Positions 1-64,000 of a DNA stretch of 64,000 nt are shown one piece after another. Origin of the DNA: Nitrospira sp. Lineage in GTDB: Bacteria > Nitrospirota > Nitrospiria > Nitrospirales > Nitrospiraceae. The stretch is from the NCBI GenBank assembly GCA_005116835.1, contig SWDM01000004.1, positions 214,749 to 278,748 of the forward strand, given 5' to 3'. Each line of letters begins with the position of its first letter. Position 1 is the first letter of the stretch. A program made the translations under genes and the position numbers. A model generated the notes under the pieces. That model was not told where the DNA came from. It saw nothing but the letters and a program-made list of their open reading frames with translations, and ran no database searches.

Positions 1-1871
1 TCCTCGACGAGCGGATACACCACATAGGCCTGTCGGCCACTCCGTAGCTCATCGCGAAGAATCTGATAGGCCCGCCCGCGCTGACTGTCGCTCATGAGAA
101 ACGTCCGTACCGGCTTACGCCCTGGCGGCATCTGGTCGATCACCGATACATCTAAATCCCCATAGACCGTCATGGCCAACGTGCGTGGAATCGGGGTCGC
201 AGTCAGCACCAACACATCGGGCTTATACCCCTTCTCTATGAGCGTCTTCCGTTGGAGCACACCGAATCGATGTTGCTCATCGATCACGGCAAGCCCAAGT
301 TTCGCGAAGGTCACGCCCTGTTGGATAATCGCATGGGTTCCGATCACGACCTGCGCGGCCCCGGAAGCCACCTGTTCGCGAACGGCTTTACGCGCTGCTG
401 CGCGGCCACCGCCGCTCACAAGCACCACGGAAAGCCCCAGCGGTTCCAAGAGCCCCTTCATGGTCCGGTAGTGTTGCTCGGCAAGAATTTCCGTCGGCGC
501 CATCAATGTTGCCTGGTAGCCCGATCCACAGGCCAGCACCATCGCCTGCACCGCCACGACGGTTTTGCCGGACCCGACATCGCCCTGCACCAAGCGATTC
601 ATCGGTTTGCGCGAAGCCATGTCCGACAGAATCTCTCGGACTACCCGCTTTTGCGCATCGGTCAACTCGTAGGGCAGTGCCCGACCCAGCTTGCCCAGGA
701 GCGGCGTTTTTGGATCGAACGACACTTGCTTGACCTCCGCCTTCGTCACTCGTTGCCGCGAGGCCAAGGCCAGTTGGAGCACAAACAGTTCTTCGAATGC
801 CAAGCGGCGATGCGCCGGGGTCAGACCACGATCGAGCTGCTCTCCATCCGTCCCCGGCTGAGGGAAATGCACGTCCTGAATGGCTTGTTGAATGGGTAAC
901 AATCGATAGCGGGCACGAAGCGGAACCGGCAACACCTCCTGCGCCTCGGCGGCATGCGCTTCCAGCAAGCCTTTTACGAGCGCCCGCATCTGACGAGATG
1001 TCCACCCCTTGGTTTCGTGGTACACAGGAACAATACGTCCCACGTGCAGCGGCGCTTCAGATTCCGCCCCCACCACTTCGTATTGCGCCACGTCCATCTT
1101 CAATGCCACCCACCCCTGGGCGCCGGCTACCATCCGGCCGGTCAACATCACGCTCGTCCCGACGGTGAACAGCTGTTCGAGAAACGGCTGGTTAAAGAAC
1201 ACCGCCTGGAGGCGCCCGCTTGAATCCTCCACCACAATGTCGAGGATGGCGAGGCGGCGACTGCGGGCTCGTTTCGCTTCGCTTCGGACGATCGTGCCGC
1301 AGATTGAGGCCTGGACACCAGGGACCAATTGCCCTATCGGGGTCATGACCGAGCGATCTTCATAGCGCCAGGGCAGCGTCCACAGGGCATCCTCAACCGT
1401 CTCGATTCCGAACCGCTGCAGCATCAACGTGCGTTTCGGGCCGACGCCCTTCGCAAAACGGATGGGTTGTTCCCACCATGCTCGCGATGGGGCGTCCGCC
1501 TTTATAGGCTCACCCAGCGCGAGCGCCACCGATTCGTGCCACACCCGGGCCGGGTCGCGAGCAACCTTGCGCAAGCCTCCAAGAATAATCATGGCTTCCT
1601 GCAGCCGCTGCTGCTGATCAGCAGCCGGTAGATGCTGCTGATCTTCGAGGAACAGTTCTCGCAGCCGAAGCAACGATGCTTCAATCGCCCGCGGATAGAT
1701 GTGATTGGATAGGGCCTGCATCACCTGTGAGGAGACAAACCGATTCAGGTTCTTGACCGTGGGCAAATGCGCGAAGGCATCGCGTGTCGCGAATTCAATC
1801 GGACGCGCAACACGATCCAGCCATCGCTGAAACTGTTCGGGGGGATTGGGCTCGGAAGAGCGCCGTATCAC
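1..1871 (-). CDS. recG: ATP-dependent DNA helicase RecG (3' part outside window)
   Basis: Superfamily 2 helicase that remodels stalled replication forks and Holliday junctions. I translated the minus strand by hand. It gives an N-terminal wedge/OB-fold region, then the helicase motifs: Walker A GDVGSGKT, the DExH box as DEQH, and motif III TATPIPRT. The reading runs off the window just after YVVYPLVEE, so the C-terminus is missing. The start is uncertain. I placed it at a GTG at 1869-1871 because the frame shows no better start upstream; a purine-rich GGAGGCGAGG lies about 20 nt further upstream, too far for an ideal Shine-Dalgarno. The downstream partner lies outside the window, and a divergent peptidase gene starts about 200 bp upstream. 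Confidence 0.93.
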   Translation of the reverse strand, partial: MIRRSSEPNPPEQFQRWLDRVARPIEFATRDAFAHLPTVKNLNRFVSSQVMQALSNHIYPRAIEASLLRLRELFLEDQQHLPAADQQQRLQEAMIILGGLRKVARDPARVWHESVALALGEPIKADAPSRAWWEQPIRFAKGVGPKRTLMLQRFGIETVEDALWTLPWRYEDRSVMTPIGQLVPGVQASICGTIVRSEAKRARSRRLAILDIVVEDSSGRLQAVFFNQPFLEQLFTVGTSVMLTGRMVAGAQGWVALKMDVAQYEVVGAESEAPLHVGRIVPVYHETKGWTSRQMRALVKGLLEAHAAEAQEVLPVPLRARYRLLPIQQAIQDVHFPQPGTDGEQLDRGLTPAHRRLAFEELFVLQLALASRQRVTKAEVKQVSFDPKTPLLGKLGRALPYELTDAQKRVVREILSDMASRKPMNRLVQGDVGSGKTVVAVQAMVLACGSGYQATLMAPTEILAEQHYRTMKGLLEPLGLSVVLVSGGGRAAARKAVREQVASGAAQVVIGTHAIIQQGVTFAKLGLAVIDEQHRFGVLQRKTLIEKGYKPDVLVLTATPIPRTLAMTVYGDLDVSVIDQMPPGRKPVRTFLMSDSQRGRAYQILRDELRSGRQAYVVYPLVE

Positions 1872-1915
1872 AGGGTGGATCGTATCATAGCCTCGCCTCC
1901 GCCTCAACGACCACA

Positions 1916-2012
1916 ACTGGTTGATCTGGTTTATTTGGTCTATTTGGTTTGTTTGGTTGAACTAAGACTAACCAGATGAACAAAACAAACCAAATGAACC
2001 AGATCAACCAGT
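1916..2012. repeat. Iterated-word inverted repeat (TTTGGTT/AACCAAA type)
   Basis: The outer arms ACTGGTTGATCTGGTT (1916-1931) and AACCAGATCAACCAGT (1997-2012) are exact reverse complements. Between them run several imperfect copies of a short TTTGGTT-like word and then its complement. It lies between the divergent recG and peptidase genes. A relative with the same vocabulary lies at 24198-24296. Confidence 0.85.
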
Positions 2013-2069
2013 CCGGCTCGTCTTACAATATCCCAACAATCCTTTGCCTCTCCTATCTAGGGTGGTACA

Positions 2070-3524
2070 GTGAGTTCATCTCACAAGGTCCATATGTATC
2101 GTCGGAATATTTTTCACATTTTGTTTCCCATCGCCGGCCTCATCGGGCTATTCATCCTCTATCAGGCTTGGCTGAAACCGACTTATCTACCCGCTCCGCC
2201 ACCGAGTCAGCCAAATACCGTCGTAGAAGACTCACCGATAACACAACCAGAACCTCGTCACGATGGGCCCTCCGAGCTGGAAGCTAAACAGACTCGCTTG
2301 ATCAATCTCGGCGCGGTCCCGAATACGACCTATCGCGACCAATTGGAAATCATCCGCGACGACATCGAAAAAGGCAACGTCACCGCTGCGGAAGGAAAAC
2401 TAAGCGATCTGCCGGCAGCCGTCTCAGACGACAACCGCACGCGACCCTACGTGTCCATTCTTTGGAACAACCTGGGCATTCAACAGGAAAAACACGGCGG
2501 AACCACCGCCTCGCTCAAGGCCTTCAAGAAAGCGGCATCTTTCGACGCGACAAATCCCGTCGTCCTTCTGAACCTCGCCCATGCCTACTGGGAACTGCGC
2601 GACCCGGCCATGACACAGGACTTTCTGGAACGGCTTGTCATGTTGGCTCCAACCGAGCCTTTCCCCCATCTGGCGCTGGCGGATCTTTTCCAGGAACGAG
2701 ATCAACTTGGCGAAGCCGTTCGCCATCTCGATCAAGCTACCGCCCGGGCAAGCAAGGATCCCGCCGTTCAATCCTACCTGCGAACTGTCACGGCCAAAGT
2801 CCGCGGAACCGAAAAAAGCGAAGCGCGACTGACCAGCCGAGACAGCCAGCACTTCACTGTAAAGTTCGACGGGGAAGCCGATCAGGCAACCTGGGCCGTT
2901 GTTTTGGAGATTCTTGAAGACGCCTATCGAGAGATCGGCCAGAAGTTCGGACACTTCCCTTCGAAGACCATCGTCGTCGTCCTGCACGCCAAATCCACGT
3001 TTCAGAGCGCAACCGGCAGCCCCGCATGGGCCGACGGCCTGTTCGATCCCGTGCTCGGGCGCATCCAAGTTCCTGCGCAGGATGCCTTGGCAGATCGGGC
3101 CTGGCTCACACGCGTACTGCGGCACGAGTTCGTTCATGCTCTCCTGCACGACCAACTCGGCTCCGCCGACAGCGCCGTCCCTACCTGGCTCAATGAAGGC
3201 TTAGCTATGGAAATGTCCGGTGATCGCTGGTCGGACCTCGATCAGATTATGAAACAGCAGTTTACGCTGATCCCTCTGACCGCCTTGGAGGGGGGATGGG
3301 GAGGGTTATCCAGCGATGCTGCGGATGTAGCCTATCTGGAGGCGCATTCAGCCGTGCATTATCTGATCGACCGCTTCGGCATGCACCAGACACAACAACT
3401 GCTCGCTCAGCTGAAGGCAAGACAATCGTTTTCGGCCGCAATGCAATCGCAGCTCTCGCTATCCTACGAACAATTCCAATCTCGGTGGATAGATCAGTTA
3501 CAAGAGCACGGAAAGAAAGGTTAG
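2070..3524 (+). CDS. TPR-repeat protein with gluzincin (HExxH) peptidase-like domain
   Basis: A membrane-anchored protein. Residues about 10-32 form one hydrophobic segment after a short basic N-terminus (YRRN), followed by a Pro-rich linker. Residues about 75-260 look like tetratricopeptide repeats (LWNNLGIQQE, VLLNLAHAYWEL, PHLALADLFQERD). The C-terminal half has a zinc-metalloprotease signature, HEFVHALLHD, with a plausible third ligand in WLNEGLAMEMSG, as in the peptidase-MA type gluzincins. Substrate is unknown. The start could be the GTG at 2070 or the ATG at 2094, and both have weak purine tracts upstream. Most of the protein is expected outside the cytoplasmic membrane. Confidence 0.75.
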   Translation: MSSSHKVHMYRRNIFHILFPIAGLIGLFILYQAWLKPTYLPAPPPSQPNTVVEDSPITQPEPRHDGPSELEAKQTRLINLGAVPNTTYRDQLEIIRDDIEKGNVTAAEGKLSDLPAAVSDDNRTRPYVSILWNNLGIQQEKHGGTTASLKAFKKAASFDATNPVVLLNLAHAYWELRDPAMTQDFLERLVMLAPTEPFPHLALADLFQERDQLGEAVRHLDQATARASKDPAVQSYLRTVTAKVRGTEKSEARLTSRDSQHFTVKFDGEADQATWAVVLEILEDAYREIGQKFGHFPSKTIVVVLHAKSTFQSATGSPAWADGLFDPVLGRIQVPAQDALADRAWLTRVLRHEFVHALLHDQLGSADSAVPTWLNEGLAMEMSGDRWSDLDQIMKQQFTLIPLTALEGGWGGLSSDAADVAYLEAHSAVHYLIDRFGMHQTQQLLAQLKARQSFSAAMQSQLSLSYEQFQSRWIDQLQEHGKKG

Positions 3525-3537
3525 CAGTGTACTCGAA

Positions 3538-3613
3538 ACCCGTGAAGCGTATCTCGTGAAGCGTTGTTCGTTTCCGGATTCTGACGTTTCACGCTTCACG
3601 TTTCACGAACGAC
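3538..3613. repeat. Iterated-word inverted repeat (GTGAAGCGT/ACGCTTCAC type)
   Basis: Direct iterations of GTGAAGCGT are followed by the complementary TTTCACGCTTCACG and TTTCACGAACGACG. It is placed between two convergent genes and could act as a bidirectional transcript end. The same vocabulary recurs at 19110-19190, 29775-29925, 44955-44985, 48905-48945 and 51235-51360. Confidence 0.85.
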
Positions 3614-3625
3614 GAAGATGGCCTG

Positions 3626-4510
3626 TTAGATCGATTCCTTTCTCATCCCCTCTGGCGCCTCACCACGCCAAACCGGCAGGTTTTCGGCTTCATCATCGAA
3701 CCCAGCGGCCATATCTGTTCCCTCCACGGTCGGCTCGATCGTGTCCTCCCAAATCATCTGCCGGCCTCGATCATCCATCATTTGGACGCGAAACTCGATC
3801 TGTTGTGATGGCCCCATCAATCCCTCTGTCTGACCGACAACGGCTCTGCTGATTCGTTCCGCGCGCGCAATCGCTCCGACACCGGTTGTGAAATGATCGG
3901 TCCACATGAGCTGTCCAGTTATTGGGTCGACGGCGCGAAGGAAAAATTCCGGTTGACCACCCACAACGCCACGACTACGAACCTGGGTTACGGTTGCCCG
4001 TGGAGCAGTGAGATGGGCTACGGTCCGATGGGCGGAATTGGTTTCTTGATTCCCGACACCGAGATTCAGAACACCTTCCCAGAGAAACTCACCAGTGGCC
4101 GAATCGTACACACGAAGTCTGAATGCTGAAAGTCCGTCAACCCCAGGACCAACTCCGCCCGCAAAAATCCGCTCACGCGGTTGATTGCCGGCTGTCGCTG
4201 CATCTTCCCGCACATTCAATTCATAGGTTTCATCGGAAAGGATCGCGCCGCTCTCGGCATCGTAGGTTTTGACAGTAATCGTTGCTGTCTCCGCATTCTC
4301 ATATCCAACGCCGGCTGCCACGACTTGCCTGGGTTTCATCGTTGCAAGAGACGATACATCCGCAGTCCAACCTGTCGATGGGACGCCCGATCCGATCATG
4401 GCTCCGGCGATCACTGCGCCGTAGAAAGCCCTCGTTGTATGCCCATCGATCGGCCAGAACCACTTCCTCGCTTCGCCTACCGTCTCGGACAGCCGCCGGA
4501 TGATCGTCAT
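3626..4510 (-). CDS. Exported protein of unknown function
   Basis: 294 aa. No family recognised. The N-terminus has a hydrophobic stretch at about residues 26-48 (AFYGAVIAGAMIGSGV...) preceded by charged residues, so it is probably exported or membrane-anchored. The remainder is a run of beta-strand-rich segments with recurring phrases (TYDAESGAILSDE, VYDSATGEFLWEG, AVDPITGQLMWTD) that resemble blades of a repeat protein of the PQQ/beta-propeller kind, although no complete propeller is visible. It converges on the upstream peptidase gene across a hairpin repeat. Confidence 0.6.
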   Translation of the reverse strand: MTIIRRLSETVGEARKWFWPIDGHTTRAFYGAVIAGAMIGSGVPSTGWTADVSSLATMKPRQVVAAGVGYENAETATITVKTYDAESGAILSDETYELNVREDAATAGNQPRERIFAGGVGPGVDGLSAFRLRVYDSATGEFLWEGVLNLGVGNQETNSAHRTVAHLTAPRATVTQVRSRGVVGGQPEFFLRAVDPITGQLMWTDHFTTGVGAIARAERISRAVVGQTEGLMGPSQQIEFRVQMMDDRGRQMIWEDTIEPTVEGTDMAAGFDDEAENLPVWRGEAPEGMRKESI

Positions 4511-4621
4511 ATGAAGGTTCTCCTTTGCTTGTGCTGGAGTCTCTCATTGACGCTCTTCAGCGTATATTCCCCACTGTGGGGAGAAAACCCACCAAAAGGG
4601 GGGATACGAGTCAAACGCAGG

Positions 4622-4832
4622 GGGAATGTTCAATCTTGAATGTTGAATGGTCGGCACTGGCCACGGAGAGATTTCGAGGATGCCGAAACGTCCGTACGTG
4701 CGCTATAGGCAGGTCGGATCAGTAGCTTGTCGAGTGCGTTCCTGGTAAAGCGTATCTCCTTACCCCATGGGATGTTCCATGCACAACTCTCGATATTCAA
4801 TGAAACATTCCACATACACCCTTGAGCATTCC
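4622..4832. repeat. Iterated-word inverted repeat (TTGAATG/CATTCAA type), imperfect
   Basis: AATGTTCAATCTTGAATGTT (4625-4644) is mirrored by ATATTCAATGAAACATTCC and TTGAGCATTCC (about 4793-4832), with some 110 nt of unrelated sequence between. The 4511-4877 gap also contains a small hairpin, CCCCACTGTGGGG. I see no gene in it. Confidence 0.6.
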
Positions 4833-4877
4833 AGTTACTGTTGCTGTGCGCAGCAAAACAGAGATATCATCCCGTCC

Positions 4878-5294
4878 ATGCGGCATACTTGGACCCTTAT
4901 CGGCCTGCTCGCGGGTCTCTGCCTTATCGGCGCCAATACCGTTCAGCTCATACCGACTTCGACGGACGCCGGTCGAGTCGGATGGATGCTCTATCTCCTC
5001 GCATTTCCTCTCACTCTCGCGGGCCTTGTGTGGATGGGATGGGCTTGGACTGCCATGGTATGTGTAATCTATGGCACGGTGGGACTGGCCTTAGACCTCG
5101 CCACAGTCGCCAGTATCCTGGGAGGAAAAGGCGAGATTGAATCCTTGTTTCTTTTTAGCGCGATGAGCGGGATCGTAAACCTGTCGCTGATCCTGTTCGG
5201 CGGACGCGCGTTCTTGCAGTCATTCCAGAGGACCGCGCTTCCAGTATCCCGTCCTCCCAATCCTCCGTCCCCTTCTTCATCTTCAAGACCTTGA
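4878..5294 (+). CDS. Small integral membrane protein, unknown function
   Basis: 138 aa from the ATG at 4878 (MRHTWTLIG...). An upstream in-frame ATG would add 37 residues, encoded by repeat sequence and rich in Ser/Cys/His, so I reject that extension. Four hydrophobic segments are visible: residues about 5-22, 36-58, 60-80 and 93-113. The tail is Pro/Ser-rich. No family recognised. Its 3' end overlaps the 3' end of the convergent methyltransferase gene by about 140 bp, which is unusual but both frames look coherent. Confidence 0.55.
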   Translation: MRHTWTLIGLLAGLCLIGANTVQLIPTSTDAGRVGWMLYLLAFPLTLAGLVWMGWAWTAMVCVIYGTVGLALDLATVASILGGKGEIESLFLFSAMSGIVNLSLILFGGRAFLQSFQRTALPVSRPPNPPSPSSSSRP

Positions 5295-6231
5295 TTCGTC
5301 CGAACCCTGCTTCCGTCAACCAAGCCTTCGTCTCCGCTGCCGAGTAGGTATTGCCCTTCTCGGTGAACAATAACATCGAGACGGCAAAGAGACTCGCTTC
5401 TTCGGGAAAGAGGCCCTCTTTGTCGTGGAGAAAGGCATCCTGAATCAACAGACGTCCTCCAGGGTTCAACGATGCCAACATCCGCCGAAACAACATCTGA
5501 TTGTCTTGCGGCGAATAGATGTGGAGCACGTTTGAATACCAGATGACATCGTAGGCGCCGGGGATGTCTTCCACCATCACATCGAGCGGCAGATAGGAGA
5601 GTCGAACACCGGCCTTGTGGGTCGACGCAATTTCCTTCGCCACGTCGAGCGCAGCGGGACGGTCGCACACCGTAGCTCGGAGCGTGGGATTCTTTGCAAG
5701 AAAGGCCATGGCATAGGTACCGGGACCACCGCCAAGATCGAGTAGGGTCCGCGCGCCGCGCAGGTCGATCTGGGCCGCAATCTTCGGGGCCGTTTCCAGA
5801 GTCCGATGGTGCATCGCCCATGTGAACCGGCGACGATAATCCGGATCATCCGGCTCATCGTGATCGAGCGGAAGCCCCGTCTTCACCGATTCCAGCAGCC
5901 GTCCCCAATCGGTCCAATGACTCGTGATCAGTCGAAGATAGTCCCCCCGATAGGCTGGATGACTAGCATTCAATGCTGTGGCGCCCAACCGGCTGTTGCG
6001 ATAGGTCTCGGCCTGTTTCTTCAGCAGGCCTGCCATCGCGAGATTCCGGCAGAGAATGGCCAGCCCCCGCTCACTCACTTTCATCTCACGAGCCAGATCG
6101 GAGATGGCCCACGTATCAGTGCCGATGGCCGTAAAGAGGTCCAGCTCGATAGCGGCAATCAACACCCTGGGCAACCGGTAAGTTGTAATCGCATTGCGGA
6201 AGTCGTCGAATGTGGAGAGACGCCCCCTCAC
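5155..6231 (-). CDS. SAM-dependent O-methyltransferase-like protein
   Basis: 358 aa. The N-terminal half carries a winged-helix dimerisation-type domain (AIGTDTWAISDLAREMKVSERGL). The C-terminal half is a class I methyltransferase fold with the SAM-binding glycine motif LLDLGGGPGTYA, then the acidic CDRP and a catalytic-loop region VIWYSNVLHIY. This is the architecture of the hydroxyneurosporene/hydroxyindole O-methyltransferase group; the substrate cannot be deduced. I chose the GTG at 6231 because GTGA overlaps the upstream stop codon by 4 nt. A longer version would overlap by 31 nt. It is the last gene of a coupled four-gene operon. Confidence 0.8.
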   Translation of the reverse strand: MRGRLSTFDDFRNAITTYRLPRVLIAAIELDLFTAIGTDTWAISDLAREMKVSERGLAILCRNLAMAGLLKKQAETYRNSRLGATALNASHPAYRGDYLRLITSHWTDWGRLLESVKTGLPLDHDEPDDPDYRRRFTWAMHHRTLETAPKIAAQIDLRGARTLLDLGGGPGTYAMAFLAKNPTLRATVCDRPAALDVAKEIASTHKAGVRLSYLPLDVMVEDIPGAYDVIWYSNVLHIYSPQDNQMLFRRMLASLNPGGRLLIQDAFLHDKEGLFPEEASLFAVSMLLFTEKGNTYSAAETKAWLTEAGFGRIKVLKMKKGTEDWEDGILEARSSGMTARTRVRRTGSATGLRSRSSR

Positions 6232-6665
6232 CGGGCCACGCCAATCGTCTTCACACACCAGCGTATCAAGTCTTGAATACCTGTGGGGTTTGTCAGGTCT
6301 ACGCTTCGTTCGAAACGAGCAGCCACGTAGTCGTCGTTCATCTCAGTCTCTTCTGTAAAGCCGGATTTCAACAGAATCGGACGGTACTTTGAGACCGCCG
6401 GTTGGATGTAGTATTTGGCCTGTTTCGCGATTTCGTCGGTGCCGAGATCCTCCGGCGTTCCATCGGATAGCAATGCCATCACATCCTCCAGCGCCATGCC
6501 GTACTGGCACAGCAGCCGCCCGTCCGGCGTCAGCTCTAACAGCCAGCCGTCTGAGCCAAGCTCCATTGCCAATGCGCCACCGGCATCTAACTCCTGCAAT
6601 TGGGGGAATGTGGGAGCCAGCGTGACCCTGAGAGAACTCCAGGCGGGCGAGGCTTCGTCACTCAT
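6228..6665 (-). CDS. Conserved-looking protein of unknown function in MBL/TPR/methyltransferase operon
   Basis: 145 aa, soluble, no recognised domain. Its start overlaps the stop of the TPR gene by 4 nt (ATGA) and its stop overlaps the start of the methyltransferase, so translation is probably coupled and the four products are made together. The central part reads like a short regulatory or chaperone-type domain (GWLLELTPDGRLLCQYGMAL), but this is only an impression. Confidence 0.65.
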   Translation of the reverse strand: MSDEASPAWSSLRVTLAPTFPQLQELDAGGALAMELGSDGWLLELTPDGRLLCQYGMALEDVMALLSDGTPEDLGTDEIAKQAKYYIQPAVSKYRPILLKSGFTEETEMNDDYVAARFERSVDLTNPTGIQDLIRWCVKTIGVAR

Positions 6666-7486
6666 ACGCGCATCTTTCTGGGAGGCGAGGCCCCGCCCTG
6701 TCCGGCAAGGCCTGCACGCAGGGCCGCCAACCGTTGAATGTTTTCCTCAAGTTTCGGCAACTGATATTTGCGATCCATCTCCACGACCAGCTCAAGAAGA
6801 TCCGCCGCCTCGCGCAGTTTGCCGATCTCCTCATAACATTGAGCCAATACATAACGAGCCCCGCCTGTCCGCAGCTCATCGCGCGACCGCTCGGCAACAG
6901 ACTGGCTCGTTTGGCAGCAGGCAATGGCGTCGTCGTAACGCTGTTGAAGCAGGAATGTTCGACCGATCATGCGCCAGGCGTCGGCAACGCCGCCGGCATT
7001 ACCCAACCGCCGCATCAGGGTCAGCGACTGTTCATAGTACCCAATCGCCTGCTCGAACTCTTTCGTCTCGCGCGCTACCAACCCGAGATCGGAAAATAAC
7101 ACCGCCTTACCCGCATCGTCCTGATTTTTGCTCATCAAATCAAGCGCTTCGAGATAATAGGCCTTGGCGCGATCCCATTCGCCTGCATCGGCTCTGAGAT
7201 TCCCTAAATTACCTAACGTCGTCCCGATCCCCTTTTCATCCCCAAGAAGCTTCTGGAGCTCTAATACCTCTTGATAGTAGGTCTGGGCCGATTCGCGGCG
7301 CCCGCTGACCGCGCAAATATTCCCAAGGTTTCCCAATGTAGTCGCCAATGCCCGTTGATCACCGGTGAGCCGGTCACATTCCAAGGCCTTCGCATAGCAG
7401 GTATAGGCATCGGTATAGAGTCCGCGCGAAAAGTGCTCGTTCCCTTGGCGATTGAGTTCTTCTGAAAGCCCATTCCGCAGTGTCAT
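6662..7486 (-). CDS. TPR-repeat protein
   Basis: 274 aa, made almost wholly of 34-40 residue helical repeats with the TPR pattern (ATTLGNLGNICAVSGRRESA, GTTLGNLGNLRADAGEWDRA, VLFSDLGLVARETKEFEQA). This longer type, rich in LGNLG, resembles the kinesin-light-chain/Rapsyn-like TPR class, which usually binds partner proteins. No signal peptide. It overlaps both neighbours by 4 nt, which points to a scaffold for the same operon's enzymes. Confidence 0.8.
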   Translation of the reverse strand: MTLRNGLSEELNRQGNEHFSRGLYTDAYTCYAKALECDRLTGDQRALATTLGNLGNICAVSGRRESAQTYYQEVLELQKLLGDEKGIGTTLGNLGNLRADAGEWDRAKAYYLEALDLMSKNQDDAGKAVLFSDLGLVARETKEFEQAIGYYEQSLTLMRRLGNAGGVADAWRMIGRTFLLQQRYDDAIACCQTSQSVAERSRDELRTGGARYVLAQCYEEIGKLREAADLLELVVEMDRKYQLPKLEENIQRLAALRAGLAGQGGASPPRKMRV

Positions 7487-8085
7487 GATGAGGGCTGGAG
7501 TAACCGTTCGACCGCTTGCTTGGCGCCGGTGAGAATCGATGTGCCGTCACCGACCAGAAGACTATCGAAATTGTACTTGAGGAGGCGCCGCAATCCCTCT
7601 CGGGCCTTCCCGACATCGGCATACTTTTCAGCAGGCAGCAGACTGACGGAACCGGACGGCTTCCCGATCAAGGCATCGCCGACGATCAAGACACCTTTGC
7701 CCTGCTGAATAAACAAGGCCGACTCACCGGGAGTCTTCTGACCTGTTAATTGGATGGCCCAGATCCCGCCCGTGAGTAGTTCGCCGTCTTTGAACGTTTT
7801 GGTCGGCTTGAGATCCATCTGAGCCGCATCCGCTTCCGGCACGTGCAGTTGACAGTGGAACTCACCTTGATACTTTACCGCTTCACGCGCATGGTCCCGA
7901 TTCGTCACGATGATGTAATCGACAGGACCGTTGCGGAGAATCAGGGAACTCGCATCGCCCGTCATTGGAGGAGGATCGATAAGAATCTTGTGTTCCCCGA
8001 CCGTCAAGAACAGCCCGTTGAAATCGATCTGTTTCTCCTCCGAGAACCAAGACCATTGCCAGATGCCGGGTAGAATGTTTTTCAT
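7483..8085 (-). CDS. Metallo-beta-lactamase-fold protein with degenerate metal motif
   Basis: 200 aa from the ATG at 8085 (MKNILPGIWQW...). A longer reading to 8121 adds only repeat-encoded residues. The order of segments matches the MBL fold: ILIDPPP, the strand VDYIIVTNRDHARE where HxHxDH is normally found, ELLTGG, ALFIQQGKGVLIVGDALIG. Of the usual HxHxDH only the terminal DH remains, so hydrolase activity is doubtful or metal binding differs. First gene of the coupled operon reading into the TPR gene (4-nt overlap). Confidence 0.7.
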   Translation of the reverse strand: MKNILPGIWQWSWFSEEKQIDFNGLFLTVGEHKILIDPPPMTGDASSLILRNGPVDYIIVTNRDHAREAVKYQGEFHCQLHVPEADAAQMDLKPTKTFKDGELLTGGIWAIQLTGQKTPGESALFIQQGKGVLIVGDALIGKPSGSVSLLPAEKYADVGKAREGLRRLLKYNFDSLLVGDGTSILTGAKQAVERLLQPSS

Positions 8086-8095
8086 GATACACGGG

Positions 8096-8195
8096 CGTGA
8101 CGCGCGAGAGTCGCGAGACAAGCGAGACTTGCCGGAACAATCTTAATCATTTTGCACTTCGCGCCTTTCGCGCCACTCCCGCTCGTCGCGCTGTC
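8096..8195. repeat. Imperfect inverted repeat (GCGAGAC/GTCTCGC type)
   Basis: GTGACGCGCGAGAGTCGCGAGACAAGCGAGAC is answered by CTCCCGCTCGTCGCGCTGTCTCAC after about 50 nt. It separates the 80-aa gene from the MBL-fold gene on the same strand. Confidence 0.5.
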
Positions 8196-8435
8196 TCACA
8201 GCGCCGCGATGGCATCTTTGACGGTTTTTGTGACCTTAGCCAGGATGCTCGCCTCGTTCGGCATGTCGATGATGTCGTCTTCCGAGACCGTCATGAATTT
8301 CCGATTCGGCCCCTTCGTGAGGGAAATCAGAAACATGCTATTCGAAGGCGTCACAGGGATCACCACCTGCACCGCGGCATCAGTCCCCTTCACCACTTCC
8401 AAAAACTTCTGCTTACCCTCTTCCATCTCATCCAT
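8196..8435 (-). CDS. Small conserved-looking protein, unknown function
   Basis: 79 aa from the ATG at 8435 (MDEMEEGKQKF...); an alternative ATG at 8453 adds six residues. Acidic, soluble, with a beta-strand-like core (AAVQVVIPVTPSNSMFLISL) ending in a helix (SILAKVTKTVKDAIAAL). No family recognised. It lies on the same strand as, and upstream of, the MBL/TPR/methyltransferase operon, separated by a repeat. Confidence 0.6.
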   Translation of the reverse strand: MDEMEEGKQKFLEVVKGTDAAVQVVIPVTPSNSMFLISLTKGPNRKFMTVSEDDIIDMPNEASILAKVTKTVKDAIAAL

Positions 8436-8480
8436 TCGCGTACATCCTTCCATGCCGGTTCATTAGGAGGGAATATCACC

Positions 8481-8690
8481 GCGGGTGGTGCCGACCTGGG
8501 AGCCCAACCGCCTTAGCTTTTCTCTTACTATTAGGGTGGCCCGATTGGTCTCTGACTGCGCGCGTCCAACGAGGGCTTTCTCAAGCCGCGCGTTGCGCGA
8601 GCAAAGGAGACTAACGGGCTACCCTTCCCCTCCTACACCGGGCGGGGTGCGAGGACGGCTGGGCTCCCAGATCGGCGACAGGACCCGCTA
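8481..8690. repeat. Long nested inverted repeat (GACCTGGGAGCCC family enclosing a GCGCGC-core element)
   Basis: The outer left part contains GACCTGGGAGCCC and the outer right part GGGCTCCCAGATCGGCGAC followed by AGGACCCGC. Inside is a second hairpin (8534-8624) with arms GGGTGGCCCGATTGGTCTC and GAGACTAACGGGCTACCC around the core CTGCGCGCGTCCAACGAG. The outer family recurs at 14361-14466. The inner one recurs at 16014, 27236, 55817, 55957 and 58809. Confidence 0.8.
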
Positions 8691-9224
8691 CATCTTATTC
8701 TTCGCTCCAGCCAACAGTTTCTCAACTTCCGCCACAATCGCCTTTTCACCGGCCAAGTCCATATTGCCGACTCGCTGCCACCGAATCACACCCTGCTGGT
8801 CGATCACATACACATTGGGAATAAACTTCCCTCCGCCATACAATTTGTCCGTTACCTTGCTTGGATCGAGCAAGTAGGAATACGTGATTTTCACCGGAAA
8901 GGCAGACAAGAACTCGCCGACATCCTTCTTGGAATCGCCGGACGAATTGACGCCGAGCACCGCCACATCTTTTCCTTTTGTCATCTCAGACACTGTTTGG
9001 AGCGCAGCCCCTTGCACCATACATGGCTCGCAGATATGAAACAGTCCGAGCACCACGACCCTCCCCTTATAGGTATCCAGCCCCACCGTCTCGCCGGTGA
9101 TAGCCGTCAATGCAAACGACGGCGCCTTCTCACCCACCTTGAACAGTCCCTCGGCAAGGACAAGTTGAGTCGTAGCAACGAGGGTCAGCAGTGCCCCTAG
9201 AGCAACGATCATTCGTGTCATCAC
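8688..9224 (-). CDS. Periplasmic TlpA/ResA-like thiol-disulfide protein
   Basis: 178 aa with a cleavable signal peptide (residues 1 to about 24, ending LVLAEG). A peroxiredoxin/thioredoxin-like fold follows: GEKAPSFALTAITGETVGL, then the active-site segment LFHICEPCMVQ with a CxxC (CEPC), and the cis-Pro loop KFIPNVYVID. Such proteins reduce apocytochrome or other exported thiols, or act as peroxidases. CEPC fits a TlpA-like reductase better than a single-Cys peroxiredoxin. It stands alone between two repeat regions. Confidence 0.82.
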   Translation of the reverse strand: MMTRMIVALGALLTLVATTQLVLAEGLFKVGEKAPSFALTAITGETVGLDTYKGRVVVLGLFHICEPCMVQGAALQTVSEMTKGKDVAVLGVNSSGDSKKDVGEFLSAFPVKITYSYLLDPSKVTDKLYGGGKFIPNVYVIDQQGVIRWQRVGNMDLAGEKAIVAEVEKLLAGAKNKM

Positions 9225-9237
9225 GGCCTCCGTTTCT

Positions 9238-9325
9238 CAGGAAGTGCTGAGTGCTGAGTCATGAGTAAAGAAGGAACCGACCCCTCTCAGCACTCACTAC
9301 CCCGCACTCAGCACTTACTGCAGGC
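9238..9325. repeat. Iterated-word inverted repeat (AGTGCTGAG/CTCAGCACT type)
   Basis: GAAGTGCTGAGTGCTGAGTC is followed after about 35 nt by CTCAGCACTC and ACTCAGCACTTACTGC. The same vocabulary is seen at 15205-15300, 19062-19090 and 49750-49765. Confidence 0.85.
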
Positions 9326-9568
9326 TATCCTACCATGCAGATTTTTTGAGGGGCAATGGCGCACAACAGCCACAGCACCAGCGTGAGTCAGATATAGATG
9401 GATGGACGGGTCGTGAGCAAGCGATCTGTAGTACGTTACTAAGTGGTGGCTGGGATGATCCCAACTGCGCGCGATATTCCACCCGCCCACCCTCAGCGCG
9501 CCAAGACGCGCTTTATCCCAAGCGAGGGCTTTCTAAGTCTCTCTACCTCTCTTTAGGGGAGCAGCCTG
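9326..9568. other. Intergenic sequence without a supported gene
   Basis: Between the repeat and the purF stop. Short open frames exist on both strands but none shows protein-like sequence or a ribosome-binding site. A fragment of the GCGCGC-core repeat (AACTGCGCGCGA at about 9459) is present without clear matching arms. Confidence 0.4.
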
Positions 9569-11041
9569 CTAGATGGATGGTTCGAAGAGGCCTAACTGCC
9601 ACTCTTCGGCGCGAGTCAGCGGGATAGGGTAACGTTCGGTAAAGCAGGCGTTGCAGTACTGGCTCGGGGTGCCTGGAGAAGCATTCAACATGCCATCAAG
9701 GCTCAAATAGGCCAGACTATCGGCCGTGATGTACTTCCGAATCTCTTCGGTTGAATGGCTGGATGCAATGAGTTCCTTCCTGGTGGGCGTATCGATGCCG
9801 TAAAAGCAGGGAGAGATAATCGGCGGTGAACTGATCCGCATATGCACTTCTTTCGCCCCGGCATTGCGAAGCATCTTCACAATTTTACGGCTTGTCGTGC
9901 CTCGCACCAGAGAATCATCGACGACGACGACCCGTTTCCCTTCGAGTACTTCCGGGACGGCATTAAGCTTGACCTTTACGCCGAAGTGGCGAATCGACTG
10001 TTCCGGCTCAATAAAGGTGCGCCCGACATAGTGATTTCGAATCAGGCCGAACTCAAACGGAATCCCCGCCCCCTCGGCATAGCCGAGCGAAGCAGGCACT
10101 CCAGAGTCCGGCACAGGGATCACAATGTCCGCGAGCACCGGCGACTCTTTCGCCAATTGGCGACCCAAAGCCTTGCGTGTGCCATACACGGCGTTCGCGC
10201 CAAAGATTTTGCTGTCCGGCCTGGCAAAATAGACATATTCGAAGACGCACATGGCGGGATTGACTGGAGCGAATGGCTTATAACTTGTGACCCCCTTGTC
10301 GTCCAGCAGGACCAATTCGCCTGGCTCGACCTCGCGAACAACCTCGGCGCCGAGCAGATCGAACGCGCAGGTTTCCGACGCCACAAGGTAGGTATCGCCC
10401 AGCTTGCCGAGACAGAGCGGCCTGAACCCATGAGGATCCCGCACGGCGATGACCCCGTCGTCAGTCTGCAAGACGATCGAAAATGCCCCACGCACCTGAC
10501 TCAAGGCATCGATGATACGGGCCAACAATGTATCGGCCCGTGAATGGGCAATCAGGTGAATGATGACTTCGCTGTCCGAAGTGGATTGAAAGATGGCGCC
10601 GTACGCTTCCAGCTCGTGCCGCAACACTTGGGCATTGATGAGATTACCGTTATGGGCGAGCGCAAGATTTCCAAAGGCAAAATTGACCGAGAAGGGCTGC
10701 ACGTTCTTGAGATCGTTTCCTCCTGCCGTGGAATACCGATTGTGACCGATCGCCATTGTACCGACTAACTGATCGAGTGCTTGAGGGTTGTAGATATCCG
10801 CGACAAGCCCCTTCCCCTTATGGACAAAAACCTGCCTGCCATCGCCCGAAACGATGCCGGAGGCTTCCTGCCCACGATGCTGTAACGCGTACAACCCAAG
10901 ATAGGTCAAATTGGCCGCTTCCTTGTGGCCATAAATACCGAAAACGGCGCATTCGTCGTGAAACTTGTCTGGGGTTATCAGCGGTAAGGGGTAAGGGGTA
11001 AGGGGTAAGGCGATTGAAGGCACTGATCGATTCTTACTCAT
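9569..11041 (-). CDS. purF: Amidophosphoribosyltransferase PurF
   Basis: First committed step of purine synthesis: PRPP plus glutamine gives phosphoribosylamine. The N-terminal nucleophile Cys lies in [11 protein letters not shown]. From the ATG at 11041 it is residue 31, so about 30 residues must be removed, longer than the 11-residue propeptide of the Bacillus enzyme. The PRPP loop is [14 protein letters not shown]. Cysteines in [14 protein letters not shown] and YCNACF fit the [4Fe-4S] class of PurF. The propeptide [13 protein letters not shown] is encoded by a copy of the TTACCCC repeat. It follows purL by about 35 nt, probably as one transcript. Confidence 0.96.
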
Positions 11042-11083
11042 AATCCTTTTACCCCTCACTCCTGACCCCTAACCCCTCACGCC
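10983..11083. repeat. Iterated-word inverted repeat (GGGGTAA/TTACCCC type) spanning the purF start
   Basis: Four tandem GGGGTAA words (about 10986-11010) lie inside the 5' coding part of purF. The complementary TTTTACCCCTCACTCCTGA and CCCCTAACCCCTCAC lie at 11047-11080, in the purL-purF gap. In the mRNA the purF start codon sits in the loop region of the resulting hairpin. Confidence 0.85.
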
Positions 11084-13329
11084 CCGTTCAGCGTCCGTTC
11101 AATTGAAAAGGCCCATCGATCGTACAGTTGATCGACCGGGATGTCGATGCGGCAACCTTCACTCCATTGCCCCTTCTCCACATCGATCACGAACCGGTCG
11201 CCTCCCACCTTCCCGATCTTCATCGCTGGAATACCGGAATCCCAGGCGCGATTCAAGACCTGATCGGCCAGCTCTTGCTTCACCGAAAGAATCACCCGAG
11301 ATTGGCTCTCACCAAACAGGAGGGCATCCCGCCGCAAGGCATCAAGCGGTAACTGTACCACAGCCCCTCGCCTGGTGTCTGGGGCAGAAATACAACTTTC
11401 AGCCAATGCGACAGAGAGCCCGCCATCCGAGCAATCATGGGCAGATTGCACGATTCCTTCACGGATTACTCTCAATAGGAAGTCATGAAGCGCCTTCTCC
11501 GATTCAAGACTCAGAAGCGGCGGGGATCCCTGCTCCCGGTGATGGAGCACTTTCAGATATTCACTGCCGCCCAAGTCCTCTTTCGTTTTACCCAGAAGGA
11601 GGATCGCGTCGCCGTCCTGCTTAAACCACTGCGTCATCGTCTTATCCGCTGAATCGATCAGACCCACCATCCCCAACATCGGGGTGGGATAAATTGAGAG
11701 ACCATTGGTCTCGTTGTAGAAGCTCACATTGCCGCTGACGATAGGGATGGCGAAATGTTCGCAGGCATCCTTCAGCCCCTCAATCGCCAACACAAATTGC
11801 CACATGATATCGGGTCGCTCAGGATTGCCGAAATTCAAACAGTCCGTGAGCCCGATCGGTTCCGCGCCGGAACAGACCAAATTCCTTGCCGCCTCTGCCA
11901 CGGCAAGCCGAGCCCCTTCATAGGGATGTAGCAGGCAATAGCGGCTATTACAGTCCACCGTCATGGCGAGAGCTTTATTCGTCCCCTTGATCCGTACCAC
12001 CGCTGCATCGGAACCGGGCCGGATCATCGTGTTGGTTCGCACCATATGATCATACTGTTCATAGACCCAGCGTTTGCTCGCAATTGTCGGCGACTCCAGC
12101 AAAGATAACAGCGCCGCATTAGCATCCTTCACGTCGGGCAACGAATCGTAATTCAGGTTGGTCAGCATGTCCTGATAGCCAGGCGGCGAATAGGGGCGGT
12201 CGTAGCGGGGTCCGTCATCGGCCAACGACTTTGCCGGAATCTCCGCCACCACCTGGCCCTGATCCCTCACGCGGAGGATCCCATCGCCCGTCACCCGTCC
12301 CACCACTGCCACATCGAGATCCCACTTTTTGCAGATCCTGATGCATTCATCCTCTTTGCCTGCCTGCGCCACCATCAGCATGCGCTCTTGGGATTCCGAC
12401 AGCATGATCTCGTATGGCGTCATACCCGGCTCACGACGCGGCACATCCGTCAGATCCAGATCGATGCCGTTACCCGCGCGCGACGCCATTTCGCAGGACG
12501 AACTGGTCAACCCTGCTGCCCCCATATCCTGGATACCGACCAACAGGTCGCCCGACATCAGTTCGAGACAAGCTTCCAGCAACAACTTCTCGGTAAAGGG
12601 ATCGCCCACCTGCACCGTAGGACGTTTTTGTTCCGACTGATCGTCGAAGGAATCAGAGGCCATCGTCGCGCCATGAATCCCATCACGGCCAGTCTTCGAG
12701 CCGAAATAGATCACCGGGTTACCGACCCCTGCTGCCGTGCCAAGAAAGATCTTATCTTTATGTGCAATGCCCAGACAAAACACGTTGACGAGCGGATTCT
12801 GCGAGTAGATATCGTTGAAAACGATTTCACCCCCAACCGTCGGTACCCCCATACAATTCCCGTATGCGGCTATCCCAGACACGACACCTCTAACTAATCG
12901 TCGGTTATTCGCATGGTCGAGCCCACCGAACCGCAACGCATCGAGCAAGGCAATCGGGCGCGCCCCCATCGTAAAGATATCGCGAAGAATCCCACCGACC
13001 CCGGTCGCAGCACCCTGAAAGGGCTCGATAAACGAAGGATGGTTATGCGACTCCATCTTGAAGACCGCGCAAAGCCCATCGCCGATATCCACCGCCCCGG
13101 CATTTTCCCCAGGCCCCTGCACCACCCGGGGCCCCGTCGTCGGTAATTTCTTCAAATGCACACGCGAACTCTTATAGGAGCAATGCTCCGACCACATCAC
13201 CGAGAACATGCCCAACTCAGTGATATTCGGCTCCCGACCGAGTATCTCCACGATCTTCTTATACTCATCGTCCGTCAAATTATGCTGCGCGATGAGGTCT
13301 TTGGTAATTTCTTGACTGGAGGATTTCAT
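11077..13329 (-). CDS. purL: Phosphoribosylformylglycinamidine synthase subunit PurL
   Basis: 750 aa, the small PurL that works with separate PurQ (glutaminase) and PurS, both encoded just upstream. It converts FGAR, glutamine and ATP to FGAM. Recognisable segments are [10 protein letters not shown] near residue 50, [22 protein letters not shown] around residue 90, [22 protein letters not shown], and the second half [13 protein letters not shown] and [12 protein letters not shown]. Its ATG overlaps the stop of a DUF5615 gene by 4 nt, so purL translation appears coupled to the preceding toxin-antitoxin-like pair. Confidence 0.97.
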
Positions 13330-13691
13330 TCTATATTCCGTACTTCCCAGGGAACGATTTGTCCGGTTTCGAGCAAGTCGAACAACTTCTCATGGCGCTG
13401 GCGAGTCATGAATTCCTGAATGGCTTTGAACCAAATATCGACTCTTCGCTGGATTGCCCAATTTTGCCGTACACGTGAAATGATGACCTGGCCTCGACAA
13501 TCGACAGGAACATCCTCGAATTCTGTGTCCTGTGTGAGAAAGACAAGCTCTTCTCGCACTAGCCGCTTACGGAGCTCTGAATCTTTGATGCCGCGCAACC
13601 CCAGCACAATAATATGCTCAACATCATATCCCGCAGCCCGAAGCCGATGATAGAGCGGCAACGGGAAGTTCTCATCCAACAGGATCTTCAA
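13326..13691 (-). CDS. DUF5615 / Mut7-C-like PIN-fold protein (putative toxin)
   Basis: 121 aa. It starts [23 protein letters not shown], the hallmark of the DUF5615 PIN-like family with an early Asp (LLDEN), then [12 protein letters not shown] carrying the second acidic cluster. These proteins usually follow a DUF433 gene and are regarded as toxin-antitoxin modules related to VapC; activity is not proven for this copy. It overlaps the DUF433 gene upstream and purL downstream by 4 nt each, so it sits inside the purine operon. A distant paralogue is at 50071-50448. Confidence 0.8.
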
Positions 13692-13918
13692 GATGCCTGT
13701 TTCACCGCGGGCGGCACGTGTTCAGCGACATGTGCCGCATAACAAAGTGCGGAAAGGATCTGCTCGCGCGTAACCGCATAGGCATCTTGAACCGCCTCAA
13801 AACTCTCCCCTGCCGCCAGCGCGCCCACTACAGTCGCCACATCAATCCGCGTCCCAGTGAGACAGGGCTTCCCAAATCTGATGCCAGGGTCCATCGAGAT
13901 ACCAGGAAATATTTCCAT
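13688..13918 (-). CDS. DUF433-family protein (putative antitoxin)
   Basis: 76 aa from the ATG at 13918 (MEIFPGISMDPGIRFGKPCLTGTRI), chosen because AAGGAGG lies 8-9 nt upstream; a longer frame starts at 13942. DUF433 proteins are small helix-turn-helix proteins with the motif GKPCLTGTRI/DV and a C-terminal AVTREQILSALCYAA helix. The gene overlaps its DUF5615 partner by 4 nt. By analogy it represses its own operon, which here would also include purL. Confidence 0.82.
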   Translation of the reverse strand: MEIFPGISMDPGIRFGKPCLTGTRIDVATVVGALAAGESFEAVQDAYAVTREQILSALCYAAHVAEHVPPAVKQAS

Positions 13919-13932
13919 AGCTAGGACCTCCT

Positions 13933-14127
13933 TAGCCCGCATTATTCATGAACACTTCTGCTGCAACCGCCGATCCGCTGCTACGACAAGCCTTCGGTCG
14001 GCGGGCTCGCCCCTCGGACCCTCAACGTACTACACGAGTACGCCTCAGGTCCTCCGGGCTCCGCGCGCCGCTCTCGCGACACGGCTCAGCGATTTCGCGA
14101 CGAACCGTCATGAATAATGCGGGCTAG
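13933..14127. repeat. Long inverted repeat with arms TAGCCCGCATTATTCATGA
   Basis: The 19-nt arm at 13933-13951 is exactly mirrored at 14109-14127 (TCATGAATAATGCGGGCTA). The 157-nt interior contains further pairing GC-rich segments and a GTACTACACGAGTAC palindrome. Single related arms occur near 16830 (CCGCATTGCTCATGA), 29250 (TAGCCCGTATTTTCATGA) and 40690 (CATGAATAATCCGGGCTA). No gene is seen inside, and the size suits a non-autonomous mobile element. Confidence 0.75.
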
Positions 14128-14360
14128 GCCTCTCTTGATTGTTTCAATCGCATCCACGAGAGTATGGAAGCCTCTATCTTTCATAGAGGTTTCGCCGTTC
14201 GAAGAATGGTTCGCCGCAAGTCAGGATCTGCGTCGCGCATTACAAGGAGGCTCTCCAATCCCGTTATCTCCCCACTAACCAAGCGGGTGAGGGTATGGCC
14301 AGAGCGATTTTGCCGAGAGCGGTCGGGACCCATCGTTCTTCATCGCAGGCCCTGTATATG

Positions 14361-14466
14361 ACCGCAGGTGACGCTGACCTGGGAGCCCGTCCGCCCACAG
14401 CGGGGTCCCTACACCGGGCGGGGTGCGAGGGGACGGACGGGCTGGTCAGCGACAGGACCCGCGGTC
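14361..14466. repeat. Inverted repeat of the GACCTGGGAGCCC family
   Basis: ACCGCAGGTGACGCTGACC and GGTCAGCGACAGGACCCGC form the outer stem, and GGGAGCCCGTCC with GGACGGACGGGCT the inner stem. The shared middle ACACCGGGCGGGGTGCGAGG is the same as in the copy at 8481-8690. It abuts the purQ stop codon and could serve as its 3' end structure. Confidence 0.8.
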
Positions 14467-15187
14467 ACGCCTCCACCATTTTTAATTGCTTTTTGTTCCC
14501 CTTCAACGACTCCAACATCGACAGGAAAATCATCTTCCCGTCGTCATTGCCCAAGACTGCTTCCGCGCAGCGTTCCGGATGCGGCATCATGCCCAGCACA
14601 TTGCCCTCGGCATTGATGATTCCGGCAATATTATCCAGCGAGCCGTTCGGATTCGCCTCCTGTGTCACCTTGCCCTCCGGCGTGCAGTAGCGGAGCACAA
14701 TCTGCGCGTTGGCCTGCATCGCTGCCAGCGTGACTGGATCGGTGTAATAGTTCCCGTCCGCATGGGCGATCGGAATCTTGAGCACCTGGCCGGACTCGTA
14801 AGCGCTGGTAAACGATGTGGCAGCATTTTCAACCTTCACCGACACATCCTTGCAGATGAAATGCAGGGACCTGTTCCGGAGCATGGCCCCTGGCAGCATC
14901 CCAGCTTCGAGCAGAATCTGAAACCCGTTGCAGATGCCGAGCACCATCCCACCCTTTTTGGCAAACTCCTTCACCGCCCCCATCACCGGCGAGAACCGCG
15001 CAATGGCGCCGGTTCGCAAATAGTCGCCGTAGGAAAACCCGCCAGGCAAGACAATCGCATCCAGCCCCGCCAGCAAGGTCTCCTTGTGCCAGATCATCTC
15101 CACGTACTGCCCCAGCACATCCTTGAAAATATGCTGGCAGTCGTGATCGCAGTTACTCCCAGGAAAAACCACCACGCCGATCTTCAT
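14465..15187 (-). CDS. purQ: Phosphoribosylformylglycinamidine synthase subunit PurQ
   Basis: 240 aa class I glutamine amidotransferase that supplies ammonia to PurL. The nucleophile elbow [15 protein letters not shown] carries the catalytic Cys. The N-terminal [13 protein letters not shown] and the C-terminal [10 protein letters not shown], with the His and nearby Glu of the triad, are in place. The neighbours are purS upstream (gap of about 115 nt with a repeat) and the DUF433/DUF5615/purL/purF cluster downstream. Confidence 0.96.
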
Positions 15188-15204
15188 AATTGCCCCCAGG
15201 GCTG

Positions 15205-15300
15205 AGGGAAAAGTGCTGAGTACTGAGAAATGAGTTCTGAGAGTTGGAGCAGGAAATATGCTCTCGGTCCAATCTCAGCACTCAGCACTTCCTACTCAGC
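15205..15300. repeat. Iterated-word inverted repeat (AGTGCTGAG/CTCAGCACT type)
   Basis: AAGTGCTGAGTACTGAG is answered by TCTCAGCACTCAGCACTTCC and ACTCAGCACT. It fills the purS-purQ gap. Confidence 0.8.
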
Positions 15301-15301
15301 A

Positions 15302-15541
15302 CTATCCAAGTTCGTACCGATATTCTTCAACGATCGTATTCGCCAGCAACTTTTCGCACATGGATTTGACCTGAGCCTCAGCCTTGGCCTTGTCCTTCTC
15401 TTCCACATCTACTTCCATGTACTTTCCGACTCGGACATTGCCCGCATTCTTGAACCCTAGTGAGTCCAGCGCATGCTCAATCGCCTTCCCCTGCGGATCG
15501 AGAATCCCCTGTTTGAGCGTCACATGAATTTTGGCTTTCAC
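15302..15541 (-). CDS. purS: Phosphoribosylformylglycinamidine synthase subunit PurS
   Basis: 79 aa, the usual PurS length. It bridges PurL and PurQ in the FGAM synthase complex. MKAKIHVTLKQGILDPQGKAIEHALDSLGF is the diagnostic N-terminal half (VTLKxGILDPQG), followed by VRVGKYMEVDVE. The gene lies directly upstream of purQ on the same strand. Confidence 0.95.
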   Translation of the reverse strand: MKAKIHVTLKQGILDPQGKAIEHALDSLGFKNAGNVRVGKYMEVDVEEKDKAKAEAQVKSMCEKLLANTIVEEYRYELG

Positions 15542-15556
15542 TTCTTCCTCCTTACC

Positions 15557-15680
15557 AGGATGCTGAAAAAGCCCGCCAGCTTCGTTCTCGGCTCATCGAA
15601 ATCCTCAACGTACCCCTGAGGGTACGCCTCCGGTTTCGACTCGCCTGCGGCCTTGCTGAACGGCCTTTTTGAGCATCCTG
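15557..15680. repeat. Inverted repeat of the GGATGCTGAAAAAG family
   Basis: The outer arms AGGATGCTGAAAAAG and CTTTTTGAGCATCCT enclose CGTACCCCTGAGGGTACG and CTGCGGCCTTGCTGAACGGCC. The same architecture is at 34025-34149 and, interrupted by an IS110 element, at 53136-54419. A variant with a different interior is at 24163-24337. Confidence 0.88.
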
Positions 15681-15729
15681 TGGAAATGCTCCGCTATTCG
15701 CTTGTCTCTTACCCCTTACCCTTCACCCC

Positions 15730-15930
15730 TCACTTTTCACTCCCCGCATCAGATGATTTCGGCTGCCTATCTATGTATTTCCTGATCCATAAAATCCCCA
15801 CGGCCGTCCCGATCCCGGCCAAGGCCAGCGCTACCATCGGCCAGCGCCAGCGTGACCCGTCCAGACGATAGGCCAAGACAGCCACCAGCGCCGTGGACAC
15901 CAAAATGGACAACACCAACCCATAATTCAT
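15730..15930 (-). CDS. Small two-helix membrane protein, unknown function
   Basis: 66 aa from the ATG at 15930 (MNYGLVLSILVSTALVAVLAY); a GTG at 15954 would add eight residues. Two hydrophobic helices (about residues 3-21 and 31-48) are joined by a short loop with SRWRWP, and the tail is polar and repeat-encoded. No family recognised. It lies between purS and purC on the same strand. Confidence 0.5.
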   Translation of the reverse strand: MNYGLVLSILVSTALVAVLAYRLDGSRWRWPMVALALAGIGTAVGILWIRKYIDRQPKSSDAGSEK

Positions 15931-16013
15931 GAACCATCCCCGAAACCCTTTCACTCTTTTCCTTCTTTCTTCCCCTCCCCCCCTTCCAAAAAGGAAGGAT
16001 TGGAGGATCCCAA

Positions 16014-16112
16014 TGAGGGGATGCCGTGGTTAGCCTCCACTGCGCGCATCGAACGAGCACCGTTTCATCGTGCGCGTTCTGCGAGCACAGAGGCTACCAC
16101 GGCGTCCCCTCA
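16014..16112. repeat. GCGCGC-core hairpin with locus-specific arms
   Basis: The arms TGAGGGGATGCCGTGG and CCACGGCGTCCCCTCA pair almost perfectly. The core ACTGCGCGCATCGAACGAGCAC followed by CGTGCGCGTTCTGCGAGCA is the invariant part of the family. It ends 4 nt from the purC stop codon. Confidence 0.88.
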
Positions 16113-16115
16113 TTA

Positions 16116-16820
16116 TTATCCGCACACTCTTCTCAGAACCTCTTGATACGCCTCTTCAATCTTCCCCAAATCCTTCCGAAACCGATCCTTATCCATCGAC
16201 TCCTTCGTCGTCTGATCCCAGAAGCGGCAGGTATCAGGGGAAATCTCATCGGCCAGAAGCAGCTTGCCGTTGTGCAGCCCAAACTCCAACTTGAAATCGA
16301 CCAAGATCATCTGACGTTCACGAAAGAACGGCTGCAACAGGCCATTTACTCTCAACGCCAGCCCCTTGATCTCCGTCATCTGCTCCGGCGTCGCCAGCTT
16401 CATCAATCGAATATGCTCGTCGGCAATCAAGGGATCGCCCAATGCATCGTTCTTGTAGTACCACTCCACGATGGCCGGCTCAATGGGATCGCCCTCTTTC
16501 AACCCCAGCCGCTTGGCCAAACTGCCTGCCACGACGTTGCGGACCACGACCTCGACCGGGACGATCGTCACCTTCTTCGTGAGCAATTCCCGGTCGCTCA
16601 ACCGCTCGACAAAATGCGTCGGCACCCCGGCCTGTTCCAACAGCCGAAAAAGCCTCTCAGAGACTTTATTATTGATGACGCCCTTCTCAACGATCGTCCC
16701 ACGCTTCTGGGCATTGAACGCTGTCGCATCGTCCTTAAAGTACTGGACAACCTGATCCGGCTTATCGGTTGCAAAGACCTTCTTGGCCTTGCCTTCGTAG
16801 AGTAATGCGCCTATTGCCAT
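16116..16820 (-). CDS. purC: SAICAR synthetase PurC
   Basis: 234 aa from the ATG at 16820 (MAIGALLYEGKAKKVFATD). Upstream in-frame codons look repeat-derived and do not fit the family. It ligates aspartate to CAIR. Motifs: LYEGKAKKVF, VEVVVRNVVAGSL, LVDFKLEFG and LADEISPDTCRFWD (the signature containing the metal/ATP-binding acidic residues). It is followed by a GCGCGC-core hairpin at its stop, and the chlorite dismutase gene lies 110 nt upstream. Confidence 0.96.
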   Translation of the reverse strand: MAIGALLYEGKAKKVFATDKPDQVVQYFKDDATAFNAQKRGTIVEKGVINNKVSERLFRLLEQAGVPTHFVERLSDRELLTKKVTIVPVEVVVRNVVAGSLAKRLGLKEGDPIEPAIVEWYYKNDALGDPLIADEHIRLMKLATPEQMTEIKGLALRVNGLLQPFFRERQMILVDFKLEFGLHNGKLLLADEISPDTCRFWDQTTKESMDKDRFRKDLGKIEEAYQEVLRRVCG

Positions 16821-16931
16821 TTTAGTCCTAACTCCGCATTGCTCATGAACAATTCTGCAGCAAACGTCGACGTCTAGCCCAACCGAGACTCGCCCCCTCA
16901 TGAGATACGTTCCACGAGGAACGTCCGCTAC

Positions 16932-17729
16932 CTACTGCGCCAACGTCTCGATAATCTCGTCCAAAGACTTGACCGTCCCCAGCAGGGTCGGATGGCCAAA
17001 ACGCCGATTATGCCGGAACTCCTTCACCTTCTCCAATGCCAGGATCAAGCTCTGGAAATCCTCTAGCCGCGATGTTTCAAAATAGGTAATAAAATCCAAA
17101 TCATCAAGGCCGGTCGCATGGTACAGCTTCCGTTTGACTGTCTTGCCATAGGGCAACGCAGCCTCGGTATGCTCCTGCATCATCGCCGCCCGCTGCTCTT
17201 GCGACAGAGACCACCAGTCCGCATCCTTTCGAATAGGGATCACAATCACGTAGGGCTTGGAACCGGGATCGCTGGGAATTTTCAGCTCCGCCTTGACGTT
17301 GTCCGGCATGCCAGGCACATAGTTGGCCTTCTTGGTCAGACCATGCATGACACCAGCCGTCGTGAGGTGCTTTCCAAAGAGACTACCTTGAAGATCCAGA
17401 AGGAACTGTTGGGTTTCACGCAATTCGGTCGCATGTACACGAAAGAGCAGATCCGCGTGATCGGACAGTCCACGAAGCAGATAGACATCGATCGCCATTT
17501 TCTCTCGGTGCTGCTCGACCACCCCTTTCAGGACGGTCAACTGTGCAATGCGCAATGCCTGATTCTGTTTCCCCCAGTCTGCATCGAGACTAAAGGACGC
17601 AAAGGTGCCGTAGACGCCCGGCTCGCTCAGAAGCTTGTCTCGATCGGCTGCCTCGACAGCCTGCACGACGACCAGACCGATCAATACCAGCACAACAAAA
17701 CGCATGAAGGTCATAATAGAGAGTCTCAT
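16932..17729 (-). CDS. cld: Periplasmic chlorite dismutase
   Basis: 265 aa heme b enzyme that splits chlorite into chloride and O2. A signal peptide (residues 1-27, ending AVEA before AD) precedes a mature part that reads like the pentameric Nitrospira Cld: ADRDKLLSEPGVYGTFASF, YLLRGLSDHADLLFRVHA, EFRHNRRFGHPTLLGT. The proximal heme ligand should be His187 in QEHTEAALPY and the distal Arg is Arg200 in TVKRKLYH, 13 residues later as in characterised enzymes. The Trp pair DADWWSLS is present. The ATG overlaps the purB stop (ATGA), so it is co-transcribed with purine genes. Its role in Nitrospira may be detoxification rather than chlorite respiration. Confidence 0.93.
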   Translation of the reverse strand: MRLSIMTFMRFVVLVLIGLVVVQAVEAADRDKLLSEPGVYGTFASFSLDADWGKQNQALRIAQLTVLKGVVEQHREKMAIDVYLLRGLSDHADLLFRVHATELRETQQFLLDLQGSLFGKHLTTAGVMHGLTKKANYVPGMPDNVKAELKIPSDPGSKPYVIVIPIRKDADWWSLSQEQRAAMMQEHTEAALPYGKTVKRKLYHATGLDDLDFITYFETSRLEDFQSLILALEKVKEFRHNRRFGHPTLLGTVKSLDEIIETLAQ

Positions 17730-19054
17730 CGTTTTCTCCTCTTTGCTCGATTCTGGGCTTTCGATCCGAAAACCCGCTGAAAAATCTTATCGAGATGTCG
17801 CAAATAATACTTTGGATCGAAACAGGATTTGATCTCCGCTGCCGTGAGATGTTTCGCCAGGAAGGGATCCTTGCCGACTAATGCCTGTAGCCCTCCAGCC
17901 CCTTTCCAGGACGCCATGGCATTGCGCTGGACGGCTTCGTACGATTCCTTGCGCTGCGCCCCCTTCTCGATGAGCAACAGCAACAACCGCTGTGAGTAGA
18001 CCAACCCTCCGGTGAGATCGAGGTTACGTTTCATATTGGCGGGGTACACCACCAGATGCTCGATGACGTCGGTGATCCGCGCCAGCATATAGTCGATCAG
18101 GATCGTGCTGTCCGGCATAATCACGCGCTCGACGGACGAATGGCTGATGTCGCGCTCATGCCATAGCGCGACATTTTCCATTGCCGCAAAACTATTGCTC
18201 CGCACGATACGCGCCAACCCGCAGAGATTCTCCGAAGCGATCGGGTTCCGTTTGTGCGGCATCGCCGAGGAGCCCTTCTGCCCTTCTGAAAAATACTCTT
18301 CCGCCTCCAACACTTCAGTCCGTTGCAGATGGCGAATTTCCGTCGCGAACTTTTCAATGCTGGCTGCCAACAGCGCCAAGGCCGAGGCATAGGCTGCATG
18401 GCGATCTCGCTGCACGATTTGATTGGAAACAGGGTCCGGCGTGAGCCCCAGCTTGGCGCATACAAACGCTTCTACCTCAGGTCCTTGATGCGCAAATGTG
18501 CCCATGGCGCCTGAGAGTTTTCCAACCGCAATCTCTTGCCGAACGTACCTCAGCCGCTCCCGGTGCCGACAGGATTCTTCGTACCAGATGGCTAGCTTGA
18601 AGCCGAAGGAGATCGGTTCGCCATGGATACCGTGCGAGCGGCCGACCATGACCTGATTCTTGTACTTCAGCGCCTGCCGCTTCAAAACGGAGATCAGTCC
18701 ATCAAGTCCGTCGAGGATGAGGTCCAACGCCTCGGTCATCTGCACGGCCAAGGACGTATCTACAATATCCGACGAAGTCAGCCCCATGTGAAGAAACCGA
18801 TGCTCAGGTCCGACCGACTCCACCAGCGACTCCAGAAACGCGATGACGTCGTGCTTCGTCACCTTCTCGATTCTGGCAATCCGTTTCACATCGATCGTAG
18901 CTTTCTTCCCGATACGGGTAGCAGTGCCGCGCGGAACCTGCCCGGCCCGTTCGAACGCTGCGCAGGCAGCCAGCTCGACCGCGAGCCAGATCTCGTACTT
19001 CCGTTTCAAGTCCCAGATGGCCTTCATCTGAGGACGGGTGTATCTATCGATCAT
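17726..19054 (-). CDS. purB: Adenylosuccinate lyase PurB
   Basis: 442 aa. It cleaves SAICAR to AICAR and adenylosuccinate to AMP. It has the fumarase/aspartase superfamily signature SSAMPHKRNPIASEN (flexible loop with the catalytic Ser), TSSDIVDTSLAVQ and GRSHGIHGEPISFG (catalytic His). Its stop overlaps the start of cld by 4 nt. A block of iterated repeats precedes it. Confidence 0.96.
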   Translation of the reverse strand: MIDRYTRPQMKAIWDLKRKYEIWLAVELAACAAFERAGQVPRGTATRIGKKATIDVKRIARIEKVTKHDVIAFLESLVESVGPEHRFLHMGLTSSDIVDTSLAVQMTEALDLILDGLDGLISVLKRQALKYKNQVMVGRSHGIHGEPISFGFKLAIWYEESCRHRERLRYVRQEIAVGKLSGAMGTFAHQGPEVEAFVCAKLGLTPDPVSNQIVQRDRHAAYASALALLAASIEKFATEIRHLQRTEVLEAEEYFSEGQKGSSAMPHKRNPIASENLCGLARIVRSNSFAAMENVALWHERDISHSSVERVIMPDSTILIDYMLARITDVIEHLVVYPANMKRNLDLTGGLVYSQRLLLLLIEKGAQRKESYEAVQRNAMASWKGAGGLQALVGKDPFLAKHLTAAEIKSCFDPKYYLRHLDKIFQRVFGSKAQNRAKRRKR

Positions 19055-19059
19055 CTGTA

Positions 19060-19190
19060 GTCCTGAGTGCTGAGTTCTGAGTGCTGAGTATGAAGATCCA
19101 TTTCCTGCCTCTTGGCTTTAACCCTTCACGCCTGACGCTTCACGTCTTCTTGCGAGATACGCTTCACGCTTCACGCTTCACGGCTCCTGC
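19060..19190. repeat. Tandem of AGTGCTGAG and ACGCTTCAC iterated words
   Basis: CTGAGTGCTGAGTTCTGAGTGCTGAG (19062-19087) is followed by CCTTCACGCCTGACGCTTCACG and ACGCTTCACGCTTCACGCTTCACGG up to 19183. The latter overlaps the 3' end of nusB and supplies its last codons (AVKREA). Confidence 0.8.
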
Positions 19191-19613
19191 CTCGGCACGC
19201 TTGGCTTCCAAGCGAGGCTCCTTCGTCAAGACCTGATCCAGAATGCCGTTCACGAACTTCGAGGCCTCGTCGTCGCCGAAACTTTTCGCCAACTCGATGG
19301 CTTCGTTCACCGTCACCTTGGCAGGTACATCATCCATCCACAGCAACTCATACACGCCGGCCCGCAGAATATTGCGGTCCACGATCGGCATACGGCTGAC
19401 TTTCCAATTGGTGGCGTACTTTCCGATGAGGTCATCCAGCTCTTTCTTCTTATCCAAGACCCCAGCCACGAGTCGTTCGGCAAAGGCTTTCACCTCATCT
19501 GTGGCCTCGTTATCTGTCCAGAACCGATCCAGCCACAGGCCCGGCCTGCCGTGGATATCGTATTGAAACAGAATCTGGAGGGCCCGCTCCCTCGCATGAT
19601 GGCGGCTACCCAT
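19164..19613 (-). CDS. nusB: Transcription antitermination factor NusB
   Basis: 149 aa from the ATG at 19613 ([19 protein letters not shown]); eight further upstream codons look spurious. It binds boxA RNA with NusE and promotes rRNA antitermination. [27 protein letters not shown] and [27 protein letters not shown] are typical. The C-terminal residues are encoded by the GTGAAGCGT repeat, so the natural end of the domain lies a few residues earlier. Confidence 0.93.
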
Positions 19614-19619
19614 GGTTAC

Positions 19620-19790
19620 GGCCTGACAAGCTAACAAGCAAGCAGGCTGACAGGGAATTAATCATCGCTTTTTCCTCACTCGCGTCCTGCCATTCTGACT
19701 TGTCAGCTTTGGACCTGTCAGCCTGTCAGCTGTGCGACTCCCACTTGACAGCTTGGGACTTGTGGTCTTGTCAGCACTTCCTTTCATTAT
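19620..19790. repeat. Iterated-word repeat (GCTGACAAG/CTTGTCAGC type) in nusB-ribH gap and ribH tail
   Basis: Words such as GACTTGTCAGC, GACCTGTCAGCC, TGTCAGC and TTGTCAGC recur at 19697-19772. Complementary GACAAGC, AACAAGC and GGCTGACAGG occur at 19622-19652. Most of it lies inside the ribH coding region. Confidence 0.75.
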
Positions 19791-20243
19791 CCTCATGACC
19801 GTCGCCATTTCAATCGCGGACTTAGCCGCCTCCCCGCCACGGTTGAATTTGGCGGGATCGGAGCGCTCGATCGCCTGCGCGATCGTATTGGTCGTAAGTA
19901 GACCGAAGATAATGGGCATATCCGCATCCAGCGCCGCTTGCCCAATTCCACGACTGGCCTCCGCACTGATGTAGTCGAAGTGCGGCGTATCGCCGCGAAT
20001 AACCGCGCCCAGACAAATCACCGCATCGAACCGCTTCGTCCGTGCCATGGTCCGAGCCACCAAGGGAATTTCGAACGCCCCCGGTACCCGCACTACCTCG
20101 ATGTCATCCTGATTCGCCCCGTGCTTGCTCAATCCATCGATGCAGGCACTCAACAACTTGCCCGTGACAAACTTATTGAACCGCGCAACAACAATCCCAA
20201 ACCGCAACCCCGTCGCGTCATAAGAACCTTTTTTCAGTTTCAT
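19662..20243 (-). CDS. ribH: 6,7-dimethyl-8-ribityllumazine synthase RibH with repeat-encoded tail
   Basis: 193 aa. It condenses the ribityl-aminouracil with the butanone phosphate made by RibBA. The core residues 1 to about 154 are standard (GIVVARFNKFVTGKL, VRVPGAFEIPLVART, LGAVIRGDTPHFDYI with the catalytic His of this loop, GLLTTNTIAQAIER). The last 38 residues (SADKTTSPKLSSGS...) exceed the family length and are encoded by iterated CTTGTCAGC repeats, giving a basic, disordered-looking tail. ribBA lies upstream and nusB downstream on the same strand. Confidence 0.94.
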   Translation of the reverse strand: MKLKKGSYDATGLRFGIVVARFNKFVTGKLLSACIDGLSKHGANQDDIEVVRVPGAFEIPLVARTMARTKRFDAVICLGAVIRGDTPHFDYISAEASRGIGQAALDADMPIIFGLLTTNTIAQAIERSDPAKFNRGGEAAKSAIEMATVMRIMKGSADKTTSPKLSSGSRTADRLTGPKLTSQNGRTRVRKKR

Positions 20244-20254
20244 ATATAGGTCAC

Positions 20255-20365
20255 TACAGGGATACAGGCTGAAGGTCGTAAGGTCTGAAAGTCGTCAAGT
20301 CCAAGAGGAGGCACTCCGTCGCCCAGACTTTCGACTTGAAGACGTTATGACCTTCAGACTTTCTT
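20255..20365. repeat. Iterated-word inverted repeat (AAGTCTGAAGGTC type)
   Basis: GAAGGTCGTAAGGTCTGAAAGTCGTCAAGTCC is mirrored by GACTTGAAGACGTTATGACCTTCAGACTTTC. It lies between ribBA and ribH. The 24893-24975 element in groES-groEL uses nearly the same words. Confidence 0.85.
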
Positions 20366-21562
20366 GAGAATATGCCCCATCTTATTCTTTTTGGTGCGTA
20401 AATACTTCACGTTCGCCGCGCGCGGCTGAATCTCTATCGACACACGCTCGACGACTTGCAGCCCATACCCCTCGATGCCGACGATCTTGCGCGGATTGTT
20501 CGTGATCAGCCTGATCTGGTGCAGTCCGAGATTGACGAGAATCTGCGCCCCTACCCCGTAATCGCGCAGATCCGCCTTAAACCCCAGCTTCAAATTCGCT
20601 TCAACCGTATCGCTCCCCTGGTCTTGCAACCCATAGGCTCTGATTTTGTTAAGCAGGCCGATGCCTCGCCCTTCTTGATTGAGGTAGAGCAGAACCCCGC
20701 GCCCCTCCTTCTGAATCACCTCCATCGCCTTGTGGAGCTGATCCCGGCAATCGCACCGCAACGATCCTAGGGCATCGGCAGTCAAACACCCAGAGTGCAC
20801 GCGCACCAGGATGGGGTCGCCTCCCTCCACACGTCCTTTCACCAATGCAATATGGGTGACACCGTCCAATTCATTTTCGAACGCCACCGCCTCGAAATCA
20901 CCGAACATCGTCGGCAGCCGCGCACTGGCCATCTTCCGGACAAAGGGCTCGCGCTGCATGCGGTATTCGATGAGCGCCTTGATCGTGACCATCTTCAATT
21001 TGTGCGCCTTGGCAAACTTTGCCAGCTCCGGCACGCGCGCCATCGTGCCATCTTCGTTCATGATTTCGCAGATCACGCCGGCCGGGGTAAGCCCAGCCAA
21101 CCGCGCCAGATCGACAGACCCTTCTGTCTGCCCCGCCCGCTTCAACACCCCGCCCTGCTGCGCCTTCAAGGGGAAAATATGGCCCGGGCGCGCCAGGTCG
21201 CTGGGCTTGGACTTGGGGTCGATCGCGACATGAATCGTCGTGGCCCGATCCGCCGCCGAGATGCCGGTCGTGATATCTTTCCTGGCGTCGATCGACACGG
21301 TGAAGGCCGTGCCGAAGGTGGCGGTATTCTCCACCGCCTGCTGCGGAAGATGAAGTTCTTCCACTCGCTGGGGCGTCAAGGCGAGACAGATCAATCCACG
21401 GGCATACCGGGCCATGAAGTTGATGGCCTGGGGCGTCACATGCTGCGCGGCCATGACAAGATCGCCTTCATTCTCGCGATCTTCATCGTCGACAAGAATA
21501 ATCAGTTTCCCCTGTTGAATGTCCCTGACAGCGTCTTCGATACTGTGAAATGGTGTAGGCAT
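20354..21562 (-). CDS. ribBA: Bifunctional RibBA (DHBP synthase / GTP cyclohydrolase II)
   Basis: 402 aa from the ATG at 21562 ([12 protein letters not shown]). The N-terminal RibB half has [16 protein letters not shown] (metal-binding acidic cluster) and [25 protein letters not shown]. The C-terminal RibA half has [24 protein letters not shown], with the zinc Cys triad CxxDxxGSxRCDC, and [13 protein letters not shown]. It provides both precursors for RibH, encoded next. No FMN riboswitch was recognised in the 110 nt upstream, which is filled by a repeat. Confidence 0.95.
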
Positions 21563-21567
21563 AGGTT

Positions 21568-21645
21568 CCAAATGATGAGTGTGCAATGATGAATGTTGAA
21601 TGAACGATCAATTTATCATTTAACATTACACATTTAACATTGCTT
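21568..21645. repeat. Iterated-word inverted repeat (AATGTTGAATG/CATTTAACATT type)
   Basis: AATGATGAATGTTGAATGAACGAT is answered by ATCATTTAACATTACACATTTAACATT. It lies upstream of ribBA. Confidence 0.75.
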
Positions 21646-21674
21646 TTTTCACCCAGCGGTCAATATACAGCTGA

Positions 21675-22874
21675 TCAGGGGGAGCGCTCTGCCAGGGCGG
21701 CTGCCCGAGTCCGCAACGCGACAATCACCGTCCCCCAGGCACAAACACCGCAGCCCGCAAAGAGCCAGAGACCCACGTCATAGCTCCCGGTGAACCCCTT
21801 GGTGGTTCCTGTGACGATCGGCAAGAGAAATCCTCCGAAACCGCCGGCCGCTCCCACAACACCGGATGCAAGGCCGATGTCTTTAGGAAACCATTCGGCG
21901 ACCAATTGAAAGACCACGCCGTTCCCGAATCCCATCGCACCGGTTGCAATCACCATCATGGCCACAGCCACGGGAAACGAGGGACTCGTTACGGCCACAA
22001 CCGAACCGACGATGATCGGCAACACATAATAGAGGATCCGGAGGCCACCACACCGATCCGCCACATAGCCCCCCAGAGGACGAATCAGGCTACCGAACAG
22101 TCCGCATAACGCGGCAACGGATCCAGCCATGACCGCATCCAGCTGATAGAGATCGTGCAGAAGCAACGGCAGCAGACTGCAGAAGCCGATAAACCCGCCG
22201 AATGTCACGGCATACAAAAAACCGAGCCAATAGGCACCGCGGCGGCGGATAAACTCCGCCGCATTGCGCCACCACTCGACGCGATGGGGCGCCAGGCTCG
22301 ACTGTTCCTGCGGCACGAGGAGCATAAACAGAACCACCGTGACGCCGACAACGCCGGCCATCACGGCACAAACTCGATGCCAATCCATCACAGCAGCCCA
22401 CCGCGGCGCGAGAAACAAGATCAGCACTGTGCCCAAATTCGCCGACGCGGTCAGACCCAGCACAAGTCCTCGCGCAGCCGGTGGATAGGCACGTCCGGCA
22501 ATCGGCAACGCTACGGCAAAACTCGCGCCGGCGACACCAAGTAGCAGAGCAAAGAGCACCGCCTCGCCATATCCGGACACACCCAGCCATCCCCACAGCA
22601 AGGCAGCTACTTCGGCAAGCAAAATCGCCAGGGCTGTGGACCGGGCGCCGACCCAGTCGGCGCTCCACCCAGCCGGCACTCTCAGTCCTGCTCCACCAAG
22701 GAGCGGCAGCGCCACCAGCCATGCCAGTTGCTGATCGCTCAGTTCCAGATCGCGCGCAAGCGAAAGACTCATGGCGCCGATCAGGAGCCAAACCATGAAG
22801 CTGACAGTCAAATGCAGCCACGCTCCGACCAAGGATGGCCAATGTCCGCTTCGTAGTATTGTCAGAATCGTCAT
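21675..22874 (-). CDS. narK: NarK-type nitrate/nitrite MFS transporter
   Basis: 399 aa, about 12 hydrophobic segments, major facilitator superfamily. The sequence GVVGAAGGFGGFLLP near residue 340 is the conserved Gly-rich nitrate signature of the NNP (nitrate/nitrite porter) family. The N-terminal Gly-rich stretch (LLGGAGLRVPAGWSADWVG) matches the MFS inter-helix motif with Arg. It moves nitrate and/or nitrite across the cytoplasmic membrane; direction cannot be read from sequence. In a nitrite oxidiser it would supply assimilation or export product. It stands alone between repeats and is divergent from rpoH. Confidence 0.85.
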   Translation of the reverse strand: MTILTILRSGHWPSLVGAWLHLTVSFMVWLLIGAMSLSLARDLELSDQQLAWLVALPLLGGAGLRVPAGWSADWVGARSTALAILLAEVAALLWGWLGVSGYGEAVLFALLLGVAGASFAVALPIAGRAYPPAARGLVLGLTASANLGTVLILFLAPRWAAVMDWHRVCAVMAGVVGVTVVLFMLLVPQEQSSLAPHRVEWWRNAAEFIRRRGAYWLGFLYAVTFGGFIGFCSLLPLLLHDLYQLDAVMAGSVAALCGLFGSLIRPLGGYVADRCGGLRILYYVLPIIVGSVVAVTSPSFPVAVAMMVIATGAMGFGNGVVFQLVAEWFPKDIGLASGVVGAAGGFGGFLLPIVTGTTKGFTGSYDVGLWLFAGCGVCAWGTVIVALRTRAAALAERSP

Positions 22875-22894
22875 GCCGGTCTTCCGTAACGACC

Positions 22895-22975
22895 CAGGTG
22901 TTCAGGCTGAAGGGGTTCAGACCGAAGGTCGAAGTTCCGAACACTTCAGCCTGAACACCTTCAGCCTATCTACCT
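22895..22975. repeat. Iterated-word inverted repeat (GGCTGAAGG/CCTTCAGCC type)
   Basis: TTCAGGCTGAAGGGGTTCAG and GACCGAAGGTCGAAG are followed by CTTCAGCCTGAACACCTTCAGCC. The same words dominate 43590-43750, 45865-46031, 47860-48045 and 63590-63690. Confidence 0.88.
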
Positions 22976-23072
22976 GAGTAGTTATTCGCCTCTCGCCAGA
23001 ACGCTCGCGATTGTAGCAGAAACGTTCAATGGGTAATGCAGGCTACATGCTCTTATGATAATCTTGATCGCT

Positions 23073-24062
23073 ATGAGTCGGCGCAAGAAGGATCTCGAAG
23101 AGGAACCGATCGAACCGGAGGTCTTAGGCCCATCCGAGGAAGAGATCGCCCCGCCTCACAAAATATCTGACCGGCCGACTCCAAGAGATGTTCAGGCCGC
23201 CGACTCCACAGCCGTGGTGCCGGTTACGGCCCTCCAGCAGTATCTAGCCGAGGTTCGTCTCCATCCCTATCTCTCCAAAGAAGAAGAGCTGCGTCTGTTC
23301 CATGAGTATAAAGTTCAGGGCAATCGCGATGCCGCGGTGAAGCTCATTATGGCCAACCTACGCGTGTCCATCTCTATTGCCGCCGAATATCTCCACACCG
23401 GCGCCGACCATATGGATCTCATTCAAGAAGGTAACGTCGGGCTGATGCACGCCATCAAAAAATTCGACCCGTCGAAAAACGTGCGTTTTTACGCCTATGC
23501 CGCCTGGTGGTCGCGCGCCTACATCCTTCGCTACTTGCTGAACAACTATCGGCTCGTCAAAGTCGGAACCACCCAAGATCAACGGAAGTTGTTCTATAAC
23601 CTTAAAAAAGAGAAGGCCAAGCTCGAGCGGGAAGGGTTCGCTCCCGACACCAAGTTGCTCGCCGACCGCTTAAATGTGCGGGAGCGTGACGTTATCGAGA
23701 TGGGACAGAGACTGGGCAACTGGGAACTTTCGCTGGATCAGCCGATCGGCGAGGACCAGGAAGGCAGCCTGTTGGATATCCTCCCATCTCAACAGGTCCC
23801 GGCGGATGAGCAGCTGGCGCAAACCCAATTACAGACGATCTTCCGCGCCAAACTCGCCGAATTCGTCAAGACGCTCGATGAGCGGGACGAAGACATCCTC
23901 CGCAACCGGATTCTTTCAGAAACTCCGCTCACACTGGAAGACCTCGGAGCGAAATACTCCATTACAAAAGAACGAACCAGACAACTGGAAGCCCGTATTA
24001 TCAAACGACTACGAGATTACATTAAAAAGGACATCAAAGATTTCGACCACTTGAGGCATTGA
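23073..24062 (+). CDS. rpoH: RpoH-type alternative sigma factor
   Basis: 329 aa from the ATG at 23073 (MSRRKKDLEEE); an upstream ATG at 23055 adds six hydrophobic residues. A charged N-terminal extension (about 60 aa) precedes region 1.2 (ALQQYLAEVRLHPYLSKEEE), region 2 (GNVGLMHAIKKFDPSKNVRFYAYAAWWSRAYILRY), the RpoH-box-like QRKLFYNLKKEKAKL, and region 4 ending in the helix-turn-helix TLEDLGAKYSITKERTRQLE. Such factors direct heat-shock transcription. groES-groEL lie 520 bp downstream on the same strand, which fits. A divergent narK lies on the other side. Confidence 0.88.
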   Translation: MSRRKKDLEEEPIEPEVLGPSEEEIAPPHKISDRPTPRDVQAADSTAVVPVTALQQYLAEVRLHPYLSKEEELRLFHEYKVQGNRDAAVKLIMANLRVSISIAAEYLHTGADHMDLIQEGNVGLMHAIKKFDPSKNVRFYAYAAWWSRAYILRYLLNNYRLVKVGTTQDQRKLFYNLKKEKAKLEREGFAPDTKLLADRLNVRERDVIEMGQRLGNWELSLDQPIGEDQEGSLLDILPSQQVPADEQLAQTQLQTIFRAKLAEFVKTLDERDEDILRNRILSETPLTLEDLGAKYSITKERTRQLEARIIKRLRDYIKKDIKDFDHLRH

Positions 24063-24162
24063 CCCCACTTCCCCCTACCAAAAGTTTGCTGAAAAACTCG
24101 ATTTTGTACCGCACGGTGCTGTGAGAGTACGATAATTCAACAGGTTCTAGTACCTGATTCGG

Positions 24163-24337
24163 CAGGATGCTCAAAAAGGCTGTCTTCGTCGAGCGTGGCT
24201 CGTCGGGTTGATCGGTTTGTTTCGTTTATCTGGTTGATTTGGTTCATCTGATAAGTTCGTTTAACCAAACAAACGAGACAAACCAAATAAACCAAAGAAC
24301 GGTCTTCTTACGCTGGAAGACTTTTTCAGCATCCAGC
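24163..24337. repeat. Nested repeat: GGATGCTCAAAAAG arms enclosing a TTTGGTT word hairpin
   Basis: The outer arms CAGGATGCTCAAAAAGGCTG and GACTTTTTCAGCATCCAG match the family at 15557. The interior (24198-24296) is an iterated TTTGGTT/AACCAAA hairpin like 1916-2012. Two unrelated families are thus nested between rpoH and groES. Confidence 0.85.
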
Positions 24338-24429
24338 AAAAGAATTCCTGGATTATCAAATTCTCAATAGGTTATGATCCTCTCTGTTCCCGTTCTGAGG
24401 GCCGTGGAAGAATTTCGTTGTTGCCCCCC

Positions 24430-24457
24430 TTGACTTGGTTGAACACGAGGCTATCTC
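24430..24457 (+). promoter_or_regulatory. Candidate groESL promoter
   Basis: TTGACT (24430-24435) and TATCTC (24452-24457) are separated by 16 nt, about 120 bp upstream of groES. CCCCCC precedes the -35. It matches neither the CIRCE operator nor a good RpoH consensus. Low confidence. Confidence 0.3.
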
Positions 24458-24580
24458 CACTCCCGTGTCCAGAGATCAGGACTTCTGCTCGTTCTGGAGT
24501 ACCGCCATTACGCGATCGAGTCCGAACCTGTTCTACATCGTCGATATTCACTGGGTTAACTTCACGAGGAGGGTATTGTC

Positions 24581-24889
24581 ATGAGCACTGCAGCTAAGGA
24601 AAAGACAGAGAAGAAGAACGCAGCCAAGGGGTTCCAACCTCTAGGTGACCGGGTGTTCGTCACCTACACCGAAGAGCTGGATCGGACATCGGGCGGGATC
24701 TACGTGCCGGACAGCGCGAAAGAGAAACCGCAACGGGGCATCGTGCAAGCGATCGGCAAAAAGGTTGAGAACGTGAAAGTCGGCGAGCAGGTTCTCTTCG
24801 ACAAGTACTCAGGCAGCAAGCTGCGGATCGAGGACGAGGAATGTTTGATTCTGAAGGAAGAAGACATCCTCGGCGTCTTCACTACGTAA
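24581..24889 (+). CDS. groES: Co-chaperonin GroES
   Basis: 102 aa, about six longer than usual because of a Lys/Glu-rich N-terminal extension (MSTAAKEKTEKKNAAK) before the core FQPLGDRVFVTYTEE. The mobile loop that contacts GroEL is ELDRTSGGIYVPDSAKEKP, and the C-terminal core ends CLILKEEDILGVF. An AGGAGGG ribosome-binding site precedes the ATG. It is followed by groEL after about 100 nt containing a hairpin repeat. Confidence 0.95.
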   Translation: MSTAAKEKTEKKNAAKGFQPLGDRVFVTYTEELDRTSGGIYVPDSAKEKPQRGIVQAIGKKVENVKVGEQVLFDKYSGSKLRIEDEECLILKEEDILGVFTT

Positions 24890-24892
24890 TGT

Positions 24893-24975
24893 CAGAACGT
24901 CGAAAGTCGTCACGTCCATAAGATCGTAATGTTTCCTGGACTTGATGACGTTGGACTTTACAAACTTTCAAACTA
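24893..24975. repeat. Iterated-word inverted repeat between groES and groEL
   Basis: GAACGTCGAAAGTCGTCACGTCC is mirrored by GGACTTGATGACGTTGGACTT and ACTTTC. It may stabilise or process the dicistronic message. Confidence 0.75.
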
Positions 24976-24976
24976 G

Positions 24977-26632
<1,656 letters not shown>

Positions 26633-26666
26633 AAAGCAGCGCTAGGAAGCAATCAGCTTTCAGCAA

Positions 26667-26708
26667 CGAAGGGCCCGGTGGTGATCCCACCGGGCCCTTC
26701 GTGTTTCT
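26667..26708 (+). terminator. Intrinsic terminator after groEL
   Basis: GAAGGGCCCGGTGG (26668-26681) pairs perfectly with CCACCGGGCCCTTC (26687-26700), a 14-bp GC-rich stem extended by one C-G pair. The T-rich stretch TGTTTCTT follows. Confidence 0.9.
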
Positions 26709-26728
26709 TGGCTCCTCACTGCGCTACA

Positions 26729-27121
26729 ATGCACGTGAGCTTGATTGAGCTGAGGGAACCTCCTGTGATTGTCGAAGTCGAATCAAACGATAATTGCGAA
26801 ACCGGATTTTTCGGTCGATTCAAAGAGATTAGTCCCGCGCGACCGGTTCAACAAGTAAAGCTCTACGATCGAACTCCCGCGGGAGAATGGTATTGGGTTA
26901 CAGGCTGGAGCGACAACGCACAGACCCCAACCTGCCAAGCCTATGCCCAGTTGGTTGAAGACTCCGGCGCGGGATTGACGCGCCTGGTCTATGGAGGGAT
27001 TTACGGCCTGCGATTCAAGCCAATCGATATCGAAGAAGCTTGGAGTCTGGACAGCCTGCATCAGTGGGGAGAATCTTATCTGTCGCTCGCCAGCGAGCGT
27101 GACCTGCGCTACGCAGACTAG
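26729..27121 (+). CDS. Unknown soluble protein
   Basis: 130 aa from the ATG at 26729 (MHVSLIELREPPVIVEVES); the longer frame to 26678 runs through the groEL terminator and is rejected. Rich in aromatic residues and acidic (GEWYWVTGWSDNAQTP, DIEEAWSLDSLHQWGESYLSL). No signal peptide, no family recognised. Confidence 0.5.
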   Translation: MHVSLIELREPPVIVEVESNDNCETGFFGRFKEISPARPVQQVKLYDRTPAGEWYWVTGWSDNAQTPTCQAYAQLVEDSGAGLTRLVYGGIYGLRFKPIDIEEAWSLDSLHQWGESYLSLASERDLRYAD

Positions 27122-27235
27122 CTGGCTGTCTGCTACACCATTGAGCATTTTTCAAGGGAATGTTTCGGGCCGTTTTAAGTGATTGATGGAATGACACCTC
27201 TGCCGTTTCCTTACTCCCGAAGCAGCGGAGGGAAT

Positions 27236-27293
27236 GGAGGCTGACGATCTTCTGTGCTCGCGCAACGCGCGCAGTGGAAGATCGTCAACCTCC
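27236..27293. repeat. GCGCGC-core hairpin, reverse orientation, short core
   Basis: The arms GGAGGCTGACGATCTTC and GAAGATCGTCAACCTCC enclose TGTGCTCGCGCAACGCGCGCAGTG, the reverse complement of the family core with the central part deleted. The 27122-27536 gap contains no other structure I can support. Confidence 0.75.
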
Positions 27294-27536
27294 ACCCCTG
27301 AAGAGATACGCGAACGCTTTGAGAAAGAATCAGTAGCTGTGACGATCGACCGGAACACCGGAATAAGTAGGATGGCCCTGTTTATCGGCTTCACGACTCA
27401 GCATGGCCAAAACACCACCGCATAATTCTCCTAATCACTTGCATGTTTTGCACTGGTGAGTTTCCATACATCAGGCTCACAAGTGTCTGCGCAACCTTTA
27501 TCCTACGTTTCCAGCGGAATTCCAGTGATTACAACA

Positions 27537-28028
27537 ATGTGCCGGCAATTCATGTTCCTGCTCCTTTGGGCCATGATAACTCCAATCAGTTCTGGAGTCA
27601 TTGCGGAAACATCGGAGAGCTCACTCGACTTATATGTGTTGGGTGTGTATGAGGGACATACTCATAAATATGGCAAGGTCACCGTCTTCGTTGCTCCTCA
27701 AAACCGCCCAATCGCTCTATTGCTGACAGCCTACGAGTCTGTGGAGTGGCAGATAGAACTTGAGCCTGGAGCCGAAATCGCAACGGTCTATCTCAATGGA
27801 TACCACGAGCAGATGGTTTCGGGGTTGCCTTCGCATATTCCGATCCGGAGCAGTTCCTCTAACCAGGGCACCGGATACCTCTACGGGCACGACAATAGTT
27901 CCTGCTTTAAGCTGATCGCCAAAGCAGAGCATCTCTATGGGCTACGGGCTCGACAACACCTGTGCCAGTTCAGAGGGACAGCCTTCGTCGTCGACGGCAA
28001 CGGGATCAGACCGCTTCCCATTGATTAA
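27537..28028 (+). CDS. Exported protein of unknown function
   Basis: 163 aa from the ATG at 27537 (MCRQFMFLLLWAMITPISSGVIAE), which gives a good signal peptide; the frame is open to 27456 but the extra residues lack character. The mature part starts with a beta-rich segment LDLYVLGVYEGHTHKYGKVTVFV, then RPIALLLTAYESVEWQIELEPGAEIATVYLNGYHEQ, which reads like one compact beta-sandwich domain. Two Cys (SSCFK, HLCQF) could form a disulfide. Convergent with the following exported protein gene. Confidence 0.6.
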   Translation: MCRQFMFLLLWAMITPISSGVIAETSESSLDLYVLGVYEGHTHKYGKVTVFVAPQNRPIALLLTAYESVEWQIELEPGAEIATVYLNGYHEQMVSGLPSHIPIRSSSSNQGTGYLYGHDNSSCFKLIAKAEHLYGLRARQHLCQFRGTAFVVDGNGIRPLPID

Positions 28029-28088
28029 ATCGAGAAGACGGCTCTCGGGATAGATGGCGTGGCCGACGAGCGGGCGTGAATCAAGCGA

Positions 28089-29141
28089 TTAGTATCGCCG
28101 CTGTTGTATGTTCAGGATTCTTTCTCGCTCGAATTTTTGGCAGGAGTCTTGGAGGGTGATATTTTGGGGCCATCGACTCACACATATGACCTTTGCGGCG
28201 CGATCAGCATCCGGCCTCACATCCCCACCCGATAAGGAGGACAGATGTTTTCTTTTATCTGTTTCATATTGAACGCACGAGTTCTGGAGCTGCACGTCAC
28301 GAGGGTACGCCCTTTCACAGTATCTGACCACATCGGTTTCCTTCTCCCGAACCTTGGAATCCAGCTGCATCTTCTCCAATCGCTTTGACAAATCGACCGT
28401 TTCCTCTACGACTTTCTTTATCTTGGACGGATCGGTACTGCCCTCTAAGCCTACGAATTCGGACTTCCGAGGCATGCTCGACTCCTCGCCTAATTGGCCG
28501 ATTCCCGGCCCTACCTGCTTCCAGCGAATAAGATATCCATTGGCATCGAAAATGAGTGTGAGCCCGAAACGGGGGTATTCCCAATGCACTTCAGTTCCAT
28601 TTCTCATCAGCGACACGGACTTCGATTGCCCGAACAACTCAAATGCGTCGTCTTTGTACGTTCCGACTTTCGGTGTCAGGTCTCGAATTTTCACGGATAC
28701 ACCCGCTCTTCCGGTATGCGGACCTTGAGAAGAGGGCTGATGAGACGCCATACGGTTTAGCTTCTCCAATCTCGCCGCAGGCGCCCGGAGAAGCCGCCAT
28801 ACAGAAACCTGCCCCCCACGACATCTGTCAGCGTCCTCTTCTTCATAGACCATCTGCGTCTCAATAGGGATACCGGGCAATTCCTTCGTTCGAGTATAAT
28901 TTAAAATCTCTTGAAGCGCCGCATTGTACGCGCGCTGTCGTCCGTCCTCTGCGGAAGACACACAGGTCGCCCTCCCCGTAAAAAATAAATCCTCCCCAAA
29001 TCGAAACATCGCCTGTTCCGTCCAAAATGGTCGATTGGATGCAGCCTGCGGGGAGACGCCAACGGAGATCACTCCGACCACACCGAAAAATATCAATACC
29101 CATCTGGCAAGCAGGGCCATTCTATAAATGCCTTTACTCAT
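28089..29141 (-). CDS. Exported protein with two C-terminal Cys-repeat units
   Basis: 350 aa from the ATG at 29141 (AAGGAAC 4 nt upstream). The N-terminal hydrophobic signal (ALLARWVLIFFGVVGVISVGVSP) is followed by a domain resembling LPP20/outer-membrane-associated proteins (LFFTGRATCVSSAEDGRQRAYNAALQEIL) and a coiled-coil-like stretch (VEETVDLSKRLEKMQLD). The C-terminus has two copies of a Cys-containing unit: RYCERAYPRDVQLQNSC and VICVSRWPQNITLQDSC, each followed by acidic/basic residues. Function unknown. Confidence 0.65.
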   Translation of the reverse strand: MSKGIYRMALLARWVLIFFGVVGVISVGVSPQAASNRPFWTEQAMFRFGEDLFFTGRATCVSSAEDGRQRAYNAALQEILNYTRTKELPGIPIETQMVYEEEDADRCRGGQVSVWRLLRAPAARLEKLNRMASHQPSSQGPHTGRAGVSVKIRDLTPKVGTYKDDAFELFGQSKSVSLMRNGTEVHWEYPRFGLTLIFDANGYLIRWKQVGPGIGQLGEESSMPRKSEFVGLEGSTDPSKIKKVVEETVDLSKRLEKMQLDSKVREKETDVVRYCERAYPRDVQLQNSCVQYETDKRKHLSSLSGGDVRPDADRAAKVICVSRWPQNITLQDSCQKFERERILNIQQRRY

Positions 29142-29348
29142 AGTTCCTTGCAAACCTTTGCTTTCGCAAGCTTAGTGCATTCATGCCCACAGTCAAGTTA
29201 TCCCCTTGCTTCGGTATAAGACTAAGTTGTTCAGCAACTAACCTAGCCCGTATTTTCATGACAATTCATGGAGAAATAGTGAAGCCCAGAGACAGGCTCC
29301 GCCATCAAATTTTGGCAAGCATAGTCGCGCAGCGGCGGGTTCGGCAGT

Positions 29349-29609
29349 TCAGCCAATAGTCTTTGGGAATACTATCGGCTGAGACAACATGGTCTTGTTG
29401 TAGACCACCTGGTAGGCTAGACCGATCTTGCGCAACGACACCACGCCGATGCGACTGAGCCGGTCAACGGAGGAGAAGACCCGCACCCAACTCATCTCCG
29501 GCATTGAAGACATTTCTTCAATCGTCAGCGGCCCGCCCCTTTTTAATGCCGCGATGATCTTTTCGTCGGTGAGGACTGACGGGGCAGGCGACTCGATGGT
29601 GGCATTCAT
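29349..29609 (-). CDS. Small winged-helix-like protein, possible DNA-binding regulator
   Basis: 86 aa from the ATG at 29609 (MNATIESPAPSVLTDEKI). The central part IIAALKRGGPLTIEEMSSM, then SSVDRLSRIGVVSLRKIGLAYQV, matches the helix-helix-wing pattern of small wHTH domains. An inverted repeat (29661-29679) lies 52 bp upstream and may be its operator. No neighbour suggests a target. Confidence 0.55.
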   Translation of the reverse strand: MNATIESPAPSVLTDEKIIAALKRGGPLTIEEMSSMPEMSWVRVFSSVDRLSRIGVVSLRKIGLAYQVVYNKTMLSQPIVFPKTIG

Positions 29610-29660
29610 GGCGATCCCCCTTCGGAGCGGTGAGCAGCAGCCCTGCGATGGTGACGGCAG

Positions 29661-29679
29661 GATCATTCTTAAAATGATC
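29661..29679. promoter_or_regulatory. Perfect 7-bp inverted repeat, candidate operator
   Basis: GATCATT-N5-AATGATC upstream of the winged-helix-like gene. The interior CTTAA makes it nearly a full palindrome. Position fits autoregulation; no experimental support. Confidence 0.35.
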
Positions 29680-29774
29680 TTAGTCCCGCATGTATAGGAG
29701 TCAAGAACTACGTGAATTCACGCAGCAGCGCCGCAATGGTTATCGCCTACATTATGTATGACGCTTCGTCGCTG

Positions 29775-29925
29775 AATCACGGTCCCCGTGAAGCGTCGTT
29801 CGTGAAGCGTGAAGCGCTAGACGAGATGCAAAAGATGTCTGAAACGTCTACTCTGAGTGAAGTTTCCGAGTCCGAACGAAAACGCTTCACGCTTCACGAA
29901 CGACGCTTCACACTACGGATCGCGA
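29775..29925. repeat. Iterated-word inverted repeat (GTGAAGCGTCG/CGACGCTTCAC type)
   Basis: CGTGAAGCGTCGTTCGTGAAGCG and TGAAGCGCTAG are mirrored by AACGCTTCACGCTTCACGAACGACGCTTCACAC. It fills the gap between the winged-helix gene and the 3' end of glnE1; otherwise 29610-29956 is empty. Confidence 0.85.
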
Positions 29926-29956
29926 TTGTAGGGAAAACGTTCGTAAATGCGTATGG

Positions 29957-31690
29957 CTACTGTTTGCCGATGGCTCTCAACATCGCCTTGAACGACTTGG
30001 AAGTCTTCGGCGTTTCGAAGAACGAGCGGAAGATGTCATGCACGAGGGTTCTATGGGCAGCATGGTCGGTTTGAAACTGTTCGAGGGCGGCCGATCGGCT
30101 CGCCCCGATATAACCCATGCGGATTGCGCAACGTTCGAGTTTATCCTGCCGATCCGGCAGCGCGTGAGTCTGCATATCATGCACCATCTGCAGTTTATGC
30201 TCGACATCTCGAAGAAACTGATAGGCACTGGTCAGACCGCCCTGTTGTTTCGCTGAAAGGATGCCTGCATTGCGAAGCCGCGCTAACGATCCAATGGTCC
30301 CTCGATCCAAGATTCCACGCAGTCGACGACCGGCAAGCACTTGGATCGTTTGGACGAAAAACTCGATCTCCCGGATGCCTCCGTCTCCCAGCTTCACATT
30401 GCGTTGCTCATGTCCTCGTTCCACCATTTTCGCGTCGATTCGCTCCTTGACCGATCGGACATCCTCTATGATCGCGAGCGCTTGTTCGACCTTCGAGCGT
30501 TCCGATGGGGACGCCAGCACAAAGGGCCGCACCAGCTTGACGAACGATCTCCCGACCTCCTGCGAGCCGGCGACGGGCCACGCCTTCAGCAAGGCCAACC
30601 GTTCCCACACTTGTCCTCTCGTCCGATAATACTTAGCGTACTCATCCAACGAACGAGTGAGCTGCCCCACCGAGCCCTCTGCCCGCAAGCGAAGATCCAC
30701 ACGATAGAGATACCCTTCATGGGTCTGTTCGGTCAGCGCCTTCGTCAACTCCCGCGCGAGAATTTCAAAGTATTCTTCGTTGGAAATTTCTTCCTGCAAA
30801 GAACCCTTTGCCTTCACGCCTCTGGGCGCAGCCTGCTTGGTTTCTCCCTCATGGGATTCGCAGATATAGAGCACATCGACATCGGAGCTGTAATTGAGCT
30901 CATGCCCTCCCAGCTTCCCCATTCCAATAACCGTGAAGCCGGTTTTCACCCACCGGCCCTGCCGATTCCGATGCATGGGAACGCCGTACTGAGATTGTAA
31001 CCCGGCATCGACGATGCGATAGGCGGCATCGATGAGGACCGAGGCCAAGTCCGAAAGAGAGGCGGTCGTTTCCACCACATCGGCCAGCCGGAGGAGATCG
31101 CGCACGCCGATGCGCAAGATTTCTCGACGGCGGAATCGTCTGAGCGCGTCCAACTTGAGATCGGTGGAGACGACAGCCCCCAAGCTTTGCCGGAGCGTAT
31201 GCTCCATCCCATGCTTGCTCGGCGCAGTGGACAGTACTTTTTGTTGGGCCAGCCAATACAGCAACAGCGGATCGCGGACGAGGGTGGAGGCGAGCGAGTT
31301 GCTGTTTCCGAATATCCCACAGACCAGATCCACCATGCGGGGAGCGCTCCGTAAATATTCCAACATGGCCGATCGGCTGACGCCGCTCGCGAGCCAACGC
31401 TCCCATTGGTTCAAGGCCAGATCAGGGTCCGCTGTTTTCCCAATGGCTTCAAGCAACCTGGTTAGAATGTCTGCCAGCTGACGCCGCTGGTGTGGATCGC
31501 CTGCCATCGACTGCAAATTCGCATCGGCTTCCTGAATGCGCTGGAGTCCGTAGGGACGAAGGATCGCCTCAACCTGGGACGGTTCCAGCCCAGACGCCAA
31601 GAGGATCGGAGTCGGATCTTGACGAACAGGCAGATCGAGCGTGGGAACGGCGCGATTGCGCGGCGCAGGCTTCTTGAGGCGGGCAGTCAT
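29957..31690 (-). CDS. glnE: GlnE-like adenylyltransferase, single-domain (half-length)
   Basis: 577 aa, about 60% of the usual 950-aa two-domain GlnE. One nucleotidyltransferase domain is present: FTVIGMGKLGGHELNYSSDVDVLYICES, with the Gly motif and the DxD acidic pair (SDVDV), followed by EILARELTKALTEQTHEGYLYRVDLRLRAEGSVG, the GlnE-specific helix set, and a C-terminal helical bundle (LGDGGIREIEFFVQTIQVL). GlnE attaches or removes AMP on glutamine synthetase under PII control. glnA nearby carries the target Tyr397. It is divergent from a second GlnE-like gene with a 36-bp spacer. Confidence 0.85.
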   Translation of the reverse strand: MTARLKKPAPRNRAVPTLDLPVRQDPTPILLASGLEPSQVEAILRPYGLQRIQEADANLQSMAGDPHQRRQLADILTRLLEAIGKTADPDLALNQWERWLASGVSRSAMLEYLRSAPRMVDLVCGIFGNSNSLASTLVRDPLLLYWLAQQKVLSTAPSKHGMEHTLRQSLGAVVSTDLKLDALRRFRRREILRIGVRDLLRLADVVETTASLSDLASVLIDAAYRIVDAGLQSQYGVPMHRNRQGRWVKTGFTVIGMGKLGGHELNYSSDVDVLYICESHEGETKQAAPRGVKAKGSLQEEISNEEYFEILARELTKALTEQTHEGYLYRVDLRLRAEGSVGQLTRSLDEYAKYYRTRGQVWERLALLKAWPVAGSQEVGRSFVKLVRPFVLASPSERSKVEQALAIIEDVRSVKERIDAKMVERGHEQRNVKLGDGGIREIEFFVQTIQVLAGRRLRGILDRGTIGSLARLRNAGILSAKQQGGLTSAYQFLRDVEHKLQMVHDMQTHALPDRQDKLERCAIRMGYIGASRSAALEQFQTDHAAHRTLVHDIFRSFFETPKTSKSFKAMLRAIGKQ

Positions 31691-31726
31691 GGGTGGGTAT
31701 TATACTCAGACCTTGGCGCTCGCACA

Positions 31727-34024
31727 ATGAACCGCACTTCGGCTATACTCCCCGCCATGACGGATAGGCCTGGATCAGGGAAGTCGATCATCGAGACCCT
31801 GGCTTCCCTCTGCCCCAATGTCGATGGCGAGGTCCTCCAGGACTTCGTGTCTCGGATGGACCCCGAATACTTCGAACGGTTCCAGCCGGATACCATCGCG
31901 CGCCATATTCAGCTCGCCAGCAAGCTCACACCGGACCACCCCTGCGAACTGTCTGTGGTCGGCCAACAAGCAGGCCGATCGGAAATCAGCATCGTCGCCT
32001 ATGATTACTTCTCGGAATTCGCCGCCCTCTGCGGCATACTCTCTGCCTTTGGACTCAATATCGAAGAAGGACGGATCTATACCTTTATGGGGGCCAGCCC
32101 CTCGCCGCGCCGAGAAGCCAGGTCGGCGGACGGCCGGCCCAAAGGCCGGCCGGGCCTCAGCCGGAAAAAAATCGTCGATGTCTTTCTGGTCCACCCCTTG
32201 GACCACGCAGGTTTTCCCCCGCCACAACACAATGCTCTGAGACAGACCGTCAGCGAGATCGTGCAACTGCTGGATGCCGGCCAGTTCGAAGAGGCGCGCC
32301 AATATGTCAACCGCCGGCTCGTCGAACGTTTGGATAAGCAGCGAAGCGCCTTCACCGGCCTGCTCGATACGGTGGAGATTACCTTCGACAACAGCCAGTC
32401 GCCGACCGATACGATCATGGACATCCAATCGGACGATACTCCGGCCTTCCTCTATGCGCTGGCGAATGCGCTGGCCATGCGCAACGTCTATATTACGAAA
32501 GCCCAGATCGAATGCCAGGGCGGCAAGCTGCACGACCGTTTCTATGTCAGAAATCGCGATGGGCAGAAACTGCTCGACCCAGCCGATCAGCAGCAACTGC
32601 GGCTGACCGCCGTGCTCATCAAACAGTTCACGCATGCCTTGACCTGGGCTTCCGACCCGGCCAAAGCGCTGGCGTCGTTCGACCAGTTCCTCGATCTCAT
32701 CGTCAAGGACCAGGGCAAAACAGGGAAAAACCGGTCGCTCGACTTTGTCAGCGACAAGAAGAGTTTCCCCCTGCTCGCCAGGCTGCTCGGCGCCAGCGAC
32801 TTCTTGTGGGAAGATTTTCTCAGACGCCAGCACGACAACCTCCTCCCATTGCTCACAGACTACCAGGATGCGCCCCTAATCAGGCCGCAGTTGGCCCTCA
32901 GGAAGGAGCTCGATCGCTCAGTTGCGCGCGCCAAAACATGCGAAGCGAGAAAAGACGCGTTGAACCAGTTTAAAGACCGCGAAATGTTCAGGATCGACAT
33001 TAAACACATTGTCGAGCCCTCCACCAACTTCCCGGATTTTTCGCTTGCGCTTACAGAGCTGGCCGAAGTCATCATGGAACGGAGCATCGAGGATTGCAGC
33101 GCCAAGCTGGAAAAGCTGTATGGGCGCCCGCAGCTCGCAGACAAGAACCCCTGCTCCTTTGCCGTCCTGGGCCTGGGAAAATTCGGAGGGCGAGAGCTCG
33201 GCTACGCCTCGGACATCGAAGTCCTGTTCGTCTACAGTGGATCGGGGAAGACAAGCGGGAAACAGGGAATCGAGAACAGCGAATACTTCGAACGGTTGGC
33301 GCAGGAGCTCCTGGGATGGATCGAAGCCAAGCAAGAGGGAATTTTTCGCATCGACGTCCGGCTTCGGCCGTACGGAGGCAAAGGCGCGTTGGCTAACGCG
33401 TTCGAAGAGGTCTGCCGCTACTACAGTCCGACAGGACTTGCGGCGCCGTTCGAGCGGCAGGCCCTGATCAAGTTACGACATATCGCCGGCGACTCCGCGC
33501 TGGGCCATCGCTTGGAAACCCATCGTGACTCCTTCGTCTATGGGAAAGCGCCCTGGGACATCCCCACAGCGTTGGAGATCCGCAAGCAACAACTCAAACA
33601 ACTGGTTGCGCCGGGGAAGGTCAACGTAAAATATAGCGCGGGAGGACTCATCGACATCGAATATGCCATGCAATACTTACAAGTGATGCATGGGCACGAC
33701 CACCCAAGCCTGCGCACGCCCAATACCCTGCAAGCGCTCGCTGCGCTGGTGAATGAAGGATTGATCGCGCGCGCCGACGGAGCAGGCCTCAGAAAATCCT
33801 ACATCTTCATCCGGATGTTGGTCGACGGATTGCGCATGGTCAGGGGAAATACCAAGGATCTTGTGCTCCCTCCTCCCGATTCGGAAGAGTTTATTTCTCT
33901 TGCCCGCCGAATCGGCTATACGAAAGACGACTGGAAAGCCGGCGCACGCGATTTACAGGCGGACCTCGAACAGCATATGGCCCTCACCAAGCAGTTCTTT
34001 GAACGGACGTTCGGAAAACTCTAG
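31727..34024 (+). CDS. GlnE-like adenylyltransferase with N-terminal ACT-like region
   Basis: 765 aa from the ATG at 31727 (an ATG at 31757 is also possible). The N-terminal 100 residues include ELSVVGQQAGRSEISIVAYDYFSEFAALCGILSAFGLNIEEGRIY, an ACT-like ligand domain; a second ACT-like stretch (TVEITFDNSQSPTDTIMDIQSDDTPAFLYALANALA) follows at about 220-260. The C-terminal half is a GlnE nucleotidyltransferase: FAVLGLGKFGGRELGYASDIEVLFVYSG, in which the second acidic residue is Glu (DIE) rather than Asp, then IDVRLRPYGGKGALA. GlnE usually has no ACT domain; such domains belong to GlnD. It may be the partner half of the divergent gene. Confidence 0.75.
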   Translation: MNRTSAILPAMTDRPGSGKSIIETLASLCPNVDGEVLQDFVSRMDPEYFERFQPDTIARHIQLASKLTPDHPCELSVVGQQAGRSEISIVAYDYFSEFAALCGILSAFGLNIEEGRIYTFMGASPSPRREARSADGRPKGRPGLSRKKIVDVFLVHPLDHAGFPPPQHNALRQTVSEIVQLLDAGQFEEARQYVNRRLVERLDKQRSAFTGLLDTVEITFDNSQSPTDTIMDIQSDDTPAFLYALANALAMRNVYITKAQIECQGGKLHDRFYVRNRDGQKLLDPADQQQLRLTAVLIKQFTHALTWASDPAKALASFDQFLDLIVKDQGKTGKNRSLDFVSDKKSFPLLARLLGASDFLWEDFLRRQHDNLLPLLTDYQDAPLIRPQLALRKELDRSVARAKTCEARKDALNQFKDREMFRIDIKHIVEPSTNFPDFSLALTELAEVIMERSIEDCSAKLEKLYGRPQLADKNPCSFAVLGLGKFGGRELGYASDIEVLFVYSGSGKTSGKQGIENSEYFERLAQELLGWIEAKQEGIFRIDVRLRPYGGKGALANAFEEVCRYYSPTGLAAPFERQALIKLRHIAGDSALGHRLETHRDSFVYGKAPWDIPTALEIRKQQLKQLVAPGKVNVKYSAGGLIDIEYAMQYLQVMHGHDHPSLRTPNTLQALAALVNEGLIARADGAGLRKSYIFIRMLVDGLRMVRGNTKDLVLPPPDSEEFISLARRIGYTKDDWKAGARDLQADLEQHMALTKQFFERTFGKL

Positions 34025-34149
34025 CAGGATGCTGAAAATGTCCGCCAGCAGCGTTCTCGCATCGTTCAGATCCTCAACGTACCACAGAGGGTACGCCTCG
34101 GCCCTTCACTCGCTGCGGCCTTGCTGAACAGCCATTTTGAGCATCCAGC
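34025..34149. repeat. Inverted repeat of the GGATGCTGAAAAAG family
   Basis: The outer arms CAGGATGCTGAAAATG and CATTTTGAGCATCC enclose CGTACCACAGAGGGTACG and ACTCGCTGCGGCCTTGCTG. The last segment is the uninterrupted version of the IS110 target found at 53220/54384. Confidence 0.85.
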
Positions 34150-34270
34150 TGATTATTCAACACTACTCTCTTACGTGTTAGACAACAGCGAGTCGTGCAA
34201 AAATCGAATTTTTCAGCAGACTCCTAGCGCAATTCCTCCAGCATCGCGCAGAGACTCGAAAAATACGGGA

Positions 34271-34313
34271 AATAAAACGGCGTCCGCCACCCTGTCACAG
34301 GAAACGGACGCCG
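34271..34313 (-). terminator. Intrinsic terminator of the amtB-glnB-glnD-glnA transcript
   Basis: GGCGTCCG (34279-34286) and CGGACGCC (34305-34312) form a GC-rich stem. On the minus strand the stem is followed by GTTTTATT. It lies about 160 nt past the glnA stop. The remaining 34150-34473 sequence shows no gene. Confidence 0.8.
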
Positions 34314-34473
34314 ATATCTTGTTTGCTTATATCGAGAGGCCAACCGAAGCGCGTGAAATTCTGGACGGGCGAGGCGGCCTCAAGGCTGAAGTGCCCCGAT
34401 CTTCAAACTCAGCACTTGGTGTCTTCCCTCGTCTCGCTTTTCCCGCCCGTCCCGCTAGTCTCGCGGCATCATT

Positions 34474-35883
34474 CTACACGTCGTAATACAGAACATACTC
34501 GTAAGGATGGGGTCGTAACCGCATGGGATCGACCTCCTTGGTGCGTTTGTAATTGATCCAGCTTTCGATCAGATCCTTGCTGAAGACCCCGCCCTTGAGC
34601 AGAAACTGGTGGTCCTGTTCGAGGTTCCGCAAGGCCTCATCGAGACTGCCTGGCATCGTGCGGATGGTCGCCGCTTCTTCCGGTTCGAGATCGTACAGAT
34701 CCTTCTCAGCCGGCTCCCCAGGGTTGATCTTGTTCTCGATCCCGTCCAATCCCGCCATGAGCATGGCGGAGAAGGCGAGATACGGATTCGCCGTCGGGTC
34801 AGGAAAACGCACCTCGATCCGCTTGGCTTTCGGGCTCGGTGAGTACATGGGAATTCGGATACCGGCCGATCGATTCCGGCTGGAATAGGCCAGCAAGACC
34901 GGGGCCTCGTACCCTGGGGTCAACCTCTTATAGGAGTTGGTCGTGGGATTCGTGAAGGCAGCCAAGGCCGGCGCATGTTTCAGGATGCCGCCGATGTAGT
35001 AGAGACAGAGTTGCGAGATTCCGGCATATTCCTTCCCCGCAAACAATGGCTTTCCATCTTTCCAGATGCTTTGATGCGTGTGCATACCGGTGCCGTTATC
35101 TCCAAAGATCGGCTTAGGCATGAAGGTAGCCGTTTTACCGTGGCGGCGGGCGACGTTCTTGACGATGTACTTATACATCATCAGTTGGTCAGCGGTCTTG
35201 ACCAAGGGACCGAAACGAATATCGATTTCCGCCTGGCCTGCCGTCGCCGTCTCGTGATGGTGCTTCTCGACGGAAATCCCGACCTTTTCCATCTCCAAGA
35301 TCATCTCGCTGCGGATATCCTGTTGCGTATCGATCGGCGGAGCGGGAAAGTAGCCTTCCTTGTGGCGGATCTTTCCGCCCAGGTTGTGGCCTTCCTGCCC
35401 CGTGTTCCAGGCGCCTTCTTCGGAATCGATGAAATAGAAGCCGCTGTGGCCCGTCTGGTCGTATCGGACGTGATCGAAAATGAAGAACTCCGCCTCCGGC
35501 CCCCAGTAGGAAATATCACCGATCTTCGTGCTCTGGAGATATTTTTCCGCCTTCTGCGCCACAAATCGCGGGTCGCGTTCATAGGGTTCGCGCGTGATCG
35601 GATCGACGATGTTGCCGATGAGGCTCATCGTCGGCACCGCGCAGAAGGGATCGAGACAGGCCGTGATCGGATCCGGGATCATCAGCAGATCGCTGTTGTT
35701 GATCGCCTTCCAGCCACGGATCGACGAACCGTCCAACCCCGATCCATCCTTGAAGAGCCCTTCAGTCAGCTCGCCCACAGGAACTGAGAAATGCTGCCAA
35801 GTGCCGATCAGATCCACAAATTTCAGGTCCACGATCTGGACCTTGTGTTTTTTTGCAAACTCCAGTGCCTCACGGGGATTCAT
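34474..35883 (-). CDS. glnA: Type I glutamine synthetase GlnA
   Basis: 469 aa dodecameric enzyme forming glutamine from glutamate, ammonium and ATP. Signatures: [22 protein letters not shown] (beta-grasp), [21 protein letters not shown] and [26 protein letters not shown]. By counting from the C-terminus, Tyr397 lies in [12 protein letters not shown], exactly the adenylylation position of the GSI-beta group, which matches the two GlnE-like genes upstream. It is last in the amtB-glnB-glnD-glnA series, 29 nt after glnD. Confidence 0.97.
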
Positions 35884-35912
35884 ACCGACTCTCCTCCTTA
35901 TTCACATCCGAC

Positions 35913-40476
<4,564 letters not shown>

Positions 40477-40946
40477 AATTGTATCCTTTCATCCCTTGGT
40501 TCAGGACGAGGTTGACAATAAGTTCTAAACTGTTGCATCCCAGACTACCCATTCATACCTGCTGCACCGTCCGATCCTCTCGCCCGGCGGAGCTATTCTC
40601 GTTCGGCTTTCGAATGGACTGCAAGCACGACTGCACGATCTTACTTGCGCGAAGCCCCGGCCGGCTTCTGTCTTGAACGCCTCGCGACAGCATTCATGAA
40701 TAATCCGGGCTAGCGGCCCTCCTGGTTTGTCTCACGCTTCTCTTTGTCGGACGGGGTTCCCTTGCCCGACGTAGGGGTGAGTGAGTCGACTCAACTCCCC
40801 ACAACTTGCCCTGCCAAATAATTTCTTCAATCTCACCTGACTAACCAGCTGCACCCCGTCTTCCCTCATCCGTTTGCTCCCTTCGTGGCCTAGGCCACGA
40901 AGGGAGCCACCTCTTCACAAATCAACCGACCTCAGAACCCCGTCCC
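40477..40946. other. Intergenic region upstream of amtB
   Basis: About 470 bp without a supported gene. It holds one arm of the TAGCCCG...TCATGA repeat family (CATGAATAATCCGGGCTA near 40694) and a near-palindromic GGCCTAGGCC-containing stretch (CTTCGTGGCCTAGGCCACGAAG, 40884-40905), which could be the transcript end of the porin gene. The amtB promoter must lie here, but I recognise neither a sigma-54 nor a good sigma-70 site. Confidence 0.45.
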
Positions 40947-42293
40947 TTAGAACAGATAGACGGCTGAGAAACCCAAGGTTGATTGATTGTCCACTCCCCG
41001 TTGACCATAGAGGAACGCATCCTTGTTCGAAATGTCGTGCCGGAACTCCATCCGCGTCATCAGCGAAGGAGCCGGCTTGTATTGAAGCGTAAAGGTATAG
41101 GACTGGAGGGTCTGTTCGACTCCAGTGCCCGTTGCAGTATTAAAAATACCACTGACACCAGAACCAGTACCAGTCGTAAACCCATTGCCTGCTGTAATAG
41201 CACAGGTATTTGAGCCGCCGTTGAAATTACCGCCCCCGACACAAGTACGAGTTCCACCTGCATCCTCGAAGAGCTCTCCACGAACCCTGACGCTGAATGC
41301 ATGGGGCTTCGATTGATCGTTGAAGTCATGGGTGTAATAGGCGAGGATCGCATTCCAGCGAGCATTCTGAGATGCACTGGTTGCACTGGCATTACCCTCG
41401 TTTCCGTAATAGGGCTCGATGATGAGAGTATCCCTGTCGGTCGGCTTGATCGTGATGAGGGCTCCCACCACCGTTCGCTTGGCAGTAGGATCGCACCCGG
41501 TAGCCCTTACACATCCAGCAACGGCTGCATTACCACCGCCAGTTCCGGCGGGATTGCCAGCATTGCCATTCGACTGTTCTGCTCCGTAGGATCCGTACAC
41601 GGTAAACCCAAACTTCTCGTGCGGGGTCAAAGCCAGGTTCCATGTGACTGTTTTGCCCCGGTTGTTGTCCTCGATATTGTCCCACCCATTGACAAGTCCG
41701 ACCGCTGCGGTCGCCCATGAGGCAAAGGGATAGGTGAAGCGGATACCGGTCTCAGTAAAGGCCTGTGACAAACCGAACGTGAAGCTGCGGGAGAAGTTCG
41801 GATTCTCCCAGCTGTTGATCACCTCAAGCCCGATCAAGGTATTGATCTTTCCTGCTTGAATCTTTAAACCGTTGCCGATCGGGACGATGTACTCTGCATA
41901 GAGTTCATGGACGTCCAGCTCGTTGCTGTCGGTGCCGGGCTGGTAATTCGTGCGGGCCCGGGAGAATCTGGACTGGGCCCCAAAGTTGACCCTTGCGCGA
42001 AAGCCCACCCGGTCCATGGCGCTGCCTGCCGTGGCAGGCCGTTCCACCATAAACTGCGCCACCTGCGGCACGAACGAATTCGCCTGCGAATCGAATATGC
42101 GCAATTGGTTCAGGTTTGTTTGCGGATTGTTGAAATTCTGCGTGTAGGAGGCTTCCGCCGCCCCGGAGAACTTAAATCCCAACTCCTTCCAGGTGGTGTC
42201 TGCGTCTGCAGCTAAGGCGGCATGGCCGCCCAGCAGCGAAACCATCGCGCACATTCCTATTCCTATTCCCATACGACTACGTGCTGACTTCAT
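40947..42293 (-). CDS. Outer-membrane beta-barrel (porin-like)
   Basis: 448 aa with a signal peptide (ending GGHAALAADADTT). The mature part is rich in alternating aromatic strands (FGFTVYGSYGAEQS, HAFSVRVRGELFEDAGG, YTFTLQYKPAPSLMTRMEFRHD) and ends in SAVYLF, the terminal Phe typical of Bam-inserted barrels. It resembles the BBP2-type putative porins. The Gly/Asn/Thr-rich inserts could be external loops with a disulfide (CVRATGC). Preceded by a sigma-70-like promoter and a 300-nt structured leader with ANTAR-type hairpins. Substrate unknown; the amtB neighbourhood suggests a nitrogen compound. Confidence 0.75.
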   Translation of the reverse strand: MKSARSRMGIGIGMCAMVSLLGGHAALAADADTTWKELGFKFSGAAEASYTQNFNNPQTNLNQLRIFDSQANSFVPQVAQFMVERPATAGSAMDRVGFRARVNFGAQSRFSRARTNYQPGTDSNELDVHELYAEYIVPIGNGLKIQAGKINTLIGLEVINSWENPNFSRSFTFGLSQAFTETGIRFTYPFASWATAAVGLVNGWDNIEDNNRGKTVTWNLALTPHEKFGFTVYGSYGAEQSNGNAGNPAGTGGGNAAVAGCVRATGCDPTAKRTVVGALITIKPTDRDTLIIEPYYGNEGNASATSASQNARWNAILAYYTHDFNDQSKPHAFSVRVRGELFEDAGGTRTCVGGGNFNGGSNTCAITAGNGFTTGTGSGVSGIFNTATGTGVEQTLQSYTFTLQYKPAPSLMTRMEFRHDISNKDAFLYGQRGVDNQSTLGFSAVYLF

Positions 42294-42596
42294 ATCATCG
42301 TCCTCCTCGTCCGATTGGTGATTCGGTTTGCTCCCTTGCCACTCTCACCTCGACGCCATTGTCGATACGCACGCCATTGTGCGTCACACAGGCCCCTTTG
42401 CGCCCATCCGCTACTGACTTTCAACTCGATTCCCACCAGCCTATACAACAGGCACAATCCAGCCAATAAAAAACGTCCTCTAGCCACTTGGGGCCGGAGG
42501 ACGTCATTGTCCAAGCCGTACTAATGTATGAGTCCGGTGGGAAACGCCATTGTTTCCCTATTCTCAAGGACACCCCCCATGGGAGCCCTTATGCTG
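42294..42596 (-). promoter_or_regulatory. Leader with four ANTAR-type hexaloop hairpins (candidate antitermination element)
   Basis: Read on the minus strand. H1 (42558-42539) has stem GGGAAAC/GTTTCCC; H2 (42512-42499) GGAC/GTCC; H3 (42384-42367) ACGCAC/GTGCGT; H4 (42365-42350) TCGAC/GTCGA. All close a six-base loop: AATGGC in H1, H3 and H4, and AATGAC in H2. A at loop position 1 and G at position 4 are the known requirements of ANTAR-protein RNA targets, which are pairs of such hairpins. H2 shares bases with the 5' strand of the terminator at 42468-42504, so the two structures exclude each other. No ANTAR protein gene is in this window. Confidence 0.75.
42468..42504 (-). terminator. Intrinsic terminator inside the porin leader
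   Basis: On the minus strand ACGTCCTC (42504-42497) pairs perfectly with GAGGACGT (42480-42473), followed by six T (42473-42468, the first also closing the stem). It lies about 180 nt before the start codon and overlaps hairpin H2, the arrangement of an attenuator. Confidence 0.85.
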
Positions 42597-42602
42597 GGCG
42601 CT

Positions 42603-42631
42603 TTTATACCTGCCCCAGAAATACCTGTCAA
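42603..42631 (-). promoter_or_regulatory. Sigma-70-type promoter of the porin leader
   Basis: On the minus strand TTGACA (42631-42626), a 17-nt spacer and TATAAA (42608-42603), giving a start near 42596. The spacer (GGTATTTCTGGGGCAGG) resembles that of the carbonic anhydrase promoter at 43781. Confidence 0.75.
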
Positions 42632-42816
42632 TGATTATCTCTGGTAACAGGGCGAGAGGAGGGAGACTGGACAAGCAACCGGCAGTAGCGGACCGAGAGA
42701 CTTTTGTGTTACTTTTCCGCCGGCCATTTCCAGTCTCGCAGCGGAGGGTGCCGATCTCTCTTAGCCGCAGACACAACTCTTGTGACAATCCCATCTAATC
42801 CAGGAGTGACCTGACT

Positions 42817-43575
42817 ATGAACAGACAGATCCCATCCCGCTATTCAATCGTGCGACCAGCTAGAAAGTTCCTCCTGGCGCTGTATCTGGCCATCGCGGTT
42901 GTCCCCTGTTCCCTGATGCCGTTCGCTTCGCCTGCCGCTTGGGGAGAGATGCAGGACGATTTCCGGATCTGGGGCAACGTGACGGCGCGTGGTAATTTCG
43001 GGCCCATCGATCCAGATCTCAAACGCTGGCGCTGGTGGATGGAGGTTCAGCCCCGGGCGCGCGAATCGGGAAAAGAAATGGACCAACTGTTGATTCGGCC
43101 AGGAATCGGCTACGCGCTCACCGACCGCTCTACTTTGTGGATGGGGTATGCCCATGTCACAAATTACCCGGTGGTCGGCGACGAGATCCATGAAAACAGG
43201 TTCTGGCAGCAATATGTCTGGTCGGGGCCGACATTTCTCGGCGCCTTTACCAGCCGAACCAGATTTGAACAGCGCTGGCAAGACAACGGAAACGATACCG
43301 GCGGGCGGTTTCGTCAATTCTTCAAATTCAACTGGCCCTTCTCGTTTCATCCGGCGGCCAGTTTCGTGATGTGGGATGAAATGTTCGTTCACCTGAATAC
43401 GACCGACTGGGGCGCGAGGCAAGGGTTCGATCAAAACCGTGGATTTGCCGGTCTCGGCTATCGTTGGCAGCCACAGATTTTGACAGAAATTGGGTATCTC
43501 AACCAATATATCAACACAGCCAACACCGATCGCATGAATCACATCCTCTCGGTAAATCTGTTTCTCGATTTTTAA
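42817..43575 (+). CDS. DUF2490-like outer-membrane protein
   Basis: 252 aa with a long signal region (about residues 18-43, ending AAWGEMQDD). The mature part has the phrases of the DUF2490 family: a beta-barrel-like RIWGNVTARGNFG, LLIRPGIGYALTDRSTLWMGYAHV, RTRFEQRW and FAGLGYRWQPQILTEIGYLNQY, ending LSVNLFLDF with a terminal Phe. Function of the family is not established. It is divergent from the porin gene. A purine-rich CAGGAG lies upstream of the ATG. Confidence 0.7.
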   Translation: MNRQIPSRYSIVRPARKFLLALYLAIAVVPCSLMPFASPAAWGEMQDDFRIWGNVTARGNFGPIDPDLKRWRWWMEVQPRARESGKEMDQLLIRPGIGYALTDRSTLWMGYAHVTNYPVVGDEIHENRFWQQYVWSGPTFLGAFTSRTRFEQRWQDNGNDTGGRFRQFFKFNWPFSFHPAASFVMWDEMFVHLNTTDWGARQGFDQNRGFAGLGYRWQPQILTEIGYLNQYINTANTDRMNHILSVNLFLDF

Positions 43576-43589
43576 GATAAGGACAATAG

Positions 43590-43750
43590 GCTGAAGGGGT
43601 TCAGGGGTACAGCCTGAAGGTGTGAAGGCCGAAGGGATTCAGGCTGAAGGCTGAAATGTTCGGAATATCAAATTCTGACCTCTGACCTTCGGCCTGAACC
43701 CCTTCAGCCTGTACCCCTTTGGTCTCCGACCTGAATCCCTTCTGCCTACA
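43590..43750. repeat. Iterated-word inverted repeat (GGCTGAAGG/CCTTCAGCC type)
   Basis: GGCTGAAGGGGTTCAGG, GCCTGAAGGTGTGAAGGCC and TTCAGGCTGAAGGCTGAA are mirrored by GACCTTCGGCCTGAACC and CCTTCAGCCTGTACCCC, then CTGAATCCCTTCTGCC. The arms are about 65 nt each. Confidence 0.9.
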
Positions 43751-43780
43751 TACCTAATCCGCTAAGGGCAACAAAGGGCA

Positions 43781-43810
43781 TTGACAGCATTTTCCCTGGG
43801 CAGGTATAAG
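43781..43810 (+). promoter_or_regulatory. Sigma-70-type promoter of carbonic anhydrase gene
   Basis: TTGACA (43781-43786), an 18-nt spacer and TATAAG (43805-43810). It shares the CTGGGCAGGTATAA stretch with the divergent porin promoter 1.2 kb away. Confidence 0.7.
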
Positions 43811-43886
43811 GGTGCCCATAAGGACGGGGGAAGAACGGCGTATTGAAAGAGCAAAACAACTCGGGCGTTACTAAAGGAGGTATGTC

Positions 43887-44747
43887 GTGAGGAAGCTGAT
43901 TGCAAGCACGGTCGGATTGACGATGGTGACGCTCCTCAGTCCTCTGGTTTGGGCCCAGCAGGATGACAAGGCCCCGGTCCCATCAGTCAAAACACAGGCT
44001 GTGCCACTTCCTCATGACACGCCCCACTGGGACTACCAAGGCAAAAGGGGTCCTCGGTTCTGGGGTAAACTCGATCCGGACTTTTCGCTCTGTGAAGAGG
44101 GCAAGAACCAGTCGCCTATCGATATTGCAAAAACCACTCCTGCCACACTTCCGAAACTCCAAGCTGATTTCAGTCCGGCGAAGCTCCAGATCGTGCACCA
44201 CGAGCATATCGCCGACGAGATCAATAACGGCCATACCATCCAGGTCAACTATTCAGAAGGCGATACCCTCTCCATCGGAGACACCACTTACGAGCTCATC
44301 CAGTTCCATTTCCACAGTCCGAGCGAGCACACAGTCAAAGGTAAGTATTACCCGATGGAAATACATTTCGTGCACAAGTCTGCATCGGGTGCCCTGGCGG
44401 TCGTCGGCGTATTCATCGAGAAAGGCGCACACAATGCGGCCTTCGACCCAATCTGGGCAAACCTACCGAAGCAACAGGGGGTAGTATCACACTACGAGCA
44501 TGTCCAAGTGAACGTGGATGACCTCCTGCCGCACAGCACCAAGAGCTACCGTTACGACGGTTCGCTGACCACCCCGCCTTGTTCAGAGGGGGTGAAGTGG
44601 ATCGTCATGCAGTCCCCCATCCAGCTATCGGCGGCGCAGATCAAACAATTCACCTCACTCATTAAGGCGAACAATCGGCCGGTGCAGCCCTTACATCACC
44701 GAGTGACCGTGTCCGATGCGGTTGCAGAAAAGGTGATGGCCAATTGA
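43887..44747 (+). CDS. Periplasmic alpha-class carbonic anhydrase
   Basis: 286 aa from a GTG at 43887, set by AAGGAGG 7 nt upstream; an ATG five nt earlier is out of frame and closes at once. The signal peptide ends VWAQQ. The zinc site of the alpha class is visible: QFHFHSPSEH (two His ligands and the gatekeeping Glu) and MEIHFVHK (third His). SQSPIDI-like NQSPIDI and YDGSLTTPPCSEGVKW, which holds the Thr and a Cys that pairs with the N-terminal SLCEEG Cys, complete the set. It hydrates CO2 or dehydrates bicarbonate in the periplasm. Confidence 0.93.
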   Translation: MRKLIASTVGLTMVTLLSPLVWAQQDDKAPVPSVKTQAVPLPHDTPHWDYQGKRGPRFWGKLDPDFSLCEEGKNQSPIDIAKTTPATLPKLQADFSPAKLQIVHHEHIADEINNGHTIQVNYSEGDTLSIGDTTYELIQFHFHSPSEHTVKGKYYPMEIHFVHKSASGALAVVGVFIEKGAHNAAFDPIWANLPKQQGVVSHYEHVQVNVDDLLPHSTKSYRYDGSLTTPPCSEGVKWIVMQSPIQLSAAQIKQFTSLIKANNRPVQPLHHRVTVSDAVAEKVMAN

Positions 44748-44853
44748 CGATTCAAAGATAAACACAAGACGAGGCAGACGGGATATTGAGCCCGTGTGAA
44801 AATGCTATCTTTGGGTCCTGGTTGGAGAGGCTCCTGGCAATGACCGGTCGTCT

Positions 44854-45855
44854 GTGCTAGATTCCCTCCCACCTATGGCTTTTGCTTCACCGCATTCGGC
44901 ACGACAAGACGCGCCTTGTTTCAAGCAAGGTCGCGGCTCCCTGGTTAACCCTCGTTTCACGTTTCACGCTTCACGTTTCACGATTCCGCTGCTCCTCCTC
45001 TGTCTATTGGGTACGGCTTGCAGCACTGGCCAGACCGGCAAGGTTCTCTTCGAGGATCAGCGCGGAGTCGTATCTCTTCAACCGATACCGGACGAGTCGA
45101 TCCAGGCCAGCCATCCGATCAACCTTGATCCGACCCTTCTTGCCAAGATATTGAAAGGCATGGGAGTTCAGGATCAGGAACGAGGCCTTCAGAGAATACT
45201 GTCGGGACCAGCGCCATCCATCCCGGTTTTCTCGGATACTGAGATCCAATTTCTTGCTCCCCTGCTTGCGGAAGGCTTGCGGACTGCTACGCCGGATCAA
45301 CGTATCGAGTATCGTGTCCACACGACGCACGAGGGCTCCATGCTGGAGTCATCGACCACCGAAACCACCGCCGGTTCCCTCTATGCTTATGGCCGACAAT
45401 TATTCGTCATTCTTTCCCAATATCGATATTCACCGATGAGGGCGAACCTGAACATGGGCGACATGGCCTACCGGTCTCGTCCACAGGACTCTTCAGGCCT
45501 CCGAACCAGTATTCTGCTGTTTACCCCGAGCACCGCGGAACGGTCCGAGGCCTTCGACCCACCGGCAGGGGGAAAGACGACCGATCGATTTATCGCCGTC
45601 GATTACCAGATGTTGCAACAGGCGCCGGCAGCAACAGTCACCGAGCAGCCAGCGCATCAGACGGGACAGGCTACAACGACTCAGGGAACGCCTGCAGGAA
45701 CCGGCACATCCGGAACTCAAGCCAACTCCACAGAGGCTCTGGCGCAGGAAGTTGAAGCGCTCCGGAAGGAACTGCAATCGGTTCAAAAACAACTCGGCAA
45801 CCAACCGGCCAAACAAGACAGCCCGAAGAAGAAAACGACACCGGCGAAAAAGTGA
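44854..45855 (+). CDS. Lipoprotein of unknown function
   Basis: 333 aa as read; the start is uncertain because the first about 40 codons include a GTTTCACGCTTCAC repeat (giving RFTFHASRFT). The hydrophobic segment IPLLLLCLLGTAC ends in a lipobox (LGTAC) whose Cys would be lipidated. The mature domain (LDPTLLAKILKGMGVQ, PVFSDTEIQFLAPLLAEGLRTATPDQRIEYRV) is followed by a low-complexity Thr/Gln/Gly linker and a C-terminal coiled coil (EALAQEVEALRKELQSVQKQLG) with a Lys-rich tail. No family recognised. Confidence 0.7.
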   Translation: MLDSLPPMAFASPHSARQDAPCFKQGRGSLVNPRFTFHASRFTIPLLLLCLLGTACSTGQTGKVLFEDQRGVVSLQPIPDESIQASHPINLDPTLLAKILKGMGVQDQERGLQRILSGPAPSIPVFSDTEIQFLAPLLAEGLRTATPDQRIEYRVHTTHEGSMLESSTTETTAGSLYAYGRQLFVILSQYRYSPMRANLNMGDMAYRSRPQDSSGLRTSILLFTPSTAERSEAFDPPAGGKTTDRFIAVDYQMLQQAPAATVTEQPAHQTGQATTTQGTPAGTGTSGTQANSTEALAQEVEALRKELQSVQKQLGNQPAKQDSPKKKTTPAKK

Positions 45856-45864
45856 CAGTGCAGG

Positions 45865-46031
45865 TTGATAGGCTGAAGGGGTTCAGGCTGAAGGTGGAAC
45901 TATGATGCCCAAGACGAGAGCTTTCGGAGCGTCGGACCTCGGCCTTTGATTTTCAGCCCTCCGCCTGAACCCCTTCAGCCTGAACCCCTTCAGCCTAACA
46001 ACCTTCGATCCACAGCCTGAACCCCTTCAGC
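45865..46031. repeat. Iterated-word inverted repeat (GGCTGAAGG/CCTTCAGCC type)
   Basis: GGCTGAAGGGGTTCAGGCTGAAGG opens the element. CCTGAACCCCTTCAGCCTGA is repeated three times on the other side. It lies between the lipoprotein gene and nadE, which converge. Confidence 0.88.
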
Positions 46032-46080
46032 CTATCGCAACTCATAGCATCGCTCCCTGCGATGCTATGAGTTGCGATAG
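46032..46080. repeat. Perfect 21-bp inverted repeat at the nadE 3' end
   Basis: CTATCGCAACTCATAGCATC and one further base pair with the complement at 46060-46080 across a 7-nt loop. The nadE stop (46065) lies inside one arm, so the last five codons are part of the stem. It is a strong candidate for a bidirectional transcript end, without a clear T-run. Confidence 0.85.
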
Positions 46081-47840
46081 CCGTTCGTAATCGGCATCCG
46101 CCTATCCTTCCCCAAGGCCCGGTGCGTGATCTTGATGCCGATCGGCGCCTGCCGGCGCTTGTACTCGCTGCCATCCACCATCTTCATGACACGTGCTACT
46201 GTGGCTCGGTCGAATCCGGCTTCGACAATCTCTTCAAGTGACCGGTCTTCCTCCACATAGGCCTGAAGAATGGGATCCAGGATCTCGTAAGGCGGCAGTG
46301 AGTCTTCATCCTTTTGATTGGGCCTCAGTTCGGCGGTGGGCGGACGATTCAATGTCCGTTTGGGAATCACCGGAGTTGCGCTACGGAAGTTGCGGAGGCG
46401 AGCCAAGTCATACACCATCGTCTTGGGCACGTCCTTAATTACGGCAAAGCCGCCGGCCATGTCACCGTACAAGGTGGCATAGCCCACGCTCATCTCGCTC
46501 TTGTTGCCGGTTGTGAGCACCAAATGGCCGAACTTATTGGAGAAGGCCATGAGGAGATTCCCCCTGATGCGGGCCTGGAGATTCTCTTCCGTCGTATCAG
46601 GCGCGCGCCCCGCAAACGTCTCCATCAGCACCTGCTTGTAGGTATCGAAGAGCCCCGTGATAGGAATCGTCCGTATGGAGATCCCCAGTCTTGCCGCCAA
46701 TTCAGCGACATCCTCATGGCTGTCTTGCGATGTATAGGGCGACGGCATGAATAGACCCCACACGTTCTCGGCGCCCAGCGCATCGACCGCGATTGCAGCG
46801 GTCAATGCGGAATCTATCCCGCCGCTCAAGCCGATGACGGCGCGCGCAAATCCATTTTTCTTCACGTAATCTCGCACCCCCAGCGTGAGGGCCAAATAGA
46901 CCTCCTCCAGCGGATCCAGGACTGCCGCCAGATTGGAGACCGCTCGCACCCGTTTCGTTTGGACAGACCGAAGCGGCGCAACAGAGACCTCTACTGCAGA
47001 AGCAATAGGCCTCGGCAAGATTTTTTTTCGGCCGGTCCGTCTTGCCCGCGCGACCGCCTCCATGTTGAGGTCTGCCACGATCAGATCCTCCTCAAAGGCT
47101 TTCCCCCTCGCGATGACCTCACCCTGGTGATCGAGAATCACACTGCTCCCATCGAACACCAGTTCATCTTGAGCGCCGACCGCGTTGGTATACGTGAGGA
47201 CCACTCCGTTTTCCCTCGCGCGGGTTGCCAGCATCTGCTCACGCACCCGGCTCTTGCCCAAATGAAACGGCGAGGCATTGATATTCACGATGACTTCGGC
47301 GCCTGCTGTAGCCTGGTAACCGGTCGGGCCATCGGGCAACCAGACATCCTCGCAAATATTGACCCCGACCATCGTGCCGCGTAGACGAATGAGCGGCAGC
47401 CTGCGGCCTGGATGGAAATAGCGGCTCTCGTCGAATACTCCGTAATTCGGCAAGTACCATTTGCAATAGGTCGTGATGAGTTTTTGATCTGCGATGACCG
47501 CCGCCGCATTGTAAAGTTCATGCGCGCCTGCATGCACCACCGACGAGCGAGCCGGTTTCAGATCCAGCCCATCGCTCTGGCTGACATAGCCCACCACCGC
47601 TGCAAGGCCCCGGCAATGGCGAACGATTTCCTGAAGGGCGCGGCGGTTGTCCGCGATAAAACGAGGCTTGAGCAAAAGGTCTTCCGGCGGATAGCCGGTG
47701 ATCGCCAACTCCGGGAATGCGACCAAGTCGGCCTTGGCCTTCTTTGCCTCCTTCAGCCAAGCCGTGATCCGACGGACATTCCCATCCAGGTCCCCGACCG
47801 TCGGATTCATCTGGACCATGGCGATTCGAAAGGTACGCAT
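46065..47840 (-). CDS. nadE: Glutamine-dependent NAD+ synthetase NadE
   Basis: 591 aa, two domains. The N-terminal nitrilase-like glutaminase has the triad Glu44 in AFPELAITGYPPEDLL, Lys in TYCKWYLPNYGVFDE and Cys in VGVNICEDVW. The C-terminal ATP-dependent synthetase has the P-loop-like IGLSGGIDSALTAAIA and FGHLVLTTGNKSEMSVGY. It amidates deamido-NAD with ammonia from glutamine. Long GGCTGAAGG repeats flank it on both sides, so it is probably transcribed alone. Confidence 0.96.
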   Translation of the reverse strand: MRTFRIAMVQMNPTVGDLDGNVRRITAWLKEAKKAKADLVAFPELAITGYPPEDLLLKPRFIADNRRALQEIVRHCRGLAAVVGYVSQSDGLDLKPARSSVVHAGAHELYNAAAVIADQKLITTYCKWYLPNYGVFDESRYFHPGRRLPLIRLRGTMVGVNICEDVWLPDGPTGYQATAGAEVIVNINASPFHLGKSRVREQMLATRARENGVVLTYTNAVGAQDELVFDGSSVILDHQGEVIARGKAFEEDLIVADLNMEAVARARRTGRKKILPRPIASAVEVSVAPLRSVQTKRVRAVSNLAAVLDPLEEVYLALTLGVRDYVKKNGFARAVIGLSGGIDSALTAAIAVDALGAENVWGLFMPSPYTSQDSHEDVAELAARLGISIRTIPITGLFDTYKQVLMETFAGRAPDTTEENLQARIRGNLLMAFSNKFGHLVLTTGNKSEMSVGYATLYGDMAGGFAVIKDVPKTMVYDLARLRNFRSATPVIPKRTLNRPPTAELRPNQKDEDSLPPYEILDPILQAYVEEDRSLEEIVEAGFDRATVARVMKMVDGSEYKRRQAPIGIKITHRALGKDRRMPITNGYRNS

Positions 47841-47859
47841 GCGGTTTTATAGCATATTA

Positions 47860-48045
47860 GGCTGAAGGGGTTCAGGGGTTAAGGCTGAAGGGGTTGAAGG
47901 CCGAAAGGGTTCAGGCGGAAGGTTCGAAAATTAAGACTCGGAGTCAGACTCTTCAAAAACTCCGACCTTCAGCCTGAATCCCTTCAGCCTAACAGCCTTC
48001 GGTCCACAGCCTGAACCCCTTCAGCCTGAATCCCTTCAGCCTCAG
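47860..48045. repeat. Iterated-word inverted repeat (GGCTGAAGG/CCTTCAGCC type)
   Basis: GGCTGAAGGGGTTCAGGGGTTAAGGCTGAAGG and variants up to 47930 are mirrored by CCTTCAGCCTGAATCCCTTCAGCC and further copies to 48040. It touches the ureD stop. Confidence 0.9.
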
Positions 48046-49004
48046 TATCGACGAAGATTCGCTGCAGGCAGATCCCATAGCTCTTTCCGCACTGCCGCCC
48101 ACATCGCTTCCAACGTCGCGGTCAGGTCCGGCGCAGACTTGGCGACGAGTTTAACCGCCAGCCCAGGAGCTGCTGGGGTTGAAATCCCTCCCAGCACTAG
48201 GCCGGGACGCTGCTCCAGAATCGTAGCGATTACAAGATCGAGACGTTTCCAGACATCGGCATCGACCGCATCGCCTATGACGAAGAGCGACGCCACATAA
48301 TCCCAGCTCCCGACAAAGCCGACCGATTCAGGCAATCGGCCAGGAACCAGGCGATACCGTTCGACGACCGACCAACTGGGGACCGGCACCGCCTCGGACG
48401 GCGGAGCCAGTCCCCTTATACAGATTTCGTTTTCGACCGATGCGAAGGCCCAACGCTCCTGCTTGGCAACCCGACCGGAGGCCAAGGCATCCCATAGGAT
48501 TATGGTCGCGCCTGGTGCTAGATCCACATGGATCGATTGGCGAAAGCGTGATCCGGCAAAAGGGATCGTGACCTCTGGTAACCATTCCAGCCTGGCATCG
48601 GGACCGACTGAAAGGCGAACTTCTTGTAGCGCCGTCTCAGCTAAACTTCGATAGACACGATTGGCGGAGGGACTGGTCATGAGCACATGAGTCCCCGCAT
48701 GCAGCTCCGCCTCCACCGACAGATGATCGCCGCCGACCAAGCCACCGGATTGATTGACGAGCCAGGTGTTGGCACAGCCGCTGTCGTCGAGGTAGGAAGG
48801 AGGAAAATGATGCCAAGGAGTCGTGCAGGATGAGCGAGAGAGTATCGTGCGTGGCCCCTCTCGCTCGAACTCGTAAGATAGAGATCCCCGTCGGCCAACC
48901 TGGGATTCGTGAGACGTGAAGCGTGAAGCGTGAAGCGTTTCGGACCGCAGCGGGACAGGCACCGCCGCAGACGTCGGAGCCAGTCCCCTGGATTCACTTT
49001 TCAC
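48042..49004 (-). CDS. ureD: Urease accessory protein UreD with repeat insertions
   Basis: 320 aa. UreD (UreH) binds apo-urease and, with UreF and UreG, delivers nickel. Family segments: [59 protein letters not shown] and [17 protein letters not shown]. The GTG start overlaps the ureG stop (GTGA). About 36 N-terminal residues do not fit the family and come from repeats. The phrase [13 protein letters not shown] (residue 6 onward) and [13 protein letters not shown] (residue 197 onward) are both translations of a palindromic repeat, inserted in frame twice. Confidence 0.9.
48379..48416. repeat. Palindromic repeat (GGGGACCGGCACCG...CGGAGCCAGTCCCC) inside ureD
   Basis: The arms GGGGACCGGCACCG and CGGAGCCAGTCCCC can pair imperfectly. 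The second copy is at 48952-48988. Both lie in the same frame of ureD and encode GLAP-x-S-x-AVPVP. Confidence 0.8.
48952..48988. repeat. Palindromic repeat (GGGACAGGCACCG...CGGAGCCAGTCCCC), second copy in ureD
   Basis: Same family as 48379-48416, at the 5' end of ureD. The adjacent 48905-48945 stretch is an ACGTGAAGCGTGAAGCG iterated repeat, also read into protein. Confidence 0.8.
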
Positions 49005-49684
49005 GTCTTACCTTTCACTGAGCTAGCTCGCTGCGGCAGAAGACGCTCGACCCAGGCCACGACCTGATTGAGCCCCTGCCCTGTCTTGAGATTCGTGAAG
49101 AGAAACGGCAAATCGCCCCGCATCCGCTTGCTGTCCCGATCCATCACAGAGAGGTCGGCCCCGACGTGCGGAGCGAGATCGATCTTGTTGATCACCAGCA
49201 GGTCGGAGCGAGTAATCCCTGGCCCACCTTTACGGGGAATTTTGTCACCGGCTGCCACATCGATGACATAGATGACTGTGTCCGCGAGTTCTGGGCTGAA
49301 GGTGGCGGCCAAATTGTCACCGCCGCTCTCGACGAACATCAGTTCGACATCGGGATGGCGCTTGAGCAAATCATCCAAGGCCTCCTGATTGTGTGAGGCA
49401 TCTTCACGGATTGCCGTATGGGGGCAGCCTCCGGTTTCCACGCCCAGAATGCGGTCTTGCGGCAGTGCGCCCCTGCGCGTAAGAAACTCGGCATCCTCCT
49501 TGGTGAAGATGTCATTGGTGACCACCGCCAAACTGATATGGTCGCGCAGGCGGAGACAAAGCGCTTCGACCAGCGCGGTCTTGCCGGACCCCACCGGCCC
49601 GCCGACCCCGATCACCGGAATATGACGAGCCCGCGCCGTCGTGACGCGACCGTTGCCTGTGAAATGTTCATCGGCTCTATGCAT
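49001..49684 (-). CDS. ureG: Urease accessory GTPase UreG
   Basis: 227 aa from the ATG at 49684 ([14 protein letters not shown]); upstream codons to 49741 do not fit the family. SIMIBI-class GTPase that powers nickel insertion. The P-loop is [17 protein letters not shown]. The nickel/zinc-binding CPH motif is in [18 protein letters not shown]. The switch region is [15 protein letters not shown], and the guanine-specific loop is LVINKIDLA. It overlaps ureD by 4 nt. ureF is upstream but separated by a toxin-antitoxin-like pair on the opposite strand. Confidence 0.96.
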
Positions 49685-49837
49685 CGTTCCACCCCACAAA
49701 GCGGACCTGCCTATATAGCGCTCTCGGCATGACGACGTCAAACTCGGCAGTGCTGAGTACTGAGTCGTGGCCGTGCAGAAGCTGGATTTCCTTCATATCG
49801 TCAGGTAGACTTCGAGGAAGACGCAGGAGGCACGCTC

Positions 49838-50074
49838 ATGGTTGGATATGACCGAATCACATTCGATCCGCAGATTCTCGGCGGGAGAGCCTGTATTCGT
49901 GGAATGCGGCTGAGCGTGTCCTTGCTCGTCAATCTTGTCGCCCATGGAATGACTGCGGAGCAGATTGTGATCGAGTATCCAACGCTTGAGATCGACGATG
50001 TCCGGCAAGCGCTTCAGTACGCCGCTGCTCTGACGAATGAAGAGATCTATCCGTTGACTGGAAGCCCCTTGTGA
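49838..50074 (+). CDS. DUF433-family protein (putative antitoxin), second copy
   Basis: 78 aa. DUF433 signature ITFDPQILGGRACIRGMRLSVSLLVNLVAHGMTAEQIVIEYPTLEIDDVRQALQYAA. An AGGAGG site lies 9 nt before the ATG. Overlaps its DUF5615 partner by 4 nt (ATGA-type). It is oriented against the urease genes on both sides, so this looks like an insertion into an older ureF-ureG junction. Only distantly similar to the copy at 13688, so it is not a recent duplication. Confidence 0.82.
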   Translation: MVGYDRITFDPQILGGRACIRGMRLSVSLLVNLVAHGMTAEQIVIEYPTLEIDDVRQALQYAAALTNEEIYPLTGSPL

Positions 50075-50448
50075 AATGTCTGGCGGATATGGGAGTTGCG
50101 ATTAGTACGGTACAGGCCCTCCGCCAGCGTGGTCACGACATACGACATTTGAGCGAAGACGGTCTTGAACGACTCCCTGATTCACGCATTCTTGAAAAGG
50201 CCGGACGTGAAGGGAGCATCGTCATCACTTGCGATCTGGACTTTGCCGATCTTCTGGCACTCGGCGCCCACACATTACCGAGCGTGATTCTCCTCAGACT
50301 CTACAACCAGACACCTGGCTCCGTCACACCTCGACTTCTGCAGGTTCTCAGTGAATGCCACGAGGCCTTAACCGCCGGCGCAATTGTGACGGTCGAAGAA
50401 GCCCGCTACCGCTTGCGGCGTCTCCCCATCGAGCCCAGCACACGCTAA
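50071..50448 (+). CDS. DUF5615 PIN-like protein (putative toxin), second copy
   Basis: 125 aa. The start MKCLADMGVAISTVQALRQRGHDIRHLSEDGLERLPDSRILEKAGREGSIVITCDLDFADLLAL matches the DUF5615 family: early Asp (ADMG), Asp/Glu cluster near SEDGLE, and CDLDFADL. The start codon overlaps the DUF433 stop (GTGA). By family analogy it is a ribonuclease-like toxin controlled by the preceding antitoxin; not tested. Confidence 0.82.
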   Translation: MKCLADMGVAISTVQALRQRGHDIRHLSEDGLERLPDSRILEKAGREGSIVITCDLDFADLLALGAHTLPSVILLRLYNQTPGSVTPRLLQVLSECHEALTAGAIVTVEEARYRLRRLPIEPSTR

Positions 50449-50488
50449 CCAAGTTCCGCGACGACAAACCTTCGGCCAACCTCTCCTG

Positions 50489-51175
50489 CTAAGACCGAAA
50501 GAGCCGCGATTCCAGCCGGCTGTGTCGCATGGCATAAATATCCTGGATCGGCGACCAAGACTGCAGCACATTTTCATGCGCCGCTTTGTGACTAACTCGC
50601 TCAATCACCTCAAGCCAACTTTCCAATAGTCTCTGTCCCTCTCGCTGACCGAGCGGCATGAGCTTCATGGCCGCTGCCACAAAACCCGTTGCGGTTTGGT
50701 ACAAGAACGCGGCAATGGTATCTTCTTTTGACCAACCGGCTGTGGCCAGCGTGAGGCCGATTGCCACGGCCAAATGTCCCGGCGTCCGATCAGCCTCAAC
50801 CGCCGCAAGATAGGTTTCGATCACCGGATGGCTGGCCAGTTGATCCGCAGCCAGTCGAATGACCTGACGTCCCATTTGCCTGCTGGCAGTCCGGGATTCA
50901 CGGCCCAGCTGCATCGCCTCCAGATCGTGATCAGCCTTGAAGGCAATTCCCAGGGAGCCGGACAGATAGGCCTCATGCGCCAATCCTACAACCACTGCCT
51001 CTCTCTCGCCCATTCCAGTCGTGAGCGTCTCCACCACGTAGCGCGACAGCTCTTCCCCATTCTGAACCGCCCCCCCCTGCACAGCCGCCTCAAGTCCCGA
51101 CGAAAAGGCATAGCCTCCCGATGGAAAAAAACTGTCGACAAATCGAAGACCGTTCAGAAGAGATGCCGTGTCCAT
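50489..51175 (-). CDS. ureF: Urease accessory protein UreF
   Basis: 228 aa from the ATG at 51175 (MDTASLLNGLRFVDSFFPSGGYAFSSGLEAAVQ). The open frame continues to 51358, but those 61 residues are translated GTGAAGCGT and GGATGCTC repeats, so I reject them. All-helical protein that bridges UreD and UreG. Family segments SFFPSGGYAFSSGLE, GREAVVVG-like GEREAVVVGLAHEAY, and the C-terminal MRHSRLESRLFRS, which contacts UreD. Between ureC and ureG on the same strand; no ureE is seen here. Confidence 0.93.
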   Translation of the reverse strand: MDTASLLNGLRFVDSFFPSGGYAFSSGLEAAVQGGAVQNGEELSRYVVETLTTGMGEREAVVVGLAHEAYLSGSLGIAFKADHDLEAMQLGRESRTASRQMGRQVIRLAADQLASHPVIETYLAAVEADRTPGHLAVAIGLTLATAGWSKEDTIAAFLYQTATGFVAAAMKLMPLGQREGQRLLESWLEVIERVSHKAAHENVLQSWSPIQDIYAMRHSRLESRLFRS

Positions 51176-51197
51176 AGAATCCTCTTGAATCCCTTCT

Positions 51198-51360
51198 TCG
51201 CGGATGCTCAAAAAGGCTGCGCTCGTCGTTTGTGAAACGTCTCCGATGAGTGAAGCGTCGTTCGTGAAGCGTGAAGCGCCAGACGAACTGTGAAAGAAAC
51301 GTGATACGTCCGAATCTGGAAACGAACGACGCTTCATGAGATACGCTTCACGCTTCACGC
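51198..51360. repeat. GGATGCTC single arm plus GTGAAGCGT/ACGCTTCAC inverted repeat
   Basis: GCGGATGCTCAAAAAGGCTG (51199-51218) is one arm of the 15557 family. GTGAAGCGTCGTTCGTGAAGCGTGAAGCG is mirrored by AACGACGCTTCATGAGATACGCTTCACGCTTCACG. It lies in the ureC-ureF gap. Confidence 0.8.
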
Positions 51361-51399
51361 CTGTCGAGAACGAAGCTGGGGGCCATTTTCACCAGCCTG

Positions 51400-53127
51400 C
51401 TAAAAAAGGAAGTAGCGTTGGGCCATGGGGAGAATCGCCATCGGCTCGCATGTCAAAATTTTCCCATCGGCTTTCACGACATAGGTTTCGGGATCCACCT
51501 CCATGTGCGGCAGGGCATCGTTCAGCTTCATATCGCGCTTCCCGATGGTACGGCACCCCTTCACCGCCACCACACGTTTCTGCAGGCCAAGAAACTTATG
51601 CACCTCTTGATCGATGGCTGCCTGGGAAAGGAAGGTCAGGCTCGTGGAAAAGATTGCACGGCCAAAGCTCCCGAACATTGGTCTGGTGAAGACCGGCTGC
51701 GGCGTAGGTATCGACGCATTGGGATCTCCCATGGCAGCGGACATAGGAAACCCGCCCTTCAAGACGATCTCAGGTTTTACGCCAAAAAAGGCAGGCTTCC
51801 AGAGCACGAGGTCCGCCAACTTTCCGACCTCAACTGAACCCACTTCATGAGAAATCCCATGAGCAATGGCCGGATTGATCGTGTACTTTGCGATATAGCG
51901 TTGCGCGCGAAAATTGTCGTTGGAGCCGGATGGCTTGTCGATGCCGGCTTGGGAAAGATGCCCCCGCTGCACCTTCATCTTGTGCGCCGTCTGCCAGGTG
52001 CGGATGATGACTTCACCCACCCGCCCCATCGCTTGCGAGTCGGACGACATAATGCTGATCGCTCCCATGTCGTGCAGGATGTCTTCCGCTGCAATGGTCT
52101 CACGGCGAATGCGCGACTCTGCAAACGCAATATCCTCCGGCACACGCGGGTTCAAATGGTGGCAGACCATGAGCATGTCGAGATGCTCGTCCATCGTGTT
52201 CACCGTGAACGGCATCGTCGGATTCGTGGAGGAGGGCAACACGTTCGCCTCGCCACAGACCTTGATGATGTCTGGAGCATGGCCGCCACCGGCGCCTTCC
52301 GTATGAAACGAGTGAATGGTCCGCCCCTTGAACGCCTTAATCGTGTCTTCAACGAACCCTGCTTCGTTCAACGTATCGGTGTGGATGGCGACTTGAATGT
52401 CGAATTCCTCCGCGACATCGAGGCAGGTCGAAATCGCCGCCGGCGTGGTGCCCCAGTCTTCGTGCAGCTTGAGCCCGATTACCCCTGCTTCTACCTGCTC
52501 GCGCAAACCTTCCGGCAGAGAGGAGTTGCCCTTTCCGAGAAAACCGAGATTGACCGGGAATCCCTCTGCGGCTTCCAGCATGCGATGGATGTTCCAGGCG
52601 CCAGGCGTACAGGTCGTGGCATTGGTGCCGGTTGCCGGTCCGGTGCCGCCGCCGATCAAGGTCGTCAGCCCGTTCGCCAAGGCCTCATTGATGATCTGCG
52701 GACAGATGAAATGGATGTGGGTATCGATTCCACCGGCCGTGATAATCTTCCCTTCAGCCGACAACACTTCGGTGCAGGCTCCGACCTCCATCCCCTTTGT
52801 CACACCTTCCATCATGTCGGGATTGCCGGCCTTGCCGATGCCGACGATGCGGCCATCCCGGATACCGATGTCAGCCTTCATGACGCCCCACCAGTCGATG
52901 ATGATCGCATTGGTGATGACGAGATCAAGCGCGCCCTTCGCGCGGGTGGCAGAGGGCGACTGGCCCATGCCGTCGCGAATGACTTTGCCACCACCGAACT
53001 TGGCCTCTTCGCCAGGCACGGTCAGATCGCGCGTGATCTCGATCAGCAAATCCGTATCGGCCAAACGGACGCGATCTCCGGTGGTAGGGCCATACAGATC
53101 GTTGTATTGTCGCCGCGGAATCTTCAT
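51400..53127 (-). CDS. ureC: Urease alpha subunit UreC
   Basis: 575 aa catalytic subunit hydrolysing urea to ammonia and carbamate at a dinickel centre. His137 and His139 in [10 protein letters not shown], carbamylated Lys220 in [11 protein letters not shown], further ligand His in [10 protein letters not shown] and [13 protein letters not shown], and the flap [22 protein letters not shown] with the catalytic His323 are all present. Length and spacing match the bacterial enzyme. Its usual upstream partner ureB is now 1.3 kb away because an IS110 element lies between. Confidence 0.98.
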
Positions 53128-53269
53128 AACTCGCAGGCTGTTGAAAACGGCTCCCAGCTTCGTTCTCGGTCGTCCGTCTCCCTGCGACGTACCCCTGAGG
53201 GTACGCCTCAGTCGCCGGACTCCCTTGTATCTTGGTTTCGATGATATAGCTGGGTAACATGCTGAATCA

Positions 53270-54371
<1,102 letters not shown>

Positions 54372-54449
54372 CATTTAAGACAGTCGCTGCGGCCTTGCTG
54401 AAAACCGTTTTGAACAGCCGCTCTCCTTTCTCTTTAGAATCTGCCCAGT

Positions 54450-54911
54450 CTATTTTTTCGGAATGAATCCCTGCTCGCGGGCAGCAGTCATGGCTTTGGC
54501 TTTTACGGTTGGATCGTCCAGACGGCCATTGACCAGTCCATTGATCCCATAGGCCACGCGATTGCCGCCTATCGAAACCAGCGCCACCAACTTGTCTTCC
54601 CCAGGCTCGAACCGCACCGCCGTCCCAGCCGGAACTTGCAAGCGAAACCCATAGGCCTTCTCACGGTTAAACCGCAGCGCGCGATTCGCCTCGAAGAAAT
54701 GACAATGAGACCCAACCTGAATCGGCCGATCGCCAGTATTGGCGACAATCATCTCAAGCGTCTGGCGGCCCTTGAACGCAGAAATATCGCCTTCGCCGAG
54801 GATGATTTCACCAGGAACAACCGCCGCAGGTTGAATTGAGGGCTTCTTGGCATCGCGACTCCCAACTCTTTGCTTCACCACTTTTCTTTTCGTGATGGTC
54901 TTCTTTTTCAT
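54450..54911 (-). CDS. ureB: Urease beta subunit UreB
   Basis: 153 aa, about 45 more than the compact bacterial UreB because of a Lys/Arg-rich N-terminal extension ([23 protein letters not shown]) and a short C-terminal tail. The core is standard: [57 protein letters not shown] and [22 protein letters not shown]. Structural subunit of the (UreABC) trimer. Eight nt after ureA. Its link to ureC is interrupted by the IS110 element. Confidence 0.96.
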
Positions 54912-54919
54912 CGATTTAC

Positions 54920-55222
54920 CTATCGGATCGGTTCATGAACCGTGACCAGTTTTGTTCCATCTGGAAAGGTTCCCTCGACTTGTAATTCAGGAATCATCTC
55001 CGCCACACCGGACATGACATCGCTCTTCTTCAGCAGCGTCGCTCCATGACTCATGAGGTCCGACACAGAGCGCCCATCCCGTATGCCCTCTAGAATCGCC
55101 GCCGTGATGAATGCCACCGCTTCAGGATGATTCAATTTCAAGCCGCGGGCCTTCCGCTCTTTAGCCAAATTCCCCGCGACATAGATCAGCAGTTTCTCTT
55201 GTTCTCTCGGTGTCAGATGCAT
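54920..55222 (-). CDS. ureA: Urease gamma subunit UreA
   Basis: 100 aa, the exact family length. [60 protein letters not shown] and [25 protein letters not shown] are diagnostic. First of the structural urease genes, 6 nt after the stop of a lipoprotein gene, so these are probably cotranscribed. Confidence 0.98.
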
Positions 55223-55228
55223 GGGCTC

Positions 55229-55720
55229 TCACCTATTTGATGTGGCATCCTGGATTGATTTATTTTCATTGCTTGCGGGCCTAGCCTGATCCGGCAATCG
55301 TCCTTTCAATTCTCCATACTTCAGGCCTAAGGATTGGCCCGTTTCCTTAGCATCATAAACGAAGGCGCTATGTTCCCCTACCTCACGTGAATGTTCATTC
55401 AGTATCTTGATTCGTATGCGCACTCTTGGCGTCTGGCGATCCCCCCGCTTGCCCGGATTATCGTGATCCAAGAACTCATCAAGCTGTAATCCGACAAAGT
55501 GGTTGCTCCCCCGAAGCAACGTTACCTCCACACATCGATACAGAGCAAAGTCCGCTGTCTTCTCCATAGAAGTAAATGGGTTCCCCCAGAACTCTACCTC
55601 AACGATATCTTCGCCAATTTCTGAATTAACATACCCACCAAAAAATGACTTGGCTTGATAGGAAGTAGCGCACCCTACGATTAATGTCGCCGTTATCAAC
55701 AAGAACAAACACGCTCGCAT
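55229..55720 (-). CDS. Lipoprotein of the CC0125/CC1285 type
   Basis: 163 aa from the ATG at 55720 (MRACLFLLITATLIVGCATSYQ). The signal ends in a lipobox IVGC, so it should be a lipoprotein. GCATSYQAKSFFGGYVNSEIGEDIVEVEFWGNPFTSMEKTADFALYRCVEVTLL follows the pattern of small lipoproteins found beside transport genes (aromatic xFGGY, GN-F-T, ADFALYR-E). Role unknown. Its stop is 6 nt before ureA and urtE is upstream, so it sits inside the urea island. Confidence 0.75.
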   Translation of the reverse strand: MRACLFLLITATLIVGCATSYQAKSFFGGYVNSEIGEDIVEVEFWGNPFTSMEKTADFALYRCVEVTLLRGSNHFVGLQLDEFLDHDNPGKRGDRQTPRVRIRIKILNEHSREVGEHSAFVYDAKETGQSLGLKYGELKGRLPDQARPASNENKSIQDATSNR

Positions 55721-55816
55721 GCGACACCCATAAATCCTTGGCAATCTACTTCGGTTATCACAACACCATAGGCATCAACACGGCACGCGGCGGACTGGAG
55801 ACCCAGAATAGTACCG

Positions 55817-55905
55817 GGGTGGTCAGGGTGACTTCAACTGCGCCCATCGAGCGAGCACGTTTTTATTGCGCGCTCTGGGAGCAGTTGAAGTCATCCTGAC
55901 CACCC
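55817..55905. repeat. GCGCGC-core hairpin with locus-specific arms
   Basis: The arms GGGTGGTCAGGGTGACTTCAA and TTGAAGTCATCCTGACCACCC enclose CTGCGCCCATCGAGCGAGCACG and TGCGCGCTCTGGGAGCA. It sits upstream of the lipoprotein-ureA transcript. Confidence 0.85.
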
Positions 55906-55956
55906 TCTCCTCTCCCTTCTCTTTTCTATTCCCTCAAGAGCGCGTGAAAGTGATAT

Positions 55957-56054
55957 GCGCGGGACGGCTAGGGTGGGCTCTACTGCGCGCGTCGAACGAG
56001 CACATTCCGATCGTGCGCGTTCCGCGAGCAAGGAGACCACCTAGCCGTCCCGCG
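55957..56054. repeat. GCGCGC-core hairpin with locus-specific arms, after urtE
   Basis: GCGCGGGACGGCTAGG and CCTAGCCGTCCCGCGC pair perfectly. The core ACTGCGCGCGTCGAACGAGCAC and CGTGCGCGTTCCGCGAGCA is the best copy of the family. It begins 6 nt past the urtE stop and can serve as its 3' end. 55721-56060 holds no gene. Confidence 0.88.
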
Positions 56055-56060
56055 CCCCCA

Positions 56061-56771
56061 CTACACCGTCAAATACTGCTTCACCTGCTCCGCGCTCAAC
56101 TCAGTACTCTTGCCCGATACCACCACCGCCCCTTTGGCCATCACCACATACTTCTCCGCCAGGCGAGCGGCAAAGTGGAGTCCCTGCTCGACCAACAAAA
56201 TGGCGAATCGGCGCTGTTTTTTAAATCCAATGATCACGTCTTCGATTTGATCCACGATCGAGGGCTGAATGCCTTCCGTCGGCTCATCGAGCAAAAGCAA
56301 CTTGGGATTCGACAGAATCGCTCGGCCGATCGCCAGCTGCTGTTGTTCCCCGCCGCTCAAGACACCGCCGGGGCGATTGAGAATTTGCGTAAGCTTGGGG
56401 AAGAGGTGATACACTTCGTCGAATGCGGTCTTCTCGACCGTCCCATTTGCTTTGTCCGATCTCGCCCAAAAGCCAAGCAGCAAGTTCTCCCGAACCGTTA
56501 AGTGAGGCAAAATTTCCCGGCCCTGCGGCACACAGGCCAGGCCGCTGCGCGCTCTCTTATCGGTCGGGGTCTTTGTGACATCGGTCCCATCGAACATCAA
56601 TCGTCCAGACCTAGCAGGCAGCAGGCCGGTCAGAACTTTAAGTGTGGTCGTCTTCCCGACCCCATTCCGGCCCATGAGACATACCACCTCTCCCGGGTCG
56701 ATCGTAAAGGACACATCCCTCAGAATGTGGCTCTCACCGTAGTAGGCATTGATGTTTTTCAGTTCAAGCAT
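56061..56771 (-). CDS. urtE: Urea ABC transporter ATPase UrtE
   Basis: 236 aa, LivF-type ATPase. Walker A GRNGVGKTTTLKVL, signature LSGGEQQQLAIGRAI, Walker B LLLLDEPTEGIQPSIV with TEGIQPSI, typical of UrtE rather than amino-acid LivF. Energises import of urea by UrtBC with UrtD. Last of the urtABCDE series. Confidence 0.95.
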   Translation of the reverse strand: MLELKNINAYYGESHILRDVSFTIDPGEVVCLMGRNGVGKTTTLKVLTGLLPARSGRLMFDGTDVTKTPTDKRARSGLACVPQGREILPHLTVRENLLLGFWARSDKANGTVEKTAFDEVYHLFPKLTQILNRPGGVLSGGEQQQLAIGRAILSNPKLLLLDEPTEGIQPSIVDQIEDVIIGFKKQRRFAILLVEQGLHFAARLAEKYVVMAKGAVVVSGKSTELSAEQVKQYLTV

Positions 56772-56848
56772 CGGACGTAGCTTTCAGCCATCAGCTCTCA
56801 GCTTTTTCGTAAACCCCTTACACCTCACTCCTTACCCCTTACCAGCCC

Positions 56849-57628
56849 CTACACATGGGCCACCTTCTGGCGGCCCAGATAAATTTCCCGCACCCGATCA
56901 TCCGCCTGCACCTTCTCGACGGTGCCTTCGCAAATGACGGTGCCTTCGTGCAAGACCGTCACGATACGGGCGATCTGCCGGACGAACTCCATGTCGTGCT
57001 CAATCACGATGATCGCTTGTTTCTCCGCCAACGATTGGAGCAACTGACCTGTCTGTTCCGTTTCTTCGTCAGTCATCCCAGCGACCGGTTCATCGACCAG
57101 AAGCAGCGAAGGATCCTGCAAAATCACCATGCCGATTTCGAGCCATTGCTTTTGGCCGTGCGACAGAGACCCTGCCCTGGTATGCGCATAATCTTTCAGA
57201 CCGATCGTTTCAAGATTCTCCTCGATCCTCGCCCGCTCCTCCGCCGTCGATTTTCCGAAGAGGGTTGCAAAGACACCTTTGCTGCTCCGTTTCAAGGACA
57301 AGTCGAGGTTTTCCCAGACAGTCAGAAATCCATAGATGGATGGAGCTTGGAACTTTCGCCCGATGCCGAGGGCGACGATTTCATCTTCGCGTTTCCCCTT
57401 CAGATCGACATCTTGACCGAACACGACACGACCGCTGGCCGGCTTGGTCTTCCCGCAGATCACATCGAGCAAGGTCGTTTTCCCTGCTCCGTTCGGCCCG
57501 ATAACCACGCGTAATTCCTTGTAGTCAACCATGAAGGTCAAGTGGTTCAGCGCCTTGAAACCATCGTAATCGACGGTCACGCCATCGAGATAGATGATGG
57601 AATTTTGAAAGGAGCCCTGCTCGGCCAT
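56849..57628 (-). CDS. urtD: Urea ABC transporter ATPase UrtD
   Basis: 259 aa, LivG-type ATPase. Walker A VIGPNGAGKTTLLDVICGKTKP (with the UrtD-typical GKTKP), DEIVALGIGRKFQAPSIYGFLTVWENLDLSL, signature LSHGQKQWLEIGMV, Walker B LLLVDEPVAGMTDEE and VIEHDMEFVRQIA. 77 nt before urtE; the gap holds part of a TTACCCC/CAGCTT repeat. Confidence 0.95.
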   Translation of the reverse strand: MAEQGSFQNSIIYLDGVTVDYDGFKALNHLTFMVDYKELRVVIGPNGAGKTTLLDVICGKTKPASGRVVFGQDVDLKGKREDEIVALGIGRKFQAPSIYGFLTVWENLDLSLKRSSKGVFATLFGKSTAEERARIEENLETIGLKDYAHTRAGSLSHGQKQWLEIGMVILQDPSLLLVDEPVAGMTDEETEQTGQLLQSLAEKQAIIVIEHDMEFVRQIARIVTVLHEGTVICEGTVEKVQADDRVREIYLGRQKVAHV

Positions 57629-57629
57629 C

Positions 57630-58787
57630 TCAGCGCTTCCCTTCTGGCACAGCTAACTTCTGATTTGGCACAATCGGTTTCTCCTCGCCGGATTTTTTCT
57701 GTCGCAGGAGACCTTTCCCCTTTCGCATCATGCCGATGAGCCCGTCCGGGAACAACAGCACAACCAGCACAAAGAGCCCTCCGAGGATAAAGGGCCAGAG
57801 TTCTGGGAAGTAATTGGTAAGCACACTGCGGCCATAATTCACACTCACGGCCCCTAATACCGCCCCTGCCAGGCTGGCACGGCCACCCACCGCCACCCAA
57901 ATGACCATTTCAAGCGACGGCAGCACCCCAATCTGCGCCGGCGTGATAATCCCGACCTGCGGGGCATACAACATTCCGGCCAGTCCTGCCAGGGCTGCGG
58001 CCACGACAAAGACGAACAATTTGTAGTTGGCCGGGGTGTAGCCGGAAAAGACAACGCGTTTCTCACTGTCCCGCACTGCCACCAACACCCGACCGGCCCT
58101 TGAACGAATGATCCACTGGCAGAATAGATAGGAGGCGCCGAGACAGAGCACGGTGATGACATACAACACTCGTTGCGTGCCTGGCTCGGAGAGCCGATAC
58201 CCGATGATCTGCTTGAAATCGGTCAAACCGTTCGTCCCGCCGAGATTCGTATCGTTCCGGTTAAAGACCAACCAGGCGACGAGCGCCAAGGCCTGCGTAA
58301 TGATCGCAAAATAGACGCCTTTGATGCGGCTGCGAAACGCGAAGAATCCGAATATCAATGCGAACAGCATCGGCACCAGAATCGCTCCAATGACCGCCAT
58401 CGGGAAACTGTAGAACGGCTTCCAGAAAAGCGGCAGCTCTTTCACCTGGTTCCACACCATGAAGTCCGGCATCTCGCTGCCATAGACACTTTCTTTCCCG
58501 ATTGTGAGCATCATGTGCATGCTCATGCAGTACGCGCCTAATCCGAAAAAGACTCCCTGCCCCAAGCTCAAGATGCCGGTATAGCCCCAGATGAGATCCA
58601 GCCCGAGAGCCAGAATCCCAAAGGCGAGAAATTTCCCGAACCGATTCAAGCTGAAATCTGAGAGGTGGAACCAAGAATCTTCCGGGGGCAAAACGTTCAG
58701 GAGGGGCATGACCAGGAGTAGAATGGCCCCGACAACCCAAAAGGCCGTCCCTCCTGCGCGTTTCGTATCTGTTGCTCCGTCACTCAT
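57630..58787 (-). CDS. urtC: Urea ABC transporter permease UrtC
   Basis: 385 aa from the ATG at 58787 (MSDGATDTKRAG); the longer frame to 58832 runs into the GCGCGC hairpin. LivM-like permease with about ten transmembrane helices; ALGLDLIWGYTGILSLGQGVFFGLGAYCMSMHMML is the conserved core, followed by IMVPMLF-type helices and VIWVAVGGRASLAGAVLGAVSVNYGRS. Its stop is 2 nt from the urtD start. Confidence 0.95.
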   Translation of the reverse strand: MSDGATDTKRAGGTAFWVVGAILLLVMPLLNVLPPEDSWFHLSDFSLNRFGKFLAFGILALGLDLIWGYTGILSLGQGVFFGLGAYCMSMHMMLTIGKESVYGSEMPDFMVWNQVKELPLFWKPFYSFPMAVIGAILVPMLFALIFGFFAFRSRIKGVYFAIITQALALVAWLVFNRNDTNLGGTNGLTDFKQIIGYRLSEPGTQRVLYVITVLCLGASYLFCQWIIRSRAGRVLVAVRDSEKRVVFSGYTPANYKLFVFVVAAALAGLAGMLYAPQVGIITPAQIGVLPSLEMVIWVAVGGRASLAGAVLGAVSVNYGRSVLTNYFPELWPFILGGLFVLVVLLFPDGLIGMMRKGKGLLRQKKSGEEKPIVPNQKLAVPEGKR

Positions 58788-58808
58788 CGTCTTCTCTATT
58801 CTCCCCAA

Positions 58809-58901
58809 GGGTGCGGCGTGAGTCCTTTCCACTGCGCGCGTCGAACGACCACCGCATCATCGTGGGGGTTCCGCGAGCAAGGAAAGACTCGCGCCGCACC
58901 C
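58809..58901. repeat. GCGCGC-core hairpin between urtB and urtC
   Basis: The arms GGGTGCGGCGTGAGTCCTTTCC and GGAAAGACTCGCGCCGCACCC pair with one mismatch region. The core ACTGCGCGCGTCGAACGACCACC is conserved on the left, the right half is diverged. It lies inside the urt operon, so it cannot be a complete terminator if urtC-E are cotranscribed. Confidence 0.85.
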
Positions 58902-58909
58902 GTAAACTC

Positions 58910-60433
58910 TCAATCGGCATTCCGTCCCTTCATCGCAAAGAGTCCGGACGGCTTCCACTGCAAGAACAGGATCACCATCACGAGGATGAGAACCTTGCCG
59001 TATACGGCGCCAAAGCCGGGCTCGATCAACTTATTCAGCCCGCCGATCCCCAGCGAAGCCACGATCGTACCGGCCAATTTTCCAACCCCGCCTGTGACCA
59101 CCACCATGAAGGAGTCGACGATGTAGTTTTGGCCAAGGCCTGGGTCGACGTTTCCGATCAACGTAAGCGCCCACCCGGCAATGCCGGCCAGCCCGGACCC
59201 GAAGGCAAAGGTGTAGGAATCGACTTTCCTGGTCGGGATGCCAAGGCAGGCGCTCATGTTACGATTCTGCGTCACGGCCCTGACGCGCAACCCGAGGTTC
59301 GACTTGAAGAGGGCGTAATAAATTCCCAGCACGCAGACGATCGACAGCCCGATGATGAAAATTCGATTGTACGGCAGGTAGACACCCACCAATACTTGCT
59401 GACCGCCGCTCAGCCATGCCGGCGCAACGACAGAGGTCAGATCTCCGAAATACACGCGCGCCGCCTGCATCAGGACCAAACTGACTCCCCAGGTGGCGAG
59501 CATGGTCTCCAGCGGACGTCCGTACAGAAACCGAATGACGGTGGCTTCAAGCAACAGACCGAAGCCTGCGGCGGCGAGAAATGCCACCGGCAGGGCAGTC
59601 AGAAAGTACGAGTCGAACATGGTGGAAGGGAGGAAAGCCTTGAAGGCCTCCTGGGTCATAAAGGTCGCGTAGGCGCCGACCATCATCAGCTCGCCATGGG
59701 CCATGTTGATGACCCCCATTAAACCGAAGACGATCGCCAAACCCAACGACATAATCAGCAGAATCGAACTCAGGCTGATTCCTCGGAAGACCGTTTCGAT
59801 CGCGTTCGACCAAGCGCCCCAGGTGACAATATCCTTGATCGATGCAACGGCGGCAGTCGCGACTCTCTTCTGCGATTCGGTCGCCTCGGCGCCTGCGCCG
59901 GCCTCGACCAACACCTTCATAGCCGGCACCCCGTTCTCGCTGCGGAGTTCGCCGAGCTTCTCGATTGCAGCGATTTTGATCGATGGATCGTCCGACGTGA
60001 GCTTGAGCAGCGCTGCGGACTCTTCCATCGTGTACCGCACCCACTTGTTCTGCTCGTTTGCCGCTGCCGCATTCAGCCACTGAATCGCCACAGGTTTCCC
60101 GGATGTGCCGAGATCCGTCGCGGCAGAACGGCGCACGTCGCTGTCGGGGCTGGCCAGCTTGCCCCGATTCTTGAGGAGGTCTATGAGGGGCTTGATGGTC
60201 TGCCGGATGCTGCGGCTGGCATCGGCGCGAATCTCTTCCAGGCGGGGAACCAAGCTGACATCGCCCTGTTCGATCAACGAACGGACAGCTGCATCGCGGA
60301 CAGATTCATCTTCGCTGGTGATCTGTCCAAGCGTTTGCTCGATCCCCTCCCCTGCGATCGACTGGGGCTGTCCGGAAAACATCACAAGCAGGAAACTCAA
60401 TACTGCAACGGTGCGACCCAGGACGATCATCAT
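58910..60433 (-). CDS. urtB: Urea ABC transporter permease UrtB
   Basis: 507 aa from the ATG at 60433 (MMIVLGRTVAVLSFLLVMFSG), with GGAGGT 12 nt upstream; a TTG frame extends to 60490. After a signal sequence (to about IAGEG) comes a roughly 180-residue periplasmic helical, HEAT-like region (SEDESVRDAAVRSLIEQGDVSLVPRLEEI, SDVRRSAATDLGTSG), typical of UrtB, then a LivH-like permease: LSSILLIMSLGLAIVFGLMGVINMAHGELMMVGAYATF and VVTGGVGKLAGTIVASLGIG. The Gly-rich loop contacts the ATPases. Confidence 0.94.
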   Translation of the reverse strand: MMIVLGRTVAVLSFLLVMFSGQPQSIAGEGIEQTLGQITSEDESVRDAAVRSLIEQGDVSLVPRLEEIRADASRSIRQTIKPLIDLLKNRGKLASPDSDVRRSAATDLGTSGKPVAIQWLNAAAANEQNKWVRYTMEESAALLKLTSDDPSIKIAAIEKLGELRSENGVPAMKVLVEAGAGAEATESQKRVATAAVASIKDIVTWGAWSNAIETVFRGISLSSILLIMSLGLAIVFGLMGVINMAHGELMMVGAYATFMTQEAFKAFLPSTMFDSYFLTALPVAFLAAAGFGLLLEATVIRFLYGRPLETMLATWGVSLVLMQAARVYFGDLTSVVAPAWLSGGQQVLVGVYLPYNRIFIIGLSIVCVLGIYYALFKSNLGLRVRAVTQNRNMSACLGIPTRKVDSYTFAFGSGLAGIAGWALTLIGNVDPGLGQNYIVDSFMVVVTGGVGKLAGTIVASLGIGGLNKLIEPGFGAVYGKVLILVMVILFLQWKPSGLFAMKGRNAD

Positions 60434-60504
60434 GATGTGGGATATACCTCCACAGGACAAAGAAATAACGTAGACCTCGCGTCCCGCCAACTGCGATTCC
60501 GCAC

Positions 60505-60540
60505 ATGTTAGAGGGGACTACTACGTAGCCCCTCTAACAT
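60505..60540. repeat. Hairpin between urtA and urtB
   Basis: ATGTTAGAGGGG and CCCCTCTAACAT form a perfect 12-bp stem 6 nt past the urtA stop. Without a T-run it is more likely to protect the urtA message, whose product is needed in excess, than to end transcription. Confidence 0.75.
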
Positions 60541-60546
60541 GACAGA

Positions 60547-61914
60547 CTATTTTTGGTATGTTCCCTGATGACCGACCCAGTCGCAACCTTTGTCCGGATT
60601 CGTAAACTCGCTCCAGGGTTCCGGCTTCACCAATCCCGGCGATCGGCTGATGATCTTGAACTGCCCGTCTTTCAGGATTTCCCCGATCAGCACCGGCCTA
60701 TAGGTGTGATGATTGGCGGCATCCATCATGATCTCACCGCCCGGCGCCAGGAACTTGCTGCCATAGACTGCCTTTCGGACCTTGTCCACTTCGATCGACG
60801 CAGCCTTCTCGACCGCTTGCTTCCAGATATAGACCCCGAAGTAGGCTGCTTCAATCGGATCGTCCGTGACCCGCTTATCGCCGTCCGGCAGGTTGCTCTT
60901 CTTGCAGTAGGCCTTGAAGTCCGCCACGAACTTCTTGTTCTGCGGCGTATCGACGCTTTGATAATAATTCCACGCCGCCAGGTGCCCGACCAAGGCCGAG
61001 GTATCCATCCCGCGCAACTCGTCTTCCGCCACACTGAAGGCCATGATTGGAGCGTCTTCGGCCCGCAAGCCCTGGTTCGCGAACTCTTTGTAGAAGGGGA
61101 CGTTGCTGTCGCCGTTGATCGTACTGATCACGCAGCCTCCGCCACCCGCGGCAAACTTCTTCACCTTGCCGACGATAGTCTGATAGTCCTGGTGATGGAA
61201 CGGCGTATATTCTTCCTCGATGTTGGCCGCCGGCACTTTCTTGGCCAGCAACATGGCGCGCAGGATCTTGTTGGTGGTGCGGGGATACACATAGTCCGTG
61301 CCGAGCAGATAGAACTTCTTGAACCCGCCGCCTTCTTTGCTCATCAGATAATCCACCGCCGGCACAGCCTGCTGATTCGGAGCGGCGCCGGTGTAGAAGA
61401 CGTTCCGCGAGCACTCTTCTCCCTCGTACTGCACGGGATAGAACAGTAAGCCGTTGTTCTTCTCGAAGACCGGCAAGACCGACTTCCGGCTGACCGAGGT
61501 CCAACAGCCGAAGGTGACCGAGACCTTATCCTGTAACAACAGTTGCTTGGCCTTTTCGGCAAAGAGATCCCAGTTCGAGGCTGGATCGACCACGACCGGC
61601 TTGATCATCCGGCCCATCACTCCACCCTTCGAGTTGATTTCATCCACCGCCATCATCACCGTATCGCGGAGTGACACTTCGCTGATGGCCATGGTGCCGC
61701 TGAGCGAATGCAGGATCCCGATCTTGATCGGTTCCTTGTCCGCCGCATAGGACAGGGCCCAGTTTCCTAGGTTGCCGAGCAGGGCTGCGACCCCTACGCC
61801 GGCTGCTATCTTGCCTCCCTTAACCAGAAGCTCACGCCGCGAGGGACCGGCCTCAGCCTCAGTATCCGTAGCAGGCTTAACCGGGGTTACCTCACTGGGT
61901 TTGTTCGTTGCCAT
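60547..61914 (-). CDS. urtA: Urea ABC transporter substrate-binding protein UrtA
   Basis: 455 aa from the ATG at 61914 (MATNKPSEVTPVKPATD). A twin-arginine-like signal SRRELLVKGGKIAAGVGVAALLGNLGNWALS suggests Tat export. Mature domain EPIKIGILHSLSGTMAISEVSLRDTVMMAVDEINSKGGVMGRMIKPVVVDPASNWDLFAEKAKQLL is the UrtA hallmark, and FYPVQYEGEECSRNVFYTGAAPNQQAVPAVDYL is specific to urea-binding members. Periplasmic receptor, 95 nt after the porin stop. Confidence 0.96.
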   Translation of the reverse strand: MATNKPSEVTPVKPATDTEAEAGPSRRELLVKGGKIAAGVGVAALLGNLGNWALSYAADKEPIKIGILHSLSGTMAISEVSLRDTVMMAVDEINSKGGVMGRMIKPVVVDPASNWDLFAEKAKQLLLQDKVSVTFGCWTSVSRKSVLPVFEKNNGLLFYPVQYEGEECSRNVFYTGAAPNQQAVPAVDYLMSKEGGGFKKFYLLGTDYVYPRTTNKILRAMLLAKKVPAANIEEEYTPFHHQDYQTIVGKVKKFAAGGGGCVISTINGDSNVPFYKEFANQGLRAEDAPIMAFSVAEDELRGMDTSALVGHLAAWNYYQSVDTPQNKKFVADFKAYCKKSNLPDGDKRVTDDPIEAAYFGVYIWKQAVEKAASIEVDKVRKAVYGSKFLAPGGEIMMDAANHHTYRPVLIGEILKDGQFKIISRSPGLVKPEPWSEFTNPDKGCDWVGHQGTYQK

Positions 61915-62008
61915 AGTCGGACTCCTTTCACTCACAGACAGATGTTGTGTCAGATCGACTGAACTATACCGTCGCTATAGGAGATCTTCTCTGAGCCACA
62001 TTGATGTC

Positions 62009-63304
62009 TTAATACTGGAGCTGCAAGGCCAAATGGACAGAATCTTGGTGCCGACCTCCCTGAATGGCGCCGATCGTCGTAGGCCCGCCTGCTGGGTCCA
62101 GACTGCCAGTCCGCCAAAATGCCGATATGCGGGCATTGTGACCGCTGATGACGTAATTCGTGCCAAGTTCAAATTCATCGAGTGCGCTGGTATGTACGCT
62201 GTTCACGAAGGTATATCTCCCATAGGGCTGGAACCTCCCGATCCCGATCTCATTTGGAAACAGATACAAGGCGTACGCGGTGACTGAAGACCCGCTAAAC
62301 ATGCAGAAACAACCTGCATCCCCAGAGGCGGCAAGGTTCTGTGCCCAGTACCGTTTGTATTCAGCGTTGGCCGTGAACACGCCTTTGTTCGGGAGGACTT
62401 TCTCAAACAGAACATCGCCGACAAAACTCCCAAAAGCGCTTTTATTCAAATTTGAACCAGCTCCTGCATTCTGATATTCTCCACCTACTGCAAGGGCGAG
62501 AATATCCCCGGCTGTCCCGTAGTAGGTTCCGCTGGTGTAGTAGCCAGGATTCGACTCATCGTTCAGCAAGTTCCAGGTAAGACGTCCTGCATACTTCAGA
62601 CTGTTTCTTTCATTTGGTCCAACGACTGGTGTTCCCGCCCCTGACCGCAGCCCCTGGAATACCGATAAGACGTATTGCAGGTGCGTCCCACCCGGATGGA
62701 CTTTCCCGAAGAAGACCGCTCCATTGTCACGACCATAGAGACCGGCCCCACCTGCTCCAATGTTCCCACTGAAGTCGGCTTGATTAAACGGTGTCCGAAA
62801 GCCATCGAAGACCGCATGGTAGAAGGGACCGTTCAGTTCGCCTCGCTCTGTCGGTACCAAGGTGCGTCCGATCCAGAAGTTGACTGTCTCAGTGAACTCG
62901 AACTGTCCAATCGCATCGAGCAGGCCGATCGTGGTATTAGACGCGAAAATATTTCCAGCAGCTCCGGCTCCCGCCCCACTGCCATTACCTTGACCCACCG
63001 CACAGTTAAAACATTCTGTGTTGAACGCGAACTTGACGTACTTGTGGATCCCTCCGTTGATATAGATACGAGCGTTGTTGATCGCGAACTCGTTGCTCCA
63101 CTGCGACCGGCTCGCCGACCCATCTTCTATCGAATTAAAACTCATCCGGGTACCCATACCGATGGAAATATACTTGTCATCGTCCACCTTGATGGTCCCG
63201 CCTGCATAGGCGCTGGGAACGGTGGATACCATCCCTGCGACCAGCGTTATGGCAGCCCCTGCGACCACAAACAAATTCTTGAATCTTTGTCTATCTACCT
63301 TCAT
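62009..63304 (-). CDS. Outer-membrane porin of the urea island (FmdC-like position)
   Basis: 431 aa from the ATG at 63304 (MKVDRQRFKNLFVVAGAAITLVAGMVSTVPSAYAGG), which gives a clean signal peptide; the frame is open to 63424 but that part is the structured leader. The mature barrel starts IKVDDDKYISIGMGTRMSFN and ends VHLALQLQY. Strand-rich segments and a Cys pair (CFNCAVG, and CFCMF later) are visible. It heads the urtABCDE series on the same strand, so it probably admits urea or short amides through the outer membrane. This is inferred from position. Confidence 0.75.
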   Translation of the reverse strand: MKVDRQRFKNLFVVAGAAITLVAGMVSTVPSAYAGGTIKVDDDKYISIGMGTRMSFNSIEDGSASRSQWSNEFAINNARIYINGGIHKYVKFAFNTECFNCAVGQGNGSGAGAGAAGNIFASNTTIGLLDAIGQFEFTETVNFWIGRTLVPTERGELNGPFYHAVFDGFRTPFNQADFSGNIGAGGAGLYGRDNGAVFFGKVHPGGTHLQYVLSVFQGLRSGAGTPVVGPNERNSLKYAGRLTWNLLNDESNPGYYTSGTYYGTAGDILALAVGGEYQNAGAGSNLNKSAFGSFVGDVLFEKVLPNKGVFTANAEYKRYWAQNLAASGDAGCFCMFSGSSVTAYALYLFPNEIGIGRFQPYGRYTFVNSVHTSALDEFELGTNYVISGHNARISAFWRTGSLDPAGGPTTIGAIQGGRHQDSVHLALQLQY

Positions 63305-63365
63305 GTGACAGCCTCCCACGCCCCGTTGGTGATCCCATTGCCCGCTCATGATCGGTTTACTCACC

Positions 63366-63401
63366 TCGACGGCATCGTCGTTGCGCACCACATTGTGCGC
63401 A
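63366..63401 (-). promoter_or_regulatory. ANTAR-type hairpin pair in the leader of the urea-island porin
   Basis: On the minus strand TGCGCAC/GTGCGCA (63401-63382) closes loop AATGTG, with A at position 1 and G at position 4. CGAC/GTCG (63380-63367) closes loop GATGCC, which keeps G at position 4 but not A at position 1. The sequence around it (CGTCGAGGTGAG) aligns with the H3-H4 part of the other porin leader at 42350-42384. No terminator is seen between this pair and the start codon. Confidence 0.55.
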
Positions 63402-63589
63402 TCCCCAAACCCCTTGCCACCCATATCACCTCTCGGATCAATGGCTGGAAGCTATACGCTGAGCGACAGGATAATCACACTAGGCATCTCCCTAGGTCCG
63501 CGAGGCAATCTCCCTAGGCGAATGCCAGCGCGACGAGCGGGACGCGCGAGAAAAGCGCGACGGGTGAAGGGGATACGGCTAAAGGTTCG

Positions 63590-63690
63590 GGCTAGGCTGA
63601 AGGTAGGGGGTTCGGATGTCCGGACACTTCAGCCTTCGGCCTGAATCCCTTCGGCCTGAATCCCTTCAGCCGAACCCCTTCAGCCTAATC
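63590..63690. repeat. Iterated-word inverted repeat (GGCTGAAGG/CCTTCAGCC type)
   Basis: GGCTAAAGGTTCGGGCTAGGCTGAAGG is mirrored by CTTCAGCCTTCGGCCTGAATCCCTTCGGCC and CCTTCAGCCGAACCCCTTCAGCC. It closes the LuxR-type regulator gene. Confidence 0.85.
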
Positions 63691-64000
63691 CGATGCGAGG
63701 ATCCCGTGGACGAGGGCGTACTTTGTGAGCTCGGCAGTCGTGTGAAGATCGAGTAGCGACATGATCTGCGATTTATGAAACTCGACGGTCTTCGGTGAAA
63801 TATTGAGCGCCGATGCAACCTCCTTGACCGCCTTCCCTTCCGCCACGAGCTGCAACACTTCTCGTTGGCGCGCCGTCAAGGACTTAGCCCCCAATACGGC
63901 AGGCACCCTCCCTGTGATGGCGGACTCCACCAGACCCTTCGCGACCAAGGGAGTGACATAGCACTGCCCTTCCATGACGGAATGGATAGCTTGGAGTAAT
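63685..64000 (-). CDS. LuxR/NarL-type response regulator, C-terminal part (5' end outside window)
   Basis: The visible 104 residues run LLQAIHSVMEGQCYVTPLVAKGLVES, the usual end of a receiver domain and linker, then the LuxR helix-turn-helix SLTARQREVLQLVAEGKAVKEVASALNISPKTVEFHKSQIMSLLDLHTTAELTKYALVHGI. The start and phospho-accepting Asp lie beyond the window. It is on the same strand as, and upstream of, the urea-island porin. The target is unknown. It is not an ANTAR protein. Confidence 0.88.
   Translation of the reverse strand, partial: LLQAIHSVMEGQCYVTPLVAKGLVESAITGRVPAVLGAKSLTARQREVLQLVAEGKAVKEVASALNISPKTVEFHKSQIMSLLDLHTTAELTKYALVHGILASD

Follow-up and report, generated by a model that had tools for sequence, protein, structure and literature searches.

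The 64-kb window, by which we mean the whole analysed stretch of the Nitrospira sp. contig SWDM01000004.1 (GCA_005116835.1), carries on its minus strand a gene for an outer-membrane porin of the BBP2/OmpL-like type (40947..42293, 448 aa; Pfam PF07642). The gene adjoins the ammonium transporter gene amtB and is preceded by a leader that runs on the same strand from 42631 to 42294. The porin start codon is the ATG at 42293, and a Shine-Dalgarno sequence AGGAGG (42302..42307) can be read in front of it. At the far end of the leader, a sigma70-type promoter (42603..42631) is read from the sequence as TTGACA (-35, 42631-42626), a 17-nt spacer and TATAAA (-10, 42608-42603). TTGACA together with a TATAA-like box occupies the same place in orthologous leaders; a generic promoter scan, which accepts only T as the final -10 base, misses the TATAAA promoter.

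Hairpin search and folding place two hairpins with hexanucleotide loops in the first part of the transcript: H1 (P1; 42539..42558; 7 bp, gggaaac-AATGGC-gtttccc) and H2 (P2, the predicted antiterminator; 42499..42512; 4 bp, ggac-AATGAC-gtcc). An intrinsic terminator, located by folding, spans 42468..42504. It pairs ACGTCCTC with GAGGACGT (42504-42497 with 42480-42473), has a T-run extending to 42468 and a predicted stability of -19.6 kcal/mol. Further downstream, the hairpin search gives H3 (42367..42384; 6 bp, acgcac-AATGGC-gtgcgt) and H4 (42350..42365; 5 bp, tcgac-AATGGC-gtcga). On neither strand of the 64-kb window does any other hairpin combine an AATG[GA]C loop with a stem of 4 bp or more. 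The promoter, the four AATGGC/AATGAC hairpins and the terminator of the initial annotation were thus all located, the 8-bp terminator stem being complemented by an inner stem of 4 bp.

The 5' arm of the terminator (42504-42497) contains the 3' arm of H2 (42502-42499), and because these bases are shared the two structures are mutually exclusive, as had been proposed. Folding agrees: H2 forms in a transcript ending at H2, and the terminator replaces it in a longer one. The terminator segment CGTCCTCC could also pair with the Shine-Dalgarno region, GGAGGACG, but this is improbable, since the local terminator pairing should win and the ribosome sites differ among relatives. The linker between H1 and H2 (42513-42538, minus strand) contains a CCG...CGG in most porin leaders, and a small helix there may shorten it. 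No Rfam family matches the leader at threshold, livK (16.0 bits, E 6) and narK (15.1 bits, E 1.7) both lying below the cut-off.

Conservation and covariation of the H1/H2 pair

The promoter, both hairpins and the terminator that excludes H2 recur across Nitrospira, and many relatives have this leader before the porin gene. Among orthologous porin leaders the hexaloops are kept as the initial annotation would have it, with change almost only at loop positions 3 and 5 (AATGGC, AACGGC, AACGAC and AATGAC). The A at position 1 (A1), the G at position 4 (G4) and the C-G closing pair are present in both hairpins of this leader and of almost every ortholog; one ortholog (L037) has G1 in H1. The terminator stem shows a double change from C-G to U-A at one pair in two leaders (L009/L010). 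The stem of H2 hardly varies, nor does that of H1 within the porin set, which by itself therefore yields no covariation test and to that extent counts against the switch proposed below; covariation was tested across genes instead.

Sites with two hexaloops within 12-42 nt were sought in 61 Nitrospirales genomes. The pattern gives 65 matches, a few of them within genes and apparently fortuitous, compared to 2 for the reversed pattern; of 26 distinct porin leaders, 22 keep H1/H2 (manual count). The dual-hexaloop arrangement is therefore not due to chance. At 46 of the 53 distinct sites the stems of both hairpins reach 4 bp or more, and the terminator arm usually begins inside the 3' arm of H2.

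Eighteen leaders that belong to other genes in other genomes were aligned (A3), and the alignment was compared with shuffled versions of itself. Pairing is possible in 95.0% of its cells compared to 86.2% after shuffling (0/500), and it holds 20 double-sided changes compared to 6.7 (0/500). The compensatory changes that had been suggested as a check are seen in H1 across the order: at its pairs 3, 5 and 7 they exceed all 500 shuffles of the cross-gene set. The covariance model built from this alignment (R1), which includes no leader of the BBP2 porin family and nothing from the present genome, finds the porin leader, ranking it first in a whole-genome search with 57.4 bits (E 3e-14). Within the window the match covers 42495-42559 (E 5e-16), the next best scoring 6.7 bits. 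Second in the genome is the leader of a kinase/LuxR operon at C19:281491-281552 (47.3 bits); the other weak matches (C21:5287 and below, at most 17.5 bits) are unconvincing.

A candidate regulator and its putative target genes

The search for ANTAR-domain genes called for in the initial annotation returned exactly one in the genome. It encodes a protein of 421 aa with the architecture GAF-GAF-ANTAR (C19:282696-283961, minus strand), adjoins aroB and lies 4 kb past the window end, at a distance of about 25 kb from the porin leader. An ANTAR gene is present in 54 of 61 Nitrospirales genomes, almost always in single copy. As judged by sequence alignment, the protein keeps most of the residues with which EutV contacts RNA, namely R142, K143, K149, E160, M172 and R175, in a mapping done manually with the chain numbering shifted by two. 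Changed are K147 (to R), Y164 (to F), N173 (to D) and R177 (to S); the F for Y164 is found also in Rv1626, and the D for N173 in both Rv1626 and NasR. Pfam detects GAF in the protein and neither a receiver domain nor a NIT domain, so that it is neither NasT-like nor NasR-like, and the earlier suggestion of a NasT-like regulator has to be given up.

Across the order, dual-hexaloop leaders precede the BBP2 porin, a histidine kinase/LuxR operon, a formate/nitrite transporter (PF01226) followed on the same strand by nirA (NIR_SIR), NMT1_2/NrtA-type ABC binding proteins, and LuxR-type regulators and receiver proteins. The NAD synthetase gene, standing directly after the ANTAR gene, has such a leader in three genomes (G035, G050, G057), and an alpha-carbonic anhydrase has one of its own in another (G007; L158 1663-2520, minus strand). 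R1 has no match in front of the similar carbonic anhydrase gene of the window (43887-44747, plus strand). The nitrogen genes listed for Nitrospirales in the literature include NirC, NrtABD and NirA (PMC12342949). The leaders apparently delineate an undescribed regulon that serves in part for nitrogen uptake; a search of the open-licence literature found no paper naming the ANTAR domain together with Nitrospira. Considering the genes behind the other leaders (formate/nitrite transporter with nirA, NrtA-type proteins, porins, kinase/LuxR), the signal of this candidate regulon is probably nitrogen supply. The second leader of the present genome (C19:281491-281552, minus strand), 2.7 kb past the window end, precedes the genes of a Cache-PAS histidine kinase and a LuxR-type regulator, which are neighbours of urtA and of the second porin gene described below.

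The H3/H4 element

A pattern for H3/H4 has 34 matches in 27 genomes and none when reversed. All sites with a readable downstream gene precede one of two porin types, bar one chance coding match (L168). The element stands 48-65 nt before the start codon, at one site 73 nt; in the present leader 56 nt separate the end of H4 from the ATG. The second porin type has no Pfam family, gives a weak match to ExtI and is unrelated to the BBP2 porin. Its representative in the window (62009..63304, minus strand; 431 aa from the ATG) lies behind an H3/H4-type element with the loops AATGTG and GATGCC (63367..63398, minus strand). The longest reading frame of this gene (62009-63424, minus strand) begins upstream of the element and runs through it; the ATG at 63304 is the likely start.

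No terminator follows H3/H4. Where porin genes stand in tandem (G028), the first copy has H1/H2 and the terminator in front of it, the second H3/H4; elsewhere (G002) a small reading frame, probably for a lipoprotein, comes between H1/H2 and H3/H4. Because these arrangements separate the two elements, H3/H4 is tied to the porin cistron, independent of the terminator. The initial annotation had seen in the four hairpins a duplicated pair. The hairpins are real, yet H3/H4 is no second attenuator, because it lacks a terminator, keeps its place relative to the start codon and occurs without H1/H2 immediately before other porin cistrons.

Each of the 21 distinct forms of the H3 loop has A1, A2 and G4 (AATGGC in 16, AAGGGC in four, AATGTG in one). 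In H4, G4 is kept, part of the sites having come from a pattern that requires G4, but roughly every second distinct form has G in place of A1. With R1 the element scores 13.7 bits. Pair 6 of H3 is G-U in 14 of the 21 forms, which argues for a function in RNA rather than as a DNA operator. Palindromes are common near promoters, to be sure, and in some genomes the palindrome of H4 is perfect, but G-U pairs are common and extend to several pairs of H1, the sites invariably stand in sense orientation, and H2 shares bases with the terminator; that the inverted repeats are operator sites in DNA is accordingly very improbable. A small reading frame from the AUG in the H3 loop was likewise dismissed: it is not conserved, the loop reads AAGGGC in L007 and L034, and the stop positions differ.

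What H3/H4 does may be approached from ANTAR control of translation, described in mycobacteria for dual hairpins at ribosome sites (PMC8164766). The same ANTAR protein could bind H3/H4 and control porin translation, a reading consistent with this precedent, with the H3 loop of A1, A2 and G4, and with a distance to the start codon that is fixed in two porin families. The element, however, stops more than 40 nt short of the Shine-Dalgarno sequence without overlapping it, A1 is often missing in H4, and folding with H3/H4 forced or forbidden gives no consistent shift in predicted Shine-Dalgarno access, a result for which H3/H4 as a Shine-Dalgarno folding switch was rejected. We regard translational control by the protein as possible, if somewhat doubtful. 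Unlike H3/H4, which moreover co-occurs with a separate attenuator, the actinobacterial RNAs overlap the ribosome site or start codon; the likeness lies in hexaloop hairpins near a start codon without a terminator (PMC8164766).

The element might also work without any protein, for example as a 5' stabiliser or processing barrier of the porin mRNA, its ANTAR-like loops being due to common descent or chance. Each hairpin folds on its own, H4 accepts G1, in which case a tetraloop can form, and in G028 and G002 the element is found between cistrons. A simple stabiliser, however, would need no A1 or G4, and the almost invariant H3 loop fits the ANTAR consensus; this explanation seems to us rather unlikely. 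Titration of the ANTAR protein as read-through RNA accumulates, a feedback like that of EutX/Rli55 RNA on EutV, would fit an element that is present only in read-through RNA and lacks a terminator, considering that single hexaloops bind EutV and that sequestration by RNA is known (PMC8934654). Such a function has no need for a fixed position relative to the start codon, and we consider it improbable. Taken broadly, H3/H4 most likely would tune porin expression after transcription, through translation or mRNA stability, or soak up the ANTAR protein as feedback.

Proposed mechanism and relation to known systems

By its anatomy, the H1/H2 part of the leader belongs to the ANTAR antitermination RNAs (PMC3369931, PMC8934654, PMC7496416): two stem-loops with hexaloops stand in tandem, with A1, G4 and a C-G closing pair, a terminator is predicted to exclude the second of them, and the genome encodes a candidate cognate protein with EutV RNA-contact residues. 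The rank of the leader in the R1 search, the kept hexaloops and the presence of one ANTAR gene all point to the antitermination that the initial annotation had suggested for the porin, and on such sequence evidence the leader is very probably an ANTAR-dependent switch. Absent a signal, the terminator would form and transcription stop near 42468. In its active form the GAF-GAF-ANTAR protein would engage H1 and then H2 as the hairpins leave the polymerase, and with H2 so held the porin would be transcribed. The GAF domains perhaps sense a nitrogen-linked signal. H3/H4 would constitute a separate element, present only in the read-through RNA, of which H3 at least has the loop of an ANTAR target. 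A single ANTAR protein might in this way act twice on the porin message, by antitermination at H1/H2 and then at H3/H4 through translational control or feedback titration, a proposal that we advance tentatively and at somewhat less than even confidence.

Against the antitermination switch stands the linker of 26 nt. In the eut RNAs it measures 5-12 nt, and lengthening abolishes induction (PMC3369931, PMC8934654). The published ANTAR RNA motif allows a variable linker (PMC3369931), so that the 26 nt are understood as a difference from eut rather than as a departure from the family; linkers longer than those of eut are general in Nitrospirales. The eut RNAs recognised by EutV in Enterococcus faecalis share with the present leader the two A1/G4 hexaloop hairpins, the C-G closing pair and a second hairpin exclusive with the terminator. 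They differ from it, besides the linker, in having a receiver-domain regulator, whereas the Nitrospira protein has GAF domains and the gene controlled would be that of a porin. The nasF leader of Klebsiella oxytoca offers a parallel in its hexaloop pair before a terminator, its one-component ANTAR regulator NasR and its genes for nitrogen uptake, the Nitrospirales set also holding nitrite transport and nirA; NasR, however, senses nitrate/nitrite by a NIT domain in place of two GAF domains. The NasS-NasT leaders of Paracoccus and Bradyrhizobium are comparable in that nitrogen oxyanion genes are controlled there by ANTAR antitermination. NasT, however, joins a receiver to the ANTAR domain and has NasS as its partner, whereas the only ANTAR protein of the Nitrospira genome is GAF-GAF-ANTAR.

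The main nitrite oxidisers belong to Nitrospira, as do the comammox bacteria, and gene control in these organisms is little known. Our study suggests for them a single candidate regulator whose RNA targets form a defined set, conserved throughout the order and concerned with porin expression and with the uptake of nitrite and, probably, further nitrogen compounds. H3/H4 would extend ANTAR control further or else reveal a new element of porin leaders.

Two observations concern the urease genes of the window. An Rfam match to 5_ureB_sRNA (94 bits; 52686-52981, plus strand) is antisense to the gene for urease alpha (51400-53127, minus strand) and is probably due to conservation of the coding sequence. 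Immediately upstream of that gene, an open reading frame resembling an IS110-type transposase occupies 53421-54371 on the plus strand.
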